Assembly: GCA_003696675.1 (NCBI GenBank)
Contig: RFGH01000195.1
Span: 52,806-116,805, forward strand
DNA from: Planctomycetota bacterium
Lineage (GTDB): Bacteria; Planctomycetota; Phycisphaerae; Phycisphaerales; UBA1924
Reading direction: 5' to 3'
DNA length: 64,000 nucleotides
In this document: piece by piece, positions 1 to 64,000 of the stretch
How the letters are laid out: every line of letters begins with the position of its first letter
Position numbering within the stretch: position 1 is the first letter of the stretch
Notes under the pieces: generated by a model
Database searches by the model: none
What the model saw: the letters and a program-made list of their open reading frames with translations, nothing else
Told to the model about the DNA's origin: nothing
Translations under genes and position numbers: made by a program

Positions 1-20
1 CGCACTGCGCATAGTGTGCG

Positions 21-1076
21 CTAGGAAACCGCGCGGCAAACCGCATCGTGCAACTCATGGCCCGATAACTCAACCGAGACCTCGGGCACAAACACCACGC
101 CGACCCGAGCCAATGCATCCGTCCGGCGCAACTTCACCCAGTCCTTCATGGTGGTCACCACGCCCGAGGCACGGCTGGGGGCGACGCGTTTGGATAGTTC
201 CCGGACCACGCCCGCATCGAACTTGGCATGATCGGGCAACACCAGCCGATCCGCGATATCGACCTGAGCCTGGATGACGGCCTGCTCGAACGCTGACGGA
301 TTGCCGATCGCAGTAACCAGAATCAGCCGCTTGCCCCTGAGGACGGAAACGGGCTCGGTGCTGGGCGAACTTCCATAGACATGAACCCGATCCCACCGCA
401 TCTCCGCGGCGACAACAGGAATGCTCGGATCGGCCACCATGGCACGGCATTGCGACATCACGACACTGAGGTCGTCTTCTCTCAGCCGCTCGGCTCGGGT
501 CACCACCACCGCACCGGCCCGCCCCAGCGCCGACCCGGGCTCCCTGAGAAAGCCGGTGGGCAAGAGCGCATCACGGAAGAACGGCCTGGTTGCGTCGACG
601 AGCACGATGTCGAGGTCCCGTGCGATTTGACGGTGCTGGAATCCATCGTCGAGCACCACACAATCGATCCCGCGACCTTGATCGGATCCGAACAGCGCCC
701 GGAGACCGCTGATCCTGTCCGGCTGGGCCACGATCGGGATGTTCGGCAGTGCATCGGCGTGCTCGGCGGCTTCATCCGACATGCCGTCCCGTCCGGCTCT
801 GTATCCCCGCATTGCGATCGCCGGATGATGACCGAGCCGGAGCAACTCACGCACAACCCATCGCACCATCGGGGTCTTGCCGGTGCCGCCAGCCGAGAGA
901 TTGCCGACGGAGATTACGGGCCGGTCCAGCCGCGTGACGCCGAGACCGCGGTCGAACCGTGCGTTTCGGCGGCTCACCTCCGCGCCATATAGCCGAGACA
1001 GGGGACGCGTCAGCCACCTGGGGAGCCCGGTCGGTGCGGGCATGGACTCAGGCGATGTCATCAATGTCGCCCTCAC
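21..1076 (-). CDS. lpxK: Tetraacyldisaccharide 4'-kinase (lipid A biosynthesis)
   Basis: ORF with 'VISVGNLSAGGTGKTPMVRWV' Walker A and 'CVVLDDGFQHRQIARDLDIVLVDA', typical of LpxK. Confidence 0.95.
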   Translation of the reverse strand: MRATLMTSPESMPAPTGLPRWLTRPLSRLYGAEVSRRNARFDRGLGVTRLDRPVISVGNLSAGGTGKTPMVRWVVRELLRLGHHPAIAMRGYRAGRDGMSDEAAEHADALPNIPIVAQPDRISGLRALFGSDQGRGIDCVVLDDGFQHRQIARDLDIVLVDATRPFFRDALLPTGFLREPGSALGRAGAVVVTRAERLREDDLSVVMSQCRAMVADPSIPVVAAEMRWDRVHVYGSSPSTEPVSVLRGKRLILVTAIGNPSAFEQAVIQAQVDIADRLVLPDHAKFDAGVVRELSKRVAPSRASGVVTTMKDWVKLRRTDALARVGVVFVPEVSVELSGHELHDAVCRAVS

Positions 1077-1446
1077 GCATGCGTTCCCAGTCCTGCCTCA
1101 AGCGCCGCGTAGCCCGCCTGTGCAGGCGGATGGTGTTCAAGGCGTCGAGCACCGCCAGAAGCAGAACAACACCGACCAAACCCACCACCATCGTCCAAAC
1201 CAGCAGATAGGTGCCCGCCCGCCCGGGGATCGCGATCCCAAAGGCGTAGGCGGACAAGGGGATGGCGAACATAATGACCCAGCCCGTCGCCGTTCGAATC
1301 CGGCGTCTGGAATCCGGAAGTGCGCCCTTGGGGGCTTCCTTGAGCGCGATCAGGTGAGCCGCGGTCGAGAGTAGGGCAACGCCCGCAAGGGGAAGCACGA
1401 TCCACCACGGCGCTAGTGGCCCGGATGCCAAGAACGGACCGCTCAC
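1048..1446 (-). CDS. Small membrane protein of unknown function
   Basis: 132 aa ORF with about three hydrophobic segments; overlaps the lpxK start on the same strand. Confidence 0.6.
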   Translation of the reverse strand: MSGPFLASGPLAPWWIVLPLAGVALLSTAAHLIALKEAPKGALPDSRRRIRTATGWVIMFAIPLSAYAFGIAIPGRAGTYLLVWTMVVGLVGVVLLLAVLDALNTIRLHRRATRRLRQDWERMREGDIDDIA

Positions 1447-1568
1447 GCCGAGGCTCCCCCCGCGCGGGGTTCGACGCGGAACACGGGTCGGGATGGCCTC
1501 AAAGTTCGCTTCACGGCGGTCGTTCCTGCCCGAAGATCGTACCGCGCCCCTTCCTACACTGCCGTCCC

Positions 1569-2978
1569 ATGATCGATCTCAAGGCATTGCGAGAAAACCC
1601 GGACCGCTTTATCGACGGCGCCCGCAAAAAGGGCGTCGCCGTTGACATCGCCCGCCTGCTTGCGCTCGACGCCGAGCGACGCGAACTCGGCGCCCGCCAG
1701 GAGGCCCTCAGGGCGGAGCAGAATCGGCTGTCGAAAGAGATCGGGCCGAAGCTCGGGCAGCTGACGGGAAAGCTCAAGTCCGCCTCGGGTGATGACAAGG
1801 CCGCGATCGAGGCGGAGGTGGCCGAAATCAAGGCCGCCCCGGCACGACTGAAGGAAGATATCCAGGCCTTAGAGCAGCGGATTGCGTCCTTGGAGCCTGA
1901 GTTCAACGAGATTCTCCTCCGCGTCCCGTTGCCACCCGACGCGGATGTCCCGGTGGGCACATCTTCCGATGACAATGTCGAAATCCGCCGCTGGGCCCCG
2001 AACGGGTGGGATTTCGGCAAGTCGTTCGAGGCCAACCGAGGTTTCAAGCCTCGCACACACATCGAGCTCTGCGAGATGCACGGGCTGGTCGACTTCCCCC
2101 GTGGCGTCAAGATCGCCGGGTCACGGTCCTACATCCTCACCGGCGATGGCATGCGATTGCACCAGGCGGTCCTTCGCTTCGCCTTGGACTTCATGACGAA
2201 TGAAAACGGCTTCCGTCCCTTGTCCGTGCCGGTGCTCGTTCGAGAAGAGGCCATGACCGGGACGGGTTTCTTCCCGGCCGGGAGGGATCAGGCTTATCAG
2301 ATCAACGAAGCCGACCGCGGCGGCGGTTACGACATGTTCCTCACCGGCACCGGCGAAGTCGGGCTGATGGGCCTGCACCAGGACGAGATCCTCGATGAAG
2401 CGACGCTGCCCCTCAGATATGTCACCGTCTCGACCTGCTTCCGGCGTGAGGCCGGCGCCGCTGGCAAAGACACCGCGGGGCTGTACCGAATCCACCAGTT
2501 CGACAAGGTCGAACAGGTCGTCATCGATGTCGCGGATGAATCGAAGAGCCGCGCTCACCACCGGGACATGATCGGCTTTGTCGAGACTCTGCTCCAGCGG
2601 CTCGAGCTGCCGTACCGGCTCCTGCAGTGCTGCACCGGCGATCTCGGCGTGAAGAACGCGGACATGGTCGACATCGAATGCTGGATGCCCGGCCGCGGGG
2701 AGCCGGACGCGAACGGCGTGCCGTCCGGCGCCTTCGGCGAAACACACTCGGCCAGCCGTCTATATGACTACCAGTGCCGCCGGCTCAATATGCGGTACCG
2801 GCCCGGCGGTGAAACCGGCAAGGGCCCCACCACCTTCTGCTACTCGCTCAATAACACCGTCGCCGCGTCCCCGCGCATTCTCATCCCGATTCTCGAGATG
2901 CATCAGAACGCCGACGGCTCGGTAACGATCCCCGAACCACTGCGTCCTTACATGAATGGACAAGCCCGAATCGGGTAA
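1569..2978 (+). CDS. serS: Serine--tRNA ligase
   Basis: 'MIDLKALRENPDRF' N-terminus, coiled-coil arm, class II motifs 'TCFRREAGAAGKDTAGLYRIHQFDKVE' and 'GETHSASRLYDYQCRRLNMRYR'; ATG at 1569 preferred over the upstream ORF start. Confidence 0.97.
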   Translation: MIDLKALRENPDRFIDGARKKGVAVDIARLLALDAERRELGARQEALRAEQNRLSKEIGPKLGQLTGKLKSASGDDKAAIEAEVAEIKAAPARLKEDIQALEQRIASLEPEFNEILLRVPLPPDADVPVGTSSDDNVEIRRWAPNGWDFGKSFEANRGFKPRTHIELCEMHGLVDFPRGVKIAGSRSYILTGDGMRLHQAVLRFALDFMTNENGFRPLSVPVLVREEAMTGTGFFPAGRDQAYQINEADRGGGYDMFLTGTGEVGLMGLHQDEILDEATLPLRYVTVSTCFRREAGAAGKDTAGLYRIHQFDKVEQVVIDVADESKSRAHHRDMIGFVETLLQRLELPYRLLQCCTGDLGVKNADMVDIECWMPGRGEPDANGVPSGAFGETHSASRLYDYQCRRLNMRYRPGGETGKGPTTFCYSLNNTVAASPRILIPILEMHQNADGSVTIPEPLRPYMNGQARIG

Positions 2979-3013
2979 GGTCTGGACGACCCTTCCACCC
3001 ACCCGGAGACGCC

Positions 3014-4561
3014 ATGCGAACGATGGACCGTCGCGAAGCGTTTAAAGTTCTGGCCGGTGCCCCACTCACCGTGGGAGCGTTGACCTCCTGCGCGTTGACA
3101 CAGCGTTCGGTCGAGCGAAGCGGATTGCCCGCCTTCGGCTCGGAATCACCGCCCAGACAGTTCCGCGGCGTATGGGTCGCTACGGTCGACAACATCGATT
3201 GGCCGAGCAAGCCCGGGCTCTCGACCGATCAGCAGCGAGCCGAGATCGATCGCATCCTCGACACGGCCCAGCGGCTCGAACTCAACGCGGTGATGCTTCA
3301 GGTCCGACCGACCTGCGATGCGCTGTATCGCTCTGACATCGAGCCATGGTCGGCGTTTCTCACCGGACGGCAAGGCGTCGGCCCGAATCCGGACTATGAC
3401 CCGCTACAGCATTGGGTGCGGGGGGCACACGAGCGGGGGCTCGACCTGCATGCTTGGGTCAACCCGTTCCGCGCCCGCCATCCTAAGAGCATCGGTCCGG
3501 ATGCCGCATCGCATGTGTCCCGCCTGTTCCCGGCTTCGGTCCGGACCTACAGGGGTCACCTCTGGCTCGATCCCGGCTCGCCATCGGCCCGTGAACTGTC
3601 GCTCAGGGTCATCGATGACCTGCTTTCCCGCTACGACCTCGACGGCATCCATATGGATGACTATTTCTACCCCTACCCGGACGACAAAGTCCCATTCCCG
3701 GATGACGAGACCTTCGCGGACTACACGCGCAGCGGTGGCAAACTCGACCGAGACGCATGGCGCCGGAGCAACATCGATACCTTCGTGAGGGAAACCCAGG
3801 CGCTCATCCGCCGCAAGAGCCCGCACGCGCTGTTCACGATCAGCCCATTCGGCATCTGGCGCCCGAATCACCCCGAGGGCGTCAAGGGATTCGACTCGTA
3901 CGCGGGCCTCCACGCGGACGCCCGCATGTGGCTCCGCGAGGGATGGTGCGACGCCATGATCCCCCAGCTCTACTGGCCCGTGGCCTCCCCCTCCCAGCCG
4001 TTCGAGCCGCTGATGAACTGGTGGGCCGACCAGAACACCCGCAACCGCCATGTCTGGGCCGGGCTGTACCTGACCCGCATCCTCAAGCGGGACGACCCCG
4101 CCACCAGCTGGGAACCGGCCGAGATCCTCGATCAGATCCGCATCGTTTCACAGAGCAGCCGGGTCACCGGCTTCTCGCTCTTCAGCATGATCGGGCTGCT
4201 CGAGAACCGGCGGACCATCGCCGACCTGCTCGCGGCGGGCCCGCTGGCCGGCCCCGCCCTTGTGCCCGAGAGCCCGTGGCTTGAAGCAACTCCGCCCGGT
4301 GCTCCGCTCGTGGCGGTCCGCAGAACGCCGGGCCAGCTCGAACTGAGCATCAGCCCCGCGCCGGGAACCCCCCGCCCCCGCCGCTATGTGGTGGCTTCCA
4401 AGGCGGACATCGGCACCGCCGGCTGGGTGCTCCCCGGCGGCGACGGCGTGATCCGCTCGACACTCCGTCCTCGCATCATGCCCGGCATCGGCGCCGAACT
4501 TGTCGTAACTCCGATCGGCGCCAACGGGCTGACCGGCACCCCGACTCGAACTGTCTCCTGA
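3014..4561 (+). CDS. Glycoside hydrolase-like protein (DUF187/GHL10 family), exported
   Basis: 'FRGVWVATVDNIDWPSKPGLSTDQQRAEIDRILDTAQRLELNAVMLQVRP' and 'DGIHMDDYFYPYP'; N-terminal signal-like segment. Confidence 0.85.
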   Translation: MRTMDRREAFKVLAGAPLTVGALTSCALTQRSVERSGLPAFGSESPPRQFRGVWVATVDNIDWPSKPGLSTDQQRAEIDRILDTAQRLELNAVMLQVRPTCDALYRSDIEPWSAFLTGRQGVGPNPDYDPLQHWVRGAHERGLDLHAWVNPFRARHPKSIGPDAASHVSRLFPASVRTYRGHLWLDPGSPSARELSLRVIDDLLSRYDLDGIHMDDYFYPYPDDKVPFPDDETFADYTRSGGKLDRDAWRRSNIDTFVRETQALIRRKSPHALFTISPFGIWRPNHPEGVKGFDSYAGLHADARMWLREGWCDAMIPQLYWPVASPSQPFEPLMNWWADQNTRNRHVWAGLYLTRILKRDDPATSWEPAEILDQIRIVSQSSRVTGFSLFSMIGLLENRRTIADLLAAGPLAGPALVPESPWLEATPPGAPLVAVRRTPGQLELSISPAPGTPRPRRYVVASKADIGTAGWVLPGGDGVIRSTLRPRIMPGIGAELVVTPIGANGLTGTPTRTVS

Positions 4562-4592
4562 ATCATCCGGAGCGAGCGGGTATCCTGACCCG

Positions 4593-5123
4593 ATGCCGCC
4601 CGCACGACGCGTGATCGACACCCCGCTTGCCCCGCTGATGATCGCGACGACCGACCGGGGCATCTGCCTCGTCGAGATGGGCACGCCCGATCGTGTCAGC
4701 CGTGAACAAACCGAACTGGAACGCGCTTTCGGTGAATCGTTCTCGGAGACGGACCACCCGCTGCTCGATCGGCTCGAAGAGCAGTTGCACGAGTACTTCG
4801 CCGGCCGCCGCACCGAGTTTTCGCTCCCACTCGACACCCCGGGCACCGCATGGCAGCGCCGCGTGTGGGACGAACTGGCTCGCATCCCCTTCGGGCACAC
4901 GGTTTCCTACGGCCAAATGGCTGCGCGTCTGGGCAATCCGGGCGGCTCGAGGGCGGTGGGGCTTGCGAACGGCCGCAACCGCGTCAGCATCGTGATCCCG
5001 TGCCACCGAGTGATCGCATCGGACGGCACGCTGCACGGCTACGGAGGAGGGCTGGATCGCAAGCGCTGGCTGCTGGAACACGAGGCGGCATACACACCCG
5101 CTCAGCTGTTTGCACCGGCTTGA
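4593..5123 (+). CDS. ogt: Methylated-DNA--[protein]-cysteine S-methyltransferase
   Basis: Active-site motif 'VIPCHRVIASDGTLHGYGGGLDRKRWLLEHE'. Confidence 0.92.
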   Translation: MPPARRVIDTPLAPLMIATTDRGICLVEMGTPDRVSREQTELERAFGESFSETDHPLLDRLEEQLHEYFAGRRTEFSLPLDTPGTAWQRRVWDELARIPFGHTVSYGQMAARLGNPGGSRAVGLANGRNRVSIVIPCHRVIASDGTLHGYGGGLDRKRWLLEHEAAYTPAQLFAPA

Positions 5124-5126
5124 TGC

Positions 5127-5966
5127 TCAGGCAGACGCGACCTGCTCGGCACGGATGCGCTTCAGATCACGGCGGATCCAGTTCAGCATGTTCCAGTACA
5201 GCACGAGCGCAATCAGCGGACCGATCACGATGCAGGACCCGGGGATGTAGAGGACCGGTCCCAGCCACATCAGCGTCTTGGCCCGCCCGCTGGCTCTAGG
5301 GTTCGGTATCCGCGGGCAAAGCCACCGCAAGTACAGCATGGACGCGAAGAAGCTCACGCCCCAGGCCACCACGCCGACCACCCCGATCACGCCATACAAA
5401 ATGATCGCCATGTTGCCCGTCGCCGGCCCCCCAGCGGGCGTGGCAAGAGCGGCCGGCGGGGCCGTGAAGTTCATGACGGCGGAGACCACCGCCATCCCAG
5501 CGTTGATGATCGTGGTCACCCGCACCACTCGTCTCGCGGTGGAACCGTCGAAGCGACCCGTGAAAGCGGGATCTGGTGAACTGAACAGCCACCAGCCGTA
5601 CGCGATCCCGAACGATGCGGCCGTTGAAACCACCTGCATCGCGATTTCCGGGGCGCGACCGGTCCGGACGCCGGCCACGGCCATCGCGATCGCCGCACCG
5701 ACCCCTCCGAAGATGGTCAACAGTTGCGTGATGATCCCCGCGAGGATCAGAACCACGCCGGTGTGAAGCCGGGCCAGGTAGCCCGGCGCACTGTGGATCA
5801 GCCGGTCGTCCGTCAGGGAGCGCTCGATGGCCATGCCGCATTCCGGGCAGACCCCGCCAGCATCCAGGCCCGCCAGGGCGTACCCGCATTGCTTGCAGAC
5901 GCAATCCTGCGGAATCCCGCGTGTCTCGCCCGAGCCCTCCTCGTTGTATGCATTCTGTTCGTGCAT
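5127..5966 (-). CDS. Membrane protein with N-terminal zinc-ribbon-like motif
   Basis: 'CVCKQCGYALAGLDAGGVCPECG' followed by several TM segments; start at 5966 (MHEQNAYN) chosen because the upstream extension overlaps the intergenic region before 6127. Confidence 0.72.
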   Translation of the reverse strand: MHEQNAYNEEGSGETRGIPQDCVCKQCGYALAGLDAGGVCPECGMAIERSLTDDRLIHSAPGYLARLHTGVVLILAGIITQLLTIFGGVGAAIAMAVAGVRTGRAPEIAMQVVSTAASFGIAYGWWLFSSPDPAFTGRFDGSTARRVVRVTTIINAGMAVVSAVMNFTAPPAALATPAGGPATGNMAIILYGVIGVVGVVAWGVSFFASMLYLRWLCPRIPNPRASGRAKTLMWLGPVLYIPGSCIVIGPLIALVLYWNMLNWIRRDLKRIRAEQVASA

Positions 5967-6126
5967 GGTCCCCTGAGGGTACCAAGTCTGGGCGGTGTGA
6001 GCATAAAGGCCCGGTAAATCCCCCAAGTCGACTGGCAAACCGCCCGATCTGTGGCCCATTTCAGGCGGGAGACCCGACCGCCCGGATTTCGCCGGCGCGG
6101 TCATCGACACCACGGAGAGAGGACCC

Positions 6127-6783
6127 ATGCGCCACACCATTCTTCTCGGCTTGCTCGCCGCCACCACTGGCGTAGCCACCGCAGGCTCGCCGACCCTGAT
6201 TCTGGACGATTTCGATGCCGACCCGAACGACGACGCCGGCGGGCCGCGCTCGCTCGCGTCGCAGGTCTTCACCGACCCCTTCGGTCTCGGCGGATCGTTC
6301 TTCGTCGCGACGGCGTCCAATCTGGATTCCGACATCGGTGCCGCCGTGTTCGCCTCGGGCACCGGTGTCTCTCAGGAGGGTTCGATCACCTGGGACAACG
6401 ACGGCGCCGGGCTCGCACTCGACGCGGCCTCACTCGGTATCGTCGGGTTCGAACTCGACTTCTACCTGGTCGACCAGGCGTTCGAGGGCGGCATCGTGCT
6501 CTCCTCGGGCGATGGCAGCGACGCGAACGATTCCGCGGTCGCCTTCTTCACCGTCTCGGCCGGAAACGGGCTTCAGACCATCTCGCTCGATCTCGGGTCG
6601 CTGGATATCGGTGCGGGTTTCGACGCGTCCAATGTCAATCTCGTGCGGCTCTACTTCAACCAGGGCGGAGAGACCATCGGACTCGACTTCGCCGTTTCCG
6701 AGTTCCGCGCCGTGGTCCCCACCCCCGGATCGCTCGCTCTGCTGGCGTTCGGAGGCCTGACTGCGATCCGCCGTCGCCGCTGA
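6127..6783 (+). CDS. Exported PEP-CTERM-like sorting protein (copy 1 of a tandem pair)
   Basis: Signal peptide and C-terminal 'VVPTPGSLALLAFGGLTAIRRRR'. Confidence 0.82.
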   Translation: MRHTILLGLLAATTGVATAGSPTLILDDFDADPNDDAGGPRSLASQVFTDPFGLGGSFFVATASNLDSDIGAAVFASGTGVSQEGSITWDNDGAGLALDAASLGIVGFELDFYLVDQAFEGGIVLSSGDGSDANDSAVAFFTVSAGNGLQTISLDLGSLDIGAGFDASNVNLVRLYFNQGGETIGLDFAVSEFRAVVPTPGSLALLAFGGLTAIRRRR

Positions 6784-6842
6784 GCACATTCAACTTCTCG
6801 AAGAACCACACAGACTCGCTGGGGACAAGGGAGATCTGATTT

Positions 6843-7481
6843 ATGTCCACACGATTTGCACTGCTGCTGATCGCTTCGGCGACGGCCACGGCTGCCGCCG
6901 GCAACCCCACCCTGATTCTAGACGATTTCGATGCCGACCCGAACGATGACGCAGGCGGGCCGCGCGTCCTTTCGACGACCATCACCGACAACCCATTCGG
7001 TCAGCCATCCAACTTTGAGGTCGACACCGCGCTCACGATCGGCTCCGATGTCGGTGCCTTGATCTTCAACTCAGGCATCGGGGTCGAACAGGAAGCACGG
7101 ATCAACTGGGACAACAACGGGGCCGGCCTGTCTCTGGACGCCGCCGCCCTGGGCCTGGTCGGTTTCGAACTCGATTTCGCGGCGATCGACCTCGACTTCA
7201 ACTACCTGTTCCGGATGTTCGACGGTTCGGGTGAAGTCGTCGGAGGGACCGGCTCATTCGCCGCCGGCGGCAGCCGGACAGAGACGATTGCACTCTCCGA
7301 CTTCGACCTGGCAGGCTTTGATGCCTCTGATGTCGATCGCGTCGAGATCGTGTTCAATGTCCGTGGTGACACGGCGTCGCTCGACTTCATCCTGACCGAG
7401 TTCCGCGCCGTGGTGCCCGCGCCGGGTGCCCTTGCCCTGCTGGGCTTGGGTGGGCTGTCCACCATCCGCCGCCGCCGCTGA
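6843..7481 (+). CDS. Exported PEP-CTERM-like sorting protein (copy 2 of a tandem pair)
   Basis: Shares 'NPTLILDDFDADPNDDAGGPR' with the upstream ORF and ends 'VVPAPGALALLGLGGLSTIRRRR'. Confidence 0.82.
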   Translation: MSTRFALLLIASATATAAAGNPTLILDDFDADPNDDAGGPRVLSTTITDNPFGQPSNFEVDTALTIGSDVGALIFNSGIGVEQEARINWDNNGAGLSLDAAALGLVGFELDFAAIDLDFNYLFRMFDGSGEVVGGTGSFAAGGSRTETIALSDFDLAGFDASDVDRVEIVFNVRGDTASLDFILTEFRAVVPAPGALALLGLGGLSTIRRRR

Positions 7482-7506
7482 TCGCCCTGTTATAGCTGCA
7501 AACAAC

Positions 7507-7532
7507 CCCGGGACATTTGTCCCGGGTTTTTT
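7507..7532 (+). terminator. Rho-independent terminator
   Basis: CCCGGGACA / TGTCCCGGG arms followed by TTTTTT. Confidence 0.8.
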
Positions 7533-8437
7533 CATTGGACATGCGATTCCCAGAACCGCCACGGCCGCGGATCACTCAGAACCGCATCCGGCACAAGCGT
7601 TTCTCGGATCGCCCGTACCAGATCGGTCAACCCGGAACGCTCGAGAGCGCTCGTGCGCAGCCCACCACCGTCCGACGACCCTCGATCCGCCCTCGTGACG
7701 ACATCGATCACCGGCACCTCGCAAGCGATGTCCGGTCCCGGCTCCACCGATGCGGCGTCCCTGCAAGACAAGACCAGGTCAGCGGAGCGCACCGCGTCCT
7801 CGATGAGCCGCGCCGATCCCACACCGTCGAACCCAGGGGTGTCGACCCAACGCACCACCAGGCCCGCACAGTCCACGAGCACACCGACCGCGTCGCGCGT
7901 GGTGCCGGGCCGATCGAACGCCAACGCCGCGGGGCGACCCGCCAGCGCGTTCAGCAGCGATGACTTGCCGATGTTCGGAGCACCCACCGCCACCACGACC
8001 GGAGGCGACAGCAGACATCCGAGCACGGTACCGTCCGCGAGCCCGCGACTGTCACCCTGCTCGGTCCATCGCCGCGGCTGATCGAGCAGCAAGTCCACCG
8101 CCAGTGGACTCGACGCCCGGGCGAGCGCATCGTCCAGCCACGCCTGCAGATCAGAAGCAGGCGGAGCATCTTCCTTCGCGCCCAAAGCCAGCAGCCGTTC
8201 AAGAACCGCACGCATGACCGCCCGACCGCCGTGCGGCATGAGCAGCACGCACCGCTCGTCCGGGCGGGCGACGAGCATCTCATCCATATCGAACACGGCG
8301 CGGACCCGTGCGTCACCGAGCGACACCTGACGGCATCCAAGCAGCGCGAACAAATCTTCCCCGGACTCCGATCGAAGTCGGATCACACCGACCGCGCCGG
8401 GCGAAGGGCCGGTCTCGATCGAGAAACGAACAGTCAT
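7532..8437 (-). CDS. MnmE/TrmE-like GTPase, reduced
   Basis: P-loop 'GAPNIGKSSLLNALAG', 'DRPGTTRD', 'VDTPGF'; N-terminal 'GAVGVIRL' and 'LMPHGGRAVMRAVLERLLALGA' resemble MnmE; no C-terminal Cys motif. Confidence 0.75.
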   Translation of the reverse strand: MTVRFSIETGPSPGAVGVIRLRSESGEDLFALLGCRQVSLGDARVRAVFDMDEMLVARPDERCVLLMPHGGRAVMRAVLERLLALGAKEDAPPASDLQAWLDDALARASSPLAVDLLLDQPRRWTEQGDSRGLADGTVLGCLLSPPVVVAVGAPNIGKSSLLNALAGRPAALAFDRPGTTRDAVGVLVDCAGLVVRWVDTPGFDGVGSARLIEDAVRSADLVLSCRDAASVEPGPDIACEVPVIDVVTRADRGSSDGGGLRTSALERSGLTDLVRAIRETLVPDAVLSDPRPWRFWESHVQ

Positions 8438-9252
8438 TCGTCATCCACATCAAGCAATCGACGGCAGGCGTGACGGATGCCGATCAACTGCAGATCGGGC
8501 ACGAACGATTCAACTATTCCCTCCGCTTCGAGGATGCCCATATCCCCACCCGTCGCCACAATCCGGGGATACGCCTCGTAGAAATCCGCGTACCGCTCGG
8601 CGAGATATCGCACCGAACCCCGGATCATCGCCGTCACGCCCAGACGCATCGCGGCCGGCGTATTCTTCCCAAACATCACCGAGTCGTCCGGTGTGCCGTA
8701 ATCAATCATGGGTAGTGCAGCCGTCCGATCCTTGAGCACCGCCAGCATCATGTTGACGCCGGGCGCAATCGCCCCGCCCTGGAACACGCCCTCTCCATCC
8801 ACAAAGTCGACCGTCACAGCCGTGCCGACATCCACCACCACGCAGGCCTGCCTGACGGTCTCGAACGCCCCTAGGGCGCACAGGAGGCGATCCTGACCGA
8901 CCGTCTTGGCTCCTTCCCCGTCCAGCGCGTGCATCATCGGGATCGGCATGTCCCGTCCGAATCGAAGTACGCGTAGGCCCGCTTCGCCGAGCTTGCGTTC
9001 GATCTCGTCGGTCGCGGCAGGACTCACCGTCGAGACAACCACGGGGGGGTTGTCGTCGCCTTCTGCCTTGTCCGCCAGAGCGACACAGGCCTCGGAGATC
9101 CCGTCGGCATCACGCGTCGCGTGAACGCTCGACTCACTCAGCTCAGCCCCCACAAACAAACCCAATCTCGAGCGGCTGTTGCCGATCGCCAAAGCGATCA
9201 GCTGCTCGGATCGGGTGAGATCGACCACGGAGTCGGGGATGGGATCTGCCAT
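8434..9252 (-). CDS. coaX: Type III pantothenate kinase
   Basis: 'LIALAIGNSRSRLGLFVG' and 'VVDVGTAVTVDFVDGEGVFQGGAIAPGVNMMLAVLKDRTAALP'. Confidence 0.92.
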   Translation of the reverse strand: MADPIPDSVVDLTRSEQLIALAIGNSRSRLGLFVGAELSESSVHATRDADGISEACVALADKAEGDDNPPVVVSTVSPAATDEIERKLGEAGLRVLRFGRDMPIPMMHALDGEGAKTVGQDRLLCALGAFETVRQACVVVDVGTAVTVDFVDGEGVFQGGAIAPGVNMMLAVLKDRTAALPMIDYGTPDDSVMFGKNTPAAMRLGVTAMIRGSVRYLAERYADFYEAYPRIVATGGDMGILEAEGIVESFVPDLQLIGIRHACRRLLDVDDE

Positions 9253-9341
9253 GCGTCAAGGCTAGGCCCGCCCGCCGCCGAGACGGCCTGCGGGGTACGC
9301 TCTCTCACCCGGCGGACACCCCGCCCGGAAGGAGCCCGACG

Positions 9342-10349
9342 ATGGCGCGATGTGCCGCGGACGAATCGATCGATCGAAAGGTGATCGACGGCTTCGCATT
9401 CCCATTGGGGGTCTATCCCGTCGAGCCCATGTCACCTGTCCCGGGATACACCGCCGACTTTGAGCCCGCCGACCCTGAGGACGACGAGCCGGGCGAATGG
9501 GAGTCCTGGCCCGACCGGTATGTCTACGACATTGTTCTGCCCGCCACCCGCATGCCCGCGCTATGGGATCAGCTCTTCGCCCTGATGCCCGGGCGGGTCT
9601 TCCCCATCCTCGATTTCATCGGGCACGACGCCTTCCGTGAGGTCGATCCTTATATGGCCTACGAACCCGTGGGCAAGGAACGCCTGATCGACGCAGTCCG
9701 ACGCTTCCGTCCGTTTTTCTTTGAGGACGGGCTGGTCGGTTTCGGGGCGGTGTCCGACGAACCCTTCTTCTACCTCTTTCTCGACGAGCACAAAATCCTG
9801 ACCGTCCGTGTCGAACCGGATCTCCGCAAAAAAATCGAGTCCATCCTCTCAGCATTCGATCTCGAACCCGTCGACGAGCCCGCCGGAGCCGATTCGGCCG
9901 CCCACGAGCACCGAGGCGTGCTCCTCGCACCCAAGGACCGCCCCGATCTTCTGACCGCCGAAGAGGTGGTCGAGGAGCTCCGGGACCGCTGGCGCCTTGT
10001 TCTCAACATCGATCCGGAGACCAACCTCGACGAAGACGGCCAGGACCTCGGACCGACCGCCTGGCGCTGCCTCGTTCGCTGCGCAACGGAAAACCATCCA
10101 CAGGATCGGTACGCCGAGGTGATTCTCACCGCCGACTGCCTCCGAGCCGCCGAAGAGCTCGCGCTCGCTTCGGTCAGTGAAGAGATCGGCGACCCCGGCG
10201 AGTGGCAAGACCTCGTCGTGGTCGGGGCCGATCGGCTCGATGCCGAAGGGGTCACCAGGGCACTGGCCGCGGCCGGGTCACGCAACCGATTCACCCGCAA
10301 GCACTTAAGCAAGGCCACCAAACTTTCGCTCCGCTGGCTGGGGCAATGA
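9342..10349 (+). CDS. Conserved-looking protein of unknown function
   Basis: 335 aa acidic ORF with coding-like composition; no family recognised. Confidence 0.7.
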   Translation: MARCAADESIDRKVIDGFAFPLGVYPVEPMSPVPGYTADFEPADPEDDEPGEWESWPDRYVYDIVLPATRMPALWDQLFALMPGRVFPILDFIGHDAFREVDPYMAYEPVGKERLIDAVRRFRPFFFEDGLVGFGAVSDEPFFYLFLDEHKILTVRVEPDLRKKIESILSAFDLEPVDEPAGADSAAHEHRGVLLAPKDRPDLLTAEEVVEELRDRWRLVLNIDPETNLDEDGQDLGPTAWRCLVRCATENHPQDRYAEVILTADCLRAAEELALASVSEEIGDPGEWQDLVVVGADRLDAEGVTRALAAAGSRNRFTRKHLSKATKLSLRWLGQ

Positions 10350-10681
10350 CCCCCAGCGATGGAACCCGCTGTTCATTGCAATCCCACCCCCATTGGTGGG
10401 AACCGGTTTCCGCACCCGGTCGAATCGGAACCCCATCACGCAACGCAACGGACCGGCCCCGCTTCCGTCCCGCGGCGTGACAGAAGGGCGAATCGCACGG
10501 CAGAGGGATTTGCGATCCGGGTGCGACCCCGATATCGTCCCCCCCACCGCGAGGTTCGCCGAAATACGCGTTCCCTCACGGAAACCCTTCGGGCGTTTGC
10601 CCGAACGGCCAATCCGGAGACCAGACGACCCCGAGGCGTCCCCGACGCCCCCTCCCAACACCACGACCTGGAGTGCACTGG

Positions 10682-13600
10682 ATGTCTCGCGCGACCCACC
10701 GTTCCATCTGTTCTCTTCTCATCGCAGCGTCCACCTCCGCTTGCTCGGTCTGGGCCATCCCCGCATTCGCGGCGGGCACCTCGGGTGCGCCCAAAGCCGA
10801 GATCCAGCCCGTCCGGATTCTGGACCACGCCGCCGAGCTGATCTCCAAGGGCGAACTCATCCGCGCCAAGGCGATGCTCGACGCGCTGCAGAACTCCCCC
10901 GCCGCCGCCACCCTCGGCGACGCACAGGGCAGCCGCCTCTTCACGCTCCGCACCGGCGTTGAGCGTCAGATCAAGCAGGCCGACCGCTACGAGATGAGCC
11001 TCCAGCAGGCCAAGCTTCATCTCTCGCAGGACAATCTGCTCGAGGCCTCCCGCCACGCGAGCGCCGTCGCCCGCGCCGCGTCGGCCGATCTCGCTCAGGT
11101 CGAGTCCGCCAACGCCGTGCTCGCCATGATCGACATGCGCCGCGCCGAGCTTGCACCCCGCATGCCCGGCGCGGTCTCCGCCGCCACCGAAGCCTTCGCC
11201 GCCGGCGATTATGCCCGCGCCAAGGACCTGGTCACCATCGTCGCCCAGTCCGGCGTTGAGCTCTCCGATGCCGACCAGCGTGCCCTCGACCGCACCCGTG
11301 CCCGCATCGTCGAGCTCGAGCTCGCCCGCGGCAGCGCCTTCGAGACCGCATCCCTCGGCCTGCTCGCCCCCGAAAGCGGCAACGCGAGCGAGTGGCTCCT
11401 CGGCAACGCCCAAGACGGAGCCCGCAGCACCGGCTCCTATGTCGGAGGCCAGCAGCCCGAGCAACCCGCCCAGCCGATCGAAATCCAAGTCACCGAGCAG
11501 GCCCCCTCGGCCGAGCCCGCAACCGATCAGCCCGAACAAATCGATCTGATCGAAGCCGCCCGCCGATTCGAGGCCCAGACCCTCCTCGGCGAGGCAACCA
11601 TCGCCTACGAGGAACGCCGCCTCGGCACCGCCCGCGATAAGTATGAGCGGCTGGTCACCGAGTTCTCCTCCTACCTTACCGCCGACCAGCTCGCCACCGC
11701 CCGCAACCGCCTCAGCGAGCTGAAGGTCGACCTCCGAGCCCAGGGTGGCCCCAACGACGCGCTCACCGGGGTCACACAGGACCGCCAGCTCGCCCGCGAC
11801 CGCGCCATGGCCGCGTACAGCAATCAGATGGAGCAGGCCCGCGCCGCCCTGAATCAGGGTGACACCGCCCAAGCCCGCGTCCTCGCCGCCCAGGCCCGGC
11901 TAACCATCAACCAGGCCCGCGAGGTGATGGCCGAGTCGGATTACAACGCCCGCATCGCCGAAGTGGACAACCTGCAGGCAGACATCGCCGTCGCCGAGGA
12001 ACGCATCCGAATTCAGAACCAAATCGAGACCGACCGTCGCCTCGCCGAGGAAACCGCCCGCCTTGAGGCCGAGCGTCAGGCCGAGCGTGATCAACGCATC
12101 ATCGCCGCCATCGAGCGCGTCCGCGCCCTCCAGCAGGAACTCAAGTACGAGGAGGCCCTCGAGGTCGTCGAGCAGATCCTCTTTATCGATCCGACCAACC
12201 CCTCGGGCCTGCTCCTCAAGGAAATCATCGAGGACACCATCGTTTACCGCAAGTACCTCGGTTACCAGCGTGACAAGGGCCTGTCTTACGCCCGCCAGAG
12301 CCTCGACAACCAAGAGGCCATGATCGCCGTTGACGATCTGATGGGCTACCCCGCAGACTGGCCCGCAATCAGCTTCCGCCGCGGCGAGCCCCTCGAGTTC
12401 GCCGAATCCGAGTCCGATCGCGCCGTCCTCACCGCCCTGCGTGAAACCCGCATGCCGGTCGACCTCAATGAGAACGCCTTTGAGGATGTCATCGCCTTCA
12501 TCGGCAGCACAGCCCGCATCGACATCGATGTTGACTGGGACTCGCTGGCCGACATCGGCGTCGACCCCGATTCGCCGATCACCCTCCGTCTCCGCGAGGT
12601 ACCGCTCGAGACCCTGCTCGACCGCATCGTCGCCAAAGTCTCCGATCCGACCCTGCCCGCGGGCTGGGCCATCCAGGACGGCATCGTTGTGATCGCATCC
12701 GACGAGGTCCTACGCCGCAACACCGTCCTCGAGATCTATGACATCCGCGACCTGCTCTTCCTCGTCCCGCAGTTCGACAACGCCCCCGCGTTCGACCTGT
12801 CCACCTCGCTCCAGCAGAGCGGAGGCGGCGGTGGCGGCGGCCAATCCCCCTTCCAGGGTGCTCAGGACGACGACGAGGACATCGATCCTGAGGCACGCGT
12901 GCAGCAGATCATCGATCTGATCCAAGCCAACATCGATCCCGACGGCTGGGTCGACCTCGGCGGCAGCACCAGCTCGATCACCCAGCTCAACGGCAATTTC
13001 GTCATCACCACCACCCCGCGCAACCACCGCGCCATCATCGGGCTGCTCAGCAAGCTCCGCGCCGTCCGCGCCCTCCAGATCAATGTCGAAGCACGCTTCC
13101 TCACCGTCAGCCAGGACTTCTTCGAGCAGATCGGCTTCGACCTCGATGTCTACTTCGGCGCCAATAGCTCCAGCTTCCAGGCTGCACAAACCATCGACCC
13201 CTCGCTCCTGCCCTCCGACTTCTTCAACAACGGCCAGCTCATCGACAATGTGTCCGGCGGCGGCCTCTTCCCGATCGATACCGACGGCGACGGCATCCCC
13301 GACACCGTCGCGCCCATCACCCAGCCCGTCTTCCAGCCCGGCGCCACCGACGACGAGTGGTCGCTCATCGGCGCCCCGCAGAACTCGCTGGGCATCGTCG
13401 AGTCCCTCGCCGGCGCGAGTTCCTTCGCCAACACCATCCTCCAGCTCAACCCCGCCCTCGGTGTCACCGGCCGATTCCTTGATGACATCCAGGTCGACTT
13501 CCTGGTCCAAGCGACACAGGCCGACCAGCGCTCGGTCATCCTCACAGCCCCGCGTCTGACCTTCACCAACGGCCAACGCTCCTTCATCCAGGTCGGCACC

Positions 13601-14140
13601 CAGACCACCTACATCTCCGACCTCCAGCCCGTCACCTCCGATCAGTCGGGCGCCTTCGACCCCACCATCACCCCCATCACCGCCGGCGTCCAGCTCGACC
13701 TCGAGGGCGTGGTCTCGGCCGACCGCCGCTATGTCACCCTCAATGTGCGCACCGGTCTGAGCAGCTTCGAGTTCGCGGCCGACCGCACCATCCAGGGTGC
13801 TGTCGGCGGTGGCGGCGGCATCGGCGGCGGCGGCGGCGGCGTGACCTTCGACGGCAACATCCAGGTACCCATCGTCACCGCTACGAGCATCAACACCACC
13901 GTCACCATCCCCGACCAAGGCACCATCCTGCTCGGCGGCCAGCGCCTGATCCAGGAAACCCAGGTCGAGTCCGGCGTGCCCGTCCTTTCCAAGATTCCGA
14001 TCCTCTCCCGCTTCTTCTCCAACCGCATCGATGTCAAGGAAGAGCAGACCCTCCTCGTCCTGCTCAAGCCCACAATCCTCATCCAGAACGAGGAAGAAGA
14101 GAAGAACTTCCCCGGCCTGCTCGATCAGCTCGGCGGCTAA
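10682..14140 (+). CDS. Type II/III secretion system secretin (GspD/PilQ-like), extended N-terminus
   Basis: C-terminal secretin domain 'VILTAPRLTFTNGQRSFIQVGTQTTYI...GVPVLSKIPILSRFFSNRIDVKEEQTLLVLLKPTIL'; signal peptide; long Ala/Glu-rich repeat-like N-terminal half. Confidence 0.92.
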   Translation: MSRATHRSICSLLIAASTSACSVWAIPAFAAGTSGAPKAEIQPVRILDHAAELISKGELIRAKAMLDALQNSPAAATLGDAQGSRLFTLRTGVERQIKQADRYEMSLQQAKLHLSQDNLLEASRHASAVARAASADLAQVESANAVLAMIDMRRAELAPRMPGAVSAATEAFAAGDYARAKDLVTIVAQSGVELSDADQRALDRTRARIVELELARGSAFETASLGLLAPESGNASEWLLGNAQDGARSTGSYVGGQQPEQPAQPIEIQVTEQAPSAEPATDQPEQIDLIEAARRFEAQTLLGEATIAYEERRLGTARDKYERLVTEFSSYLTADQLATARNRLSELKVDLRAQGGPNDALTGVTQDRQLARDRAMAAYSNQMEQARAALNQGDTAQARVLAAQARLTINQAREVMAESDYNARIAEVDNLQADIAVAEERIRIQNQIETDRRLAEETARLEAERQAERDQRIIAAIERVRALQQELKYEEALEVVEQILFIDPTNPSGLLLKEIIEDTIVYRKYLGYQRDKGLSYARQSLDNQEAMIAVDDLMGYPADWPAISFRRGEPLEFAESESDRAVLTALRETRMPVDLNENAFEDVIAFIGSTARIDIDVDWDSLADIGVDPDSPITLRLREVPLETLLDRIVAKVSDPTLPAGWAIQDGIVVIASDEVLRRNTVLEIYDIRDLLFLVPQFDNAPAFDLSTSLQQSGGGGGGGQSPFQGAQDDDEDIDPEARVQQIIDLIQANIDPDGWVDLGGSTSSITQLNGNFVITTTPRNHRAIIGLLSKLRAVRALQINVEARFLTVSQDFFEQIGFDLDVYFGANSSSFQAAQTIDPSLLPSDFFNNGQLIDNVSGGGLFPIDTDGDGIPDTVAPITQPVFQPGATDDEWSLIGAPQNSLGIVESLAGASSFANTILQLNPALGVTGRFLDDIQVDFLVQATQADQRSVILTAPRLTFTNGQRSFIQVGTQTTYISDLQPVTSDQSGAFDPTITPITAGVQLDLEGVVSADRRYVTLNVRTGLSSFEFAADRTIQGAVGGGGGIGGGGGGVTFDGNIQVPIVTATSINTTVTIPDQGTILLGGQRLIQETQVESGVPVLSKIPILSRFFSNRIDVKEEQTLLVLLKPTILIQNEEEEKNFPGLLDQLGG

Positions 14141-14286
14141 GCGTCATCGACCTTCCGACCCCCGCGGGCGTGCCATCGGCACGCCCGTTTTCTTTGCGCC
14201 CGCGCTCCCCAGCCGCCGCCCCGGCCCGCCACGGGTTCTATAGTCCCGCCCGCGGGTCCCCGGCCCGCCGACTGCGGAGGTTCTAC

Positions 14287-14646
14287 ATGGCACAGGCGGA
14301 GTCCAGGCTGCGTGTCTCGAATCGTGCGGGCGTGACCACGGTCGAGTTCGCGGACCGCAACATCCTCGACGAGGCAAACATCCAGGCGATCAGCGAGGAG
14401 ATCTCCGCCCTGATCGACCGTGCCGACGAGCCCAAGCTGCTCATCAGCTTCGCCAATGTCGACCACCTTTCCTCGGCCGCCCTCGGAGCCCTCATCACCA
14501 TCAATCACCGCATCCGCGACCGCAAAGGGCAGCTCCGCTTGGCGAACATCGATCCGCAGATCTACGAGGTCTTCGTCATCACCCGCCTCAACAAGCTGTT
14601 TGACATCCACGACACGACCGACGAAGCCATCGCCAGTTTCGACTGA
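14287..14646 (+). CDS. STAS-domain anti-sigma factor antagonist-like protein
   Basis: 'VTTVEFADRNILDEANIQAISEEISALID...LISFANVDHLSSAALGALITINHRIRDRKGQLRLANIDPQIYEVFVITRLNKLFDIHDTTDEAI'. Confidence 0.88.
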   Translation: MAQAESRLRVSNRAGVTTVEFADRNILDEANIQAISEEISALIDRADEPKLLISFANVDHLSSAALGALITINHRIRDRKGQLRLANIDPQIYEVFVITRLNKLFDIHDTTDEAIASFD

Positions 14647-14661
14647 TCCCCACGCGGACGC

Positions 14662-15099
14662 ATGACCGGCAATCACACCGCCATCCCGGGAGCCACCCGC
14701 GTGGTGCTCAAGCGAGACCGCACCGATATCGATCGTGTCATCGACACCATCCTCGAGCAGGCGGCCCGTCACGGATTCGAGAACGGTTCGGCATTCGCCA
14801 TCCGCCTCGCCCTTGAGGAAGCCATCACCAACGCCTTCGTCCACGGCAACCAGAAGGCCCCCCCCGATGCCGAGGACACCGTCATCGTCGAGTATCGAGT
14901 GGACGATGCCGCCGTGGATGTCGCCGTCGAAGATCATGGCCCCGGGTTCAACCCGGACGCCCTGCCCGACCCCACCAGCGAGGAAAACCTCGCCAAGCCT
15001 TCCGGACGCGGGGTCATGCTCATGCGCGCCTACATGTCAGAGGTCTTCTTCAACCAGCCCGGCAACCGCGTCCGGCTCATCTACCGCCGCGGATCCTGA
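14662..15099 (+). CDS. RsbW-like anti-sigma factor / HATPase_c serine kinase
   Basis: 'RLALEEAITNAFVHGN' and 'VEDHGPGFNPDALPDPTSEENLAKPSGRGVMLMRAYMSEVFF'. Confidence 0.88.
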   Translation: MTGNHTAIPGATRVVLKRDRTDIDRVIDTILEQAARHGFENGSAFAIRLALEEAITNAFVHGNQKAPPDAEDTVIVEYRVDDAAVDVAVEDHGPGFNPDALPDPTSEENLAKPSGRGVMLMRAYMSEVFFNQPGNRVRLIYRRGS

Positions 15100-15197
15100 A
15101 CCCACCCGGCAACGCCCAACGAACCCTCACCGACGATCCCCAAAGGGTTGCTCGGGAGCCCCTCCATGCGTACGATAGTTTAGAATGATTCTGATTT

Positions 15198-15217
15198 TCA
15201 GGATCGGTTTATCCTGA
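15198..15217. promoter_or_regulatory. Candidate operator (inverted repeat) upstream of the Fe-S assembly cluster
   Basis: Perfect TCAGGAT-N6-ATCCTGA; preceded by the smaller palindrome AGAAT-G-ATTCT (about 15182-15192). Confidence 0.35.
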
Positions 15218-15241
15218 TTCCGCCTCCCCCCGGAGACGCCC

Positions 15242-16480
15242 ATGACCATCAAACTGCCCATCTACCTCGACCATGCCGCCACCACCCGCACGGACCCCCG
15301 CGTGGTCGAAGCGGTGCTGCCGATGTTCACCGAGAACTTCGGCAACCCCGGCTCTCGCAACCACTCGTTCGGCTGGCGCGCCGAGGAAGCGGTCGAGACC
15401 GCCCGCCGCCAAGTCGCCGATCTTCTGGGCGCCGAACCCAAGGAGATCGTCTTCACCTCCGGCGCCACCGAGTCGAACAACCTCGCCATCAAGGGCGCCG
15501 CGTACATGTACGCAAAGAAGCCCGCCGGCGAAACCGGCCGTGGCCACATCATCACCGCCATGCACGAGCACAAGGCCGTGCTTGACCCGTGCAAGCGGCT
15601 CCAGAAGGAAGGCTTCGATGTCACCTATCTCCAGCCGCAGCGCGACGGGTTGATTACCCGCGCCATGGTCGAAGCCGCCATGCGCGAGGACACCATCCTC
15701 GTCAGCATCATGTGGGCCAACAACGAGATCGGCACCATCAACGAGATCCCCGAGATCGGCGCCCTCTGCCACGAACGCAATGTCGTGTTCCACACCGACG
15801 CCACGCAGTGGGTCGGCAAAATGCCCACCGATGTCAACCGCGACAATGTCGACCTGCTCTCCCTGTCCGGGCACAAGATCTACGGGCCTAAGGGTGTCGG
15901 CGCACTCTATGTCCGTAGGCGACGCCCCCGTGTCCGCCTCACCGCCATCCAGGAGGGCGGCGGCCAAGAACGCGGCCTGCGTTCCGGCACCCTCAATGTC
16001 CCCGGCATCGTCGGGCTCGGAAAAGCCTGCGAACTCTGCGCCCAGGAAATGGACAACGAACGCGACCGCCTCCTCGCCCTCCGCAAGCACATCGAGGAAA
16101 AGGTCACCACTGCCCTCGATGTCGTCCAGATCAACGGCCATCCGGACAAGCGCCTGCCCCACCTCACCAACATCTCGTTCGGTTTCGTCGAGGGCGAGAG
16201 CCTGATGATGGCCACAAAGGAGATCGCGATGTCCTCGGGCTCGGCGTGCACCAGCGCCAGCCTAGAGCCAAGCTATGTCCTCAAGAGCCTCGGCATCGGC
16301 GACGACCTCGCCCACTCCTCCCTGCGCATCAGTATGGGACGCTGGACAACCAAGGAGGAAGTCGACTACGCCGCCGACAAAATCATCGAAGCCGTCCGCA
16401 AACTCCGCGACCTCTCGCCGCTGTACGACATGCACAACGAGGGGATCGACATCACCAAGATCGAGTGGCAGGCCCACTAA
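15242..16480 (+). CDS. iscS: Cysteine desulfurase (NifS/IscS type)
   Basis: '[22 protein letters not shown]', '[22 protein letters not shown]', '[21 protein letters not shown]'. Confidence 0.95.
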
Positions 16481-16566
16481 CCCTGACACACTCCGATGCC
16501 ACAGGAATGAACACGAGCCGAACCGGGTTCGTACCAACGAGAGACCCCAGCACCGCGAGGTGAATC

Positions 16567-16992
16567 ATGGCATACAGCGACAAAGTCATCGAGCATTACG
16601 AGAGGCCCCGCAATGTCGGGACCTTCGGCACCCAGAAGGAGATCAAGGAACGCCGCGACATCGGCGTCGGTCTCGTCGGCGCGCCCGAGTGCGGCGATGT
16701 CATGCAGCTCCAGATCAAGGTCGATGATTCCGGCAGAATCGAAGACGCCAAGTTCAAGTGCTTCGGCTGCGGCTCGGCCATCGCCTCGTCCAGCCTCGCC
16801 ACCGAGTGGCTCAAGGGCAAGACCCTCGACGAGGGGCTCTCCATCAAGAACACCCAGATCGTCGAGGAACTGAGCCTTCCCCCCGTCAAGATCCACTGCT
16901 CCGTACTCGCAGAGGACGCCATCCGGGCCGCCATCAACGATTACAAGACCAAGAACGGCATCACCGCCGACACCAAGGCCCATGCCCACTGA
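16567..16992 (+). CDS. iscU: Fe-S cluster assembly scaffold (IscU/NifU N-terminal)
   Basis: 'YSDKVIEHYERPRNVGTF', 'VGAPECGDVMQLQIKVD', 'KFKCFGCGSAIASSSLATEWLKGKTLDE', 'KIHCSVLAEDAIRAAINDYK'. Confidence 0.95.
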   Translation: MAYSDKVIEHYERPRNVGTFGTQKEIKERRDIGVGLVGAPECGDVMQLQIKVDDSGRIEDAKFKCFGCGSAIASSSLATEWLKGKTLDEGLSIKNTQIVEELSLPPVKIHCSVLAEDAIRAAINDYKTKNGITADTKAHAH

Positions 16993-17062
16993 TACCCGGC
17001 CCACGACCCGAACCAGCCGCCCCCCACCGCCGTAGAATGTTCCGCGAAAGGAACTTGCACCG

Positions 17063-17422
17063 ATGACCACGACCGACACCACCCAGGACAACGCCGTGAT
17101 CCTCACCGAACTGGCGGCCAAGGAAATCACCCGCATCATCGCCGAGCAGAACCTCGACGCTGAAAAGGTCCGACTCCGCGTCGGCGTCAAGGGCGGAGGT
17201 TGCTCAGGATTCTCCTACATCCTCGACCTCACCGAGACCCAGAAGGACTCGGACGAGGTCTTCGAGCAGCACGGCATCAAGATCATCGTTGACCCCAAGA
17301 GCCTGCTCTACCTGGGCGGCACCACTGTTGACTTCAAGGACGAAATCATGGGCCGCGGTTTCGTCTTCTCAAACCCCAACGCGACCACCAGCTGCGGCTG
17401 CGGCTCGTCCTTCGCGGTCTGA
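17063..17422 (+). CDS. A-type iron-sulfur carrier (HesB/IscA/ErpA)
   Basis: 'VGVKGGGCSGFSYILDLTE' and C-terminal 'NPNATTSCGCGSSFAV'. Confidence 0.94.
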   Translation: MTTTDTTQDNAVILTELAAKEITRIIAEQNLDAEKVRLRVGVKGGGCSGFSYILDLTETQKDSDEVFEQHGIKIIVDPKSLLYLGGTTVDFKDEIMGRGFVFSNPNATTSCGCGSSFAV

Positions 17423-17447
17423 ACCGCCCCCCCATTTCTGGATCCAC

Positions 17448-17473
17448 AAAGCCCGGCTCCTCGCCGGGCTTTT
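17448..17473 (+). terminator. Rho-independent terminator
   Basis: AAAGCCCGGC / GCCGGGCTTTT. Confidence 0.8.
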
Positions 17474-17645
17474 ATCATCACCGCCCGAACCTCGCCCCCC
17501 TCGGCGATAATCGCCTACCCCAAAACTGGGCATCAGAACGGCTATCTCTTTTGGAGCGGCGGGGTTGCCAACGCCCGCCCGGGATGGTTCAATGAGCGTC
17601 CCCGCGGCGGACGCCCGCGGCACGCACCGGACCGGAAGGACCCGC

Positions 17646-18125
17646 ATGAACGAGGCCGCCACGCCCCTGGAGACCACCCACGGCTTCGCCCCGCCCACGG
17701 TGGTCCAGTTCAGCGTGTTTCTGGTCAACAAGGTGGGAAAGCTCCTCGACCTCGTCGAGAACTTTGATGAGGCATCCTGCTCCATCTGCGCCATCTCTGT
17801 CCACGAGTCCTCCGACCACGCCGTGGTCCGAGTCATCACCAACAACGCCGCCGAAGCCCGCAAGCTCCTCCGGGAGGACGGCCTGCCATTCGGCGAGCAC
17901 GAGGTCCTAGTGGTCTCCCTGGGCCCGGGCTACAGCCTCTCTCGGCTGTGCCTGCACCTCCTGGGAGCCGAGATCAATATCGCCTTCGCGTACCCCCTCA
18001 TGATCAAGCCCAACGGCGCCCCCACCATCGCCATCGCGGTCGATGACCACACCCTGGCTGGCCAGATCCTCCGCCGCAAGGGATTCACCCTTTTGGGGGA
18101 GGCCGATCTCCCACGAATGCCCTGA
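17646..18125 (+). CDS. Probable ACT-domain-like regulatory protein
   Basis: 'QFSVFLVNKVGKLLDLVENFDEASCSICAISVHESSDHAVVRVITNNAAEARKLLREDG' reads as a tandem ACT-like fold; ATG at 17646. Confidence 0.6.
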   Translation: MNEAATPLETTHGFAPPTVVQFSVFLVNKVGKLLDLVENFDEASCSICAISVHESSDHAVVRVITNNAAEARKLLREDGLPFGEHEVLVVSLGPGYSLSRLCLHLLGAEINIAFAYPLMIKPNGAPTIAIAVDDHTLAGQILRRKGFTLLGEADLPRMP

Positions 18126-18197
18126 TCCCCCGCAGCCGAGTCCGCCGACCGCGGTACACTCCTGCCGGGACGAACTTACCGAACCAAAGGAGTGCCC

Positions 18198-19229
18198 ATG
18201 TCGCGCATACTGATCGTTCTTCTGACCGGGCTCTCCGCCGGTCTCGCCCATGCCAACCCCGACGCCAAGCCGTCCAAGGCCCCAGAGGGCAAGTCGGCGG
18301 ACAAGGTCGCCGCTGAATCCCACAAGACCCTCGCCGAACTCTTCCCCGATGTGAAAAAGCCCGAGCTGTGGATCGGCTCCAAAGCCCCCGCCCTGCAACT
18401 CGCGCATTTCGCCCGCGGCGAGGCCATCACCTCGTTCGAGCCGGGCCAGACTTATGTGGTTGAGTTCTGGGCCACTTGGTGCGGACCGTGCATCGCCGCC
18501 TTCCCCCATGTCGCCGAACTCCAGAAAAAGCACGGCGACAAAGTCCGCGTCATCGGCGTGAACATCTGGGAACAGACCTCCGGCGATGAACGCATCGAGA
18601 TGGTCAATAAGTTCGTCGAGAAGCACACCGAGATGCAGTACACCGTCGCCATCGAGGATGGAACCTCCATGTCCGAGACATGGATGCGCCCCGCGGGGCA
18701 GAACGGCATCCCGGCCGCCTTCATCGTCAACGGCCAAGGCGAGATCGCTTGGATGGGTCACCCGATGGCGATGGACGAGCCCCTGTCCAAGATCATCGCC
18801 GGTGAGTACGACATCGAGGCAGGCGCCAAGGAAACCTGGAACCGCCAGCTCGCGATGACCGCCTTCACCGACCTCCGCAAGGCGGCCATGAGCGAGAACT
18901 GGGAGCGTATGTACGACATCTCGTACGCCCTGACGAACGAGGCCTTCCAGGACGAGCCTTCCGGGCTCAACGCCGTCGCCTGGATGCTCCTCCAAGCGGA
19001 AGGCGCCCCCGAGAAGTGCACCAAGCTCGCCTACAAGGCCGCCAAGACCGGCTGTGAGAAAACCGACTGGGAGGAATGGATGCTGCTGGACACATACGCC
19101 CTGGCCACATTCCGCAATGGCAACAAGGAAGAGGCGATCAAGTGGCAGACCAAGGCCATCGAACTCGCCCCCGACGAAGCCAAGCCCGAGATGCAGGCCC
19201 AGCTTGCATCGTTCACCGCGGAAGGCTGA
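18198..19229 (+). CDS. TlpA/thioredoxin-like exported redoxin protein
   Basis: Signal peptide, 'VVEFWATWCGPCIAAFPHVAELQKKHGDKVRVIGVNIWEQ'; SD 'AAAGGAG' before ATG 18198. Confidence 0.9.
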   Translation: MSRILIVLLTGLSAGLAHANPDAKPSKAPEGKSADKVAAESHKTLAELFPDVKKPELWIGSKAPALQLAHFARGEAITSFEPGQTYVVEFWATWCGPCIAAFPHVAELQKKHGDKVRVIGVNIWEQTSGDERIEMVNKFVEKHTEMQYTVAIEDGTSMSETWMRPAGQNGIPAAFIVNGQGEIAWMGHPMAMDEPLSKIIAGEYDIEAGAKETWNRQLAMTAFTDLRKAAMSENWERMYDISYALTNEAFQDEPSGLNAVAWMLLQAEGAPEKCTKLAYKAAKTGCEKTDWEEWMLLDTYALATFRNGNKEEAIKWQTKAIELAPDEAKPEMQAQLASFTAEG

Positions 19230-19254
19230 TACGCCCCGACCGACCGCAACAACA

Positions 19255-19280
19255 AACCCCGGGCCTTGCCCGGGGTTTTT
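19255..19280 (+). terminator. Rho-independent terminator
   Basis: AACCCCGGGC / GCCCGGGGTTTTT. Confidence 0.8.
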
Positions 19281-19307
19281 CGTGCGCTCACCATCCGAAT
19301 CGCAGGC

Positions 19308-20351
19308 TCAGGTCAGCCCGCGAGCGCCCAGCCAATGCTCGGCATCGATCGCGGCCTGGCAACCCATGCCCGCCGCCGTGATCGCCTGACGGTACTTGGC
19401 GTCCGCCACATCCCCGGCGGCAAACACACCCGGGATCGTCGTGGCGCTCGACCGTCCCTTGAGATCGATATAACCCGCCTCGTCAAACTCCAACGCGGTA
19501 TCACGCAGAAACTTGGTCGCGGGCGTGTGTCCGATCGCGATGAACAGGCCCTTGACCTCCAGCGTGGACAACTCGCCGGTCACCGTGTCCTTCAGCCGAA
19601 CACCGCTGATTTTCTCATCACCGAGAACATCCACCACGATCTTGTTCCAGAGCACCCGTGCGTTAGGCTTGCTCAGGAAACGCTGCTGCATGACCTTCGA
19701 TGCCCGAAGCTCTCCGCGCCGGTGAATGACGAAAACCTCGCTGGCGAACTTGGTCAGGTAGGTCGCCTCCTCCATCGCCGTATCACCGCCGCCCACCACC
19801 GCCAACGGCTGGTTGCGGAACGCCGGCAAAGCACCGTCGCACACAGCGCACGCGGAGACCCCCCCGCCCGAGCGTGCCAGCCGCATCTCGTTCTCCAGCC
19901 CCAGCCAGTTGGCGGTCGCCCCGGTCGCGATGATCACAGCGTGCGTCTTGATTGTCTTCCCCCCCGAGGTGTGCAGGGTGTGGGGTGAACCGTCCGACGA
20001 AAACTCGCAGCGGACGATGTCCTCACCGATAACCCGGGTCCCGAATCGCTTGGCCTGCTCCTCGAACTTCAGCATCATCTCTGGCCCGGAGATTCCATCG
20101 GGGAAGCCCGGGTAGTTCTCAACATCCGTAGTCAACATCAACTGCCCCCCGGGAAGCACGGGCCCGGGGTCCTGCTTGGGCACGCCGACATAGACCAACG
20201 GATTCAGGCTCGCCCGGGCCGCGTAAATCGCCGCCGTCCAGCCGGCCGGCCCGGAACCAATGATCACGACCTTCTCAATGCCAGATTCGCTCACGCCGTT
20301 CCTCCGGGCTTGTTCCGCATCCTTCGGCCGGACCAACGCGGGCCCAGCCAT
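19308..20351 (-). CDS. trxB: Thioredoxin-disulfide reductase
   Basis: 'VIIGSGPAGWTAAIYAARASLNPLVY', 'SACAVCDGALPAFRNQPLAVVGGGDTAMEEA', 'GVFAAGDVADAKYRQAITAAGMGCQAAIDAE'. Confidence 0.96.
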   Translation of the reverse strand: MAGPALVRPKDAEQARRNGVSESGIEKVVIIGSGPAGWTAAIYAARASLNPLVYVGVPKQDPGPVLPGGQLMLTTDVENYPGFPDGISGPEMMLKFEEQAKRFGTRVIGEDIVRCEFSSDGSPHTLHTSGGKTIKTHAVIIATGATANWLGLENEMRLARSGGGVSACAVCDGALPAFRNQPLAVVGGGDTAMEEATYLTKFASEVFVIHRRGELRASKVMQQRFLSKPNARVLWNKIVVDVLGDEKISGVRLKDTVTGELSTLEVKGLFIAIGHTPATKFLRDTALEFDEAGYIDLKGRSSATTIPGVFAAGDVADAKYRQAITAAGMGCQAAIDAEHWLGARGLT

Positions 20352-20430
20352 CGCTATTCCGCCTCACCCCTGTTGGGGTGGGAGCCGATCGTACGGTCCC
20401 GACCGACCCCGGCGGGATGGCCAAGCGCAC

Positions 20431-20458
20431 GAAAAAGCCCGCGTCGGGGACGCGGGCT
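20431..20458 (-). terminator. Rho-independent terminator of the sigma factor gene
   Basis: AGCCCGCGTC / GACGCGGGCT with TTTTTC on the minus strand. Confidence 0.75.
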
Positions 20459-20487
20459 CGGGGGATTTCACTCTCGGCCAGCAGACC

Positions 20488-21507
20488 TCAACCGGCAGCG
20501 GAACGGGTCTTGCCGAAGTCCGTAGACTCGCGCCGCCCGAGGTCGGTCGGCCCGGCGTCTAGGTCCTCGAACGCGTCGCTGCGTCGGAAGAACCGGCTCG
20601 GCTTGGAATCATTCAGCCGCTCGTTCAGACGCTGCAACGATTCCTCTACGATCTGGCGGACCCGCTCGCGGGAGATGCCCACCTCGGACGCGATCTCCTT
20701 GAGCGTCAGGGGCTCCTGACCGTCCAGCCCGAACCGCAGGCGGAGAATCTGCGCCTCACGCTCGTCGATGGTTTCCATCAGACGGCGGAGGATATTCAAC
20801 TCCTCGCTGTGGAGGGTCCGTTCCTCCGGGGTTCCGACGCGATGATCCGCGATCATCTCGCTCATCTGCATCAGCCCGCCCTCGGGATCGACCGGCGCCT
20901 GGCTGGGGGCGTGGAACGCCTTGACGGCCCGCCGGATGATCTTCACCTTCTTGACCGGCAAATCCATCGCCTCGGCCAGCTGCTCCATCGTCGGCGGATG
21001 GCCCAGCTCGGCCTCCAGACGACGCGAGTGCATCTTCCACTTGGCGATCAGCTCGACCATATACGCGGGGATGTGGATCGGCTGGTTTGCGTTGATCAGG
21101 GCACGCTTGATCGCCTGCTTGATCCACCAGCTCGCATAAGTGCTGAACCGAGCGCCCTGCGCCGGGTCGAACCCCTCCACCGCCCGCATCAGACCGATGT
21201 TGCCCTCCTCGATGAGGTCGCTCAACGGCAGCCCGCGGTTGTTGTAGTTCTTCGCGATCGACACCACCAGACGGAGATTCGACCGGATCATCCGCTCGCG
21301 GGCGAGCGGGCATTGATCGTTGATGATCCGCCAGCCAAGCTCCCGCTCTTCCTCCGCCGTCAACAGCGGGTAGCGGTTGATCTCCTGGAGGTAGACCTGG
21401 ATGGACGACCGAACGCCCCCTGCCCCGCCGTCTACAGACGACCGAGACCGGGACCTTGCGGGCGCACCCGTACCACGAACACTTCTCTCGCTCACTTTCC
21501 TACCCAC
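20488..21507 (-). CDS. RNA polymerase sigma factor, sigma-70 family (RpoD/SigA-like)
   Basis: '[63 protein letters not shown]' and region 4 '[28 protein letters not shown]'. Confidence 0.95.
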
Positions 21508-21783
21508 CTTTCTGCGGCGAGCGCCGCAAGAAAGAGATCAGGCCGACACAGACTCCGGCCTCCCTACGGTTCGTGAGTCTACACAATCGGTTCCATCGAC
21601 AGAAGCCCAAACTCCCTGAAGAATGGGGAAAATCCGAGTTTCCAAGCCCATCCGACCCTTCGGTTTGGGCCGGTTGGACGGGCTGGCCGAGAAAGTGAAC
21701 AATGTGATCGGCCCATCCGAAATTTTCCTGGCATGGGCCGAAAACCGTGGCACACTGCCCGCCATTTGCCCCCGGGAGGTCCC

Positions 21784-22602
21784 TTGAACCGTGATCTGAC
21801 CGAACTGCTCGAGGAATGGCCCTTCCAGCCCGGGCAGATCAATGTCCGCCTCATTCAGGGGAACGACGGAGAGCCACGGATTCAGGTGCGTCTCGATCTG
21901 GGGCTACTCCAAATGTTCGTGGACGGACGCCCCGACGGGCAACGCCCCCACGGCTTTGACAGCCTCCTCGAGTACCACGAGGCCCGTATCGATGAGCTTT
22001 CCGCCGGGGCCGAACTGGCCGCACAGGGTCAAGACGAGGAAGACGAGGACGAAACGCCCGAGTCCCTGCGGATCCTGACCCCGGATGAGTGTCGCCTGCT
22101 CCGCGAGGAGGCGGTCCAGTATTACCACCGCTACATCGCCCTGCTCGTTCTGGAGGACTATGAGGGCGTGGCCCGCGACACCTCACGCAACCTGCGGGTC
22201 TTCGACCTCCTCAGCGAGCACGCCGCCACCGAGGAAGACCGACGCTCGATGGAGCAGAACCGGCCCTATGTCATGATGATGCGCGCCCGCGCTCTGGCGA
22301 GCATGGCCCTCCGCGACGATGAACCCAAGGCCGCGGTCCACGCCATCGAAGAAGGCATCGAAGCTCTCCGTCAGTACTACATCGACAACGACGCGCTTGA
22401 AGCATTCGAGCAATCCGGCGAGGTCGCCATGCTGCGGGAGATGCGAGATGCTCTGGTGCCCAAACTGCCGCTCTCCCAAAAGGCTGAGCTCCGCCAGCGG
22501 CTCGAGGCCGCCATCGCCGCCGAGAACTACGAACTCGCCGCCATTCTCCGCGACGAGCTGCGACTCATCGGCGGCGACCCCAGCCCGCCCGCGAAGTCGT
22601 AA
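21784..22602 (+). CDS. UvrB/UvrC-motif (UVR domain) protein
   Basis: C-terminal 'KAELRQRLEAAIAAENYELAAILRDELRLIGG'; TTG start at 21784 after SD 'GGGAGGT'. Confidence 0.8.
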   Translation: MNRDLTELLEEWPFQPGQINVRLIQGNDGEPRIQVRLDLGLLQMFVDGRPDGQRPHGFDSLLEYHEARIDELSAGAELAAQGQDEEDEDETPESLRILTPDECRLLREEAVQYYHRYIALLVLEDYEGVARDTSRNLRVFDLLSEHAATEEDRRSMEQNRPYVMMMRARALASMALRDDEPKAAVHAIEEGIEALRQYYIDNDALEAFEQSGEVAMLREMRDALVPKLPLSQKAELRQRLEAAIAAENYELAAILRDELRLIGGDPSPPAKS

Positions 22603-22607
22603 ACCGG

Positions 22608-24320
22608 TTAGACCGTCCCGGCTTCGCTCGCGGCCGTCGGCAGATTGGGCTGGCACAGACTCAGCACATGATCGGCCAGCACGGTCGCCGCGACCGTTTC
22701 CTCAACGACGACTTCGTCAGCACCGAGCCCCTCGGCCAATGCACGCCTTGACTCGAGCGACACCCGCACCGCGATGTGGATGTCCTCCGAGATCGAGCGG
22801 ATCGATCGAATCGCCCGCATCGTCGCGTCGGAGTCCGGAAGGCTCAGGATCGCGACTTGGGCGTGCTCGATGCCCGCCGATTCGAGCACCTCGCGGTTGG
22901 ACACATCGCCGAACATGATCCGTCGGCCCTTGGCCCGTTCGGCCCGCACCGTCTCCTGATTCATTTCGATCACCGAGCACCGGACGCCCCGCTCCTCCAG
23001 CAGATCGGCGCAGGTGCGCCCCATCACGCCAAACCCACCGATGATGACCTCCGGCGGGTCCAGCGGGCCTGATTCATCCTCCGTCATGCCGTCGCCACGC
23101 AGCCAAGGCGGGCGGCCGACACGCTTCTGGAAGAACGCCCCCACACGCGGCGAGATCTGCATCACCGGCGGAGTGACCACCAGCGACGCGATCACGATGC
23201 CGATGAGCACCGAGGTCTCAGCCGATCGCAGCAGCCCCGCTTCCTGAGCGACCGCGAACACAATCAGCGAGAACTCGCCCGCCTGGGCCAGTGTCAGACC
23301 CAGGCGAGCGGCCAGCGCGGTCTCAGCGCCGACAGCCCACGCCACCGCCGCCGTGTTCAGGAACTTGAAGAGCATCAGCGCCGCGGCACCCGCGGGCACG
23401 ACCCACCACACCGGGGCGAGCGCCTCCAGATCAACCTGAAGCCCGATCGCGGTGAAGAACACCGCAAGGAACAAGTCCCGCACCGGCGCGAGCTGCCCTG
23501 TCAAATGATGGCGGAACGGCGTCGACGACAGCATGAAGCCCGCGATGAAGGCACCCAGTTCGGCGCTCAAACCGAGGGACGCCGTCAGCAGCCCCGCACC
23601 GAGCGCCGAGGCGCCGGCCAACACCAACATCACCTCGTTGCCCCCGAACCGTGCCGCGTCCCGCATCACCCGCGGCAGAACCAGCCTGCCCAGCACGATG
23701 ATCACGCCAACCCCGCCCATCGCGAGCACGGCGTGCGGCAGAATCTCCCCGAGCGAACGCTGTTCGCCCTCGCCCGAGACCGAGGCCGCCAGCAGCGGGA
23801 TCGCCGCCAGATAGGCAATGACGATCAGATCCTGGATCAGCAGCACACCGAGGGAGGCACGACCCGTGGTGGTGTGCATCTTGCGTCTCTGGCTGAGCAA
23901 CTGCAGCACCACCGAGGTCGACGACATCGCCAACCCCATCGCCGTCGCCAGCGCCCCGGGGCCAGAGATCGGCGTGAGCCACAGCAAACCCCACCCCAGA
24001 GCGGTAGCCGTCAGCGTTGTTGCGACTCCGATCGCCACGATTGACGCCGCCCCCTTGCGCAGCATGGTCGAGTCCAGATGCATGCCGATAGAGAACATCA
24101 GCACGATCAACGCCAGGCTGCTGATCTGTTCGACCCGCTCGGGCGATGTCACAAAGCCCAGCCCGCTCGGACCGATCAGCACGCCCGCCAGCAGGTATCC
24201 CGGGATCACCGCCACACGCAGCCGCGAAAGCAGCAGGGAGATCACCCCCGCGCAGGACAGAACAATCAGCAGATCCGTCTGGACCGGAGACACCGCGCCG
24301 CCCGCCGCCAGCGTTGTCAT
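22608..24320 (-). CDS. CPA2-type monovalent cation:proton antiporter with TrkA-N domain (KefB-like)
   Basis: 'VIPGYLLAGVLIGPSGLGFV', 'AMGLAMSSTSVVLQLLSQRR', C-terminal Rossmann 'VIIGGFGVMGRTCADLLEERG'. Confidence 0.94.
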   Translation of the reverse strand: MTTLAAGGAVSPVQTDLLIVLSCAGVISLLLSRLRVAVIPGYLLAGVLIGPSGLGFVTSPERVEQISSLALIVLMFSIGMHLDSTMLRKGAASIVAIGVATTLTATALGWGLLWLTPISGPGALATAMGLAMSSTSVVLQLLSQRRKMHTTTGRASLGVLLIQDLIVIAYLAAIPLLAASVSGEGEQRSLGEILPHAVLAMGGVGVIIVLGRLVLPRVMRDAARFGGNEVMLVLAGASALGAGLLTASLGLSAELGAFIAGFMLSSTPFRHHLTGQLAPVRDLFLAVFFTAIGLQVDLEALAPVWWVVPAGAAALMLFKFLNTAAVAWAVGAETALAARLGLTLAQAGEFSLIVFAVAQEAGLLRSAETSVLIGIVIASLVVTPPVMQISPRVGAFFQKRVGRPPWLRGDGMTEDESGPLDPPEVIIGGFGVMGRTCADLLEERGVRCSVIEMNQETVRAERAKGRRIMFGDVSNREVLESAGIEHAQVAILSLPDSDATMRAIRSIRSISEDIHIAVRVSLESRRALAEGLGADEVVVEETVAATVLADHVLSLCQPNLPTAASEAGTV

Positions 24321-26266
24321 GCCCCCACCCGCTCCCGCTTCGCCCGCTCGACCAGCACGCGCAGCAGCGTGAGATCCGCAGGTGTGATGCCCTCAAGCCG
24401 TGACGCCTGCCCGAAAGTCTCGGGTCGGAACTTCGCCAATGCCTGTCTCGCCTCGGTCCGTAGATCGGTCATGCTTACAAAATCGACCCAATCGGGCAGG
24501 CGGCGTGATTCATGCTCGGCCCGCCGCCGGATCTCCGCTTGTTCCCGCTCGACATACGGCTCGTATCGGGCCTCGGCGTGCAGCGTCCGCACCACCGAAG
24601 GCTCGAGCCCCTCGGAACGCAACGCCACGCTCAATGCCTCCGCTGTGAACGCCGGCTCCCGGCAACGCTGCCAGAGCGTCTTGTCACCCGTCCGCGTCCG
24701 CTGCATGAACGCCCGTCCCCGGGCCAGCCCCTCGGACCTCTTGCGGAATCGTGCGAGCCGCTCGCGCCCAAGATCGTGCCCCTCCAGCAGCCCGAGCCGC
24801 TCCGCCAGCGGTGTCAGCCGGTCTGCCGCGTTATCGCTGCGGAGCAGCAGACGGTGCTCGGCGCGGCTGGTGAACATCCGGTACGGCTCGGTCGGCGTCT
24901 TGGTGACCAGGTCGTCCATCAGCACCCCGATGTAGGCCTCGTCGCGACCCAGCACCACGCGGTCTTCGCCCCGCGCCAGTCGGGCGGCGTTGAGCCCCGC
25001 GATCAGGCCCTGCGCCGCGGCCTCCTCGTAACCGCTGGTCCCGTTGATCTGCCCGGCGAGGAACAAGCCCGGCACCGATCGCACCTGTCCCGACGCGTCG
25101 ATCTGGTGCGGCAGCACGGTGTCATACTCGACGGCGTAGCCGTACCGCAGGATCTCCGCCCGCTCGCAGCCCGGCATCGTCCGCACGATCGTGTCCTGAA
25201 CATCGGTCGGCAGCGAGGTCGCGATGCCATTGCAATAGACCCAATCGCTGCCGATGCCTTCCGGCTCGAGGAACACGCCGTGGCTGGTGCGGTCGGCAAA
25301 TCGCACCACTTTGTCCTCGATCGAGGGGCAGTACCGCGGTCCGACCGAATGGATCTGCCCGGAGAACATCGGTGCACGGTGCAGATTGGCCCGGATGTGC
25401 TCGTGGGCGGACTCGTGCGTGGTGGTCTGGCGGCAGGCGATCTGCTCAAGCACGGGGAACCGGTCGCAGGCCAAGCCCTCGACGCTCCAGCCGCCCGCGG
25501 AGAGGTCGGAGAAGGGGACCGGCTCGGCGTCGCCCCACTGCTCGGGGAGGGCTTCCCAGTCGATCGTGCGCTTGCTCAGGCGGGGCGGGGTGCCGGTCTT
25601 GAGCCGCCCGAGCTCGAGACCGATTGCGCGGAGCGACGCCGAGATGCCCTCGGCCGACGCCTCCCCGTACCGCCCGCCGGGCGTGCGGCAATCGCCGGTA
25701 TGCATCAGCCCGCGCATGAAGGTGCCGGTGGTCACCACGACGGCGTCGGCCGTCAGGCGGGCCTGCCCGCCACTGGGGGTGCGGACGGTCACGCCGGCGA
25801 TGCGGCGGTCGACGCCGTGCTCGGTCAGTTCGAGCGACTCGACCGAGCCTTCGATCACCCGGATCTGGGGTCTGGATGCGAGCAGGGACTGCACGGCGCG
25901 GGGGTAGGCGTGCTTATCGGACTGACACCGCGGGCCGTGGACCGCCGGGCCCTTGGAGGTGTTGAGCACCTTGAACTGGATGCCTGTGGCGTCCGCGGCC
26001 AGCCCCATGAGCCCGCCGAGGGCGTCGATCTCGCGGACGAGCTGGCCCTTGGCCAGCCCGCCGATGGCGGGGTTGCAGCTCATCGCGCCGACGGTGTCGC
26101 GGCGCATGGTGAGCAACACAACGGTTCCGGATGAACCGAGGGCATTCGCTGCGGCCCACGCGGCTTCGGCGCCGGCGTGTCCTCCGCCTACCACGATAAC
26201 ATCGGCTCGGTCGATCACGGGGAAACCTGCCCGGTTCTGGGTGCTGACCCCTCGGCGCGGGGACAT
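24317..26266 (-). CDS. mnmG: tRNA uridine-5-carboxymethylaminomethyl(34) synthesis enzyme MnmG/GidA
   Basis: 'DVIVVGGGHAGAEAAWAAA', 'AMSCNPAIGGLAKGQLVREIDALGGLMG', 'GTPPRLSKRTIDW'. Confidence 0.97.
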   Translation of the reverse strand: MSPRRGVSTQNRAGFPVIDRADVIVVGGGHAGAEAAWAAANALGSSGTVVLLTMRRDTVGAMSCNPAIGGLAKGQLVREIDALGGLMGLAADATGIQFKVLNTSKGPAVHGPRCQSDKHAYPRAVQSLLASRPQIRVIEGSVESLELTEHGVDRRIAGVTVRTPSGGQARLTADAVVVTTGTFMRGLMHTGDCRTPGGRYGEASAEGISASLRAIGLELGRLKTGTPPRLSKRTIDWEALPEQWGDAEPVPFSDLSAGGWSVEGLACDRFPVLEQIACRQTTTHESAHEHIRANLHRAPMFSGQIHSVGPRYCPSIEDKVVRFADRTSHGVFLEPEGIGSDWVYCNGIATSLPTDVQDTIVRTMPGCERAEILRYGYAVEYDTVLPHQIDASGQVRSVPGLFLAGQINGTSGYEEAAAQGLIAGLNAARLARGEDRVVLGRDEAYIGVLMDDLVTKTPTEPYRMFTSRAEHRLLLRSDNAADRLTPLAERLGLLEGHDLGRERLARFRKRSEGLARGRAFMQRTRTGDKTLWQRCREPAFTAEALSVALRSEGLEPSVVRTLHAEARYEPYVEREQAEIRRRAEHESRRLPDWVDFVSMTDLRTEARQALAKFRPETFGQASRLEGITPADLTLLRVLVERAKRERVGA

Positions 26267-26328
26267 TGTTCTGCTAGCATATGTCGGGCCGGCTCCTTTC
26301 CGGAAGCGCGGTGATTCAGGAGGCTCAC

Positions 26329-27630
26329 ATGTTCAAGACTTCGTTCCGGGCTCTCGGTCTCACGCTTGTGGCTGGAACGCTCATCGGTGTGTCCGCCTCC
26401 GTTGCGAGCGGGGACGAGGTTGTGCTGCGTGATGGCACGGTCTACACCGGCACGATCGTCTCGCAGACCCGGCGCGAGGTCGTGATCGATACCGAGGTGC
26501 ACGGCATCCGCACACGCATCACGCTCGACCGACGCGAGGTTGCCTCGATCGTGCGCGGCGAGACAACAACCACGCCGACGACCATCGACAACCCCGGCAT
26601 GCCGACGCTCGCCCCGGGCGGCTCCCGGGCCGATGAGGAAAAGGCCCCCGTCTCTCTGAAGCGCGAGGGCTATGACCTGATCCTCGAGGTTCCGATGAAC
26701 GGCACCTTCGGGCAGGACATCTACCCGCTGGGCATCTACGAGTCGCTCAAGTGGGCCAAGGAAGCCGGCGTGACGGACATTGTCTTCCGCATGAACTCCG
26801 GCGGCGGTGAGGTCTGGGCGGCGATGGAGATCGTCGAGATCATGGATCAGTTCGCCGGCGACTTCCGCTATCACGCGCTCATCGAGCACGCGATCTCGGC
26901 GACCATCTGGCCGGCGTTCAACTGCGACACCATCACGATGACGCCGGGCGCGACCTTCGGCGGCGCGGTGGCGTATCGCATGAACGGCAGCGGCTCGGCC
27001 GAGGTTGATAAGAAGATGAACTCGATCTGGGCGGCCAAGCTCGCCGCGTCCGCGGAGGCGCACGGGCACAGCCCCTACCTCGTGCACGCGATGATCGTGT
27101 CCGACAACGCTGTGTACGCGGTGCGTCGAGGCGGGGAGTGGGTGCTGACCGACGAGGTTCCGCCCGAGTCCGACTACGACACCATCGACAGCCCCGACGA
27201 GGTGCTGACGCTGACCGCCGAGCAGGCCGCCAAGTACGGCATCGCCATGCAGCTCAACGATCGTCGCATCGAAACCTGGACCGAGGCCCAGGGAATCATC
27301 GACTGGGATAATGCGGGTGAGATCGGCAACCAGCTGACCGGCAAGGCCAACGCCGAGTGCAAGGACCTGCGCAACGACATCATGGGCGTGATCCAGTCGT
27401 TCTACCGCGAGGTGGAGGTCGGCGACAACCGCAACAGCCGCCGCCAGTTCGGCCAGTCCATCCAGAACATGCGTCGCCAGCTCGGGCGCTACAAGGCGCT
27501 GATGCGTAAGGCCGAAGAGAAGAAGATGGACGCCATCACCGACAGCTTCGAGCGGACGATCGATGTGTCGTTCTGGGAGAACGAGCTCGAGATCCGCATG
27601 CAGGAGCTGCGGAACCTCGGGCGTCCGTGA
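26329..27630 (+). CDS. Exported protein with N-terminal Sm/SH3-like segment and ClpP/NfeD-like serine peptidase fold
   Basis: Signal peptide; 'VVLRDGTVYTGTIVSQTRREVVIDTEVHGIRTRITLDRREVASI'; 'DIVFRMNSGGGEVWAAMEIVEIM...ISATIWPAFNCDTITMTPGATFGGAVAYRM'. Confidence 0.75.
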   Translation: MFKTSFRALGLTLVAGTLIGVSASVASGDEVVLRDGTVYTGTIVSQTRREVVIDTEVHGIRTRITLDRREVASIVRGETTTTPTTIDNPGMPTLAPGGSRADEEKAPVSLKREGYDLILEVPMNGTFGQDIYPLGIYESLKWAKEAGVTDIVFRMNSGGGEVWAAMEIVEIMDQFAGDFRYHALIEHAISATIWPAFNCDTITMTPGATFGGAVAYRMNGSGSAEVDKKMNSIWAAKLAASAEAHGHSPYLVHAMIVSDNAVYAVRRGGEWVLTDEVPPESDYDTIDSPDEVLTLTAEQAAKYGIAMQLNDRRIETWTEAQGIIDWDNAGEIGNQLTGKANAECKDLRNDIMGVIQSFYREVEVGDNRNSRRQFGQSIQNMRRQLGRYKALMRKAEEKKMDAITDSFERTIDVSFWENELEIRMQELRNLGRP

Positions 27631-27657
27631 TCGCCTCAGAACAGCCCCGAAATCAGA

Positions 27658-27687
27658 AACGCCCCCGGAGCGATCCGGGGGCGTTTT
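27658..27687 (+). terminator. Rho-independent terminator
   Basis: AACGCCCCCGGA / TCCGGGGGCGTTTT. Confidence 0.8.
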
Positions 27688-27755
27688 CTTTCTTTGGACA
27701 TGTTCGATGGTGGGCGTTCCGCGGTGCGGTGGCCCGGATGTGCGGGTGCACCCGA

Positions 27756-28784
27756 TCAGGGGGCGACGGGCTGGCCGGTGTTGATTTCCTTGCCGCCGAT
27801 GTCGATGCCCTTCAGCCCGCCTCGGGTCCAGCGGACACGCCCGATCAGGCGTTCCATGCGGTCGCCGATGATGGGCGGCTCGAAGGCCTGCGGGCGGTAG
27901 AGCATGGTGGTCGGCTCGGCGGATTCCGGGCGGTTGGGCTTGAAGCCGGGATTGATGTCGGTGTTCTTGACGAAGCGGGACGAGCCGTCGAAGAGCAGCA
28001 GTTCGACATTGGCTTTGTCGTAGGCATAGAAGATGCCCTGGCGCTCGGAGTGGAAGTCGTAGAACTCGAACATGAAGGCCTTCTGGCTGGGGAAGGTGAC
28101 CTCGTACTGTTTGCGCTTGCCCAGCCGGTCGAGCGGGGCGCCGTTGAACCAGTTGTGGTCGCCGGGGCTTTGCTCGACGGTGCGTGCGCGGTTGGAGCCG
28201 ATGTCGGGCGACCACGACGCGGGCACGACCTGGTAGGTCGAGCTGAACCACCACCAGTCGTAGAACTGGTCCCACTGGCCGCCGGTGGGGACATTGGTGC
28301 GGTCGGTCGGATCGGCCTGCCACTGCTGGCGCTGGCGGTCGGAGGGGCAGGCGACGATCGGCTCGGGGAGGTTGAGCGTGAGGTAATCGATCAGCACGAG
28401 GTGGGTAAACTCGCGGTGCGGCAGCCTGTTGGGCGGCACGGGCATGTCGGTCAGATAGGTTCGGCGGCGGATGATGTCGGTGGCCTGCATGCGGGGGGCC
28501 GCGTCGACATCGGGCGCGAAGGCGAGGTCGTCGAAGATGCTGCCGGTCGGGCCGGGCTGCCACGAGTAGGCGGGGATGAAGTCGCGGCTGTCGTTGGCGT
28601 AGGTGCCCTGCGCGACGCCCATCTGCTTCTGGTTGGCCATACAGATGACCTTGCGGGCGCTCTCCCGGGCCGCCTGGATGGCGGGCAGCAGGATGCCGAT
28701 CAGCAATGCGATGATGGCGATGACCACCAGCAGCTCGATCAGGGTAAAGGCGCGGCGGGGGTGCGGAGGGCGGAGCGTCGGCAT
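27756..28784 (-). CDS. Planctomycete prepilin-type N-terminal cleavage/methylation protein
   Basis: '[36 protein letters not shown]' and C-terminal '[10 protein letters not shown]'. Confidence 0.92.
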
Positions 28785-28857
28785 GGGTGAGACCTCTTGG
28801 CGGGGGCGGGGCTCGGCCCGCTTGACGCCATTCTAACAGAAACGCCGCAAAAAGAAG

Positions 28858-28882
28858 CGGGGACCGAGAGAATCGGTCCCCG
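28858..28882 (-). terminator. Rho-independent terminator (minus strand)
   Basis: CGGGGACCGA / TCGGTCCCCG followed on the minus strand by CTTCTTTTT. Confidence 0.75.
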
Positions 28883-28912
28883 TTCAGAGATCAGGTGAGG
28901 GCGACTGTTGGC

Positions 28913-30064
28913 TTACGGGCCGCAGTCAACCGCAGAGGTGTCGGGCTCGAGCCCCGGATACTGACGGCGGCCGACATCCTCGCCGCCGTAGTCGATGCCC
29001 TGGAGCCCGAAGCGGGTCCAGCGGAAGCGGGTGCACAGCGGGCTGCCATTGCCCAAGCCCTCTTCCGGTTCGGGGAAAGTGTCGAGCGGGATGTACACTT
29101 GGCGCCATTCCTGGTCCGGGAAACGGGGGTTCCAACCGGGGTTGGCGTCGGCGGTCACAAGTCGGCGGACGGAGCCGTCGAAGAAGCTGAGGTTGCACTG
29201 GGCGTCGGGGTAGGCGAAGTACTTGCCGTTGCGATCGCTCAGGCGGTCGAACTCCTCGAACTGGAGCACCTTGCCGCCCGGGAAGGCGACCTGAGCGTAC
29301 TTGCGCTGGCCGAGGCGGACAATGCCTTGACCGCCGGAACGGTTCGGGTCGTACGCTTGGAAGAGATGCGGGGTGTCGGCCACCGGGATGTAGGTGGCGG
29401 TGCCGATGCCGTCGGTGTTCCACGCGACGGGGACGGTCTGGTAGCTCGACGCGAAGGCCCACTTGTTCCGAACCTGCTCGTTGGGCCAGTTGCCATCGCT
29501 ATCGTAACCTGCGCCCGGACTGCCGTTGGCGTACGGCACGGTGCTGCCGGGCCCGTAGTTGAGTGGGTCGGCGGCCCAGTCGAGTTGGTTCTTATCGAAC
29601 GGCGACGAGGCAATCTGCTCGGGCTGGGTGTCCGAGAGGTAGTCGAGCAGGGTCACATGGCTCCAACGACGCTGCCACAGACGGCCTGTCCAAGTCGGAT
29701 CAAAGTCATCGCACCGCCCGGTGACGCGGCGCAGGATCTCGACGATCTGAGCGGACGAGGCATCGAGGTCGGTCGCAACGAGCACGGTCTCGTCGCAGCC
29801 CACATTGTAGGGGGTCTTGACGAAGCCCTTGCCGTTGGGGTTGGGCTTGTAGCCGGTCCAGCTGAAGCTGAATATGCGGTCACCGTTGTCGGCGGCGTAG
29901 GAGTTGGCGCCGACATTGAGCTGGCGCATGCGGTTCTGGGACAGCACATTCCTGGCGGAATCGCGTGCCTTGCCGATAGCCGGCAGCAGGATGCCGATGA
30001 GCAGCGCGATGATCGCAATGACCACGAGCAGCTCAATCAGCGTGAAAGCCTTCTTGTTCTTCAC
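28913..30064 (-). CDS. Planctomycete prepilin-type N-terminal cleavage/methylation protein (second copy)
   Basis: GTG start '[39 protein letters not shown]'; C-terminal 'LSFFDGSVRRL'. Confidence 0.9.
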   Translation of the reverse strand: MKNKKAFTLIELLVVIAIIALLIGILLPAIGKARDSARNVLSQNRMRQLNVGANSYAADNGDRIFSFSWTGYKPNPNGKGFVKTPYNVGCDETVLVATDLDASSAQIVEILRRVTGRCDDFDPTWTGRLWQRRWSHVTLLDYLSDTQPEQIASSPFDKNQLDWAADPLNYGPGSTVPYANGSPGAGYDSDGNWPNEQVRNKWAFASSYQTVPVAWNTDGIGTATYIPVADTPHLFQAYDPNRSGGQGIVRLGQRKYAQVAFPGGKVLQFEEFDRLSDRNGKYFAYPDAQCNLSFFDGSVRRLVTADANPGWNPRFPDQEWRQVYIPLDTFPEPEEGLGNGSPLCTRFRWTRFGLQGIDYGGEDVGRRQYPGLEPDTSAVDCGP

Positions 30065-30312
30065 GGTGACCTCCGTTGGACCCTTTGTGCTCCCGAACGC
30101 CCACGGTAGGGGGTGATGCCGGGATCGCCGGAGCGCTGGATCGGCCCTCCGAGACCGATCCGCTTGTTTCGATTCGTCCCCAGACGGGGGTCGGTTCCAG
30201 CCGGGGGCGTTTCGCCCGCGACATTCTCGGCCGCCGTTCACGGGACCGTATTTATACGGCCTTGACACGCCGGATGCAACCTCCGACCCAAAACCAGTTG
30301 CGTACAAAGTCC

Positions 30313-31782
30313 TTACATTGCATTGGGGTGGACAAAACCGCGGATCAGGGTGAGACCGAGAATCCGCAGGTCGAGCCAGATGGACCAGTTGCGGATGTAG
30401 AACAGGTCGTACTGCAGACGCTTGCGGAGGCTGGTATCCCCTCGGAAGCCATGGACTTGCGCCCAGCCGGTCATCCCGGCTTTGACATGCTGGCGGAGCA
30501 TGTAGCCTCGCCAGTCGTCGCGGAAGCGGTCGATCAGTTCGGGACGCTCCGGGCGGGGCCCGACGAGGGCCATGTCGCCGCGGAGGACATTGAAGAGCTG
30601 GGGAAGTTCATCGAGGCTGGTTTTGCGGAGCCATCGCCCGACGCGGGTGACGCGGTCATCGTCGCGGGCGGTCCAGGCGGGGAGCCCGGTCTCGTCGGCG
30701 AGGTGACGCATGGTGCGGAACTTGTAGATCTGGAAGGACTCGCCGCCGAGGCTGATGCGGGTCTGGCGGAAGATGATTGGGCCGGGGGAATCGAGACGGA
30801 CGGCGATGGCGGCCGCGAGCATGACGGGCGCGAAGATACACAGGGCGATGCAGGCGCCGACGATATCAATGGCGCGTTTGAGGACCCCGCCGGGGCCGGA
30901 GAGGGGGGACTCGCGGTAGCTGAGGATGGGCATGCCCTCGAGTTCGGACACGGCCATGCTCACGGGGAGGTATCGCGGCTGGACATCGGGTATGACGCGG
31001 ACATCGACGGCGTGTCGTTCGAGCCTGCGGAGGAGGCCGGCCAGTTCGCCGCCCATGGACCCGGGCAGAGCGACATATACCGCGTCGACGGGGCGTGCGT
31101 CGATGATGGCGTCGAGGTCGGCCAGCCCCCCCACTACCGGCACGCCTTGGCACTCGGTGCGCTGGGTCTGGGCGTGGTGGCTGATGAAGTAGGCAACGCC
31201 CAGACCGGTCCAGGCGTTGCGGGTGAGGGTGCGGTGGGCGATCTGCCCAAGCCGCCCGGTGCCGACGATGGCGACATGGCGGAGGTTGCGCCCGCGCCGT
31301 CGCATGGCGCGGAGAACCAGACGCAGCCCGAGTCGCTGCACGCCGACCAGGCCTGGGATCAGCACCGCGAGCGCCCCGAGCTGGAGCCGCGCGGGATCGG
31401 TGATCGCCACGCCCAGCACGATCGGCGTCGGCGAGCCGGGCGGGAGCGGGGCCTGGAGCAACCCGCTGCCGATCGCCCAGAGGGTCACCACGATCGTGCC
31501 GACCGAGACCAGACCCGCGCGGCAAACGAGCCAGAACTCCCCGAAGAGGGACCCCTCGCGCCGGGGTTTGTAGAGTCCGAGGGCGGCGAGGGTGGCGACG
31601 GTCACCGGCACGGACACGGCGATGAGTGCGGCGCGGACCCATCCGATGGCACCGGCGGGCCACGGTTCGGCCGGAAAGACGGCGTGGCGGACAAGGACGG
31701 CGGCGAACGACGCGGCGGCGACGGCAACGGCGTCGGCCACGCCGAAGAGGGTCACGAAGAGCCGGTGGCGTTGTTTGAGCAT
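30313..31782 (-). CDS. Exopolysaccharide polyprenyl-glycosylphosphotransferase (undecaprenyl-phosphate sugar transferase)
   Basis: '[57 protein letters not shown]', '[30 protein letters not shown]', '[35 protein letters not shown]'. Confidence 0.95.
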
Positions 31783-31818
31783 GAACCCCTCCAGGACCGG
31801 CCGATGCGAGCGAGTGTT

Positions 31819-32403
31819 TCACACGCCGGAGCGGGGGTCAACCGGGGTGGCGGGATGTTCCCCATCGAGCAGGTCGTCGCCGGAGGCCCGCACGACGCGG
31901 ATCACCACGATGAGGTCTCCGCTGGTGCGCGCGGCGAGGCGCACGCCCCGACCCGGCACGCGGATTTCCTCGGCGTCGCGGACGCCCGGGGGGACGCGGA
32001 TGGTGATCGTGCCGCCGGCGGGCACCGGCACGGGGGCGGACACTCCGCGCGCGGCCTCGTGCGCGGAGATCGGGTACTCAAGCTCGAGGTCATCGGTGCC
32101 CGGGCGACGCCGGAATCGGGTCTGGGGGCGTCTCGGTGCGGCGGATCGTCGCGAGAAGAACGCGTCGTAGACGCCGGAAGGCTCGTGCTCATCGGGATCG
32201 TGCGAGACCGGCTCGGGATCGGGACAGGCGGGCTGTTCGGTGAGGATCTCGTAGGCGCGGGCGATCTCGGCGAAGATGGCCGCGGACTCGGGCGTGCCGG
32301 AGACATCGGGGTGGTGGCGGCGGGCGAGGGCGCGATAGGCGCGGCGGATCTGCTCGGGGCTGGCACCCCGTGGAACACCGAGGACTTCGTGCGGCGGACG
32401 CAT
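31819..32403 (-). CDS. DnaJ-domain protein
   Basis: 'PHEVLGVPRGASPEQIRRAYRALARRHHPDVSGTPESAAIFAEIARAYEILTE'; start at 32403 because the upstream extension contains a terminator hairpin. Confidence 0.88.
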   Translation of the reverse strand: MRPPHEVLGVPRGASPEQIRRAYRALARRHHPDVSGTPESAAIFAEIARAYEILTEQPACPDPEPVSHDPDEHEPSGVYDAFFSRRSAAPRRPQTRFRRRPGTDDLELEYPISAHEAARGVSAPVPVPAGGTITIRVPPGVRDAEEIRVPGRGVRLAARTSGDLIVVIRVVRASGDDLLDGEHPATPVDPRSGV

Positions 32404-32431
32404 CGGGGGGAACGGTATGGTGCCAACAAGA

Positions 32432-32460
32432 ACGCGGCGTTCCCGATGGGAACGCCGCGT
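32432..32460 (-). terminator. Hairpin terminator between the FKBP fusion gene and the dnaJ-like gene
   Basis: 13-bp arms ACGCGGCGTTCCC / GGGAACGCCGCGT, T-rich on the minus strand. Confidence 0.7.
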
Positions 32461-32487
32461 GGTGGAACTCAATCTGAACGGGGATGA

Positions 32488-33597
32488 TCAGTCCTGGGGA
32501 GCGGTCTCCGACGCGTCGTTGGCGGTCGGGGCGGGCTCGGTCTTCTCGACGAGAACGAGATGGATGTTGAAAAGGAGCGGCGCGTCGGCGGGGATGCCGG
32601 CGCGGGGGTTGCCGTTGGCGCCGTAGCCGAGATAGCCCGGGATGATGAGCTTGCGGCGGCCGCCCTGGGCGAAGTTGTCCATGCCGATGCCCCAGCCGGT
32701 GATGGCGCGGGTTCCGGGGGGATAGGCGAAGATGAAGGGCTGGCCGCGGGTGTAGGAGGAGTCGAACCGCGTGCCGTCCATAAGGAAGCCCTCGTAGTGG
32801 ACATGCATGCGGTCGCCATTGGCGACGAGCGGGCCTGAGGCCCCGCCGTAATCGAGGATGACCATGCCGTCTTCACGGCGCTGGACGGAGACCGGGCTTT
32901 GGGCACGCTCGAAGACAAATGCCTTGTCGCCCGAACCGCCCCAGACCACATTCCCTTGGGCGTCGAAGCCTCGGTCCGCGACGGTGAGGGTATCACCGGA
33001 GAGGTTGACGGAGGAGGTCATCTCGACTGCGCCGCCGGCCCCGGTGGGGAAGGGATAGGGCGAGGAGCCGGTGAAGCCCTCGGAGGTCGGGCGGATATCG
33101 ATGTCCATGGTGGCGATGAGGTCATCGCGGGAGAGCCGGGGGAACCACTCCGGGGCGGCGTACATGCCGTCGAAGGCGCCGTCGGAGGCTTTGCCGACGG
33201 CGAGCTCGTAGGTGCGGAGACGGTGGCCGTCCTTATAGGGGTAGATCTGAAAGATGGCCCGGCGGTAGGGCGTCCAGGGGGAGTCGCTGCGGGCGGTCTC
33301 GACATAGAGCGTGTCGGAGATGCCCTCGACCGGGGCGGGGGCAATGGACATGATGATGTAGGCGTCGTTGGTGGAGCCGTCGGCGCCCTTCATGGTCTCG
33401 ATGGGGTCCACGGTGCGCCACGAGCCGGTCAGTCCGGTCGCCACGCGGGCGATCTCGGGGCTGGACCAGGAGGGGGTGTAGAGTTCTCGGGCCTTGGTGG
33501 GGGTAGATCCGGCCTCCGAGGCGTTCTGAGCGACGGCGGCGGAGCCGGAAAACGCCAGAAGGGCGATTCCGATGGTGGCGAGTTTCGATATCATCAT
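32488..33597 (-). CDS. Exported CpcT/CpeT-like domain fused to FKBP-type peptidyl-prolyl isomerase
   Basis: C-terminal FKBP 'GDRMHVHYEGFLMDGTRFDSSYTRGQPFIFAYPPGTRAITGWGIGMDNFAQGGRRKLIIPGYLGYG'; N-terminal part ends 'DTLTVADRGFDAQGNVVWGGSGDKAFVFER', resembling the CpcT/CpeT family; signal peptide. Confidence 0.85.
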   Translation of the reverse strand: MMISKLATIGIALLAFSGSAAVAQNASEAGSTPTKARELYTPSWSSPEIARVATGLTGSWRTVDPIETMKGADGSTNDAYIIMSIAPAPVEGISDTLYVETARSDSPWTPYRRAIFQIYPYKDGHRLRTYELAVGKASDGAFDGMYAAPEWFPRLSRDDLIATMDIDIRPTSEGFTGSSPYPFPTGAGGAVEMTSSVNLSGDTLTVADRGFDAQGNVVWGGSGDKAFVFERAQSPVSVQRREDGMVILDYGGASGPLVANGDRMHVHYEGFLMDGTRFDSSYTRGQPFIFAYPPGTRAITGWGIGMDNFAQGGRRKLIIPGYLGYGANGNPRAGIPADAPLLFNIHLVLVEKTEPAPTANDASETAPQD

Positions 33598-33691
33598 CGC
33601 GTGATTCTCCGATGAGGGTTCTGTCCAGTTCCCGAAACCGGGGCGACTCTAGGCCGTACGGGTCTGCTGGGGACGGTTCGTGAGGGCATCG

Positions 33692-34219
33692 ATGGGTACG
33701 AACGGCTCGAGCAAACTGTTTGAAACGCCCGCGGGGATCCGCATCATCGACCGGATCGACCTCTCGTGTGAGTCCACGGTGGCGTTCGAGTGGCCGGAGG
33801 ACGGGCTGGCGGCGGGGGAAGACCTGTTCATCGGGTTTGATCCGGAGGCCCGGATCGCTCGCGTGCGGGACGGGACGATGGTGCCGGTCGATGCCGCTCC
33901 GGTGATCCGGCGTCGCCCCGGGGGGCGGCCGGCGCTGATGACCCGGGGAGCGCGGTTCGTGTACGCGATGGTCGGACTTTGCCTGAGCGTCGGCGTGCTC
34001 GCGCTGGCGGCCGTGACCGCGCAGGAGGCGCTGCTCTGGATCTCGACGATCGGCACGATCGTGTGCGGGGTCTGGTTCATGGCCAGTTTGCTGATGTGGC
34101 TGGACCGCTCGCCGTACTTCTACCGGCTGATGACCTCACTCGGCGAGAATGCAGACAACATCTCGCAGTTGACGGTGCTTCGCTGGCTTCGGCAGAGCGT
34201 ACGGTCGCTGTACTCCTGA
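33692..34219 (+). CDS. Membrane protein of unknown function
   Basis: ORF with two hydrophobic segments ('FVYAMVGLCLSVGVLALAAV', 'LLWISTIGTIVCGVWFMASLLMW'). Confidence 0.65.
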   Translation: MGTNGSSKLFETPAGIRIIDRIDLSCESTVAFEWPEDGLAAGEDLFIGFDPEARIARVRDGTMVPVDAAPVIRRRPGGRPALMTRGARFVYAMVGLCLSVGVLALAAVTAQEALLWISTIGTIVCGVWFMASLLMWLDRSPYFYRLMTSLGENADNISQLTVLRWLRQSVRSLYS

Positions 34220-34246
34220 ACACCCTGTGTGATCGTCGCGCATGAA

Positions 34247-34271
34247 AAACGCCCGCCGCCGGCGGGCGTTT
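34247..34271. terminator. Bidirectional terminator between convergent genes
   Basis: AAACGCCCGCC / GGCGGGCGTTT. Confidence 0.75.
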
Positions 34272-34295
34272 GTGTTGATGGGCATGGGGAGATGC

Positions 34296-35249
34296 TCAGC
34301 TCAGTTCGGGGAACATCTTCTTGACGATGTTGACCAGATCGGAGACATGCGAGGCGGACTCCTCGAACAGCTTCTGCTCTTCGGCGGTGAGCTTGAACTC
34401 CACGACCTTTTCGACGCCGTCCTTGCCGAGCATCGCCGGCACACCGACGAACAGGCCCTTGACACCGAACTGGCCGTCGCAGTAGACCGCGGAGGGGATG
34501 ATGCGCTTTTTGTCCTTGACGATGGCCTCGACCATCTGGATCGTGCCCAGGGCCGGGGCGTAGTAGGCGCTCGTGCCCATGAGCTTGACGATCTCGCCGC
34601 CGCCGACCTTGGCACGCTCGACGCACGCGTTGATCTTTTCGGCGGGGAGCAGGTCGGTGACGGGGATGCCATGGACGGAGGTCAGACGGGGCAGCGGGAC
34701 CATGTCGTCGCCGTGCCCGCCGAGGAGGAGGGCCTGGACATCCTCGACGGAGACGCCGAGTTCCCATGCGATGAAGGCGCGGTAGCGGGCACAGTCCAGG
34801 GCGCCTGCCTGGCCCATGATGCGCTGGGTCGGGAAGCCGGTGGCCTTCCACGCGGTGTAGACCATCGCGTCGAGGGGGTTGGAGACGACGATGACGATCG
34901 AATCCGGGGCGTGCTGCTTGATCTGCTCGGAGACGGACTTGACGATCTTGACATTCGTCTCGATCAGGTCGTCGCGGCTCATGCCGGGCTTGCGGGGCAG
35001 GCCGGCGGTGATGACAACGACATCGGAGCCGGCGATGTCCTTGTAGTCGGCGGTGCCGACGAGCTTCCCATCGAAGCCGTCGATGGGGGCACAGCAGCCC
35101 AGATCGATCATCTTGCCCTTGGCGACGCCCTCTTTTTCGGGGATATCGAGCAGGACGATATCGCCGAGTTCCTTGGCGGCGGCCCAATGGGCGCAGGTCG
35201 CGCCGACATTGCCGGCTCCGATGATCGAGATCTTGGCACGCTGGGGCAT
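34296..35249 (-). CDS. mdh: Malate dehydrogenase (lactate dehydrogenase-like)
   Basis: 'KISIIGAGNVGATCAHWAAAKELGDIVLLDIPEKEGVAKGKMIDL', 'SNPLDAMVYTAWKATGFPTQRIMGQAG', 'LLLGGHGDDMVPL'. Confidence 0.96.
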   Translation of the reverse strand: MPQRAKISIIGAGNVGATCAHWAAAKELGDIVLLDIPEKEGVAKGKMIDLGCCAPIDGFDGKLVGTADYKDIAGSDVVVITAGLPRKPGMSRDDLIETNVKIVKSVSEQIKQHAPDSIVIVVSNPLDAMVYTAWKATGFPTQRIMGQAGALDCARYRAFIAWELGVSVEDVQALLLGGHGDDMVPLPRLTSVHGIPVTDLLPAEKINACVERAKVGGGEIVKLMGTSAYYAPALGTIQMVEAIVKDKKRIIPSAVYCDGQFGVKGLFVGVPAMLGKDGVEKVVEFKLTAEEQKLFEESASHVSDLVNIVKKMFPELS

Positions 35250-35457
35250 GGGTGGCTCCTCTGTTCGTTCTTTGATAGGATATTGTGCGTCTGGAAGTCT
35301 AGGCTTTCGTTTCGGGCCCGCAACCTTGCTCGCACAGGGTGAAGTGCCCCAGTATGATCATTTCTGGAACCCAAGAGTGCTTTCCCCGAATAGGAGACCT
35401 GCACCACGGGTTGTTCCGAAGAGAACTGCGACACGACCCGGAGAAAAGGAGATAGGG

Positions 35458-36264
35458 ATGAAGAAGATGCTCTGCATGCTGGCGCTGGTCGCCGGCGGAA
35501 CCGCGACCGCGAACCCGACCTTCCTCGCGACGCAGGGTTCGACCCTGATTCGCTATAACCAGGGCAACGCGACGGTCGATTCTTTCGCGTTGTCGGCTCC
35601 CATCGTGAGTCTGACCACCAACCCGAGCGGTCAGATTCTGGCCTCCTCGTCGAACGAGTTCGATCCTGCCGAGTTCTTCCGTCTTGATGACCCCAACGGC
35701 ACCCCGTCACTCTCGTATCTTGGAAACTCGGTCGGCGACAACATGTTCACCAGCCTGACCTATGTCGGGAATCAGCTGTACGGCTTCTATGACGGCTCGC
35801 AGCAGCTCTGGTCGATCGACGACACGACTTATCAGGGAACACTCCTCGGCTACATCGGCGTGAACAATGTCACCTTTGGTGGCTCGGCCTATGACGAGGC
35901 AACCGACACCTTCTACGCGCTGGGCTACAACCTGTTCACCCTCGAGGCCTCGGTGTATCGGATCGAGAACTACAGCACCACCCCGAGCGGCGTGCTGATC
36001 GGCAACACCGGCATTCTCGCGGATGGAATGTCACTCGAGTTCTACGACGGCGTGCTGTATGCCGCGATCCAGAACCGCACCAGCGGCGCCTTCGAGCTCG
36101 GTTCGATCGACACCACGACCGGCGCGTTCTCACTGATCCAGACGCTCGCCAGCTCGTTCTCCCCTTCGGGCGATCCGACTTCGCTGGCGATCATCCCCGC
36201 GCCCGGCACTGGGCTGCTGATCGCCGCGGGCGGTCTGCTCGCGACCCGTCGCCGCCGCGGCTGA
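35458..36264 (+). CDS. Exported PEP-CTERM-like sorting protein (beta-propeller-like repeats)
   Basis: Signal peptide and C-terminal 'IIPAPGTGLLIAAGGLLATRRRRG'; SD 'AAAAGGAG' upstream of ATG 35458. Confidence 0.82.
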   Translation: MKKMLCMLALVAGGTATANPTFLATQGSTLIRYNQGNATVDSFALSAPIVSLTTNPSGQILASSSNEFDPAEFFRLDDPNGTPSLSYLGNSVGDNMFTSLTYVGNQLYGFYDGSQQLWSIDDTTYQGTLLGYIGVNNVTFGGSAYDEATDTFYALGYNLFTLEASVYRIENYSTTPSGVLIGNTGILADGMSLEFYDGVLYAAIQNRTSGAFELGSIDTTTGAFSLIQTLASSFSPSGDPTSLAIIPAPGTGLLIAAGGLLATRRRRG

Positions 36265-36289
36265 GTCCTTGGCATGATTGAACTATCCA

Positions 36290-36316
36290 ACCGGGCCCAT
36301 CGGGCCCGGTTTTTTC
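36290..36316 (+). terminator. Rho-independent terminator
   Basis: ACCGGGCCC / GGGCCCGGT followed by TTTTTT. Confidence 0.8.
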
Positions 36317-37106
36317 ATGCGAGTTCTTCAACCGGGATCGGCGTCATTTTCGCCGCCGGTCTCGGCGGCGGGATCGAGCCAGGTGCCCCGCCCGACACCA
36401 CGGGGATCAGCAGCGGCTGCCCCGCCGGCAGCTCGTCCGCGCCCACCACCGGCACGAGCAGGTCCCGCACCGGGCCGCCCTTGGCGAAATCAAACTGGCG
36501 ATAGACCTGCCGCAGGGGAAGGCTGATCATGGGCTGCTTGGAGCACTTGCCTTCGGCACGCTTGAGCCAGGTCTGGATGATGCCGCGGATCTCTTCATCA
36601 ACCGGACCGCCGTCGCGTTCGCGGGCGGTGGCGCAGACCGACCCTTTGAACAGGGTCGTGCCCGGCGCCGGCACGAGCACCTCGCCGATGAAGCCGGCGT
36701 CGAGCAGCTTCTCGGCAAGGTCGGCGGGGTGGAACGCCACGAATGAATCGGACTCGACGGTCCACTCACACCCCTCGTGCAGTGCCGCTTCCCAGGCCCG
36801 GCGGGCGTCGTCGATCAGTTCGGACAGCGACTCGGGCATCGGCTCGGCACGCCAGATTTCGTTGAGCGCGGCCGCGTGCTCGCGGATGAGCATCTCGGAA
36901 CGGTCCATTGCCAGCGGGCGCTCCTCCGGGTCGAGCTTGATCAGTTCGGGCAGGGCCATTGCGACGGCATGCAGCGCGATGGCCGGGGCGATCGATGCCT
37001 TCCAGCGCGGGCCGTCGCCGCTTTCGGGCAGAGCGACGGCGGATCGGGCGAACTCGGTCCATCCGGCGAGCAGGGTCGCCCAAGTCGTGGCTTCTTCGGT
37101 GTTCAT
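36315..37106 (-). CDS. Protein of unknown function
   Basis: ORF starting 'MNTEEATTWATLLAGWTEFARSAVALPESG'; overlaps the stop of the upstream CPBP gene (TGATG). Confidence 0.68.
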   Translation of the reverse strand: MNTEEATTWATLLAGWTEFARSAVALPESGDGPRWKASIAPAIALHAVAMALPELIKLDPEERPLAMDRSEMLIREHAAALNEIWRAEPMPESLSELIDDARRAWEAALHEGCEWTVESDSFVAFHPADLAEKLLDAGFIGEVLVPAPGTTLFKGSVCATARERDGGPVDEEIRGIIQTWLKRAEGKCSKQPMISLPLRQVYRQFDFAKGGPVRDLLVPVVGADELPAGQPLLIPVVSGGAPGSIPPPRPAAKMTPIPVEELA

Positions 37107-37918
37107 CAAGCCATGGTATCGGGCGGGAACAGGCGGCCGAAACGGACGCTCTTGACCATGAACTCGGTCAGCGTGATCGCCAGGCCGATGGTGATCACGC
37201 GGGACGCCGTGGCCGCCCACGGTCCGAGACTGTTATCGCCCAACTCGAACAGCCCCCACCAGAGGTTCATGAAGGTGTGCAGGGCGATCACGACCCAGAG
37301 ATTCCACCGCCACCGCCAGAACAGCCAGGCGTACATCACACCGCCAAGCCCGATGAACGCCAGGCCGGTCCACTGCCCGGTCAGGGCACTCAGGGAGTAC
37401 CCCCGCAGGTGCACGAGCCCGAAGATGGTCCCTGTGAGAACGGCCGCGGGCCACAAACGCATCCGCCCGAGCTGGATCAGCAGCCCGAACGCGAAGGCAC
37501 GGAAGAACCACTCTTCAAAGAAGCCCGCTTGGACCGTGCCGTAGAAAAGCAGGTCGCGATCGGGCGACGGCGGGCTGAGCAGACCGAGCGCCAGCATCGG
37601 GACCGCGCACACGAACGCGAAGACAACCGCGAATCCGGCCCGCGCCGGGGAGATCAACACGCCCATCCGAGGGCGTCGGCTGTCTGCGACCTTCCGACGC
37701 ATGTGTTCCAGGATGACCCACCCCGACGCGATGCACACCGTCCACCACGCGGGCTGGATCCACAATCGCAGGTGGATCGACCACTCTGAGCGGTGAGATT
37801 GGTACCACGAGCTGTAGAAGAAGATCTTCGGGGCTGCGATTCCCAGCGCGAAGAACGCGAGGATGACCAGAACGAAGCCGGGTCTCAAAGGGCGGCGATT
37901 TGAGGCACTGACCTTCAC
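37106..37918 (-). CDS. CPBP-family (CAAX-like) intramembrane metalloprotease
   Basis: 'VQAGFFEEWFFRAFAFGLL' (EExxxR-type), 'GTIFGLVHLRGYS', 'VIALHTFMNLWWG'; GTG start at 37918, upstream ORF extension looks non-coding. Confidence 0.85.
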   Translation of the reverse strand: MKVSASNRRPLRPGFVLVILAFFALGIAAPKIFFYSSWYQSHRSEWSIHLRLWIQPAWWTVCIASGWVILEHMRRKVADSRRPRMGVLISPARAGFAVVFAFVCAVPMLALGLLSPPSPDRDLLFYGTVQAGFFEEWFFRAFAFGLLIQLGRMRLWPAAVLTGTIFGLVHLRGYSLSALTGQWTGLAFIGLGGVMYAWLFWRWRWNLWVVIALHTFMNLWWGLFELGDNSLGPWAATASRVITIGLAITLTEFMVKSVRFGRLFPPDTMA

Positions 37919-37934
37919 AGGGCGGATCGTACCG

Positions 37935-37975
37935 GAACGAAAGAACCCCCGGGCCGTGGTGGGCTGCCCGGGGGT
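37935..37975 (-). terminator. Hairpin with T-rich tail on the minus strand
   Basis: ACCCCCGGGC / GCCCGGGGGT then TTCTTTCGTT. Confidence 0.6.
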
Positions 37976-38290
37976 CAGGAGGCTGGGGCTCGGCGCTGCT
38001 GGAGGCAAGGCGCGAGCCCCGGCTGGGTGGGAAGGCGTCCCGCCCGGGGATCGGGCGGGACACGGATGGGTTCGGCGGCCGGGCCCGTGGTGGGTCAGGG
38101 CATCCGGTTGGGTCGGGCGTCGTTTCGGGAACCCCGTGGCCGTGAGGCCCGTCCCGTCGTCCGCCCGATGGTGACGGGGTCCGGCTGGTCCGTGCCAAGC
38201 CCCGCAGCGCACACTCCTTTTGCTTGCTGACCTTGCTTCCTCCGGGAGTGCCCTGGGTTCAGACCCGGGCGCCGGTTGTCCATCCGTTGG
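37945..38290 (-). ncRNA. Candidate structured RNA / structured leader between nrdJ and the CPBP protease gene
   Basis: About 350 nt GC-rich non-coding region with multiple strong inverted repeats (e.g. GTCCCGCCCG/CGGGCGGGAC, GGGGCTCG/CGAGCCCC) ending in a minus-strand hairpin; no RNA family firmly recognised. Confidence 0.3.
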
Positions 38291-38301
38291 GTTTCAGGGA
38301 T

Positions 38302-41300
38302 TCAGCTGCAGCCCATCGAGTTGCCACAGTTCAGGCACTTGTAGCAGGTGCCGGAACGGACGGTGATGGTGCCGCAGACATCGCAGGGCGGGGCGTCGCC
38401 GGCCGACTCGAGCGCGACCGAGAGGGTGGATGCGGCGGTCCGCTGGACGACGACGGTCTCGCCCGCGGGCTGGGGATTTGAGGCTGCCTTCACCGCTTCG
38501 GGCTTGCCCGCGAGCACGCGTCGCTCCGGCTTCATCTCGGCCTCGGACTCGGCGACGATCCGCCGGGCGTTGCCGGTGGCGATGCGCCGCTCGCCCGCGA
38601 GCATCTCGGTCTTGTCCGTGGACTCTTCGCCCGGGCGCTTCGGTGCGTTGGCCTCGCGGTAACCGGGGATGAACTCCATGCCCAGCCAGCGGAAGATGTA
38701 GTCCACCAGCGACTTGGCGAAGGGAATGTCGCGGTTGGTGGTCATGCCGGCTGGCTCGAAGCGTTGGTGGGTGAACTTCTTGACCAGCGATTCGAGCGGC
38801 ACGCCGTACTGGAGTGCGACGGAGGTGGCGGTGCCGAGTGAGTCCATCAGGCCGCCGATGGTCGAGCCTTCCTTGGCCATGGTGATGAACAGCTCGCCGG
38901 GCTGGCCGTCCTCGTAGATGCCGACGGTGAGGTAGCCCTCGTGGCCCGCGATGTTGAACTTGTGGGTGATCGAGCGGCGCGTCTCGGGCAGGCGGCGACG
39001 CATCGGGCGGTGGACGATTTCTACTTCCTTCTTGACCACGATGCGGACATTCTCACCGGCGACCGCGCCGACCAGCTCGCCCAAATCGTCCTCGATCTCG
39101 GCCAGGGCCAGGTCGGTATCGGCATCCTCGCCAGCCTCGTCCTCGATGTCAGCATCGGACTTGACATTCAAGGGCTGGCTGAGCTTGCAGCCGTCGCGGT
39201 AGAGCGCGTTGGCCTTGAGCCCCAGCTCCCAGCTCATGCGGTACGACTCTTTGATATCCTCGACGGTCGCGTCGTGCGGCAGGTTGATGGTCTTTGAGAT
39301 CGCGCCGGAGATGAACGGCTGGGCGGCGGCCATCATCCGGATGTGCCCCCCCACTTCGATGAACCGCTTGCCGGTCTTCCCGCAGGTATTGGCACAGTCG
39401 AAGACGGCCAGATGCTCTTCCTTGAGGTGCGGGGCGCCCTCGACGGTCTGCGTGCCGCAGACCAGGCGGTTGAGCTCCTCGATCTGCGAGCCGGTCAGCC
39501 CCAGGCGCCGGAGGGCGTTGAAGGACGGGTCCTTCTTGGCATCGTCGGGGTCGAAGCCCAGGCGGGCGAGGGCGTCGTCACCCATTCCCCACGCGCTGAA
39601 GGCGAAACCGAGTTCGAACACACCGGGCAATGACCGCGTGATGGTGTCGAGATCGGCCTCGGTGAGACCCTTTTCGCCCAGCCACTCGTAGAGGCTGACG
39701 CCCTCGGCGTCCTCGACGCCCCGGGGCATCGGAACATGCAGGTCCAGCGTGCCCATCAGGTAGCGGAGGATGTCGTTGACCTCGTCCGGGCTGTAGCCGA
39801 GAGCCTTGAGGGCCGGCTTGACCGAGGCGTTGGCGATCTTGAAGTAGCCGCCGCCGGCGAGCTTCTTGAACTTGACCAGAGCGAAGTCCGGTTCGACGCC
39901 CGTGGTATCGCAGTCCATCAGCAGCCCGATGGTGCCGGTGGGCGCGATGACAGTGGTCTGGGCGTTGCGGTAGCCGTGCTTCTCGCCGAGCCTGAGGGCC
40001 TCGTCCCACGCCGTAACCGAGTGCGTAAGCAGGTCCATCGCGTTACCGAGCCTGACCTTGCGGTCGCGGATCAGGTCATGGTCGATCGGGACCGGGGCGA
40101 TACGGAGGCCCTCGTACTCGCCCGAGTCGCGGGCCACGCCGTGTGCGGCACGCCGGTGGTTGCGGATGACGCGGAGCATGTTGTCCTTCTCCGGGGCGTA
40201 GCCGGGGAAGGGGCCGTGCTCCTTGGCCATCAGGGCGGACATGCGATAGGACCGCCCGGTCAGGATCGCGGTCAGGCACCCGCAGATGGCCCGGCCCTCA
40301 TCCGAGTCATAGGGGATCCCGGCCTGCATGAGCATCGCGCCGAGGTTGGCGTAGCCCAGGCCCAGCGTGCGATACTTGTAGCTCAGCTCGGCGATCTCGC
40401 GGCTGGGGAACGCGGCCATCAGCACGCTGATCTCAAGCACGATCGTCCACAGGTCGATGGCGTGCTCGTACCCCTCGATGTCGAACTCGCGGATCTCGGG
40501 GTTGTAGAACTTGAGAACATTCAGCGATGCAAGGTTGCACGCCGTGTTGTCCAGGAACATGTACTCCGAGCAGGGGTTGGACGCGTTGATGCGGCCGGCG
40601 CCCGGGCAGGTGTGCCACGCGTTGATTGTTGTATCGTACTGCACGCCCGGGTCGGCGCAACGCCAGGCGGCATAGGCGATGTCATCCCAGAGGGCTCGTG
40701 CCTTGTAGGTCTTGGCGACTTTGCCGGTGGTGCGGTAGACGGTGTTCCAATCGGCGTCGGCGTCGACAGCGTCGAAGAACGCGTCGGGGATGCGGACCGA
40801 GTTGTTCGAGTTCTGGCCCGACACAGTCTGGTAGGACTCGCCGTTGAAGTCGTAATCGAGCTTCAGGCCCAGGCGGGCGGCGGTCTCGCCGATGGTCTCT
40901 GGGTCGGACTTGCTGGCCTTCTCGTTCTGGATGGCCTTGAAGCCCTCGACCAGGGCGGCCACCTTGATCTCCTCACGCACCTTCCAGTTGATAAACTGGG
41001 CGATGTCGGGGTGGTCCATATCGAGGCAGACCATCTTGGCCGCCCGGCGCGTCGTGCCGCCGGACTTGATCGCGCCCGCAGCCCGGTCGCCGATCTTCAG
41101 CCACGACATCAGGCCGGACGACTTACCGCCACCCGACAGGCTCTCGTTCTCCGCCCGCAGATTGGAGAAGTTGGTGCCCGTGCCCGAGCCGTACTTGAAC
41201 AGGCGGGCCTCACGCAACCACAGATCCATGATGCCGCCCTCGTTGACGAGGTCGTCGGACACGGACTGGATGAAACACGCGTGCGGCTGGGGATGGCTGT

Positions 41301-41841
41301 AGGCATCATCCGCCAGGCGGGGCTCGCCGGTCTTGGGATCCACGATCCAGTGGCCCTGGGCGGGTCCGGAGATGCCGTAGGCAAAGTTCAGCCCGGTGTT
41401 GAACCACTGCGGGCTGTTGGGGGCGCACATCTGGTGCACCATCATGTAGACCAGCTCGTCGTAGAACGCCTGAGCGTCCGCGGGCGAGTCGAAATAGCCG
41501 TGGGTCTCGCCCCAGTGACGCCAGCAGCCGGCCAGCCGGTGGATGACCTGGCGGGCGGATCGCTCCGGCCCGGTGGCGGGCTTGCCGCTCTCGTCCTGCT
41601 TGACCTTGCTCTCGCCGGGGAGGGCGAAGGGCTGCTCGGTCTGGGGGACGCCCGCCTTGCGGAAGTACTTCGAGACCATGATGTCGGTCGCGAGCTGCGA
41701 CCAGGTGCTCGGGACTTCCGCGTCCTTCATCTCGAACACGACGGAGCCGTCGGGGTTCGAGATGCGGCTCGAGCGGGTGGTCCACTCGACCGAGGCGAAC
41801 GGGTTCTGGCCTTCCTTGGTGAACCGGCGGGTGATCTTCAT
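38302..41841 (-). CDS. nrdJ: Adenosylcobalamin-dependent ribonucleoside-diphosphate reductase (class II)
   Basis: 'NPCSEYMFLDNTACNLASLNVLKFY', 'PTGTIGLLMDCDTTGVEPDFALVKFKKLAGGGYFKI', C-terminal zinc-like 'CDVCGTITVRSGTCYKCLNCGNSMGCS'. Confidence 0.97.
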   Translation of the reverse strand: MKITRRFTKEGQNPFASVEWTTRSSRISNPDGSVVFEMKDAEVPSTWSQLATDIMVSKYFRKAGVPQTEQPFALPGESKVKQDESGKPATGPERSARQVIHRLAGCWRHWGETHGYFDSPADAQAFYDELVYMMVHQMCAPNSPQWFNTGLNFAYGISGPAQGHWIVDPKTGEPRLADDAYSHPQPHACFIQSVSDDLVNEGGIMDLWLREARLFKYGSGTGTNFSNLRAENESLSGGGKSSGLMSWLKIGDRAAGAIKSGGTTRRAAKMVCLDMDHPDIAQFINWKVREEIKVAALVEGFKAIQNEKASKSDPETIGETAARLGLKLDYDFNGESYQTVSGQNSNNSVRIPDAFFDAVDADADWNTVYRTTGKVAKTYKARALWDDIAYAAWRCADPGVQYDTTINAWHTCPGAGRINASNPCSEYMFLDNTACNLASLNVLKFYNPEIREFDIEGYEHAIDLWTIVLEISVLMAAFPSREIAELSYKYRTLGLGYANLGAMLMQAGIPYDSDEGRAICGCLTAILTGRSYRMSALMAKEHGPFPGYAPEKDNMLRVIRNHRRAAHGVARDSGEYEGLRIAPVPIDHDLIRDRKVRLGNAMDLLTHSVTAWDEALRLGEKHGYRNAQTTVIAPTGTIGLLMDCDTTGVEPDFALVKFKKLAGGGYFKIANASVKPALKALGYSPDEVNDILRYLMGTLDLHVPMPRGVEDAEGVSLYEWLGEKGLTEADLDTITRSLPGVFELGFAFSAWGMGDDALARLGFDPDDAKKDPSFNALRRLGLTGSQIEELNRLVCGTQTVEGAPHLKEEHLAVFDCANTCGKTGKRFIEVGGHIRMMAAAQPFISGAISKTINLPHDATVEDIKESYRMSWELGLKANALYRDGCKLSQPLNVKSDADIEDEAGEDADTDLALAEIEDDLGELVGAVAGENVRIVVKKEVEIVHRPMRRRLPETRRSITHKFNIAGHEGYLTVGIYEDGQPGELFITMAKEGSTIGGLMDSLGTATSVALQYGVPLESLVKKFTHQRFEPAGMTTNRDIPFAKSLVDYIFRWLGMEFIPGYREANAPKRPGEESTDKTEMLAGERRIATGNARRIVAESEAEMKPERRVLAGKPEAVKAASNPQPAGETVVVQRTAASTLSVALESAGDAPPCDVCGTITVRSGTCYKCLNCGNSMGCS

Positions 41842-41929
41842 CGATGGCTTTCCAGATTGAGAGAGTTTCGGGATGTCATCACCGACGCCGCGCGTCCAGC
41901 GGGGCGTGGATCACTTCAAATCGCGAGAA

Positions 41930-42502
41930 TCAATCGACCTTCGGCAGCGTCAGCCCCGCCTGGTCCTGGTACTTGCCCGCCTTGTCGGCGTACGAGATCG
42001 CGCAGACCTCGTCGGCCTTGAGGAACACGAACTGGGCGATGCCCTCGTTCGCGTAGACCTTGGCCGGAAGCGGCGTGGTGTTGCTGATCTCCAGCGTCAC
42101 CTTGCCGCGCCACTCGGGCTCGAGGGGCGTGACATTCACGATCAGCCCGCAGCGGGCGTAGGTGCTCTTGCCCACGCACAGCACGAGGATGTCGCGCGGG
42201 ATGTCGAACCATTCCACCGTCTCGCACAGGGCGAAGGAGTTGGGCGGGATGATCACATGGTCGGTGCCCATCGCACGGGTATCGACGGTGACCATCAGAT
42301 CGTCGGTGAAGTTCTTGGGATCGACGACGGTGATGCCGCCGGTGCGCGGGGTGGGGGTGAAGATCTTGAAGATCGGCCCGACGCGGACATCGTAACCGTA
42401 GGAGGAAACGCCGTAGGAGATCATGCCGGGCCGCTTGGTGGCGGGCTCGAAGGGCTTGATGTCCACGAGGTTCTGAATCTGGGTATCGCACAGCACGCCC
42501 AT
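41930..42502 (-). CDS. dcd: dCTP deaminase
   Basis: '[22 protein letters not shown]', '[60 protein letters not shown]'. Confidence 0.96.
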
Positions 42503-43454
42503 GGCTCGCTCCGTCTCTCCGCCCCCCGGGTCGTGGCCCGGGATGGCCGCATGTTTCCCGCCAGCCCGCCCGGCTCCGCCGGTGTTCGGGTCCAGCCTCC
42601 TGAATCGGCGGCGCACCGACCGCGCGGCGGGGATGAAGCATCACCCCGCGTGGTCACGCACGCTGCTCTCGCCGCACGCGCCCTTTCGGGCACTTGCCTC
42701 CGCCGGCCGCCCCCCGCCCACCGGGAGACGCCGACCCTTGGACCGACCGGATCATTTTACGAACAAGATCCGTACACGCAAGTCCAATCTGAAATACGCC
42801 GAGGGGCGATTCCTCGCCCGAAGCGTATGGCCTGAGCCCGCAAGAGGCCCGGCAAATCGGCCCGGATCGGCCAGAGATGGGGACAACCTGTCGGCTGCTT
42901 CCAACCCCTGATGATCCCGGCACTTCCGGACAACCCCCGCGGGGGGCGTCCCCAACCGACCCCCAAGATATCGGCGATCGGCTGGGCTGGCACTGTAGCG
43001 AGACACAATGGATTGTGGCAGGTTTGACGAGAGCTTTTTGCCGGATTTTTTTGTTCGGGTCCGAGTCGGGGCGAACGGCGGGCTTCCGGGGAGGCCCCGA
43101 AGCCCCTGAAATGTGCTTCGGGTCACGCCGAGCAAAGCCCCATCACGCGGAGGGTTGCGCGATCCCGCTCACCATCAGCCGGAGATCACCCCAGCCTGGG
43201 CCAGTGGCAATCAAAAGTCGATCAATAACCGTACAAAGTAGCGATACCGAATCTCCCCAAATCCGCCAGCCGGTTGGGGAAAAGCGAGTCAAACCCGAGG
43301 ATGGACAGGAACAACGCGCCGACCGGCGCGCGTACCTCTCCATAGCATTGCCTCCCGCTCCGCCAGACAGGCAAGATCGCGACGCGGCCGCGGGTCGGCG
43401 TCGCGCACCAATCGGGACGCATTCCGGACGAGAACATCGGGGAAGCCAAGCGCG

Positions 43455-45575
43455 ATGACGAACGCTGCACATCGGATGTCCTACCGCCTCGGCACGATGC
43501 CCGTCGCCCGCTGGGTGACTGTCTTGTTGCTGGTCTGCATATTGGCGGTCGTTCCCGGCTGTAACCGCAGCAAACGCAAGACGCCCCCCCGCCCCCGCCA
43601 GGCCGACACCAAGCCGCTCGTGATCCGCGATGTTCCGGCACCGCTGCGGGGCACTGTCGGCGCCGAAGCGACCATTCGCGGCGTGCGCCCGACGCTGGTT
43701 TCCGGTATCGGATTTGTCGTTGGCCTGAAGGGCACCGGAGGGCTGACGCTTCCCGAGCAGTACGCCGCGCACATCGAGCGTGAGATGGGGCTCAACGGCA
43801 TCAGCGCCTCAAACCGCAATATGGGGCCGTTTCTTTCCGGCCGAAGCCCGCGGGAACTGTTGCGGGACCCGAATACGGCCGCGGTGATCGTCCAAGCGGC
43901 CGTCCCTCCCGGGGCGAACGAGGGCGACTCGTTCGACATTTATGTCCGGGCGATCAATGCGACCAGCCTTGAGGGTGGGATTCTGTGGACGACCGATCTG
44001 CGCATCGGCCCGCCCTCGGCGTTCGGTGACCCGCAGGCCCGCATCCTCGCCAAGGCTCGCGGTCCGATCTTCCTCAATCCCTTCTCCGAGCCCGGCTCGG
44101 AAACGACCGGGGTACGGAAGACCGTCGGACGCGTGCTGGACGGAGGCACGGTGACCTTCCCCACCCTGATTGAGGTGATCCTCGATAACCCGAGCCACCA
44201 GCGTGCGCGACAGATCACCAGCGCGATCAACGCGGCCTTCCCGCGCGGACCGGGCGACCCGGAGCAGATCGCACGCGGCAAGGATGATTCCTTGATTCAG
44301 GTCCGCGTGCCGCACCGGTACAGCGACCGACGGGAGGACTTCGTCGAGCTGATCAAACACTTGCCGATCGACCAGTCATTCCCGGAGGCGTACGCCCGAC
44401 GGTTCGCGATGGCGATGAAATCCGACCCGTATCTGGCTCGGGAGTTGTCTTGGGGGCTCGAGGCGATCGGCGAGCGGTCCAAGCCGTTCCTCGCCGATCT
44501 GTACGACGCGCCGGAGGCCGGCCCACGCCTGGCGGCCCTCCGGGCCGGGGCCCGCCTGAACGATCCCAGGGCTGTGAAAGCCCTTCGGGACATCGCGCTC
44601 AATGGCGAAGCAGCCCTCCGGACCGACGCGATCCTGCTGCTTTCGCAGATCGACGGAGGCCCATCAATCGATGACACGCTCCGGTCGCTGCTCGAGTCAC
44701 CCCTTCTTTCCGTTCGTGTGGAGGCCTATGAGGGACTGATGCGTCGGGCGGTCGAGTCGCAGAAGCGGCGATTGGCGCTGGCTCAGGCCCGGGCACGCAG
44801 CGAGGCCCGGATCACCTCCGGCGGCTCGCGCGACCAGATCGAGGCGTTCGCCCGGTCCTTCATCCCCGCCGGGACGCTCTACGGCGTGTCGCGTGAGTTG
44901 GTCGAGGGCAAGTTTTTCCTCGACCGTGTGCCGTTCGGAGAGCCTCTGATCTATGTCACCCAGCAGGGCGAGCCCCGCATTGTGGTGTTCGGCGAGGACC
45001 CTGAACTGGTGACGCCGATGCTCGTGTCCGCCTGGTCCGACCGGCTGATGCTGGCGGCCGACAACAAGGGAGATCCGATCCGTCTGTACTACCGGGATGA
45101 CATCCAGCGGCGGACGGTCACCATGGAATCAGCCCCAAAGGACCTGACCGAGTTCATCCGTTTCCTGGCCCGAGAGCCGACGCCGGGCGATCCGAGGCCG
45201 GGGCTGGGGCTGGGCTATGCGGAGGTGGTGGGTGCCTTGTACGCCCTGAACGACGACCACGGCACGCTGGCAGCGTTCGCGACCGAGAGCGACCGCCTGC
45301 TGGCCGAGTTGCTCCAGACGGCCCAGCCGAACCGGATCGAGGTCCGTCCCGAGGCCCCTGGCGACGAGGTCACGCTCATTGCGATCGACGACCCGCGGGA
45401 GGAGGTTGTGGACCGTTCCAAGTCGGGGCTGGTGCGGGAGCGACGCTCGCTGCTGGTGCCGGTCAATCCGCCCGCAGAGCCGGTTCCGGGTTCCGAGAAC
45501 GAGCCGGGGGATCCCGCCATGGGTACGCAGGGCGCAGGAAACAGCGCCCCGAAGCCCATTGGTCGGCGAGAATGA
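43455..45575 (+). CDS. Lipoprotein with flagellar P-ring (FlgI)-like N-terminal domain and HEAT-like region
   Basis: Lipobox-like 'VVPGC'; 'IRGVRPTLVSGIGFVVGLKGTGG', 'AAVIVQAAVPPGANEGDSFDIYVRAINATSLEGGILWTTDLRIG', 'VTFPTLIEVILDNPSHQRARQITSAIN'; then 'RLAALRAGARLNDPRAVKALRDIALNGEAALRTDAILLLSQID'. Confidence 0.8.
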   Translation: MTNAAHRMSYRLGTMPVARWVTVLLLVCILAVVPGCNRSKRKTPPRPRQADTKPLVIRDVPAPLRGTVGAEATIRGVRPTLVSGIGFVVGLKGTGGLTLPEQYAAHIEREMGLNGISASNRNMGPFLSGRSPRELLRDPNTAAVIVQAAVPPGANEGDSFDIYVRAINATSLEGGILWTTDLRIGPPSAFGDPQARILAKARGPIFLNPFSEPGSETTGVRKTVGRVLDGGTVTFPTLIEVILDNPSHQRARQITSAINAAFPRGPGDPEQIARGKDDSLIQVRVPHRYSDRREDFVELIKHLPIDQSFPEAYARRFAMAMKSDPYLARELSWGLEAIGERSKPFLADLYDAPEAGPRLAALRAGARLNDPRAVKALRDIALNGEAALRTDAILLLSQIDGGPSIDDTLRSLLESPLLSVRVEAYEGLMRRAVESQKRRLALAQARARSEARITSGGSRDQIEAFARSFIPAGTLYGVSRELVEGKFFLDRVPFGEPLIYVTQQGEPRIVVFGEDPELVTPMLVSAWSDRLMLAADNKGDPIRLYYRDDIQRRTVTMESAPKDLTEFIRFLAREPTPGDPRPGLGLGYAEVVGALYALNDDHGTLAAFATESDRLLAELLQTAQPNRIEVRPEAPGDEVTLIAIDDPREEVVDRSKSGLVRERRSLLVPVNPPAEPVPGSENEPGDPAMGTQGAGNSAPKPIGRRE

Positions 45576-45767
45576 CGCTAAGGCAGCGCATTTCTGCGCG
45601 TTTGCGGATATCCTGATTCGGCCGGGCGTGGACCCGGATGAGCGAGGAACGCGTCTCGGCGTTGTGCCCTTCCGTGTGGGGGCGACGCGCCGGCCGAAGG
45701 ATTCGGCTTTGAGACGACCGGCGGGGGCCTTGTCCTCGCCGGGAGCAGCACGGAGGTTGCTTCGACG

Positions 45768-48700
45768 ATGACGCCCGACACCCTCGCCGAGCCTATGGTG
45801 AGCCTGGAAACCGGACCCGCCGAGCGGATCACACCGCCTGCCGACATGCCGACGCGGGGTCTGCGCTTGGCCAGCCTGACGCTCGCGGGCTTCAAGAGCT
45901 TCGCGGACAAGGCCACCTTCACCTTCGACGATCCGATCACCGGTATCGTCGGCCCGAACGGGTGCGGCAAGTCCAATGTGGTCGATGCCATCAAGTGGGT
46001 GCTCGGCGAGCGTTCCAGCAAGTCCCTGCGCGGCAAGGAGATGATCGATGTCATCTTCGCCGGATCCGCCGCCCGCAAACCCGCCGGCATGGCGTCGGTG
46101 ACCCTGACCTTCGAGAATCCCATCGTTGAGTCCCTCGTGGTTGAGACACTGACCGAGGAGGCCGACCGGGAGACGGGCGCGGACGACCCGGAAGTGACCC
46201 CTGCGGGCGAGTCCCCGGAGCACGCCCCCGAGACCATCGAGGAAGCCTCAGAGGCAGAACAGGCCCCTGAGCACGACAGCCACCTGAGCGACGCCGAGGC
46301 GGAGCACGCGGTGGAGGAGGGTGAGAGCGAGGCGGCCGCGATCATTGCGATGCGCGGGCGGATCAAGCGTCCCCTGCCGATCGATGCGGACACCGTGGCA
46401 GTTGAGCGTCGTCTGTACCGTGACGGCAAGAGCCAGTACCTGATCAATGGCAAGCTGGCTCGGCTGAAAGACATCCGTGACCTGTTCCTGGACACGGGCA
46501 TCGGCGCCGATGCCTACTCGATCATCGAGCAGGGCAAGGTCGATCGGATGCTGCTGGCGTCGCCCATGGAGCGTCGGTCGATCTTTGAGGAAGCCGCGGG
46601 CATCGCCAAATACCGCCAGCGCCGGATCGAAGCCGAGCGCAAGCTGGAGAAGACCGAGCAGAACCTGGCGGTGACACGCGAGCAGCTCGATTCGACCGAG
46701 CGCCGTCTGCGGATGGTCAAGGGCCAGGCCGCGAAGGCTCGCCGGTTCCGCGAACTCGACGACGAGTACAAGGCGCTGCGTCTGGCACTGGCGTTCGATC
46801 AGTATCACGACATCCGCAGCCGTCTGGATGGGCTGACCAGCCGGCTGGCGAACCTTGAGGGCAGCAAGAAGGCCGTCGAGGAATCGCTGCGACAGGCGGA
46901 GGATGAGCGGATGACGCTCGAGTCCGAGCGTCACGCCGCGGCGGGCGAACTTCGCAAGATCGAAGACCGCATCCAAGCGGCCCAGCACGCGGCGGACGCA
47001 GCCCGGCAGCGGGCCGAGTTCATCCGCCGGTCCATCGAAGACGCGGCCCGAACGGTCGAGACCGAGACCGGTCGGCTGGAGCAGGCCGAGACGCGTCGCG
47101 CGGAACTGGAGCGGTCGCTCGCGGCGCGGCGTGCGGAGACGGTCGAACTCGAGGCCCGTGTGCGCGAACTCGAGCAGTTGCTCGAGAAAGCCAACGACGA
47201 ACGGGCGGAGTCCGGTCGGGCGGCTGCCGAACTGCGTCGGGAAATCGACCAGGTCCGTGCTTCGTGCGCCTCCATGGAGCGTGAGCACGCGGGCATGCTG
47301 GCCCGAGCCCAGGGCGACGATCGCCGGGTTGAGACGCTCCAGGAGCAGATCGCCCGGGTCGAGTCCAAGCTGAAGACATTGGATACGGATCGGTCGCAGG
47401 TCGAAGAACGCATCGGCACGCTCAAGAAATGCATCGGCGAGGCTGAAACGAAGCGCGATGGGCTGAAGATCCGGGGCGAGGCCGTTCGCGCTCGGCTGGA
47501 CGCGCTCGGCGCTGACCGGAGCGAGCGGGCCGAAATGGTCGGCACGCTGGACGAGAAACGGGTGCGCCTCGATGCGCGGCGTGCGGCGCTCGACGACATG
47601 ATCCGCTCCCACGAGGGTCTCGGTGATGCCGCCCGCGCCGTCCTCGAGGCTCGCGACGCGGGCGAGGGCTTCCGTGGCGTGGTCGCCCCGCTGGCGGACC
47701 TGATCTCGGTGGAGCCGGAGCACGCGGACGCGGTGGAGTCGGCCCTGGGGACGGCGCTGGGCGCGCTGGTCGTCAGGACAATCGCCGACATGCCCTCGGC
47801 GGACGAGTTGGCGGGGCTGCCGGGTCGGGTCATGTTCCTGATGGTCGAGGGTCTTGGGTCGCAGGCAACGATCCCGGGCCTGGACGAGCTGGAACGGACC
47901 ATGAACGGGCGGGTTCGCTCGGCGCGATCGCTGGTGCGTACCACGAGCGATGACGCACGGCTGGGTCGTCTGCTGGACCGGTTGCTCGGCTCGACCGTGC
48001 TGGTCGAGGATCTGGACACCGCCCTGCTGCTCGCCGCCGGGCCGCTGCGCGGGAACACGCCGCGGTTCGTCACGCGGTCCGGCACAGTGCTGGAGCCGGA
48101 CGGTCGGGTCACGGCAGGCCCGCGGGGCGCGAATGAATCGGCGGGCATGTTGGCTCGCAGGGCGGAGCTTCGGTCGATCGACGAGGAACTGACCGGCGTG
48201 AACGCGAGCCTCTCGCAGGCTCGGGCGGCGCTGGACGCGGTGGATTCCGAGGCATCCGATGTCGAGCGAGAGCGGGGCGAGATCAGCGCTGCGCTGAGCG
48301 ATGCGGATCGCGAGCTTGTCCGGCTGCGGCATGAACTGGACCGGGCCGAATCGGACAGGGCCCGTCTCGGACGCGAGGCCGATGACGCGGAGGGTGAGAT
48401 CGCCCGCCTGCGTGAGCGGCTCGATGAAACCCAGCGCGAGCGGGCGACGCAGGTCGAGAAGGCCGGCAGTCTGGAGCGCCTGTTGGTCGAGCAGCGGGCC
48501 AAACTTGAGAGCATGAGCGCAGGTCTGAGCGAGGCCGAGGCGCGTCACGCCGACGCGTCAGAGCGGGCTGCCAACGCCCGAGCCGAGGCGAGCGCTGCCC
48601 ATGAGCGGGCACGCTCAGCCCGCCGTGAGGTCGGCTCGATCGAATCCGCGGCCGAGGACGCCAGACGATCTGCCGAGGAAGCCCGCACGCACATCGAGCG

Positions 48701-49898
48701 GGCTCGCGGCACGCTGGAATCGCACACGGCGTCATTGGGCGAGGCTCAGGAAGCGGTGGAGAAGGCCATGAGTGAGGCCGAGGCCGCGACTCGGGAGGCC
48801 GAGGAGCAGCGTTCGGTTGTCCGAAACGCGGACGAGCGACTGCGTGAAGCCGGCCAGGCCGTGGCCGCTGCCCGATCCAGGGCGGAGATCGTGATGCGTG
48901 ACTGGCACGCGCTCGAGACCTCGCGGCGCGAGCTGGAGGTCAAGCGTGAACACGCCGAGGACCGCGCGTCGGAGGAGTTGGATCTGAATCTCGCCGGGGA
49001 GTACTTCGAGTACCGCGCTCTCATGGCCGACGGGGTCGTCCAACGGATCCAGGTTGAGGAATGCACCGCACGCGCCAATGTGCTGCGCGACGAGATCAAG
49101 AAGCTGGGCAGCGTGAACCTCAACTCGATCGAGGAAGAGGAGCAGTTGGCCGAGCGGAACGAGGACCTGATTGCACAGGTCAAGGACATCGACGAGGCCC
49201 GCATCCGCCTAGCCACGCTGATCGAGAAACTGAACATCGCCAGCCGCGAGCAGTTCGGCGAGGTCTTCGAGCGGATCCGCGAGGAGTTCGGCGGCAAAAA
49301 CGGCATGTTCCGAAAGCTGTTCGGCGGCGGGCGGGCCGAGGTGCGCCTGATGCCGGTGGTCAAGGTCGATGCCGACGGCAACAAGATTTTGACCGACCAG
49401 ACGGACCTGCTTGAATCCGGGATCGAGGTTATCGCCAAGCCGCCGGGCAAGGAACCACGCTCGATCAGCCAGCTTTCCGGCGGTGAGAAGACGATGACGG
49501 CCGTCGCGCTGTTGCTGGCGATCTTCCGCTCGAAGCCCAGCTGCTTCTGCGTGCTGGACGAAGTGGACGCCGCGCTGGACGAGGCCAATGTGGGCCGATT
49601 CTGCGCGACCGTAAAAGAGTTCACGGACTTCTCGCGGTTCATCGTCATCACGCACAACAAACGGACGATGCAGTCGGCCGACCGATTGTTCGGCGTCACG
49701 ATGCAGGAACGCGGCGTTTCGAAGCGGGTTTCGGTCCGATTCGATCAGGTCGGTACGGACGGGCATATTTCGGTGACCGCCGAGGCCGAGCCGGACCCGG
49801 TGGTCGAAGAGAGCGAGTCGCCGAAGCCGTCGCCGACCGGATCGCTGCGTGCCGCGCTAGCGCAGATGCGGAAATGCGACGCGGTCGTCGAGAACTGA
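45768..49898 (+). CDS. smc: Chromosome segregation protein SMC
   Basis: '[52 protein letters not shown]' and '[45 protein letters not shown]' with long coiled coils. Confidence 0.97.
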   Translation: [1376 protein letters not shown]

Positions 49899-49924
49899 TC
49901 GATCCGGGTGCTGACGAGGGCGGG

Positions 49925-50782
49925 TTAAATCCTCAGGCTCCGCAGGCTGGCGATGCGCTTCTCCGTCGGCGGGTGGGTGGCGAACAGATTGATCAGCGTG
50001 CTGCCGCCGCCGAGGTTGCTGGCCAGAGGCTCGATGATGAACAGGTTATTCATCGCCGGGTTGGGCTGGTTGAGCGGAATGCGGCGGCTCATGGCGTCGA
50101 GCTTGCCGAGGGCTGAGATCAGCCCGTCGGGTGAGCCGGCGATGCGGGCGCCGTCGGCATCGGCGACGAACTCGCGGCTGCGGCTGATCATGGCCTTGAT
50201 GAGTGCCGCACCCAGTGCGGCCAGGATGACCACGGCGAACATCACCAGAGGGTTGCCGCCCTCGCGCCGCCCTCCGCCCAACAGCAGGCCCCACTGTGCC
50301 AGGAAGGCCAGCACCCCGGAAACGGTGGCTGCGATGGTGCTGGTGAGGGTGTCGCGGTTCTTGATGTGGGCGAGCTCGTGGGCGGCGACGCCCCGAATCT
50401 CCTCGCGGGACATCGTCTGGAGAAGACCCTGCGTGAAGGCGACCGCCGCCTTCTTCGGGCTGCGCCCGGTGGCGAACGCGTTCGGAGCCGCGTGGGGGCA
50501 GATGTAGACACGCGGCATGGGCAGGCCGGCGTTGATAGCGAGCTCCTCAACCATCTCGTAGAGCCAGCCCCCCTGCTCTCGGGTCACCTCCTGGCCCCGC
50601 ATGGACTTGATCGCGATGGTGTCACTGAACCACCACGCACTCAGGTTCATCAGCCCGCCGAAGACCAGGCCAAGGATCATGCCCTCGGCGCCCCAGAGCG
50701 AGCCGACGACCACGAACAGGCCCATGAGCCCGCCGAGGAGGAGGACCGTTTTGAGGTTGTTGGCTGCGACGACACCGTTCAT
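49925..50782 (-). CDS. htpX: Zinc metalloprotease HtpX (M48)
   Basis: 'GVAAHELAHIKNRDTLTSTIAATVSGVLAFL' and 'SRSREFVADADGARIAGSP'. Confidence 0.94.
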   Translation of the reverse strand: MNGVVAANNLKTVLLLGGLMGLFVVVGSLWGAEGMILGLVFGGLMNLSAWWFSDTIAIKSMRGQEVTREQGGWLYEMVEELAINAGLPMPRVYICPHAAPNAFATGRSPKKAAVAFTQGLLQTMSREEIRGVAAHELAHIKNRDTLTSTIAATVSGVLAFLAQWGLLLGGGRREGGNPLVMFAVVILAALGAALIKAMISRSREFVADADGARIAGSPDGLISALGKLDAMSRRIPLNQPNPAMNNLFIIEPLASNLGGGSTLINLFATHPPTEKRIASLRSLRI

Positions 50783-50937
50783 GGATGCTTGGCTCCCGGA
50801 AAATCACCCCGTATTCGGGGTGGACCGATCATGCGATGCAGGGATGACTGCAACCCGCGTGCCGGTGTGAAGCGAGATTTCATCCTCGCCGCTGGCCTCG
50901 AGCCTGCCAAATCGGCAGGCCACGAGCGATGAAACGG

Positions 50938-52083
50938 TCACGGCTTTTCGACCGCGAGGCCTTCCTCCATCAGGAACGTGCGGATCGAGCCGAGCACATC
51001 CACCTGCCGCTCCCGATCGGGAACGGCGTTCATGCCCACCACGATCGCCAGATCTTGTGCGGGGTGAATGAGTATCAGTGCCATCCACCGGGTGTTGCTG
51101 CCGGAGTGCATGGACCGGCGGTCGTCAGCATCTCCGGTGATCCCCCATCCCATCGCGTAGCCGTCGCCCTCTGGATCGTCATGAAGGATGGCGAAAGTCT
51201 CGGGCTTCAGCAGCCCGCCTTGATTCCGCAGACCCGCGAGGTGCGCTCGGGCGTAACGGGCTAGGTCAGCCATCGAGCAATGGACGCGGCCGGCCGGCCC
51301 GAAGACCGGCGGATTGTCGGCACCGATCACCGCCGGAACCGGGTTGAAACCGTTGGGACCGCGCCCGTGCCCGTGTGGGAGCGTGGCTTCGGGATCATTG
51401 ATGCCCGGAGGCCCTTGGCCGGCGGAGGACATCTTCAGCGGCTCAAAGAGCTCGTGCTGGATGAGGTCCTCCCATTCGTTGCCCGTGACCGCTTCGAGCA
51501 TGTGGCCCGCGATGATGTATCCGGCGTTGGAATAGACCCAGGCCTCCCCGGGCGGTTTGGTGCCTGAGGCATTGAGAACGAACTCACTGGCCGCCCGACG
51601 CTGATCGGATAGGGGTCCCTGCAGCGACCAGAGCTTCATCATCATTGGGGCCGAAAAACGATCATCCGGCAGTCCCGCCCGGTGGGAGAGCAGCTGGCGG
51701 AGCGTGATCGACTTGGCCGGGTCCGGGATCGCTGCGGCCAGTTCGGGGGAAGCCATTTGGATGGTCGTATCCCAGTCGATCACACCCCGCTCTACGAGTC
51801 GGGCCGCGACGGTGGCCGTCATGGATTTGGTCAGCGAACCGATATGGAACGGGTCCTCACGCCGGATGGGGTCATCCCCGTCGGACGAACGGACACCGGC
51901 GACACCCCACGCGATTTCCCCTTCCGCATCGCAGGCGACGAAAGAGAGCCCCGGGACATCGACCGATTGACGCAGCCGTTCCGCGAACGCGGAGCAATCG
52001 CGGGGCTGTTCCCCGCCCCGGCCCACGGCCCAGGGGGCCAGAACCGCTGCGAGCGAAAGAAGCAACGAAATCAGCTGGCTCAT
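50938..52083 (-). CDS. Serine hydrolase, beta-lactamase/penicillin-binding-protein-like
   Basis: 'HIGSLTKSMTATVAARLVERG' (SxxK), 'VYSNAGYIIAGHMLE' (YxN), signal peptide. Confidence 0.9.
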   Translation of the reverse strand: MSQLISLLLSLAAVLAPWAVGRGGEQPRDCSAFAERLRQSVDVPGLSFVACDAEGEIAWGVAGVRSSDGDDPIRREDPFHIGSLTKSMTATVAARLVERGVIDWDTTIQMASPELAAAIPDPAKSITLRQLLSHRAGLPDDRFSAPMMMKLWSLQGPLSDQRRAASEFVLNASGTKPPGEAWVYSNAGYIIAGHMLEAVTGNEWEDLIQHELFEPLKMSSAGQGPPGINDPEATLPHGHGRGPNGFNPVPAVIGADNPPVFGPAGRVHCSMADLARYARAHLAGLRNQGGLLKPETFAILHDDPEGDGYAMGWGITGDADDRRSMHSGSNTRWMALILIHPAQDLAIVVGMNAVPDRERQVDVLGSIRTFLMEEGLAVEKP

Positions 52084-52162
52084 CGGTGGCTCCCCCTGTT
52101 CGGGCCGGGCAGCGGCCCGGCGTGGCATTCTTACCCGACCGAGGTGCGTACAGTGGCGTCGG

Positions 52163-53110
52163 ATGCTTTTCTCACTGAATGTCAACTCGATCCGGGACGC
52201 GCTCAAGAAGCGTGGTGCCCGGGCACTGGCCGTGCCGGACTTGCCGCAATACGCCCAAGAGCAGACGGGTCTTCATGCCATGACGATGGCGACCGATCTG
52301 CTCGCGGGAGCGACCAGGGACGCGCTTGTGCGGTTCCGTGAGAACGGCGACCGCGTGGGGTGCGCCTGCCTGCTGCTCAGTCAGACCGAGCCGCTGCCGT
52401 TCGGTGATCCGAAGGACAAGGCCGGCGAAGAGGCCGTGATCCGGATGACCAAGGTAGTGGAAGCCGCGTCTCTGCTCGGTTGCAACTCCGCTTCGCTCGA
52501 GATCACCGCCAAGGACACCGACGAGGTGATGGAGCTTGTTTCCCACCGAATGCGACGGGTGCTCGAGAGGGCCGATCGGCTGGAGATCATGGTCCTGATT
52601 CGACCCGGAAAGGGCCTGACCGAGGATCCTGAACGCCTGACGGACCTGATCAAGATGATCGGCGGCTTCCGGATCGGCACCATGCCGGACTTTGAGTCGG
52701 CGGTGGCGTCCGGCGATCCGGTCCATTACCTCAAGAAACTCACTCCGTACGCCTCGGTGGTCAATGCCACGACGCTCGGCTTCAGGGACCCGGAGCCTGA
52801 ACCCGCCAAGCCGGCCAGATCCAGGAAGTCGGCGAAGAAGGCCCCCGAGCCCGACCCGTCGGATGATGACGATGAGCTCACCGGCGAGGATGCCCTGCTG
52901 GCGGCTCTCCAGGCCGATCTGGACGATTTCGACGAGGTCCCCCCCCCCGAGCATGAGGGGTATGATCTTTTTCCGCTTGTGGGTGCAATCCGGGCAGTTG
53001 GGTTCGACGGAACGCTCGCGATCGATTATCGTGGGAAGGGCGACGGGACCGTGGGTGTCCTCCAAAGCCGCGACGCCCTCGAAGCGGCGCTCGAGGCGGC
53101 GAGCGAATGA
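52163..53110 (+). CDS. Sugar phosphate isomerase/epimerase-like TIM-barrel protein
   Basis: 'EAASLLGCNSASLEITAKDTDEVMELV...GTMPDFESAVASGDPVHYLKKLTPYASVVNATTLGF...AIRAVGFDGTLAIDYRGKGDGTVGVLQSRDAL'. Confidence 0.75.
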   Translation: MLFSLNVNSIRDALKKRGARALAVPDLPQYAQEQTGLHAMTMATDLLAGATRDALVRFRENGDRVGCACLLLSQTEPLPFGDPKDKAGEEAVIRMTKVVEAASLLGCNSASLEITAKDTDEVMELVSHRMRRVLERADRLEIMVLIRPGKGLTEDPERLTDLIKMIGGFRIGTMPDFESAVASGDPVHYLKKLTPYASVVNATTLGFRDPEPEPAKPARSRKSAKKAPEPDPSDDDDELTGEDALLAALQADLDDFDEVPPPEHEGYDLFPLVGAIRAVGFDGTLAIDYRGKGDGTVGVLQSRDALEAALEAASE

Positions 53111-53141
53111 CCCCTCGGAAATCCGTTGCCTTGAAGGAGGC

Positions 53142-53909
53142 ATGGCTGTGACCGCCACGGACACACCGACCGCCGGAGCCACCACGAGGACAGCCTTCCG
53201 CGTGCCGACCCACCTCCCAGTCATCATCACGATCGACGGGCCAGCGGGGACCGGTAAGTCCACCGTGGCCCGTCTGCTCGCGCACCGACTCGGCCTGGAC
53301 TTTCTCGATACGGGCGCGATGTACCGCTGCGCGGCCGCGATCATGATCGATCGCGGGATAGACCCTGAGGATGTGGGCGAGCTCGTCAGCACAGTCATCG
53401 GCGCGGATCTTCACTTCGATTGGCAGACCGATCCGCCCATGATCCTCGCGTGGGACGCACCGATGGATCACCGCATCCGCCAGCCGGATGTCACCGCGGC
53501 GGTGTCGAAGGTTGCTGCGATCGGCGAGTTGCGGAACCACATGGTGAGGAAGCAGCGGGTGATCGCCGCGCAGCACCCGCGACTGGTCACCGAGGGACGC
53601 GACCAGGGATCGGTGGTGTTTCCCGACGCGGAGGTCAAGTTCTATCTAGATGCCGACCCGGGCATCCGCGCACAGCGGCGTGACGAACAGCTCCGGGAGG
53701 GCGGGGTCGAGATCGATCTAGAAACCCTCAAGCAGCAGATTCTCGAACGCGACCGGTTGGATTCCACCCGCGCGGACGGGCCGCTGATCTGCCCGGACAA
53801 CGCCATCCGCGTTGATACATCCTCGATCGACCTGGATGGAGTCGTGGACCTGCTCGAGAAGCATGTCAGGCAGCGGATCGGGGCACTGGTGGGCGGATCG
53901 GGAGGCTGA
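53142..53909 (+). CDS. cmk: Cytidylate kinase
   Basis: 'VIITIDGPAGTGKSTVARLLAHRLGLDFLDTGAMYRCAA' and 'LVTEGRDQGSVVFPDAEVKFYLDADPGIRAQRR'. Confidence 0.95.
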   Translation: MAVTATDTPTAGATTRTAFRVPTHLPVIITIDGPAGTGKSTVARLLAHRLGLDFLDTGAMYRCAAAIMIDRGIDPEDVGELVSTVIGADLHFDWQTDPPMILAWDAPMDHRIRQPDVTAAVSKVAAIGELRNHMVRKQRVIAAQHPRLVTEGRDQGSVVFPDAEVKFYLDADPGIRAQRRDEQLREGGVEIDLETLKQQILERDRLDSTRADGPLICPDNAIRVDTSSIDLDGVVDLLEKHVRQRIGALVGGSGG

Positions 53910-53912
53910 CGG

Positions 53913-54629
53913 TTGGTCATCTCCCGGCTTCGTCGCAAGCATCCCGGTTCGTCGCTGGCGTCGCTGATCTTTTACGAGTTCTGCCGCGTGTTCGCGACGG
54001 TGCTGATGTCCGTTCTCTTCGGCTATCGCCGGCGGGGCGGGAACAACCTCCCGCGCGACGGTGCGGTGCTGGTGGTGGCGAATCATCAGAGCTATCTAGA
54101 CCCGCCGATGGTGGGCTGCGCGATGCCCCGCCGGCAGTTCGACTTTCTGGCCAGGGCGGGCCTATTCGAATCCAAGTGGCTCGGTCCCCTGATCACCGCT
54201 CTGCACTCGGTGCCGGTGAAAGAGGGCGGGAGCGATCCGGCATCCATCAAGGAGATTCTCCGCCGCCTCGAGAAGGGGCGCGTGGTATTGATCTTTCCGG
54301 AGGGTACTCGCAGCCGAAATGGGGAAATCGGTGAGTTCAAGCGGGGCGTGGCGCTGATCCTGCGAAAATCGGTGTGCCCGGTGCTCCCAGTGGGGATCTC
54401 CGGCGCCCACGAGGTCTGGCCGCGCGGCGGCAAGCCGAGGGTGTTCCATGGGAAGGCTGTGGTCCAGGTCGGCGAGCCCATCGCTCATAACGAACTCATG
54501 AAGGACGGCCCGGACGCGGCGCTCGCCAGACTCCGTGAAGAAGTCTCGCGGCTAGTCGATATCGCGGATGGGCTCCGAACATCCCGGCCGATTGACTCGC
54601 TCGATGGAGCGATCAGACGACCATCTTGA
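53913..54629 (+). CDS. plsC: 1-acyl-sn-glycerol-3-phosphate acyltransferase
   Basis: 'VVANHQSYLDPPMVG' (HxxxxD-type) and 'VVLIFPEGTRSRNGEIGEFKRGVALI'. Confidence 0.93.
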   Translation: MVISRLRRKHPGSSLASLIFYEFCRVFATVLMSVLFGYRRRGGNNLPRDGAVLVVANHQSYLDPPMVGCAMPRRQFDFLARAGLFESKWLGPLITALHSVPVKEGGSDPASIKEILRRLEKGRVVLIFPEGTRSRNGEIGEFKRGVALILRKSVCPVLPVGISGAHEVWPRGGKPRVFHGKAVVQVGEPIAHNELMKDGPDAALARLREEVSRLVDIADGLRTSRPIDSLDGAIRRPS

Positions 54630-55422
54630 GCGCCGCGAGTGAGAGCACAACCACGATCACGGCCTTGAGAGCCGGGATTTTCAGCGTGTGGCTCAGCCAT
54701 GCGCCAAGAAAGCCGCCTGCGAGTGCGCCCGCGCCCATGGGACCCGCGATGGCGATCGCGTCCATGGGAGTCAGGCCGAGGGCCTCGAGGTCGGCGTTGA
54801 AGTGGATCTTGATGAGTTTGCTGGTTGCTCCCACGGCCGCGCTGATCCACATGACCGCCGCGCTGCCGGCGATAGCCTGACGAAGCGGCATGCCGGCGAC
54901 CTGAAGCAGGGGAACGAGGAGAATGCCTCCTCCCACACCGAGAAACCCCGCCGCGAATCCCGTGAACAGCCCGATGATCGCGAGCACGATGGGCTTGGGG
55001 GTCGGGGCATCGTCGGGTCGCTCGGGCAAGCGCCGGACCAGCGTCACGATGGTGTACAGGCAGTAGGCCCAGATGAAGCTCGCGAAGACCCACTTGTTGA
55101 CCGTGCCTTTCACGAGCCCGGACGCGAGTACGCCCGACAAGGCGCCGACGCTCATCGAGGTGGCGAGCCAGGCCATGATGCCCGGTCGGACGGCTTTCTT
55201 CTGGCGGTGCTTGAGTGATGCGGACAAGGCGACCACGATGTTGACCAGCATGGACGCCGCCATGTAGATGTGGTGTTCGTCGTCGTTCTCGGTGCGATAG
55301 CCGTGAAACAACGCCAGACCGGGCAGCATCACGATCGATCCGCCGATGCCCGCCAGCCCGCCCACCACGCCGGCGACGAGCCCGATGCCGAGATCGATCA
55401 CGAACGTTTGGGTGTCGAGCAA
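54613..55422 (-). CDS. TauE/SafE (TSUP) family membrane transporter
   Basis: 'GLVAGVVGGLAGIGGSIVMLPGL' and 'GFAAGFLGVGGGILLVPLLQVAGMPLRQAIAGSAAVMWISA'. Confidence 0.92.
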   Translation of the reverse strand: MLDTQTFVIDLGIGLVAGVVGGLAGIGGSIVMLPGLALFHGYRTENDDEHHIYMAASMLVNIVVALSASLKHRQKKAVRPGIMAWLATSMSVGALSGVLASGLVKGTVNKWVFASFIWAYCLYTIVTLVRRLPERPDDAPTPKPIVLAIIGLFTGFAAGFLGVGGGILLVPLLQVAGMPLRQAIAGSAAVMWISAAVGATSKLIKIHFNADLEALGLTPMDAIAIAGPMGAGALAGGFLGAWLSHTLKIPALKAVIVVVLSLAALKMVV

Positions 55423-55788
55423 GAAGGGTCCTTTCGCTGATCAGGCATCATTGCGCCCCGGGCAGGCGGCCGCGATCACGCCTTGCTGCGCGAGACGCCC
55501 ACACCTCTGGCCCGGCAATATGGGCTTGTGTGGCGATCTTTACCCCCGGTCTAGGGCAAAAACCCCATGCCCTTTAGAGCGGTTTTCGGCCTGAAAAGGT
55601 GGTTCTGTGCTGCCTGTATCGCTCATGCGGCGTTGCGGATCGGCCGAGTGTGGACAAGTCCCGGGCTTGCCTGTGCCCGGGTGGCGAGTGGGCTACCATA
55701 CGCCAACGGCCCCAGGGACGGGGCCGCGAGCGCCTTGGCTGGCTCGCTTCGGACGGAACCGTTCGCGTAACGGACACACGAAGACTCG

Positions 55789-56508
55789 ATGCCGCCGGAG
55801 GCCCCTTTGACCCATCCGCAGACTCGCAAACGACTCCGCGTTGATGCGTCGTCGCTGGCCCGCTTTGTTGGGGCTGCGATCGTCGTATCGGGTGTGATGG
55901 GAAGCGCGATCTGGACCAAGCGGGCCGGCACGCTCCCGGCCCTGGTGGGCATTGATCGCGGCAGCACGCTTGGTCGGCGTGCCGAGACCACGAGCGGAAC
56001 GCATGTCGAGACCGTCGCGTTCGTGGCTCCCACCGCTCCCGCCATCGAGGTCCCCGACGAACCGACGATCGAGATCATCGGCGAGGAACCCATCACCGAG
56101 TCAAGCCCCGAGTGGACGCCGGACACACGCTGGTTCGACGGGCGGCCGGTGCGCCCGAACAAGGTGATTCTGATGAAAGTGACCGGCTATTCGCCGGATC
56201 ACCGCTCCTGCGGAGCGTTCGCCGACGGCCAGACCGCGACGCTCCACTCCGTGTGGACCAACGGCATGCAGCTGGTTGCCGCGGATCCCAAGGTGCTCCC
56301 GTACGGCACGATGATCACCGTGCCGGGCTACGCGGGCGAGCAGATCGTTCCTGTCCTGGACTGTGGCGGTGCCATCAAGGGAAACCGACTGGACCTGCTC
56401 TTCCCGACGCATGAGGCTGCGCTCCGGTGGGGCGTCAAGACGCTTCGGGTGACGGTCTGGGAGTATGCCGACGGGCTGCCTGCCCCTAATCCACGCAAGG
56501 TTCGCTGA
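55789..56508 (+). CDS. 3D-domain (MltA C-terminal-like) exported protein
   Basis: 'VTGYSPDHRSCG...VAADPKVLPYGTMITVPGYAGEQIVPVLDCGGAIKGNRLDLLFPTHEAALRWGVKTLRVTVWEY'. Confidence 0.88.
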   Translation: MPPEAPLTHPQTRKRLRVDASSLARFVGAAIVVSGVMGSAIWTKRAGTLPALVGIDRGSTLGRRAETTSGTHVETVAFVAPTAPAIEVPDEPTIEIIGEEPITESSPEWTPDTRWFDGRPVRPNKVILMKVTGYSPDHRSCGAFADGQTATLHSVWTNGMQLVAADPKVLPYGTMITVPGYAGEQIVPVLDCGGAIKGNRLDLLFPTHEAALRWGVKTLRVTVWEYADGLPAPNPRKVR

Positions 56509-56592
56509 GCCAAACCGGCTTCGACATCCGCATTGCTTCGTGACTCAGATGCGATCGTCCGGGCGTCAGCGGTTCCTCTTCTGGCGAGCGCC

Positions 56593-57552
56593 TCACTCAT
56601 GATCGAAGTCGATCTCACCAACCAGCGAGCGGATCGCGCTGACGCCCTGACCGGCGGTCCATCGTTCGAGGCCCTTGATGACCTTTGAAGCGCACTTGGG
56701 ATCAACAAAGGAGCCAGCACCGATCTGCACGCAGGTCGCCCCGGCGAGGATGAACTCCGCGGCATCTTGCCAACGCGTCACGCCGCCTGCCGCGACGATT
56801 GGAACGCCGGCATCGCGGGCGAACTTGCGGTAGACATCGTGCACGATCTTGACCACGACCGCGTGGACCGCGGGGCCGGAAAGACCGCCAGTGATGTTCG
56901 CGAGCAGCGGCTTTCTTGTGCGCACATCGACGCCCATGGCGGGGATGGTGTTGCACAGGGTCAGCCCGTCCGCACCGGCAGCCACCGCGACACGGGCCAG
57001 ATCCGCCGGGCCGTGGGGTGTGCCGACGGTGACAGGACTGAGCTTCACGAGCATTCTGGTCGTGCCGAGGACCGGACGCAGGGCGGACAGCAACTCTTGC
57101 AACGCCCCGGGGTCGGCCCCGAACTCCACGCCGCCGTGGACATTCGGACAGGACACATTGATCTCGACCATTGGGATCGCGGGTGCCCGCTCCATCGCGG
57201 CGGCGACCGCGAGGTAGTCCTCGATCGTAAAGCCGGCGACCGAGCCGATGACCGCGCACGGCACGGATGCAGCCCGCGGAATGATCTCGGACTCAAAGAC
57301 CTCGATTCCCGGATTGGCCAGACCGATGGCGTTGAGCATGCCGGCCCTCGTCCAGGTGATGCGGGGCTCTGGGTTGCCTTGCCTGGGAAGCCGGGTGATC
57401 GACTTGGTGACAATCGCCCCGATGTCGTCGAGACGCAGCACGCCGGAGGTCTCATCGAGCAACCCGGCCGTCCCGCCCGCCAGCATGACCGGGGAGGCCA
57501 GCGGGATGCCGCACAGATCGGTCTGGAGCCGGGGGGAATGAGTGCTCGCCAT
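56593..57552 (-). CDS. pyrD: Dihydroorotate dehydrogenase
   Basis: 'VEINVSCPNVHGGVEFGADPGALQELLSAL', 'LVKLSPVTVGTPHGPADLARVAVAAGADGLTLCNTI', 'GGLSGPAVHAVVVKIV', 'PIVAAGGVTRWQDAAEFILAGATCVQIGAGSF'. Confidence 0.94.
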   Translation of the reverse strand: MASTHSPRLQTDLCGIPLASPVMLAGGTAGLLDETSGVLRLDDIGAIVTKSITRLPRQGNPEPRITWTRAGMLNAIGLANPGIEVFESEIIPRAASVPCAVIGSVAGFTIEDYLAVAAAMERAPAIPMVEINVSCPNVHGGVEFGADPGALQELLSALRPVLGTTRMLVKLSPVTVGTPHGPADLARVAVAAGADGLTLCNTIPAMGVDVRTRKPLLANITGGLSGPAVHAVVVKIVHDVYRKFARDAGVPIVAAGGVTRWQDAAEFILAGATCVQIGAGSFVDPKCASKVIKGLERWTAGQGVSAIRSLVGEIDFDHE

Positions 57553-57589
57553 CGCCGAAAGCCTACCCGGATCGCGCTACCCTTGTCCT

Positions 57590-58318
57590 ATGGATCCAGA
57601 AACCCGCATCGCCCAGTTCCGCAAACTCATCGAGCAGGACCCTACTTCAGACATGGCCTACTTCTCCCTCGGTCAGGCCCTCAGCCAAGCCGGGCGATTC
57701 GAAGAGGCCGGTCAGGCGTTCGAGAAGTGCACCGAGCTCAACCCGGCGATGACGAAAGGCTTTCAGCTCGCCGGTGCCGCTTTTATGGCCGCAGGACAGG
57801 ACGAGCGGGCGAAGGACTTGCTCAAGCGTGGCTACGCGGAGGCGACCACCCGTGGGGACCTCCTGCCCAAGAAGGCGATGGCCGACCTGCTCACACAACT
57901 GGGCGAACCCGTGCCGGAAGTGACTGACGGACCCGCCGAACCGAAGCCCTCGGGCGATTTCAAGTGCCGCAAGTCCGGACGGATGGGTAACCGGCTTCCG
58001 AGGCCTCCCTTCCGAACGGGTGTCGGGCGATGGATCCAAGAGAACATCTCGCGCGAGACATTCGACGAATGGATCCGTCTGGGAACCAAGATCATCAACG
58101 AACTCCGGCTCGACCTGTCCCGCGATGAGCACGACGCCGTGTATGACTACGCCATGCGCCGTTTCCTCGGCATTGACGACACGCTGTACAGCGATCTGAT
58201 GGACGGTCGGACGCCTCCGCCGATAGACCCGCAGTTCCGTGATGTGATCGACGAGATCATGAAACGGGGAGGACATCTTGAGGAGTTCCAAGGGGATATG
58301 CACACCCGTGTGCGGTAA
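57590..58318 (+). CDS. TPR protein fused to YggX-like (Fe(II)-trafficking) domain
   Basis: N-terminal 'AYFSLGQALSQAGRFEEAGQAFEKCTELNPAMTKGFQLAGAAFMAAGQDERAKDLL'; C-terminal 'CRKSGRMGNRLPRPPFRTGVGRWIQENISRETFDEWIRLGTKIINELRLDLSRDEHDAVYDYAMRRFLG'. Confidence 0.82.
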   Translation: MDPETRIAQFRKLIEQDPTSDMAYFSLGQALSQAGRFEEAGQAFEKCTELNPAMTKGFQLAGAAFMAAGQDERAKDLLKRGYAEATTRGDLLPKKAMADLLTQLGEPVPEVTDGPAEPKPSGDFKCRKSGRMGNRLPRPPFRTGVGRWIQENISRETFDEWIRLGTKIINELRLDLSRDEHDAVYDYAMRRFLGIDDTLYSDLMDGRTPPPIDPQFRDVIDEIMKRGGHLEEFQGDMHTRVR

Positions 58319-58419
58319 GCCCATCGGTGCTCCAGCCGATCGGACAACCCCGGACGCACCAGCTACGATCTCGCCCGCCGAGGCCGAGTTCCCCGACGGC
58401 CCAAGATGAGGAGAACCCG

Positions 58420-58794
58420 ATGGATATCCCCAGCGACCGCAAGTACACCGAAACCCACGAGTGGATCCAGGTGAAGGACGATGTGATCACCATCGGGCTG
58501 ACGGAGCACGCCGTCGACCAACTCACCGATGTGACATTCGTTGAGATGAAGTCGCCGGGAACCTTGGTCGATGCAGGCGACTCGGTTGGTGAAGTTGAAT
58601 CGGTCAAGACGACCTCGGATGTCTACTCGCCGGTCCGCGGCGAGATCATCGAGGTCAACTCTGCGGTCGCGGATGCGCCCGAAACCCTGAACAGCGATCC
58701 GTACGGTGCCGGCTGGCTGGTCCGTGTTAAGGTCGCGGACGCCTCCGGGCTGGCTGGGCTGCTGGACGCGGCGGGGTATGAGGCGAGCATCTGA
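58420..58794 (+). CDS. gcvH: Glycine cleavage system H protein
   Basis: 'YTETHEWIQVKDDVITIGLTEHAVDQLTDVTFVEMKSPGTLVDAGDSVGEVESVKTTSDVYSPVRGEI' with lipoyl-lysine context. Confidence 0.96.
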   Translation: MDIPSDRKYTETHEWIQVKDDVITIGLTEHAVDQLTDVTFVEMKSPGTLVDAGDSVGEVESVKTTSDVYSPVRGEIIEVNSAVADAPETLNSDPYGAGWLVRVKVADASGLAGLLDAAGYEASI

Positions 58795-58858
58795 CGAATC
58801 TGCCGCCGCCCCCTCTCGCGGGTGAAACCGGGCGGCACATTCCTCGAAAGCACACCCG

Positions 58859-59605
58859 ATGATCCGCTGCACCGATGTCCGCAAGACCTACCGCGTGGGC
58901 GGGCGATCGGTGGAGGCTTTGCGCGGTCTGTCGGTTGACATCCCGGAGGCTGGCTTCGACGCGATCATGGGCCGCTCGGGATCGGGAAAGTCGACCTTGC
59001 TGCATCTGCTTGGCGCTCTTGACCGCCCGGACTCGGGAACGATCGAAGTCTCTGGCAAACGGATCGATTCTCTGACGGAACGCGAGGCGACGCTTTACCG
59101 ACGCCGGGACATCGGCATCGTCTTCCAGGCATACAACCTCGTTCCGACGATGACCGCCGCAGAGAATGTCCAACTGCCCGGGTTGCTGGGCGGCGAGGAC
59201 CCAAGGTTTTTGCGTCAGCGCTCCGCCGAACTGCTCGATCGCCTGGGGCTTGCCGAGCGGGCCAACCATCGTCCCGAGGCGCTGTCCGGCGGCGAGCAGC
59301 AGCGCGTCGCGATCGCACGGGCGCTCCTCTTCAAGCCGCCCGTGCTGCTCGCGGACGAGCCGACCGGCAATCTCGACTCCCGTTCCGCCGCGATGGTCTG
59401 GAAGCTGCTTAGGGAGATCGCTGCCGAGGAAGATCTCTGCGTGCTGATGGTCACCCACGAGCCGGAGGCCGCGAGCTACTGCCGACGCATCTTTGTCGTG
59501 GGCGACGGCATGATCCGCGGCGTGATCGATTCGGAGGCGGAAGGAGGACTCGATGCGGGCGGCGTGGCGACTCGCGCGCAGCATCTGCTCGGCGAGACCG
59601 AGTAG
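58859..59605 (+). CDS. ABC transporter ATP-binding protein (LolD/MacB-like)
   Basis: '[23 protein letters not shown]', '[23 protein letters not shown]', '[33 protein letters not shown]'. Confidence 0.96.
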
Positions 59606-62294
59606 GGTTCTGCTCCTGGCGGCGGCGGTTGCGATGTCAACCGCGCTGGTCTCGGCGGTCGCGTGCGCCATGGCATCACTGAACGCCGCGGTGCGTGCCC
59701 AACTCGATTCTGCCGTCGGCACCGCCCAAGTACGCGTCCAGCCGGCCGGACGCGACACGATGCCCGATCGTGCCCTTGAGATCGTCCGAGGATGGGAGGG
59801 CGTCCGCCGGGCGTCCCCAAAGCTCGAGCAGACGCTGGCGCTGGTCGCCAAACTCCCAACTCTGGTGCAGCAGCCCGACGGCTCGTGGACCGCCGAGGAG
59901 CGCCCGTACCGCTCAAGCACCTTCGTGACCGGGGTCGACCTGAGCGCCGAGTTCGCGAGCCGCCCGCCGAAGCTGATGATGGGCCGCCTGCCCGAAGCTC
60001 CGGGCGAGGTGCTCATCGACGCGGTGCTTGCCCGGCGACTGTCATTCGCAGAGTCGGAGCGTTTGCGTCGCGGGGATGCGTTCGACATCTTCGCCGATCC
60101 GGTCAAGTACCTGCAGACCGATCCGGTGAAAGCCGACGAAACAGCGGCCGACGCGGTTACCGCGTCAGAACGAAACGCGGGCGTTGGCGTGCGGATCGGA
60201 GACACGATCAGCGTGGTCAGGATGTTCCGCGAGCGGGGTAATCTGACCGTTGTCGGGATCGCCGAGCCGGCCCCGCTGGGCGGCAAGCCCATCGCCATAG
60301 TGGACATCGCGAGTCTCGGGAATCTGGCCGGAATGCCGGGCATGATCTCCTCGATCGACATCGTTCTCGAAGACTCGGTGGACCCACAGGCCTTCGCCGA
60401 CCGCTACGCCGGCGAACTCGGACGCAATGTATTGGTGCAAACGACCGAACGCATCACATCCGGCGTGGAAAAGAACCTCGCCGCGTCGCAGTTTGGGTTG
60501 ATCCTGATCGGCTCGGTATCACTCCTGTGCGCCGGATTCATCATCATGACTGGGCTAACCACCGGGGTCGCCGAGCAGCAGAGGACACTGGCGGTGCTGC
60601 GGTGCGTCGGGGCACGCCGTTCTCAGCTCGGCGCGGCACAACTGATGGTCGGGCTCTTCGTCGGCTTGAGCGGGGCCCTCGTCGGCGTCCCGCTGGGCGC
60701 CGCCATGACCTGGGGCCTCTCCCAATCATTCGAGAAGGAACTGCTCGAAGGCGTGGTGGTGCCTCCGGTCATGCTCAGCCTGGTGCTCGCCGGATCGCTC
60801 CTCGCCGGTGTGCTCGGGGCGTTGTGGCCCGCCTGGAGGGCCGCGTCGATGTCGCCCCTCGGGGCGCTCGCCGCCCGAGGTGTTCCGCCCTCCGCCACGG
60901 GACTGCGCCGTGTGGCGGCGGCGGGCCTGATCGGCATCGCGATCCAGGCGGTCATTGTCTCGTTCGTGCACGACTCGCAGGCTTTCTTCTGGTCCTATGT
61001 CAGCCTCGGCCTGCCCGCGATGTTCATCGGCTATTTCCTTTTCTCCGTGCCCGTGATCGTCCTGATCGCACGGGCCGCTGGGCCAGCGGTGGCCCGGGTG
61101 CTCGGCCTGCCCGCCGGATTGCTCACGCGCACCGTCGCCGCGACGCCGTACCGCCACGGGTTCACCGCCGGGGCTCTGATGACCGGGCTCGCCCTGATGG
61201 TCGGCATCTGGACCAACGGCGGGTCCGCGCTCCGCGATTGGCTGGGCAAGATCCGGTTCCCAGACGCCTTCGCCTACGGCCTCCCGCTCTCGGACGATGT
61301 CCCCCAGACGGTGGCGGCACTCCCTTTCGTGGAACGCACCACCGCGATCACGCTGGTCAATGTCGATATCGACGGCTTCGGAGTCGAAGGTCTTCAGCAG
61401 TACAAGACCAGCTTCTTCGGACTGGACTACGGCGTGATCTCCGACATGTTCCAAGTCGAGTTCGTCGAAGGGGATCCCGCGACAGCCGCAGCCCGCATGG
61501 AACAGGGCGGCGCCGTGCTTGTGGCACGCGAGTTCACGAGCGCCAAGGGGCTTGGGCTCGGTGACGAGTTTGTCTGCCGATACCAAGACGAGGAACACCG
61601 ATTCGAGATCGCGGGCGTCGTCACCTCCGCCGGGCTGGAGTTCATCAGCCAGTACTTTGACTTCGGTGATTCCTTCGTCAATCAGACCATCCACTCGGTT
61701 GTGGGATCACGCAAGGATGTCGCCACCAAGTTCGGCGTCACCCGCCCATACATCGTGGGCATCCAGCTCCTCCCGGACGCCGACGAGGTCGCCGCCGTGA
61801 ATCAGATCCGCGAGGCCACCATGGGCATGGGCGTGCTCAATGTCGGCTCCGGACGCCAGATCCGCGAGCAGATGGAGATGGCGTTCAAGGGCACGCTGGG
61901 CGTGTTCACAACCGTCGCGATCGGTGCCATGCTCGTCGCCTGCTTCGGCGTCGCCAACCTGATTATCGCCGAGGTCCAGTCCCGCAGGTTCGAACTCGGA
62001 GTGATCCGGGCGGTCGGCGGTTCCAGAGGCCAACTCGTGCGCCTCGTATGCGGGCAAGCGATCCTGATCGCGCTGGCGGCATCGGTCCTCGGCACCCTGC
62101 TCGGGCTCCAAGCCGCCTGGGGCGGTCAGACCGTCAACCGAAAACTCATCGGCATCGAGATGCATGTCCGACCCCCCTTCGGCGCCATCGCCTTCGGCTG
62201 GGGCGTCGCGATGGTGATGGCGCTGCTCGCCGCCGCCCCCACCGCGTGGCGGATCGCCCGCTCCTCGCCGCGTGTGCTGCTCTCGGCGAGATGA
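59553..62294 (+). CDS. FtsX-family ABC transporter permease
   Basis: 913 aa; N-terminal TM, two permease modules, 'RRFELGVIRAVGGSRGQLVRLVCGQAILIALAASVLG'; overlaps the ATPase gene end. Confidence 0.94.
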   Translation: MRAAWRLARSICSARPSRVLLLAAAVAMSTALVSAVACAMASLNAAVRAQLDSAVGTAQVRVQPAGRDTMPDRALEIVRGWEGVRRASPKLEQTLALVAKLPTLVQQPDGSWTAEERPYRSSTFVTGVDLSAEFASRPPKLMMGRLPEAPGEVLIDAVLARRLSFAESERLRRGDAFDIFADPVKYLQTDPVKADETAADAVTASERNAGVGVRIGDTISVVRMFRERGNLTVVGIAEPAPLGGKPIAIVDIASLGNLAGMPGMISSIDIVLEDSVDPQAFADRYAGELGRNVLVQTTERITSGVEKNLAASQFGLILIGSVSLLCAGFIIMTGLTTGVAEQQRTLAVLRCVGARRSQLGAAQLMVGLFVGLSGALVGVPLGAAMTWGLSQSFEKELLEGVVVPPVMLSLVLAGSLLAGVLGALWPAWRAASMSPLGALAARGVPPSATGLRRVAAAGLIGIAIQAVIVSFVHDSQAFFWSYVSLGLPAMFIGYFLFSVPVIVLIARAAGPAVARVLGLPAGLLTRTVAATPYRHGFTAGALMTGLALMVGIWTNGGSALRDWLGKIRFPDAFAYGLPLSDDVPQTVAALPFVERTTAITLVNVDIDGFGVEGLQQYKTSFFGLDYGVISDMFQVEFVEGDPATAAARMEQGGAVLVAREFTSAKGLGLGDEFVCRYQDEEHRFEIAGVVTSAGLEFISQYFDFGDSFVNQTIHSVVGSRKDVATKFGVTRPYIVGIQLLPDADEVAAVNQIREATMGMGVLNVGSGRQIREQMEMAFKGTLGVFTTVAIGAMLVACFGVANLIIAEVQSRRFELGVIRAVGGSRGQLVRLVCGQAILIALAASVLGTLLGLQAAWGGQTVNRKLIGIEMHVRPPFGAIAFGWGVAMVMALLAAAPTAWRIARSSPRVLLSAR

Positions 62295-62333
62295 CTCGCC
62301 TGCGGTACACTGCTTCGCGATCGGAAACTGCTC

Positions 62334-62834
62334 ATGAGGCGACATTGGAGACACAAAGAGGCGGCCGCGGGTGGGGCCGGCGTGTTCATCCTCATGATCG
62401 CCGTCGTGGCGTTCCGTGAGTTCGCCGGGGTCGGCCTGCCGGCGGAAGCCCCGGAACCGGCCGCCCCGGAGCACGCCGATCCGGCGGACGGTTCCCGAAT
62501 TTCCGAAACCGCTCTTCTCGAACGGCTGTACCGCGAGCAGGTGTCCGACATCATGATCACCCTGACCGGCGAGGTCATCAAGACACTCCCCGATGACAAC
62601 GACGGCTCTCGCCACCAGCGCTTTATCCTCAGGATCTCACCCGACCGGACCGTGCTGATCGCGCACAACCTTGATCTGGCCGAGCGTGTGCCGCTCCGCG
62701 AGGGCGATTCGGTCACCGTCCGCGGTGAGTACGAATGGACCGAGCAGGGCGGAACCATCCATTGGACCCATCACGACCCAAAGGGCTGGCGCGAGGGCGG
62801 CTGGATCGAGCACGCGGGCATCCGGTACGGATAA
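62334..62834 (+). CDS. DUF3465-like small exported/anchored protein
   Basis: 'GEVIKTLPDDNDGSRHQRFILRISPDRTVLIAHNLDLAERVPLREGDSVTVRGEYEWTEQGGTIHWTHHDPKGWREGGWIEHAGIRYG'. Confidence 0.85.
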   Translation: MRRHWRHKEAAAGGAGVFILMIAVVAFREFAGVGLPAEAPEPAAPEHADPADGSRISETALLERLYREQVSDIMITLTGEVIKTLPDDNDGSRHQRFILRISPDRTVLIAHNLDLAERVPLREGDSVTVRGEYEWTEQGGTIHWTHHDPKGWREGGWIEHAGIRYG

Positions 62835-62905
62835 CCGACCGAGCGGAACTCACGCCGACACCGCAGCCCCCCGCCCCGCCCCCGCCGGGTTCGCCCGGTC
62901 TTTAT

Positions 62906-62921
62906 GTGACCATACCGTCAC
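62906..62921. promoter_or_regulatory. Candidate operator upstream of uvrB
   Basis: Perfect inverted repeat GTGAC-N6-GTCAC about 70 nt upstream of the uvrB start. Confidence 0.3.
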
Positions 62922-62990
62922 CTATTGTGAAGTGCGAGCATTGTGGCGGCAGTTCACACTCGGACTCTGTTCGGGACGGTATCATCCCTC

Positions 62991-64000
62991 GTGCCCCACA
63001 CGCAGCGTTTCGAAGTCGTCAGTCCCTTTGCCCCCGCCGGCGATCAACCCGAGGCGATCAACCAGATCGTAGCCAAACTGCAGGCTGGCGAGCGCCATGT
63101 CTGCCTGCTCGGCGCCACCGGCACCGGCAAGACCTTCACCATGGCCAATGTCATCGCCCGGCTCCGGAAGCCCACCCTGATCCTCAGCCACAACAAGACC
63201 CTCGCCGCCCAGCTTTTCGAGGAACTCCGCGAGTTCCTCCCAAACAACAGCGTCAACTACTTCGTGTCCTATTACGACTACTACCAGCCCGAGGCCTATA
63301 TCCCAGGACGAGACATCTACATCGAGAAGGACGCCAGCCGCAACGACGAACTCGACCAGCTCCGGCTGGCGGCGACGAGCAACCTGCTCCAGCGGCGCGA
63401 CACCGTGGTGGTCGCGTCGGTCTCGTGCATCTTCGGGCTCGGCTCGCCCAGCGCGTATTCCGAGAAGGTCTTCACCATCACCAGAGGCTCGACCATCGGG
63501 CGGCGGGACTTCTTCCTGGCCCTCAACGCCATGCAATATCAACGGGCCGACATCGACTTCAAACGAGGCACCTATCGGGCACGCGGCGACGCGATCGAGG
63601 TCTGGCCGGCCTACGAGAAGTTCGCCGTCCGCATCGAGCTGTTCGGCGACGAGATCGACTCGATCTGTCTTATCAACCCTACAACAGCCGAGGTGCTGGC
63701 CGAGGAATCGCAGGTCTTCCTGTTTCCGGCTGTCCACTATGTCATGCCGGACGACAAGCTGCAAACCGCGCTCGACGGCATCCAGTCCGAGCTGGACGCC
63801 CGTGTCACGGAACTCCGCAGCCAGGGCAAACTGCTCGAGGCCCAACGCCTGCTCGCCCGCACCAAGCACGATCTCGAGATGATCCGCGAGGTCGGTTTCT
63901 GCTCCGGCATCGAGAACTATTCACGCTACATGGACGGCCGCCAGCCCGGCGAACGACCCTTCACCCTGCTCGACTACTTCGACTACGCCCCGCCCGACCC
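62991..64000 (+). CDS. uvrB: UvrABC excision nuclease subunit B (3' end outside the window)
   Basis: Read directly from sequence (not in the ORF track): GTG start, 'FEVVSPFAPAGDQPEAINQIVAKLQAGERHVCLLGATGTGKTFTMANVIA', 'LAAQLFEELREFLPNNSVNYFVSYYDYYQPEAYIPGRDIYIEKDASRNDELDQLRLAATSNLLQRRDTVVVASVSCIFGLG'. Confidence 0.97.
   Translation, partial: MPHTQRFEVVSPFAPAGDQPEAINQIVAKLQAGERHVCLLGATGTGKTFTMANVIARLRKPTLILSHNKTLAAQLFEELREFLPNNSVNYFVSYYDYYQPEAYIPGRDIYIEKDASRNDELDQLRLAATSNLLQRRDTVVVASVSCIFGLGSPSAYSEKVFTITRGSTIGRRDFFLALNAMQYQRADIDFKRGTYRARGDAIEVWPAYEKFAVRIELFGDEIDSICLINPTTAEVLAEESQVFLFPAVHYVMPDDKLQTALDGIQSELDARVTELRSQGKLLEAQRLLARTKHDLEMIREVGFCSGIENYSRYMDGRQPGERPFTLLDYFDYAPPD

Follow-up and report, generated by a model that had tools for sequence, protein, structure and literature searches.

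Descriptions of CpeT/CpcT proteins nearly always cast them as enzymes of the phycobilisome. A gene in the 64,000-nucleotide stretch of planctomycete DNA analysed here (hereafter, the window) raises the question of what such a domain is used for when it is joined to an FKBP-type prolyl isomerase. A sequence-only reading of the window had proposed that the gene encodes an exported fusion of a CpcT/CpeT-like domain to an FKBP, outside any phycobilisome context, and that the protein represents a repurposed ligand-binding or chaperone module. A full-text search of the open-licence PMC literature found no description of a CpeT-FKBP protein.

Domain organization and fold of the fusion protein

The ORF was confirmed at exactly the ends given in Table 1, and a confident two-domain model was obtained for the whole protein (pLDDT 86.9, pTM 0.81). 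In Pfam searches, the window protein matched both CpeT/CpcT (PF06206; residues 79-231, E=1.2e-15, 58.3 bits versus a cut-off of 21) and FKBP_C (PF00254; residues 258-348, E=3.1e-22, 79.1 bits, well above the cut-off), as the sequence-only reading had anticipated, and all 34 scanned fusion homologues matched both families (E<=0.01 for PF06206). The two motif blocks quoted in that reading are also present, namely PYRRAIFQIYP near residue 110 and DRGFDAQGNVVWGG near residue 208. Judged by eye, the N-terminus resembles a signal peptide and contains no lipobox cysteine, suggesting that the protein is exported, in agreement with the earlier proposal; a hydrophobic N-terminus is found in the listed homologues of the fusion as well. 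His/Asp-rich tails, such as GHDHSDHDGHDHSDED, are present at the C-termini of 16 of the 34 fusions (L040 and L039 among them) and bring to mind the tail with which the FKBP SlyD binds metal; the window protein has no such tail.

Table 1. Features of the fusion gene and its neighbourhood (positions in the window)
Feature	Position	Strand	Evidence or remark
CpeT/CRL-FKBP fusion gene	32488..33597	(-)	369 aa; stop included in coordinates
Signal-peptide-like N-terminus, residues 1-23	33529..33597	(-)	MMISKLATIGIALLAFSGSAAVA, AVA followed by Q; sequence, by eye
CpeT/CRL-type calyx domain, residues 44-236 (Pfam match 79-231)	32890..33468	(-)	Pfam; profile-profile comparison; PDB search by profile; Foldseek
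PYRRA block, residues 110-114	33256..33270	(-)	Ala replaces second Arg of lyase PYRxR block
Arg128	33214..33216	(-)	Invariant across fusion family
FKBP-type PPIase domain, residues 258-348	32554..32826	(-)	Pfam FKBP_C and motif-assigned FKBP12 residues
Intrinsic-terminator-like hairpin	32432..32460	(-)	Stem of 13 bp, loop of 3 bases; closely follows fusion, ahead of likely dnaJ start
DnaJ-domain protein (DnaJ + DnaJ_C)	31819..32403	(-)	Pfam; likely ATG at 32403; next to fusion at most loci of the family
Polyprenyl-phosphate sugar transferase (CoA_binding_3 + Bac_transf)	30313..31782	(-)	Pfam; conserved neighbour
Divergent small protein	33680..34219	(+)	DUF4337 match below threshold; neighbour is conserved and, in some relatives, duplicated
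Malate/lactate dehydrogenase (Ldh_1_N + Ldh_1_C)	34296..35249	(-)	Pfam; conserved neighbour upstream of fusion

The Pfam match, the profile comparisons with stand-alone CpeTs and with the PDB, and the fold search rule out a chance resemblance of the motifs. The fused domain aligned with 11 stand-alone planctomycete CpeTs over 180 columns (hhalign profile-profile comparison; 99.7% probability, E=4e-26, 26% identity), and a sequence search of the PDB with the fused-domain profile retrieved CRL (E=1.2e-7) and CpcT (E=9e-4). AlphaFold2 modelled the calyx alone with a mean pLDDT of 92.8. A Foldseek search with this model yielded four PDB matches at E<0.001 (TM 0.66-0.73), all of which were Arabidopsis CRL or cyanobacterial CpcT, including CRL 6LIX (E=4e-10, TM 0.73) and CpcT 4O4S/4O4O (E=2e-8 to 5e-8, TM 0.72-0.73); the next match was nitrobindin (E=0.004). 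By sequence and predicted fold, the N-terminal domain is a genuine CpeT/CRL-type calyx.

The best profile and fold match of the fused calyx is CRL (CRUMPLED LEAF; PDB 6LIX/6LIY), which shares the calyx fold, lacks the two lyase-type cysteines as the fusions do, and is reported to work outside phycobilisomes (PMC11135702; PMC10542568). However, the matched CRL chain has no FKBP domain, both arginines of its PxRxR block are intact, and CRL sits in the plastid outer envelope. The T-type lyases CpcT/CpeT (4O4O/4O4S) have in common with the fusion the Pfam family, the fold, the conserved E of the VEQA block and the D of DRG, but the fusion lacks the second arginine of the PYRxR block and the cysteine pair, carries a signal peptide and an FKBP domain in addition, and is encoded in a genome in which no phycobiliprotein was detected. 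The stand-alone planctomycete CpeTs have a domain homologous to the fused calyx, but keep PYRQR and both cysteines and stand on tree branches separate from the fusions.

Loss of lyase residues and conservation of the calyx

The second arginine of the PYRxR block is present in all 48 stand-alone planctomycete CpeTs, in CpcT and in CRL, whereas all 34 fusions have A, S or T at this position. Each cysteine of the lyase pair is kept in 47 of the 48 stand-alone CpeTs, and both are kept in CpcT; at the aligned positions of the window protein's domain, they are absent from every one of the 34 fusions, and CRL also lacks both. Because none of the fusions examined keeps the lyase arginine or cysteines, a repurposed calyx, as proposed in the sequence-only reading, is the best reading, and, judging from these residues, a bilin lyase function of the fusion is unlikely. 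The ligand-binding or chaperone part of that proposal appears plausible from fold and conservation. The genome of the window also encodes a second CpeT, a canonical stand-alone lipoprotein-like protein (L001:1393-2031, G000:C112; 157 bits), which differs from the fusion in its lipoprotein-like signal and is a better candidate than the fusion for any bilin-related job.

The mean pairwise identity among the fusions is 0.46 in the calyx, 0.42 in the FKBP, 0.21 in the linker and 0.16 in the tail. The calyx is at least as conserved as the FKBP, which indicates constraint on both parts. Thirteen residues are invariant inside the calyx of the fusions, several of which are charged (E100, R128, D165, E192 and D208). 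Position 128 is Arg in all fusions but mostly D/E in the stand-alone CpeTs.

Distribution, ancestry and genomic neighbourhood

With one query, a match spanning both domains was found in about 121 of 150 genomes, partly incomplete MAGs, that were sampled from the bacterial family of the window. Among the matches listed for a 392-genome sample of the phylum, the calyx was reached only in the window's family, and elsewhere the FKBP alone was covered. The fusion and its neighbourhood are repeated in 31 named contigs, nearly all of which are from Phycisphaerales or Planctomycetota MAGs. In a tree with stand-alone CpeTs, CpcT and CRL, the fused calyces group together as a single clade (support 100/100) on a long stem; the placement of CpcT and CRL in this tree is unreliable because of their very long branches. 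The fusion is family-wide, has a single origin and has been vertically kept. The probability that it is an assembly or annotation artefact, in which two genes were joined by chance, is negligible, since the same fusion and gene order recur in these family genomes, single-contig ones included, and in the named contigs, and nothing was found in favour of such an artefact. A recent origin of the fused calyx from a stand-alone CpeT of the same family is unsupported, as the fusions form one long-branched clade.

The fusion was also found in a record titled 'Cyanobacteria bacterium CYA' (L119, RHKP01000014.1), a title that probably reflects a mislabelled MAG. Of 294 genomes sampled across the phylum, 23 have a CpeT domain, and, together with the stand-alone copy in the window's genome, this corrects the impression that a CpeT outside cyanobacteria is a rarity.

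Of 24 fusion regions, several of which end at a contig edge, 19 contained mdh, 16 dnaJ and 16 the sugar transferase gene; the fusion usually lies beside these three genes. Two terminator-like hairpins were found in the region, compared with 0.9 in shuffles, and the one that follows the fusion argues against co-transcription with dnaJ. An operon comprising the fusion and dnaJ is weakened both by this hairpin and by relatives in which no dnaJ was detected beside the fusion. No Rfam match was obtained in the 26-42 kb part of the window. Two type IV pilin-like genes (N_methyl; one with DUF1559) adjoin the sugar transferase gene at 27756-30307, and similar genes are present there in many relatives.

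The FKBP domain

Y268, F278, D279, W302, Y325 and F343 of the window protein were assigned by motif to Y26, F36, D37, W59, Y82 and F99 of FKBP12, all of which are kept. The same residues are highly represented in the 34 fusions (Y26, F36 and F99 in 33 each, D37 and Y82 in 31 each and W59 in 29), and the assignment of this part of the protein as an FKBP-type isomerase is well supported by sequence. The site is eroded in genus g2 (L021-L024), where W59 is replaced by F or M, D37 in some cases by E and Y82 in some cases by F; catalysis may therefore not be needed everywhere.

In Foldseek searches, the FKBP part matched FkpA and Mip structures, and its closest NCBIfam models include FkpA (PRK10902) and, more weakly, BamJ (NF053689), an FKBP-like protein of the beta-barrel assembly machinery. 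The window protein scores below the equivalog cut-offs of both models (70.7 versus 215 bits for FkpA and 47 versus 100 bits for BamJ). The BamJ model was matched by the FKBP part of all 34 fusions, but the match is confined to the FKBP region.

Proposed function and alternatives

FkpA and Mip consist of dimerising N-terminal helices followed by an FKBP. The fusion resembles these exported FKBPs in having a secretion signal, an N-terminal accessory domain and a C-terminal FKBP, but its accessory domain is a CpeT/CRL calyx instead of dimerising helices. The reading that we favour, to which we assign about an even chance, is that the fusion is an exported isomerase/chaperone of the FkpA kind, encoded by a single gene, in which the CRL-type calyx serves to hold clients or a hydrophobic ligand. 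The terminator-like hairpin that follows the gene speaks for this reading. It is favoured because the FKBP residues are kept, the two domains are about equally conserved, and FkpA and BamJ are among the closest models. The signal peptide recognized by eye would send the protein across the inner membrane, and the C-terminal FKBP, judging from its kept active-site residues, would catalyse prolyl cis-trans isomerisation. The calyx, a bilin-lyase fold without the lyase residues, may keep envelope proteins, whether unfolded or partner ones, or else a hydrophobic ligand, near the isomerase, and would thereby do for the FKBP roughly what the N-terminal domain does in FkpA or Mip; fold and conservation are the grounds on which we infer this holding role. 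Against a folding factor, the neighbouring mdh, dnaJ and sugar transferase genes are not obviously envelope-folding genes.

The calyx might instead be a sensor or carrier of a lipid, a quinone or another hydrophobic molecule, whose acid group is possibly held by Arg128, with the ligand regulating the FKBP or the FKBP aiding delivery. The relationship of the calyx fold to lipocalin-like proteins, which is seen in the weaker Foldseek matches (nitrobindin, siderocalin, FABP and a hemophore), and the invariant polar residues within the calyx speak for such a role, and the five invariant charged residues could equally well form a specific small-ligand site; however, the conserved neighbourhood contains no ligand pathway gene, and we regard this alternative as rather unlikely.

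A more specific alternative is that the calyx still binds a heme-derived bilin, which it attaches to some envelope protein or sequesters. No match to phycobiliprotein (PF00502), ferredoxin-dependent bilin reductase (PF05996) or the phytochrome PHY domain was found in the window's genome, which is about 92% complete. The lack of phycobilisome context noted in the sequence-only reading is thus borne out, with the qualification that a heme oxygenase gene is present (L091:4952-5737, G000:C65), so that biliverdin could be made. Heme oxygenase was found in 109 of the 150 family genomes, and this, together with the membership of the calyx in the CpeT/CpcT fold family, is in line with bilin binding. 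A further point in its favour is a locus of another genome (L150:560-2845, G427:C9), in which a heme oxygenase gene lies directly upstream of a stand-alone CpeT gene on the same strand and an exported FKBP gene is convergent to both, though, of the 48 stand-alone CpeT loci whose flanks were fetched, no other has a heme oxygenase match there. On the other hand, the co-occurrence of heme oxygenase and the fusion is no greater than expected (both in 90 genomes, fusion only in 32, heme oxygenase only in 19 and neither in 9; Fisher p=0.64, uncorrected for kinship and incompleteness; the fusion set of 122 includes G405, with a partial match at 1-251), so that a link between the two was rejected. With the loss of the second PYRxR arginine and both cysteines from all fusions, and the absence of detected phycobiliprotein, bilin reductase and phytochrome, we consider bilin binding by the fusion improbable. 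In the window's genome, the heme oxygenase gene adjoins a long ORF that, by eye, resembles a sodium/dicarboxylate symporter.

The resemblance to CRL leads to another idea. OEP80 is an Omp85 protein, and one Omp85 match was found in the window's genome. CRL is a plastid outer-envelope protein linked to plastid division (PMC2408579; PMC11135702), and PMC10542568 gives its function as 'OEP80 insertion', with reference to a study whose title describes CRL as supporting TOC75-V/OEP80 complex formation. The role listed there for CRL is Omp85 assembly rather than a demonstrated lyase role. Taken together, these points raise the attractive idea of outer-membrane biogenesis, namely that the fusion might be a dedicated factor in which a CRL-type calyx aids assembly of the Omp85/BamA complex and is permanently linked to a prolyl isomerase of the periplasm. 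This reading, drawn by analogy, has a low probability in our estimation; if it is true, Omp85 assistance, not bilin attachment, would be a function common to some CpeT/CRL family members of bacteria and plastids.

Finally, the calyx could be a mere dimerisation or spacer module for the FKBP. CpcT is reportedly a crystallographic dimer, according to a 2014 paper on this protein, and the arrangement of an N-terminal domain and an FKBP parallels that of FkpA and Mip. Thirteen invariant residues, several of them charged, would be needless for a mere spacer, making this explanation very doubtful.

Implications

Our analysis suggests that the calyx has been reused in this family for something other than pigment attachment. 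The role of plant CRL in plastid division and envelope assembly is poorly explained, and a family-wide bacterial calyx without the lyase residues, fused to a folding enzyme, provides a soluble system for probing what the calyx does beyond bilins.
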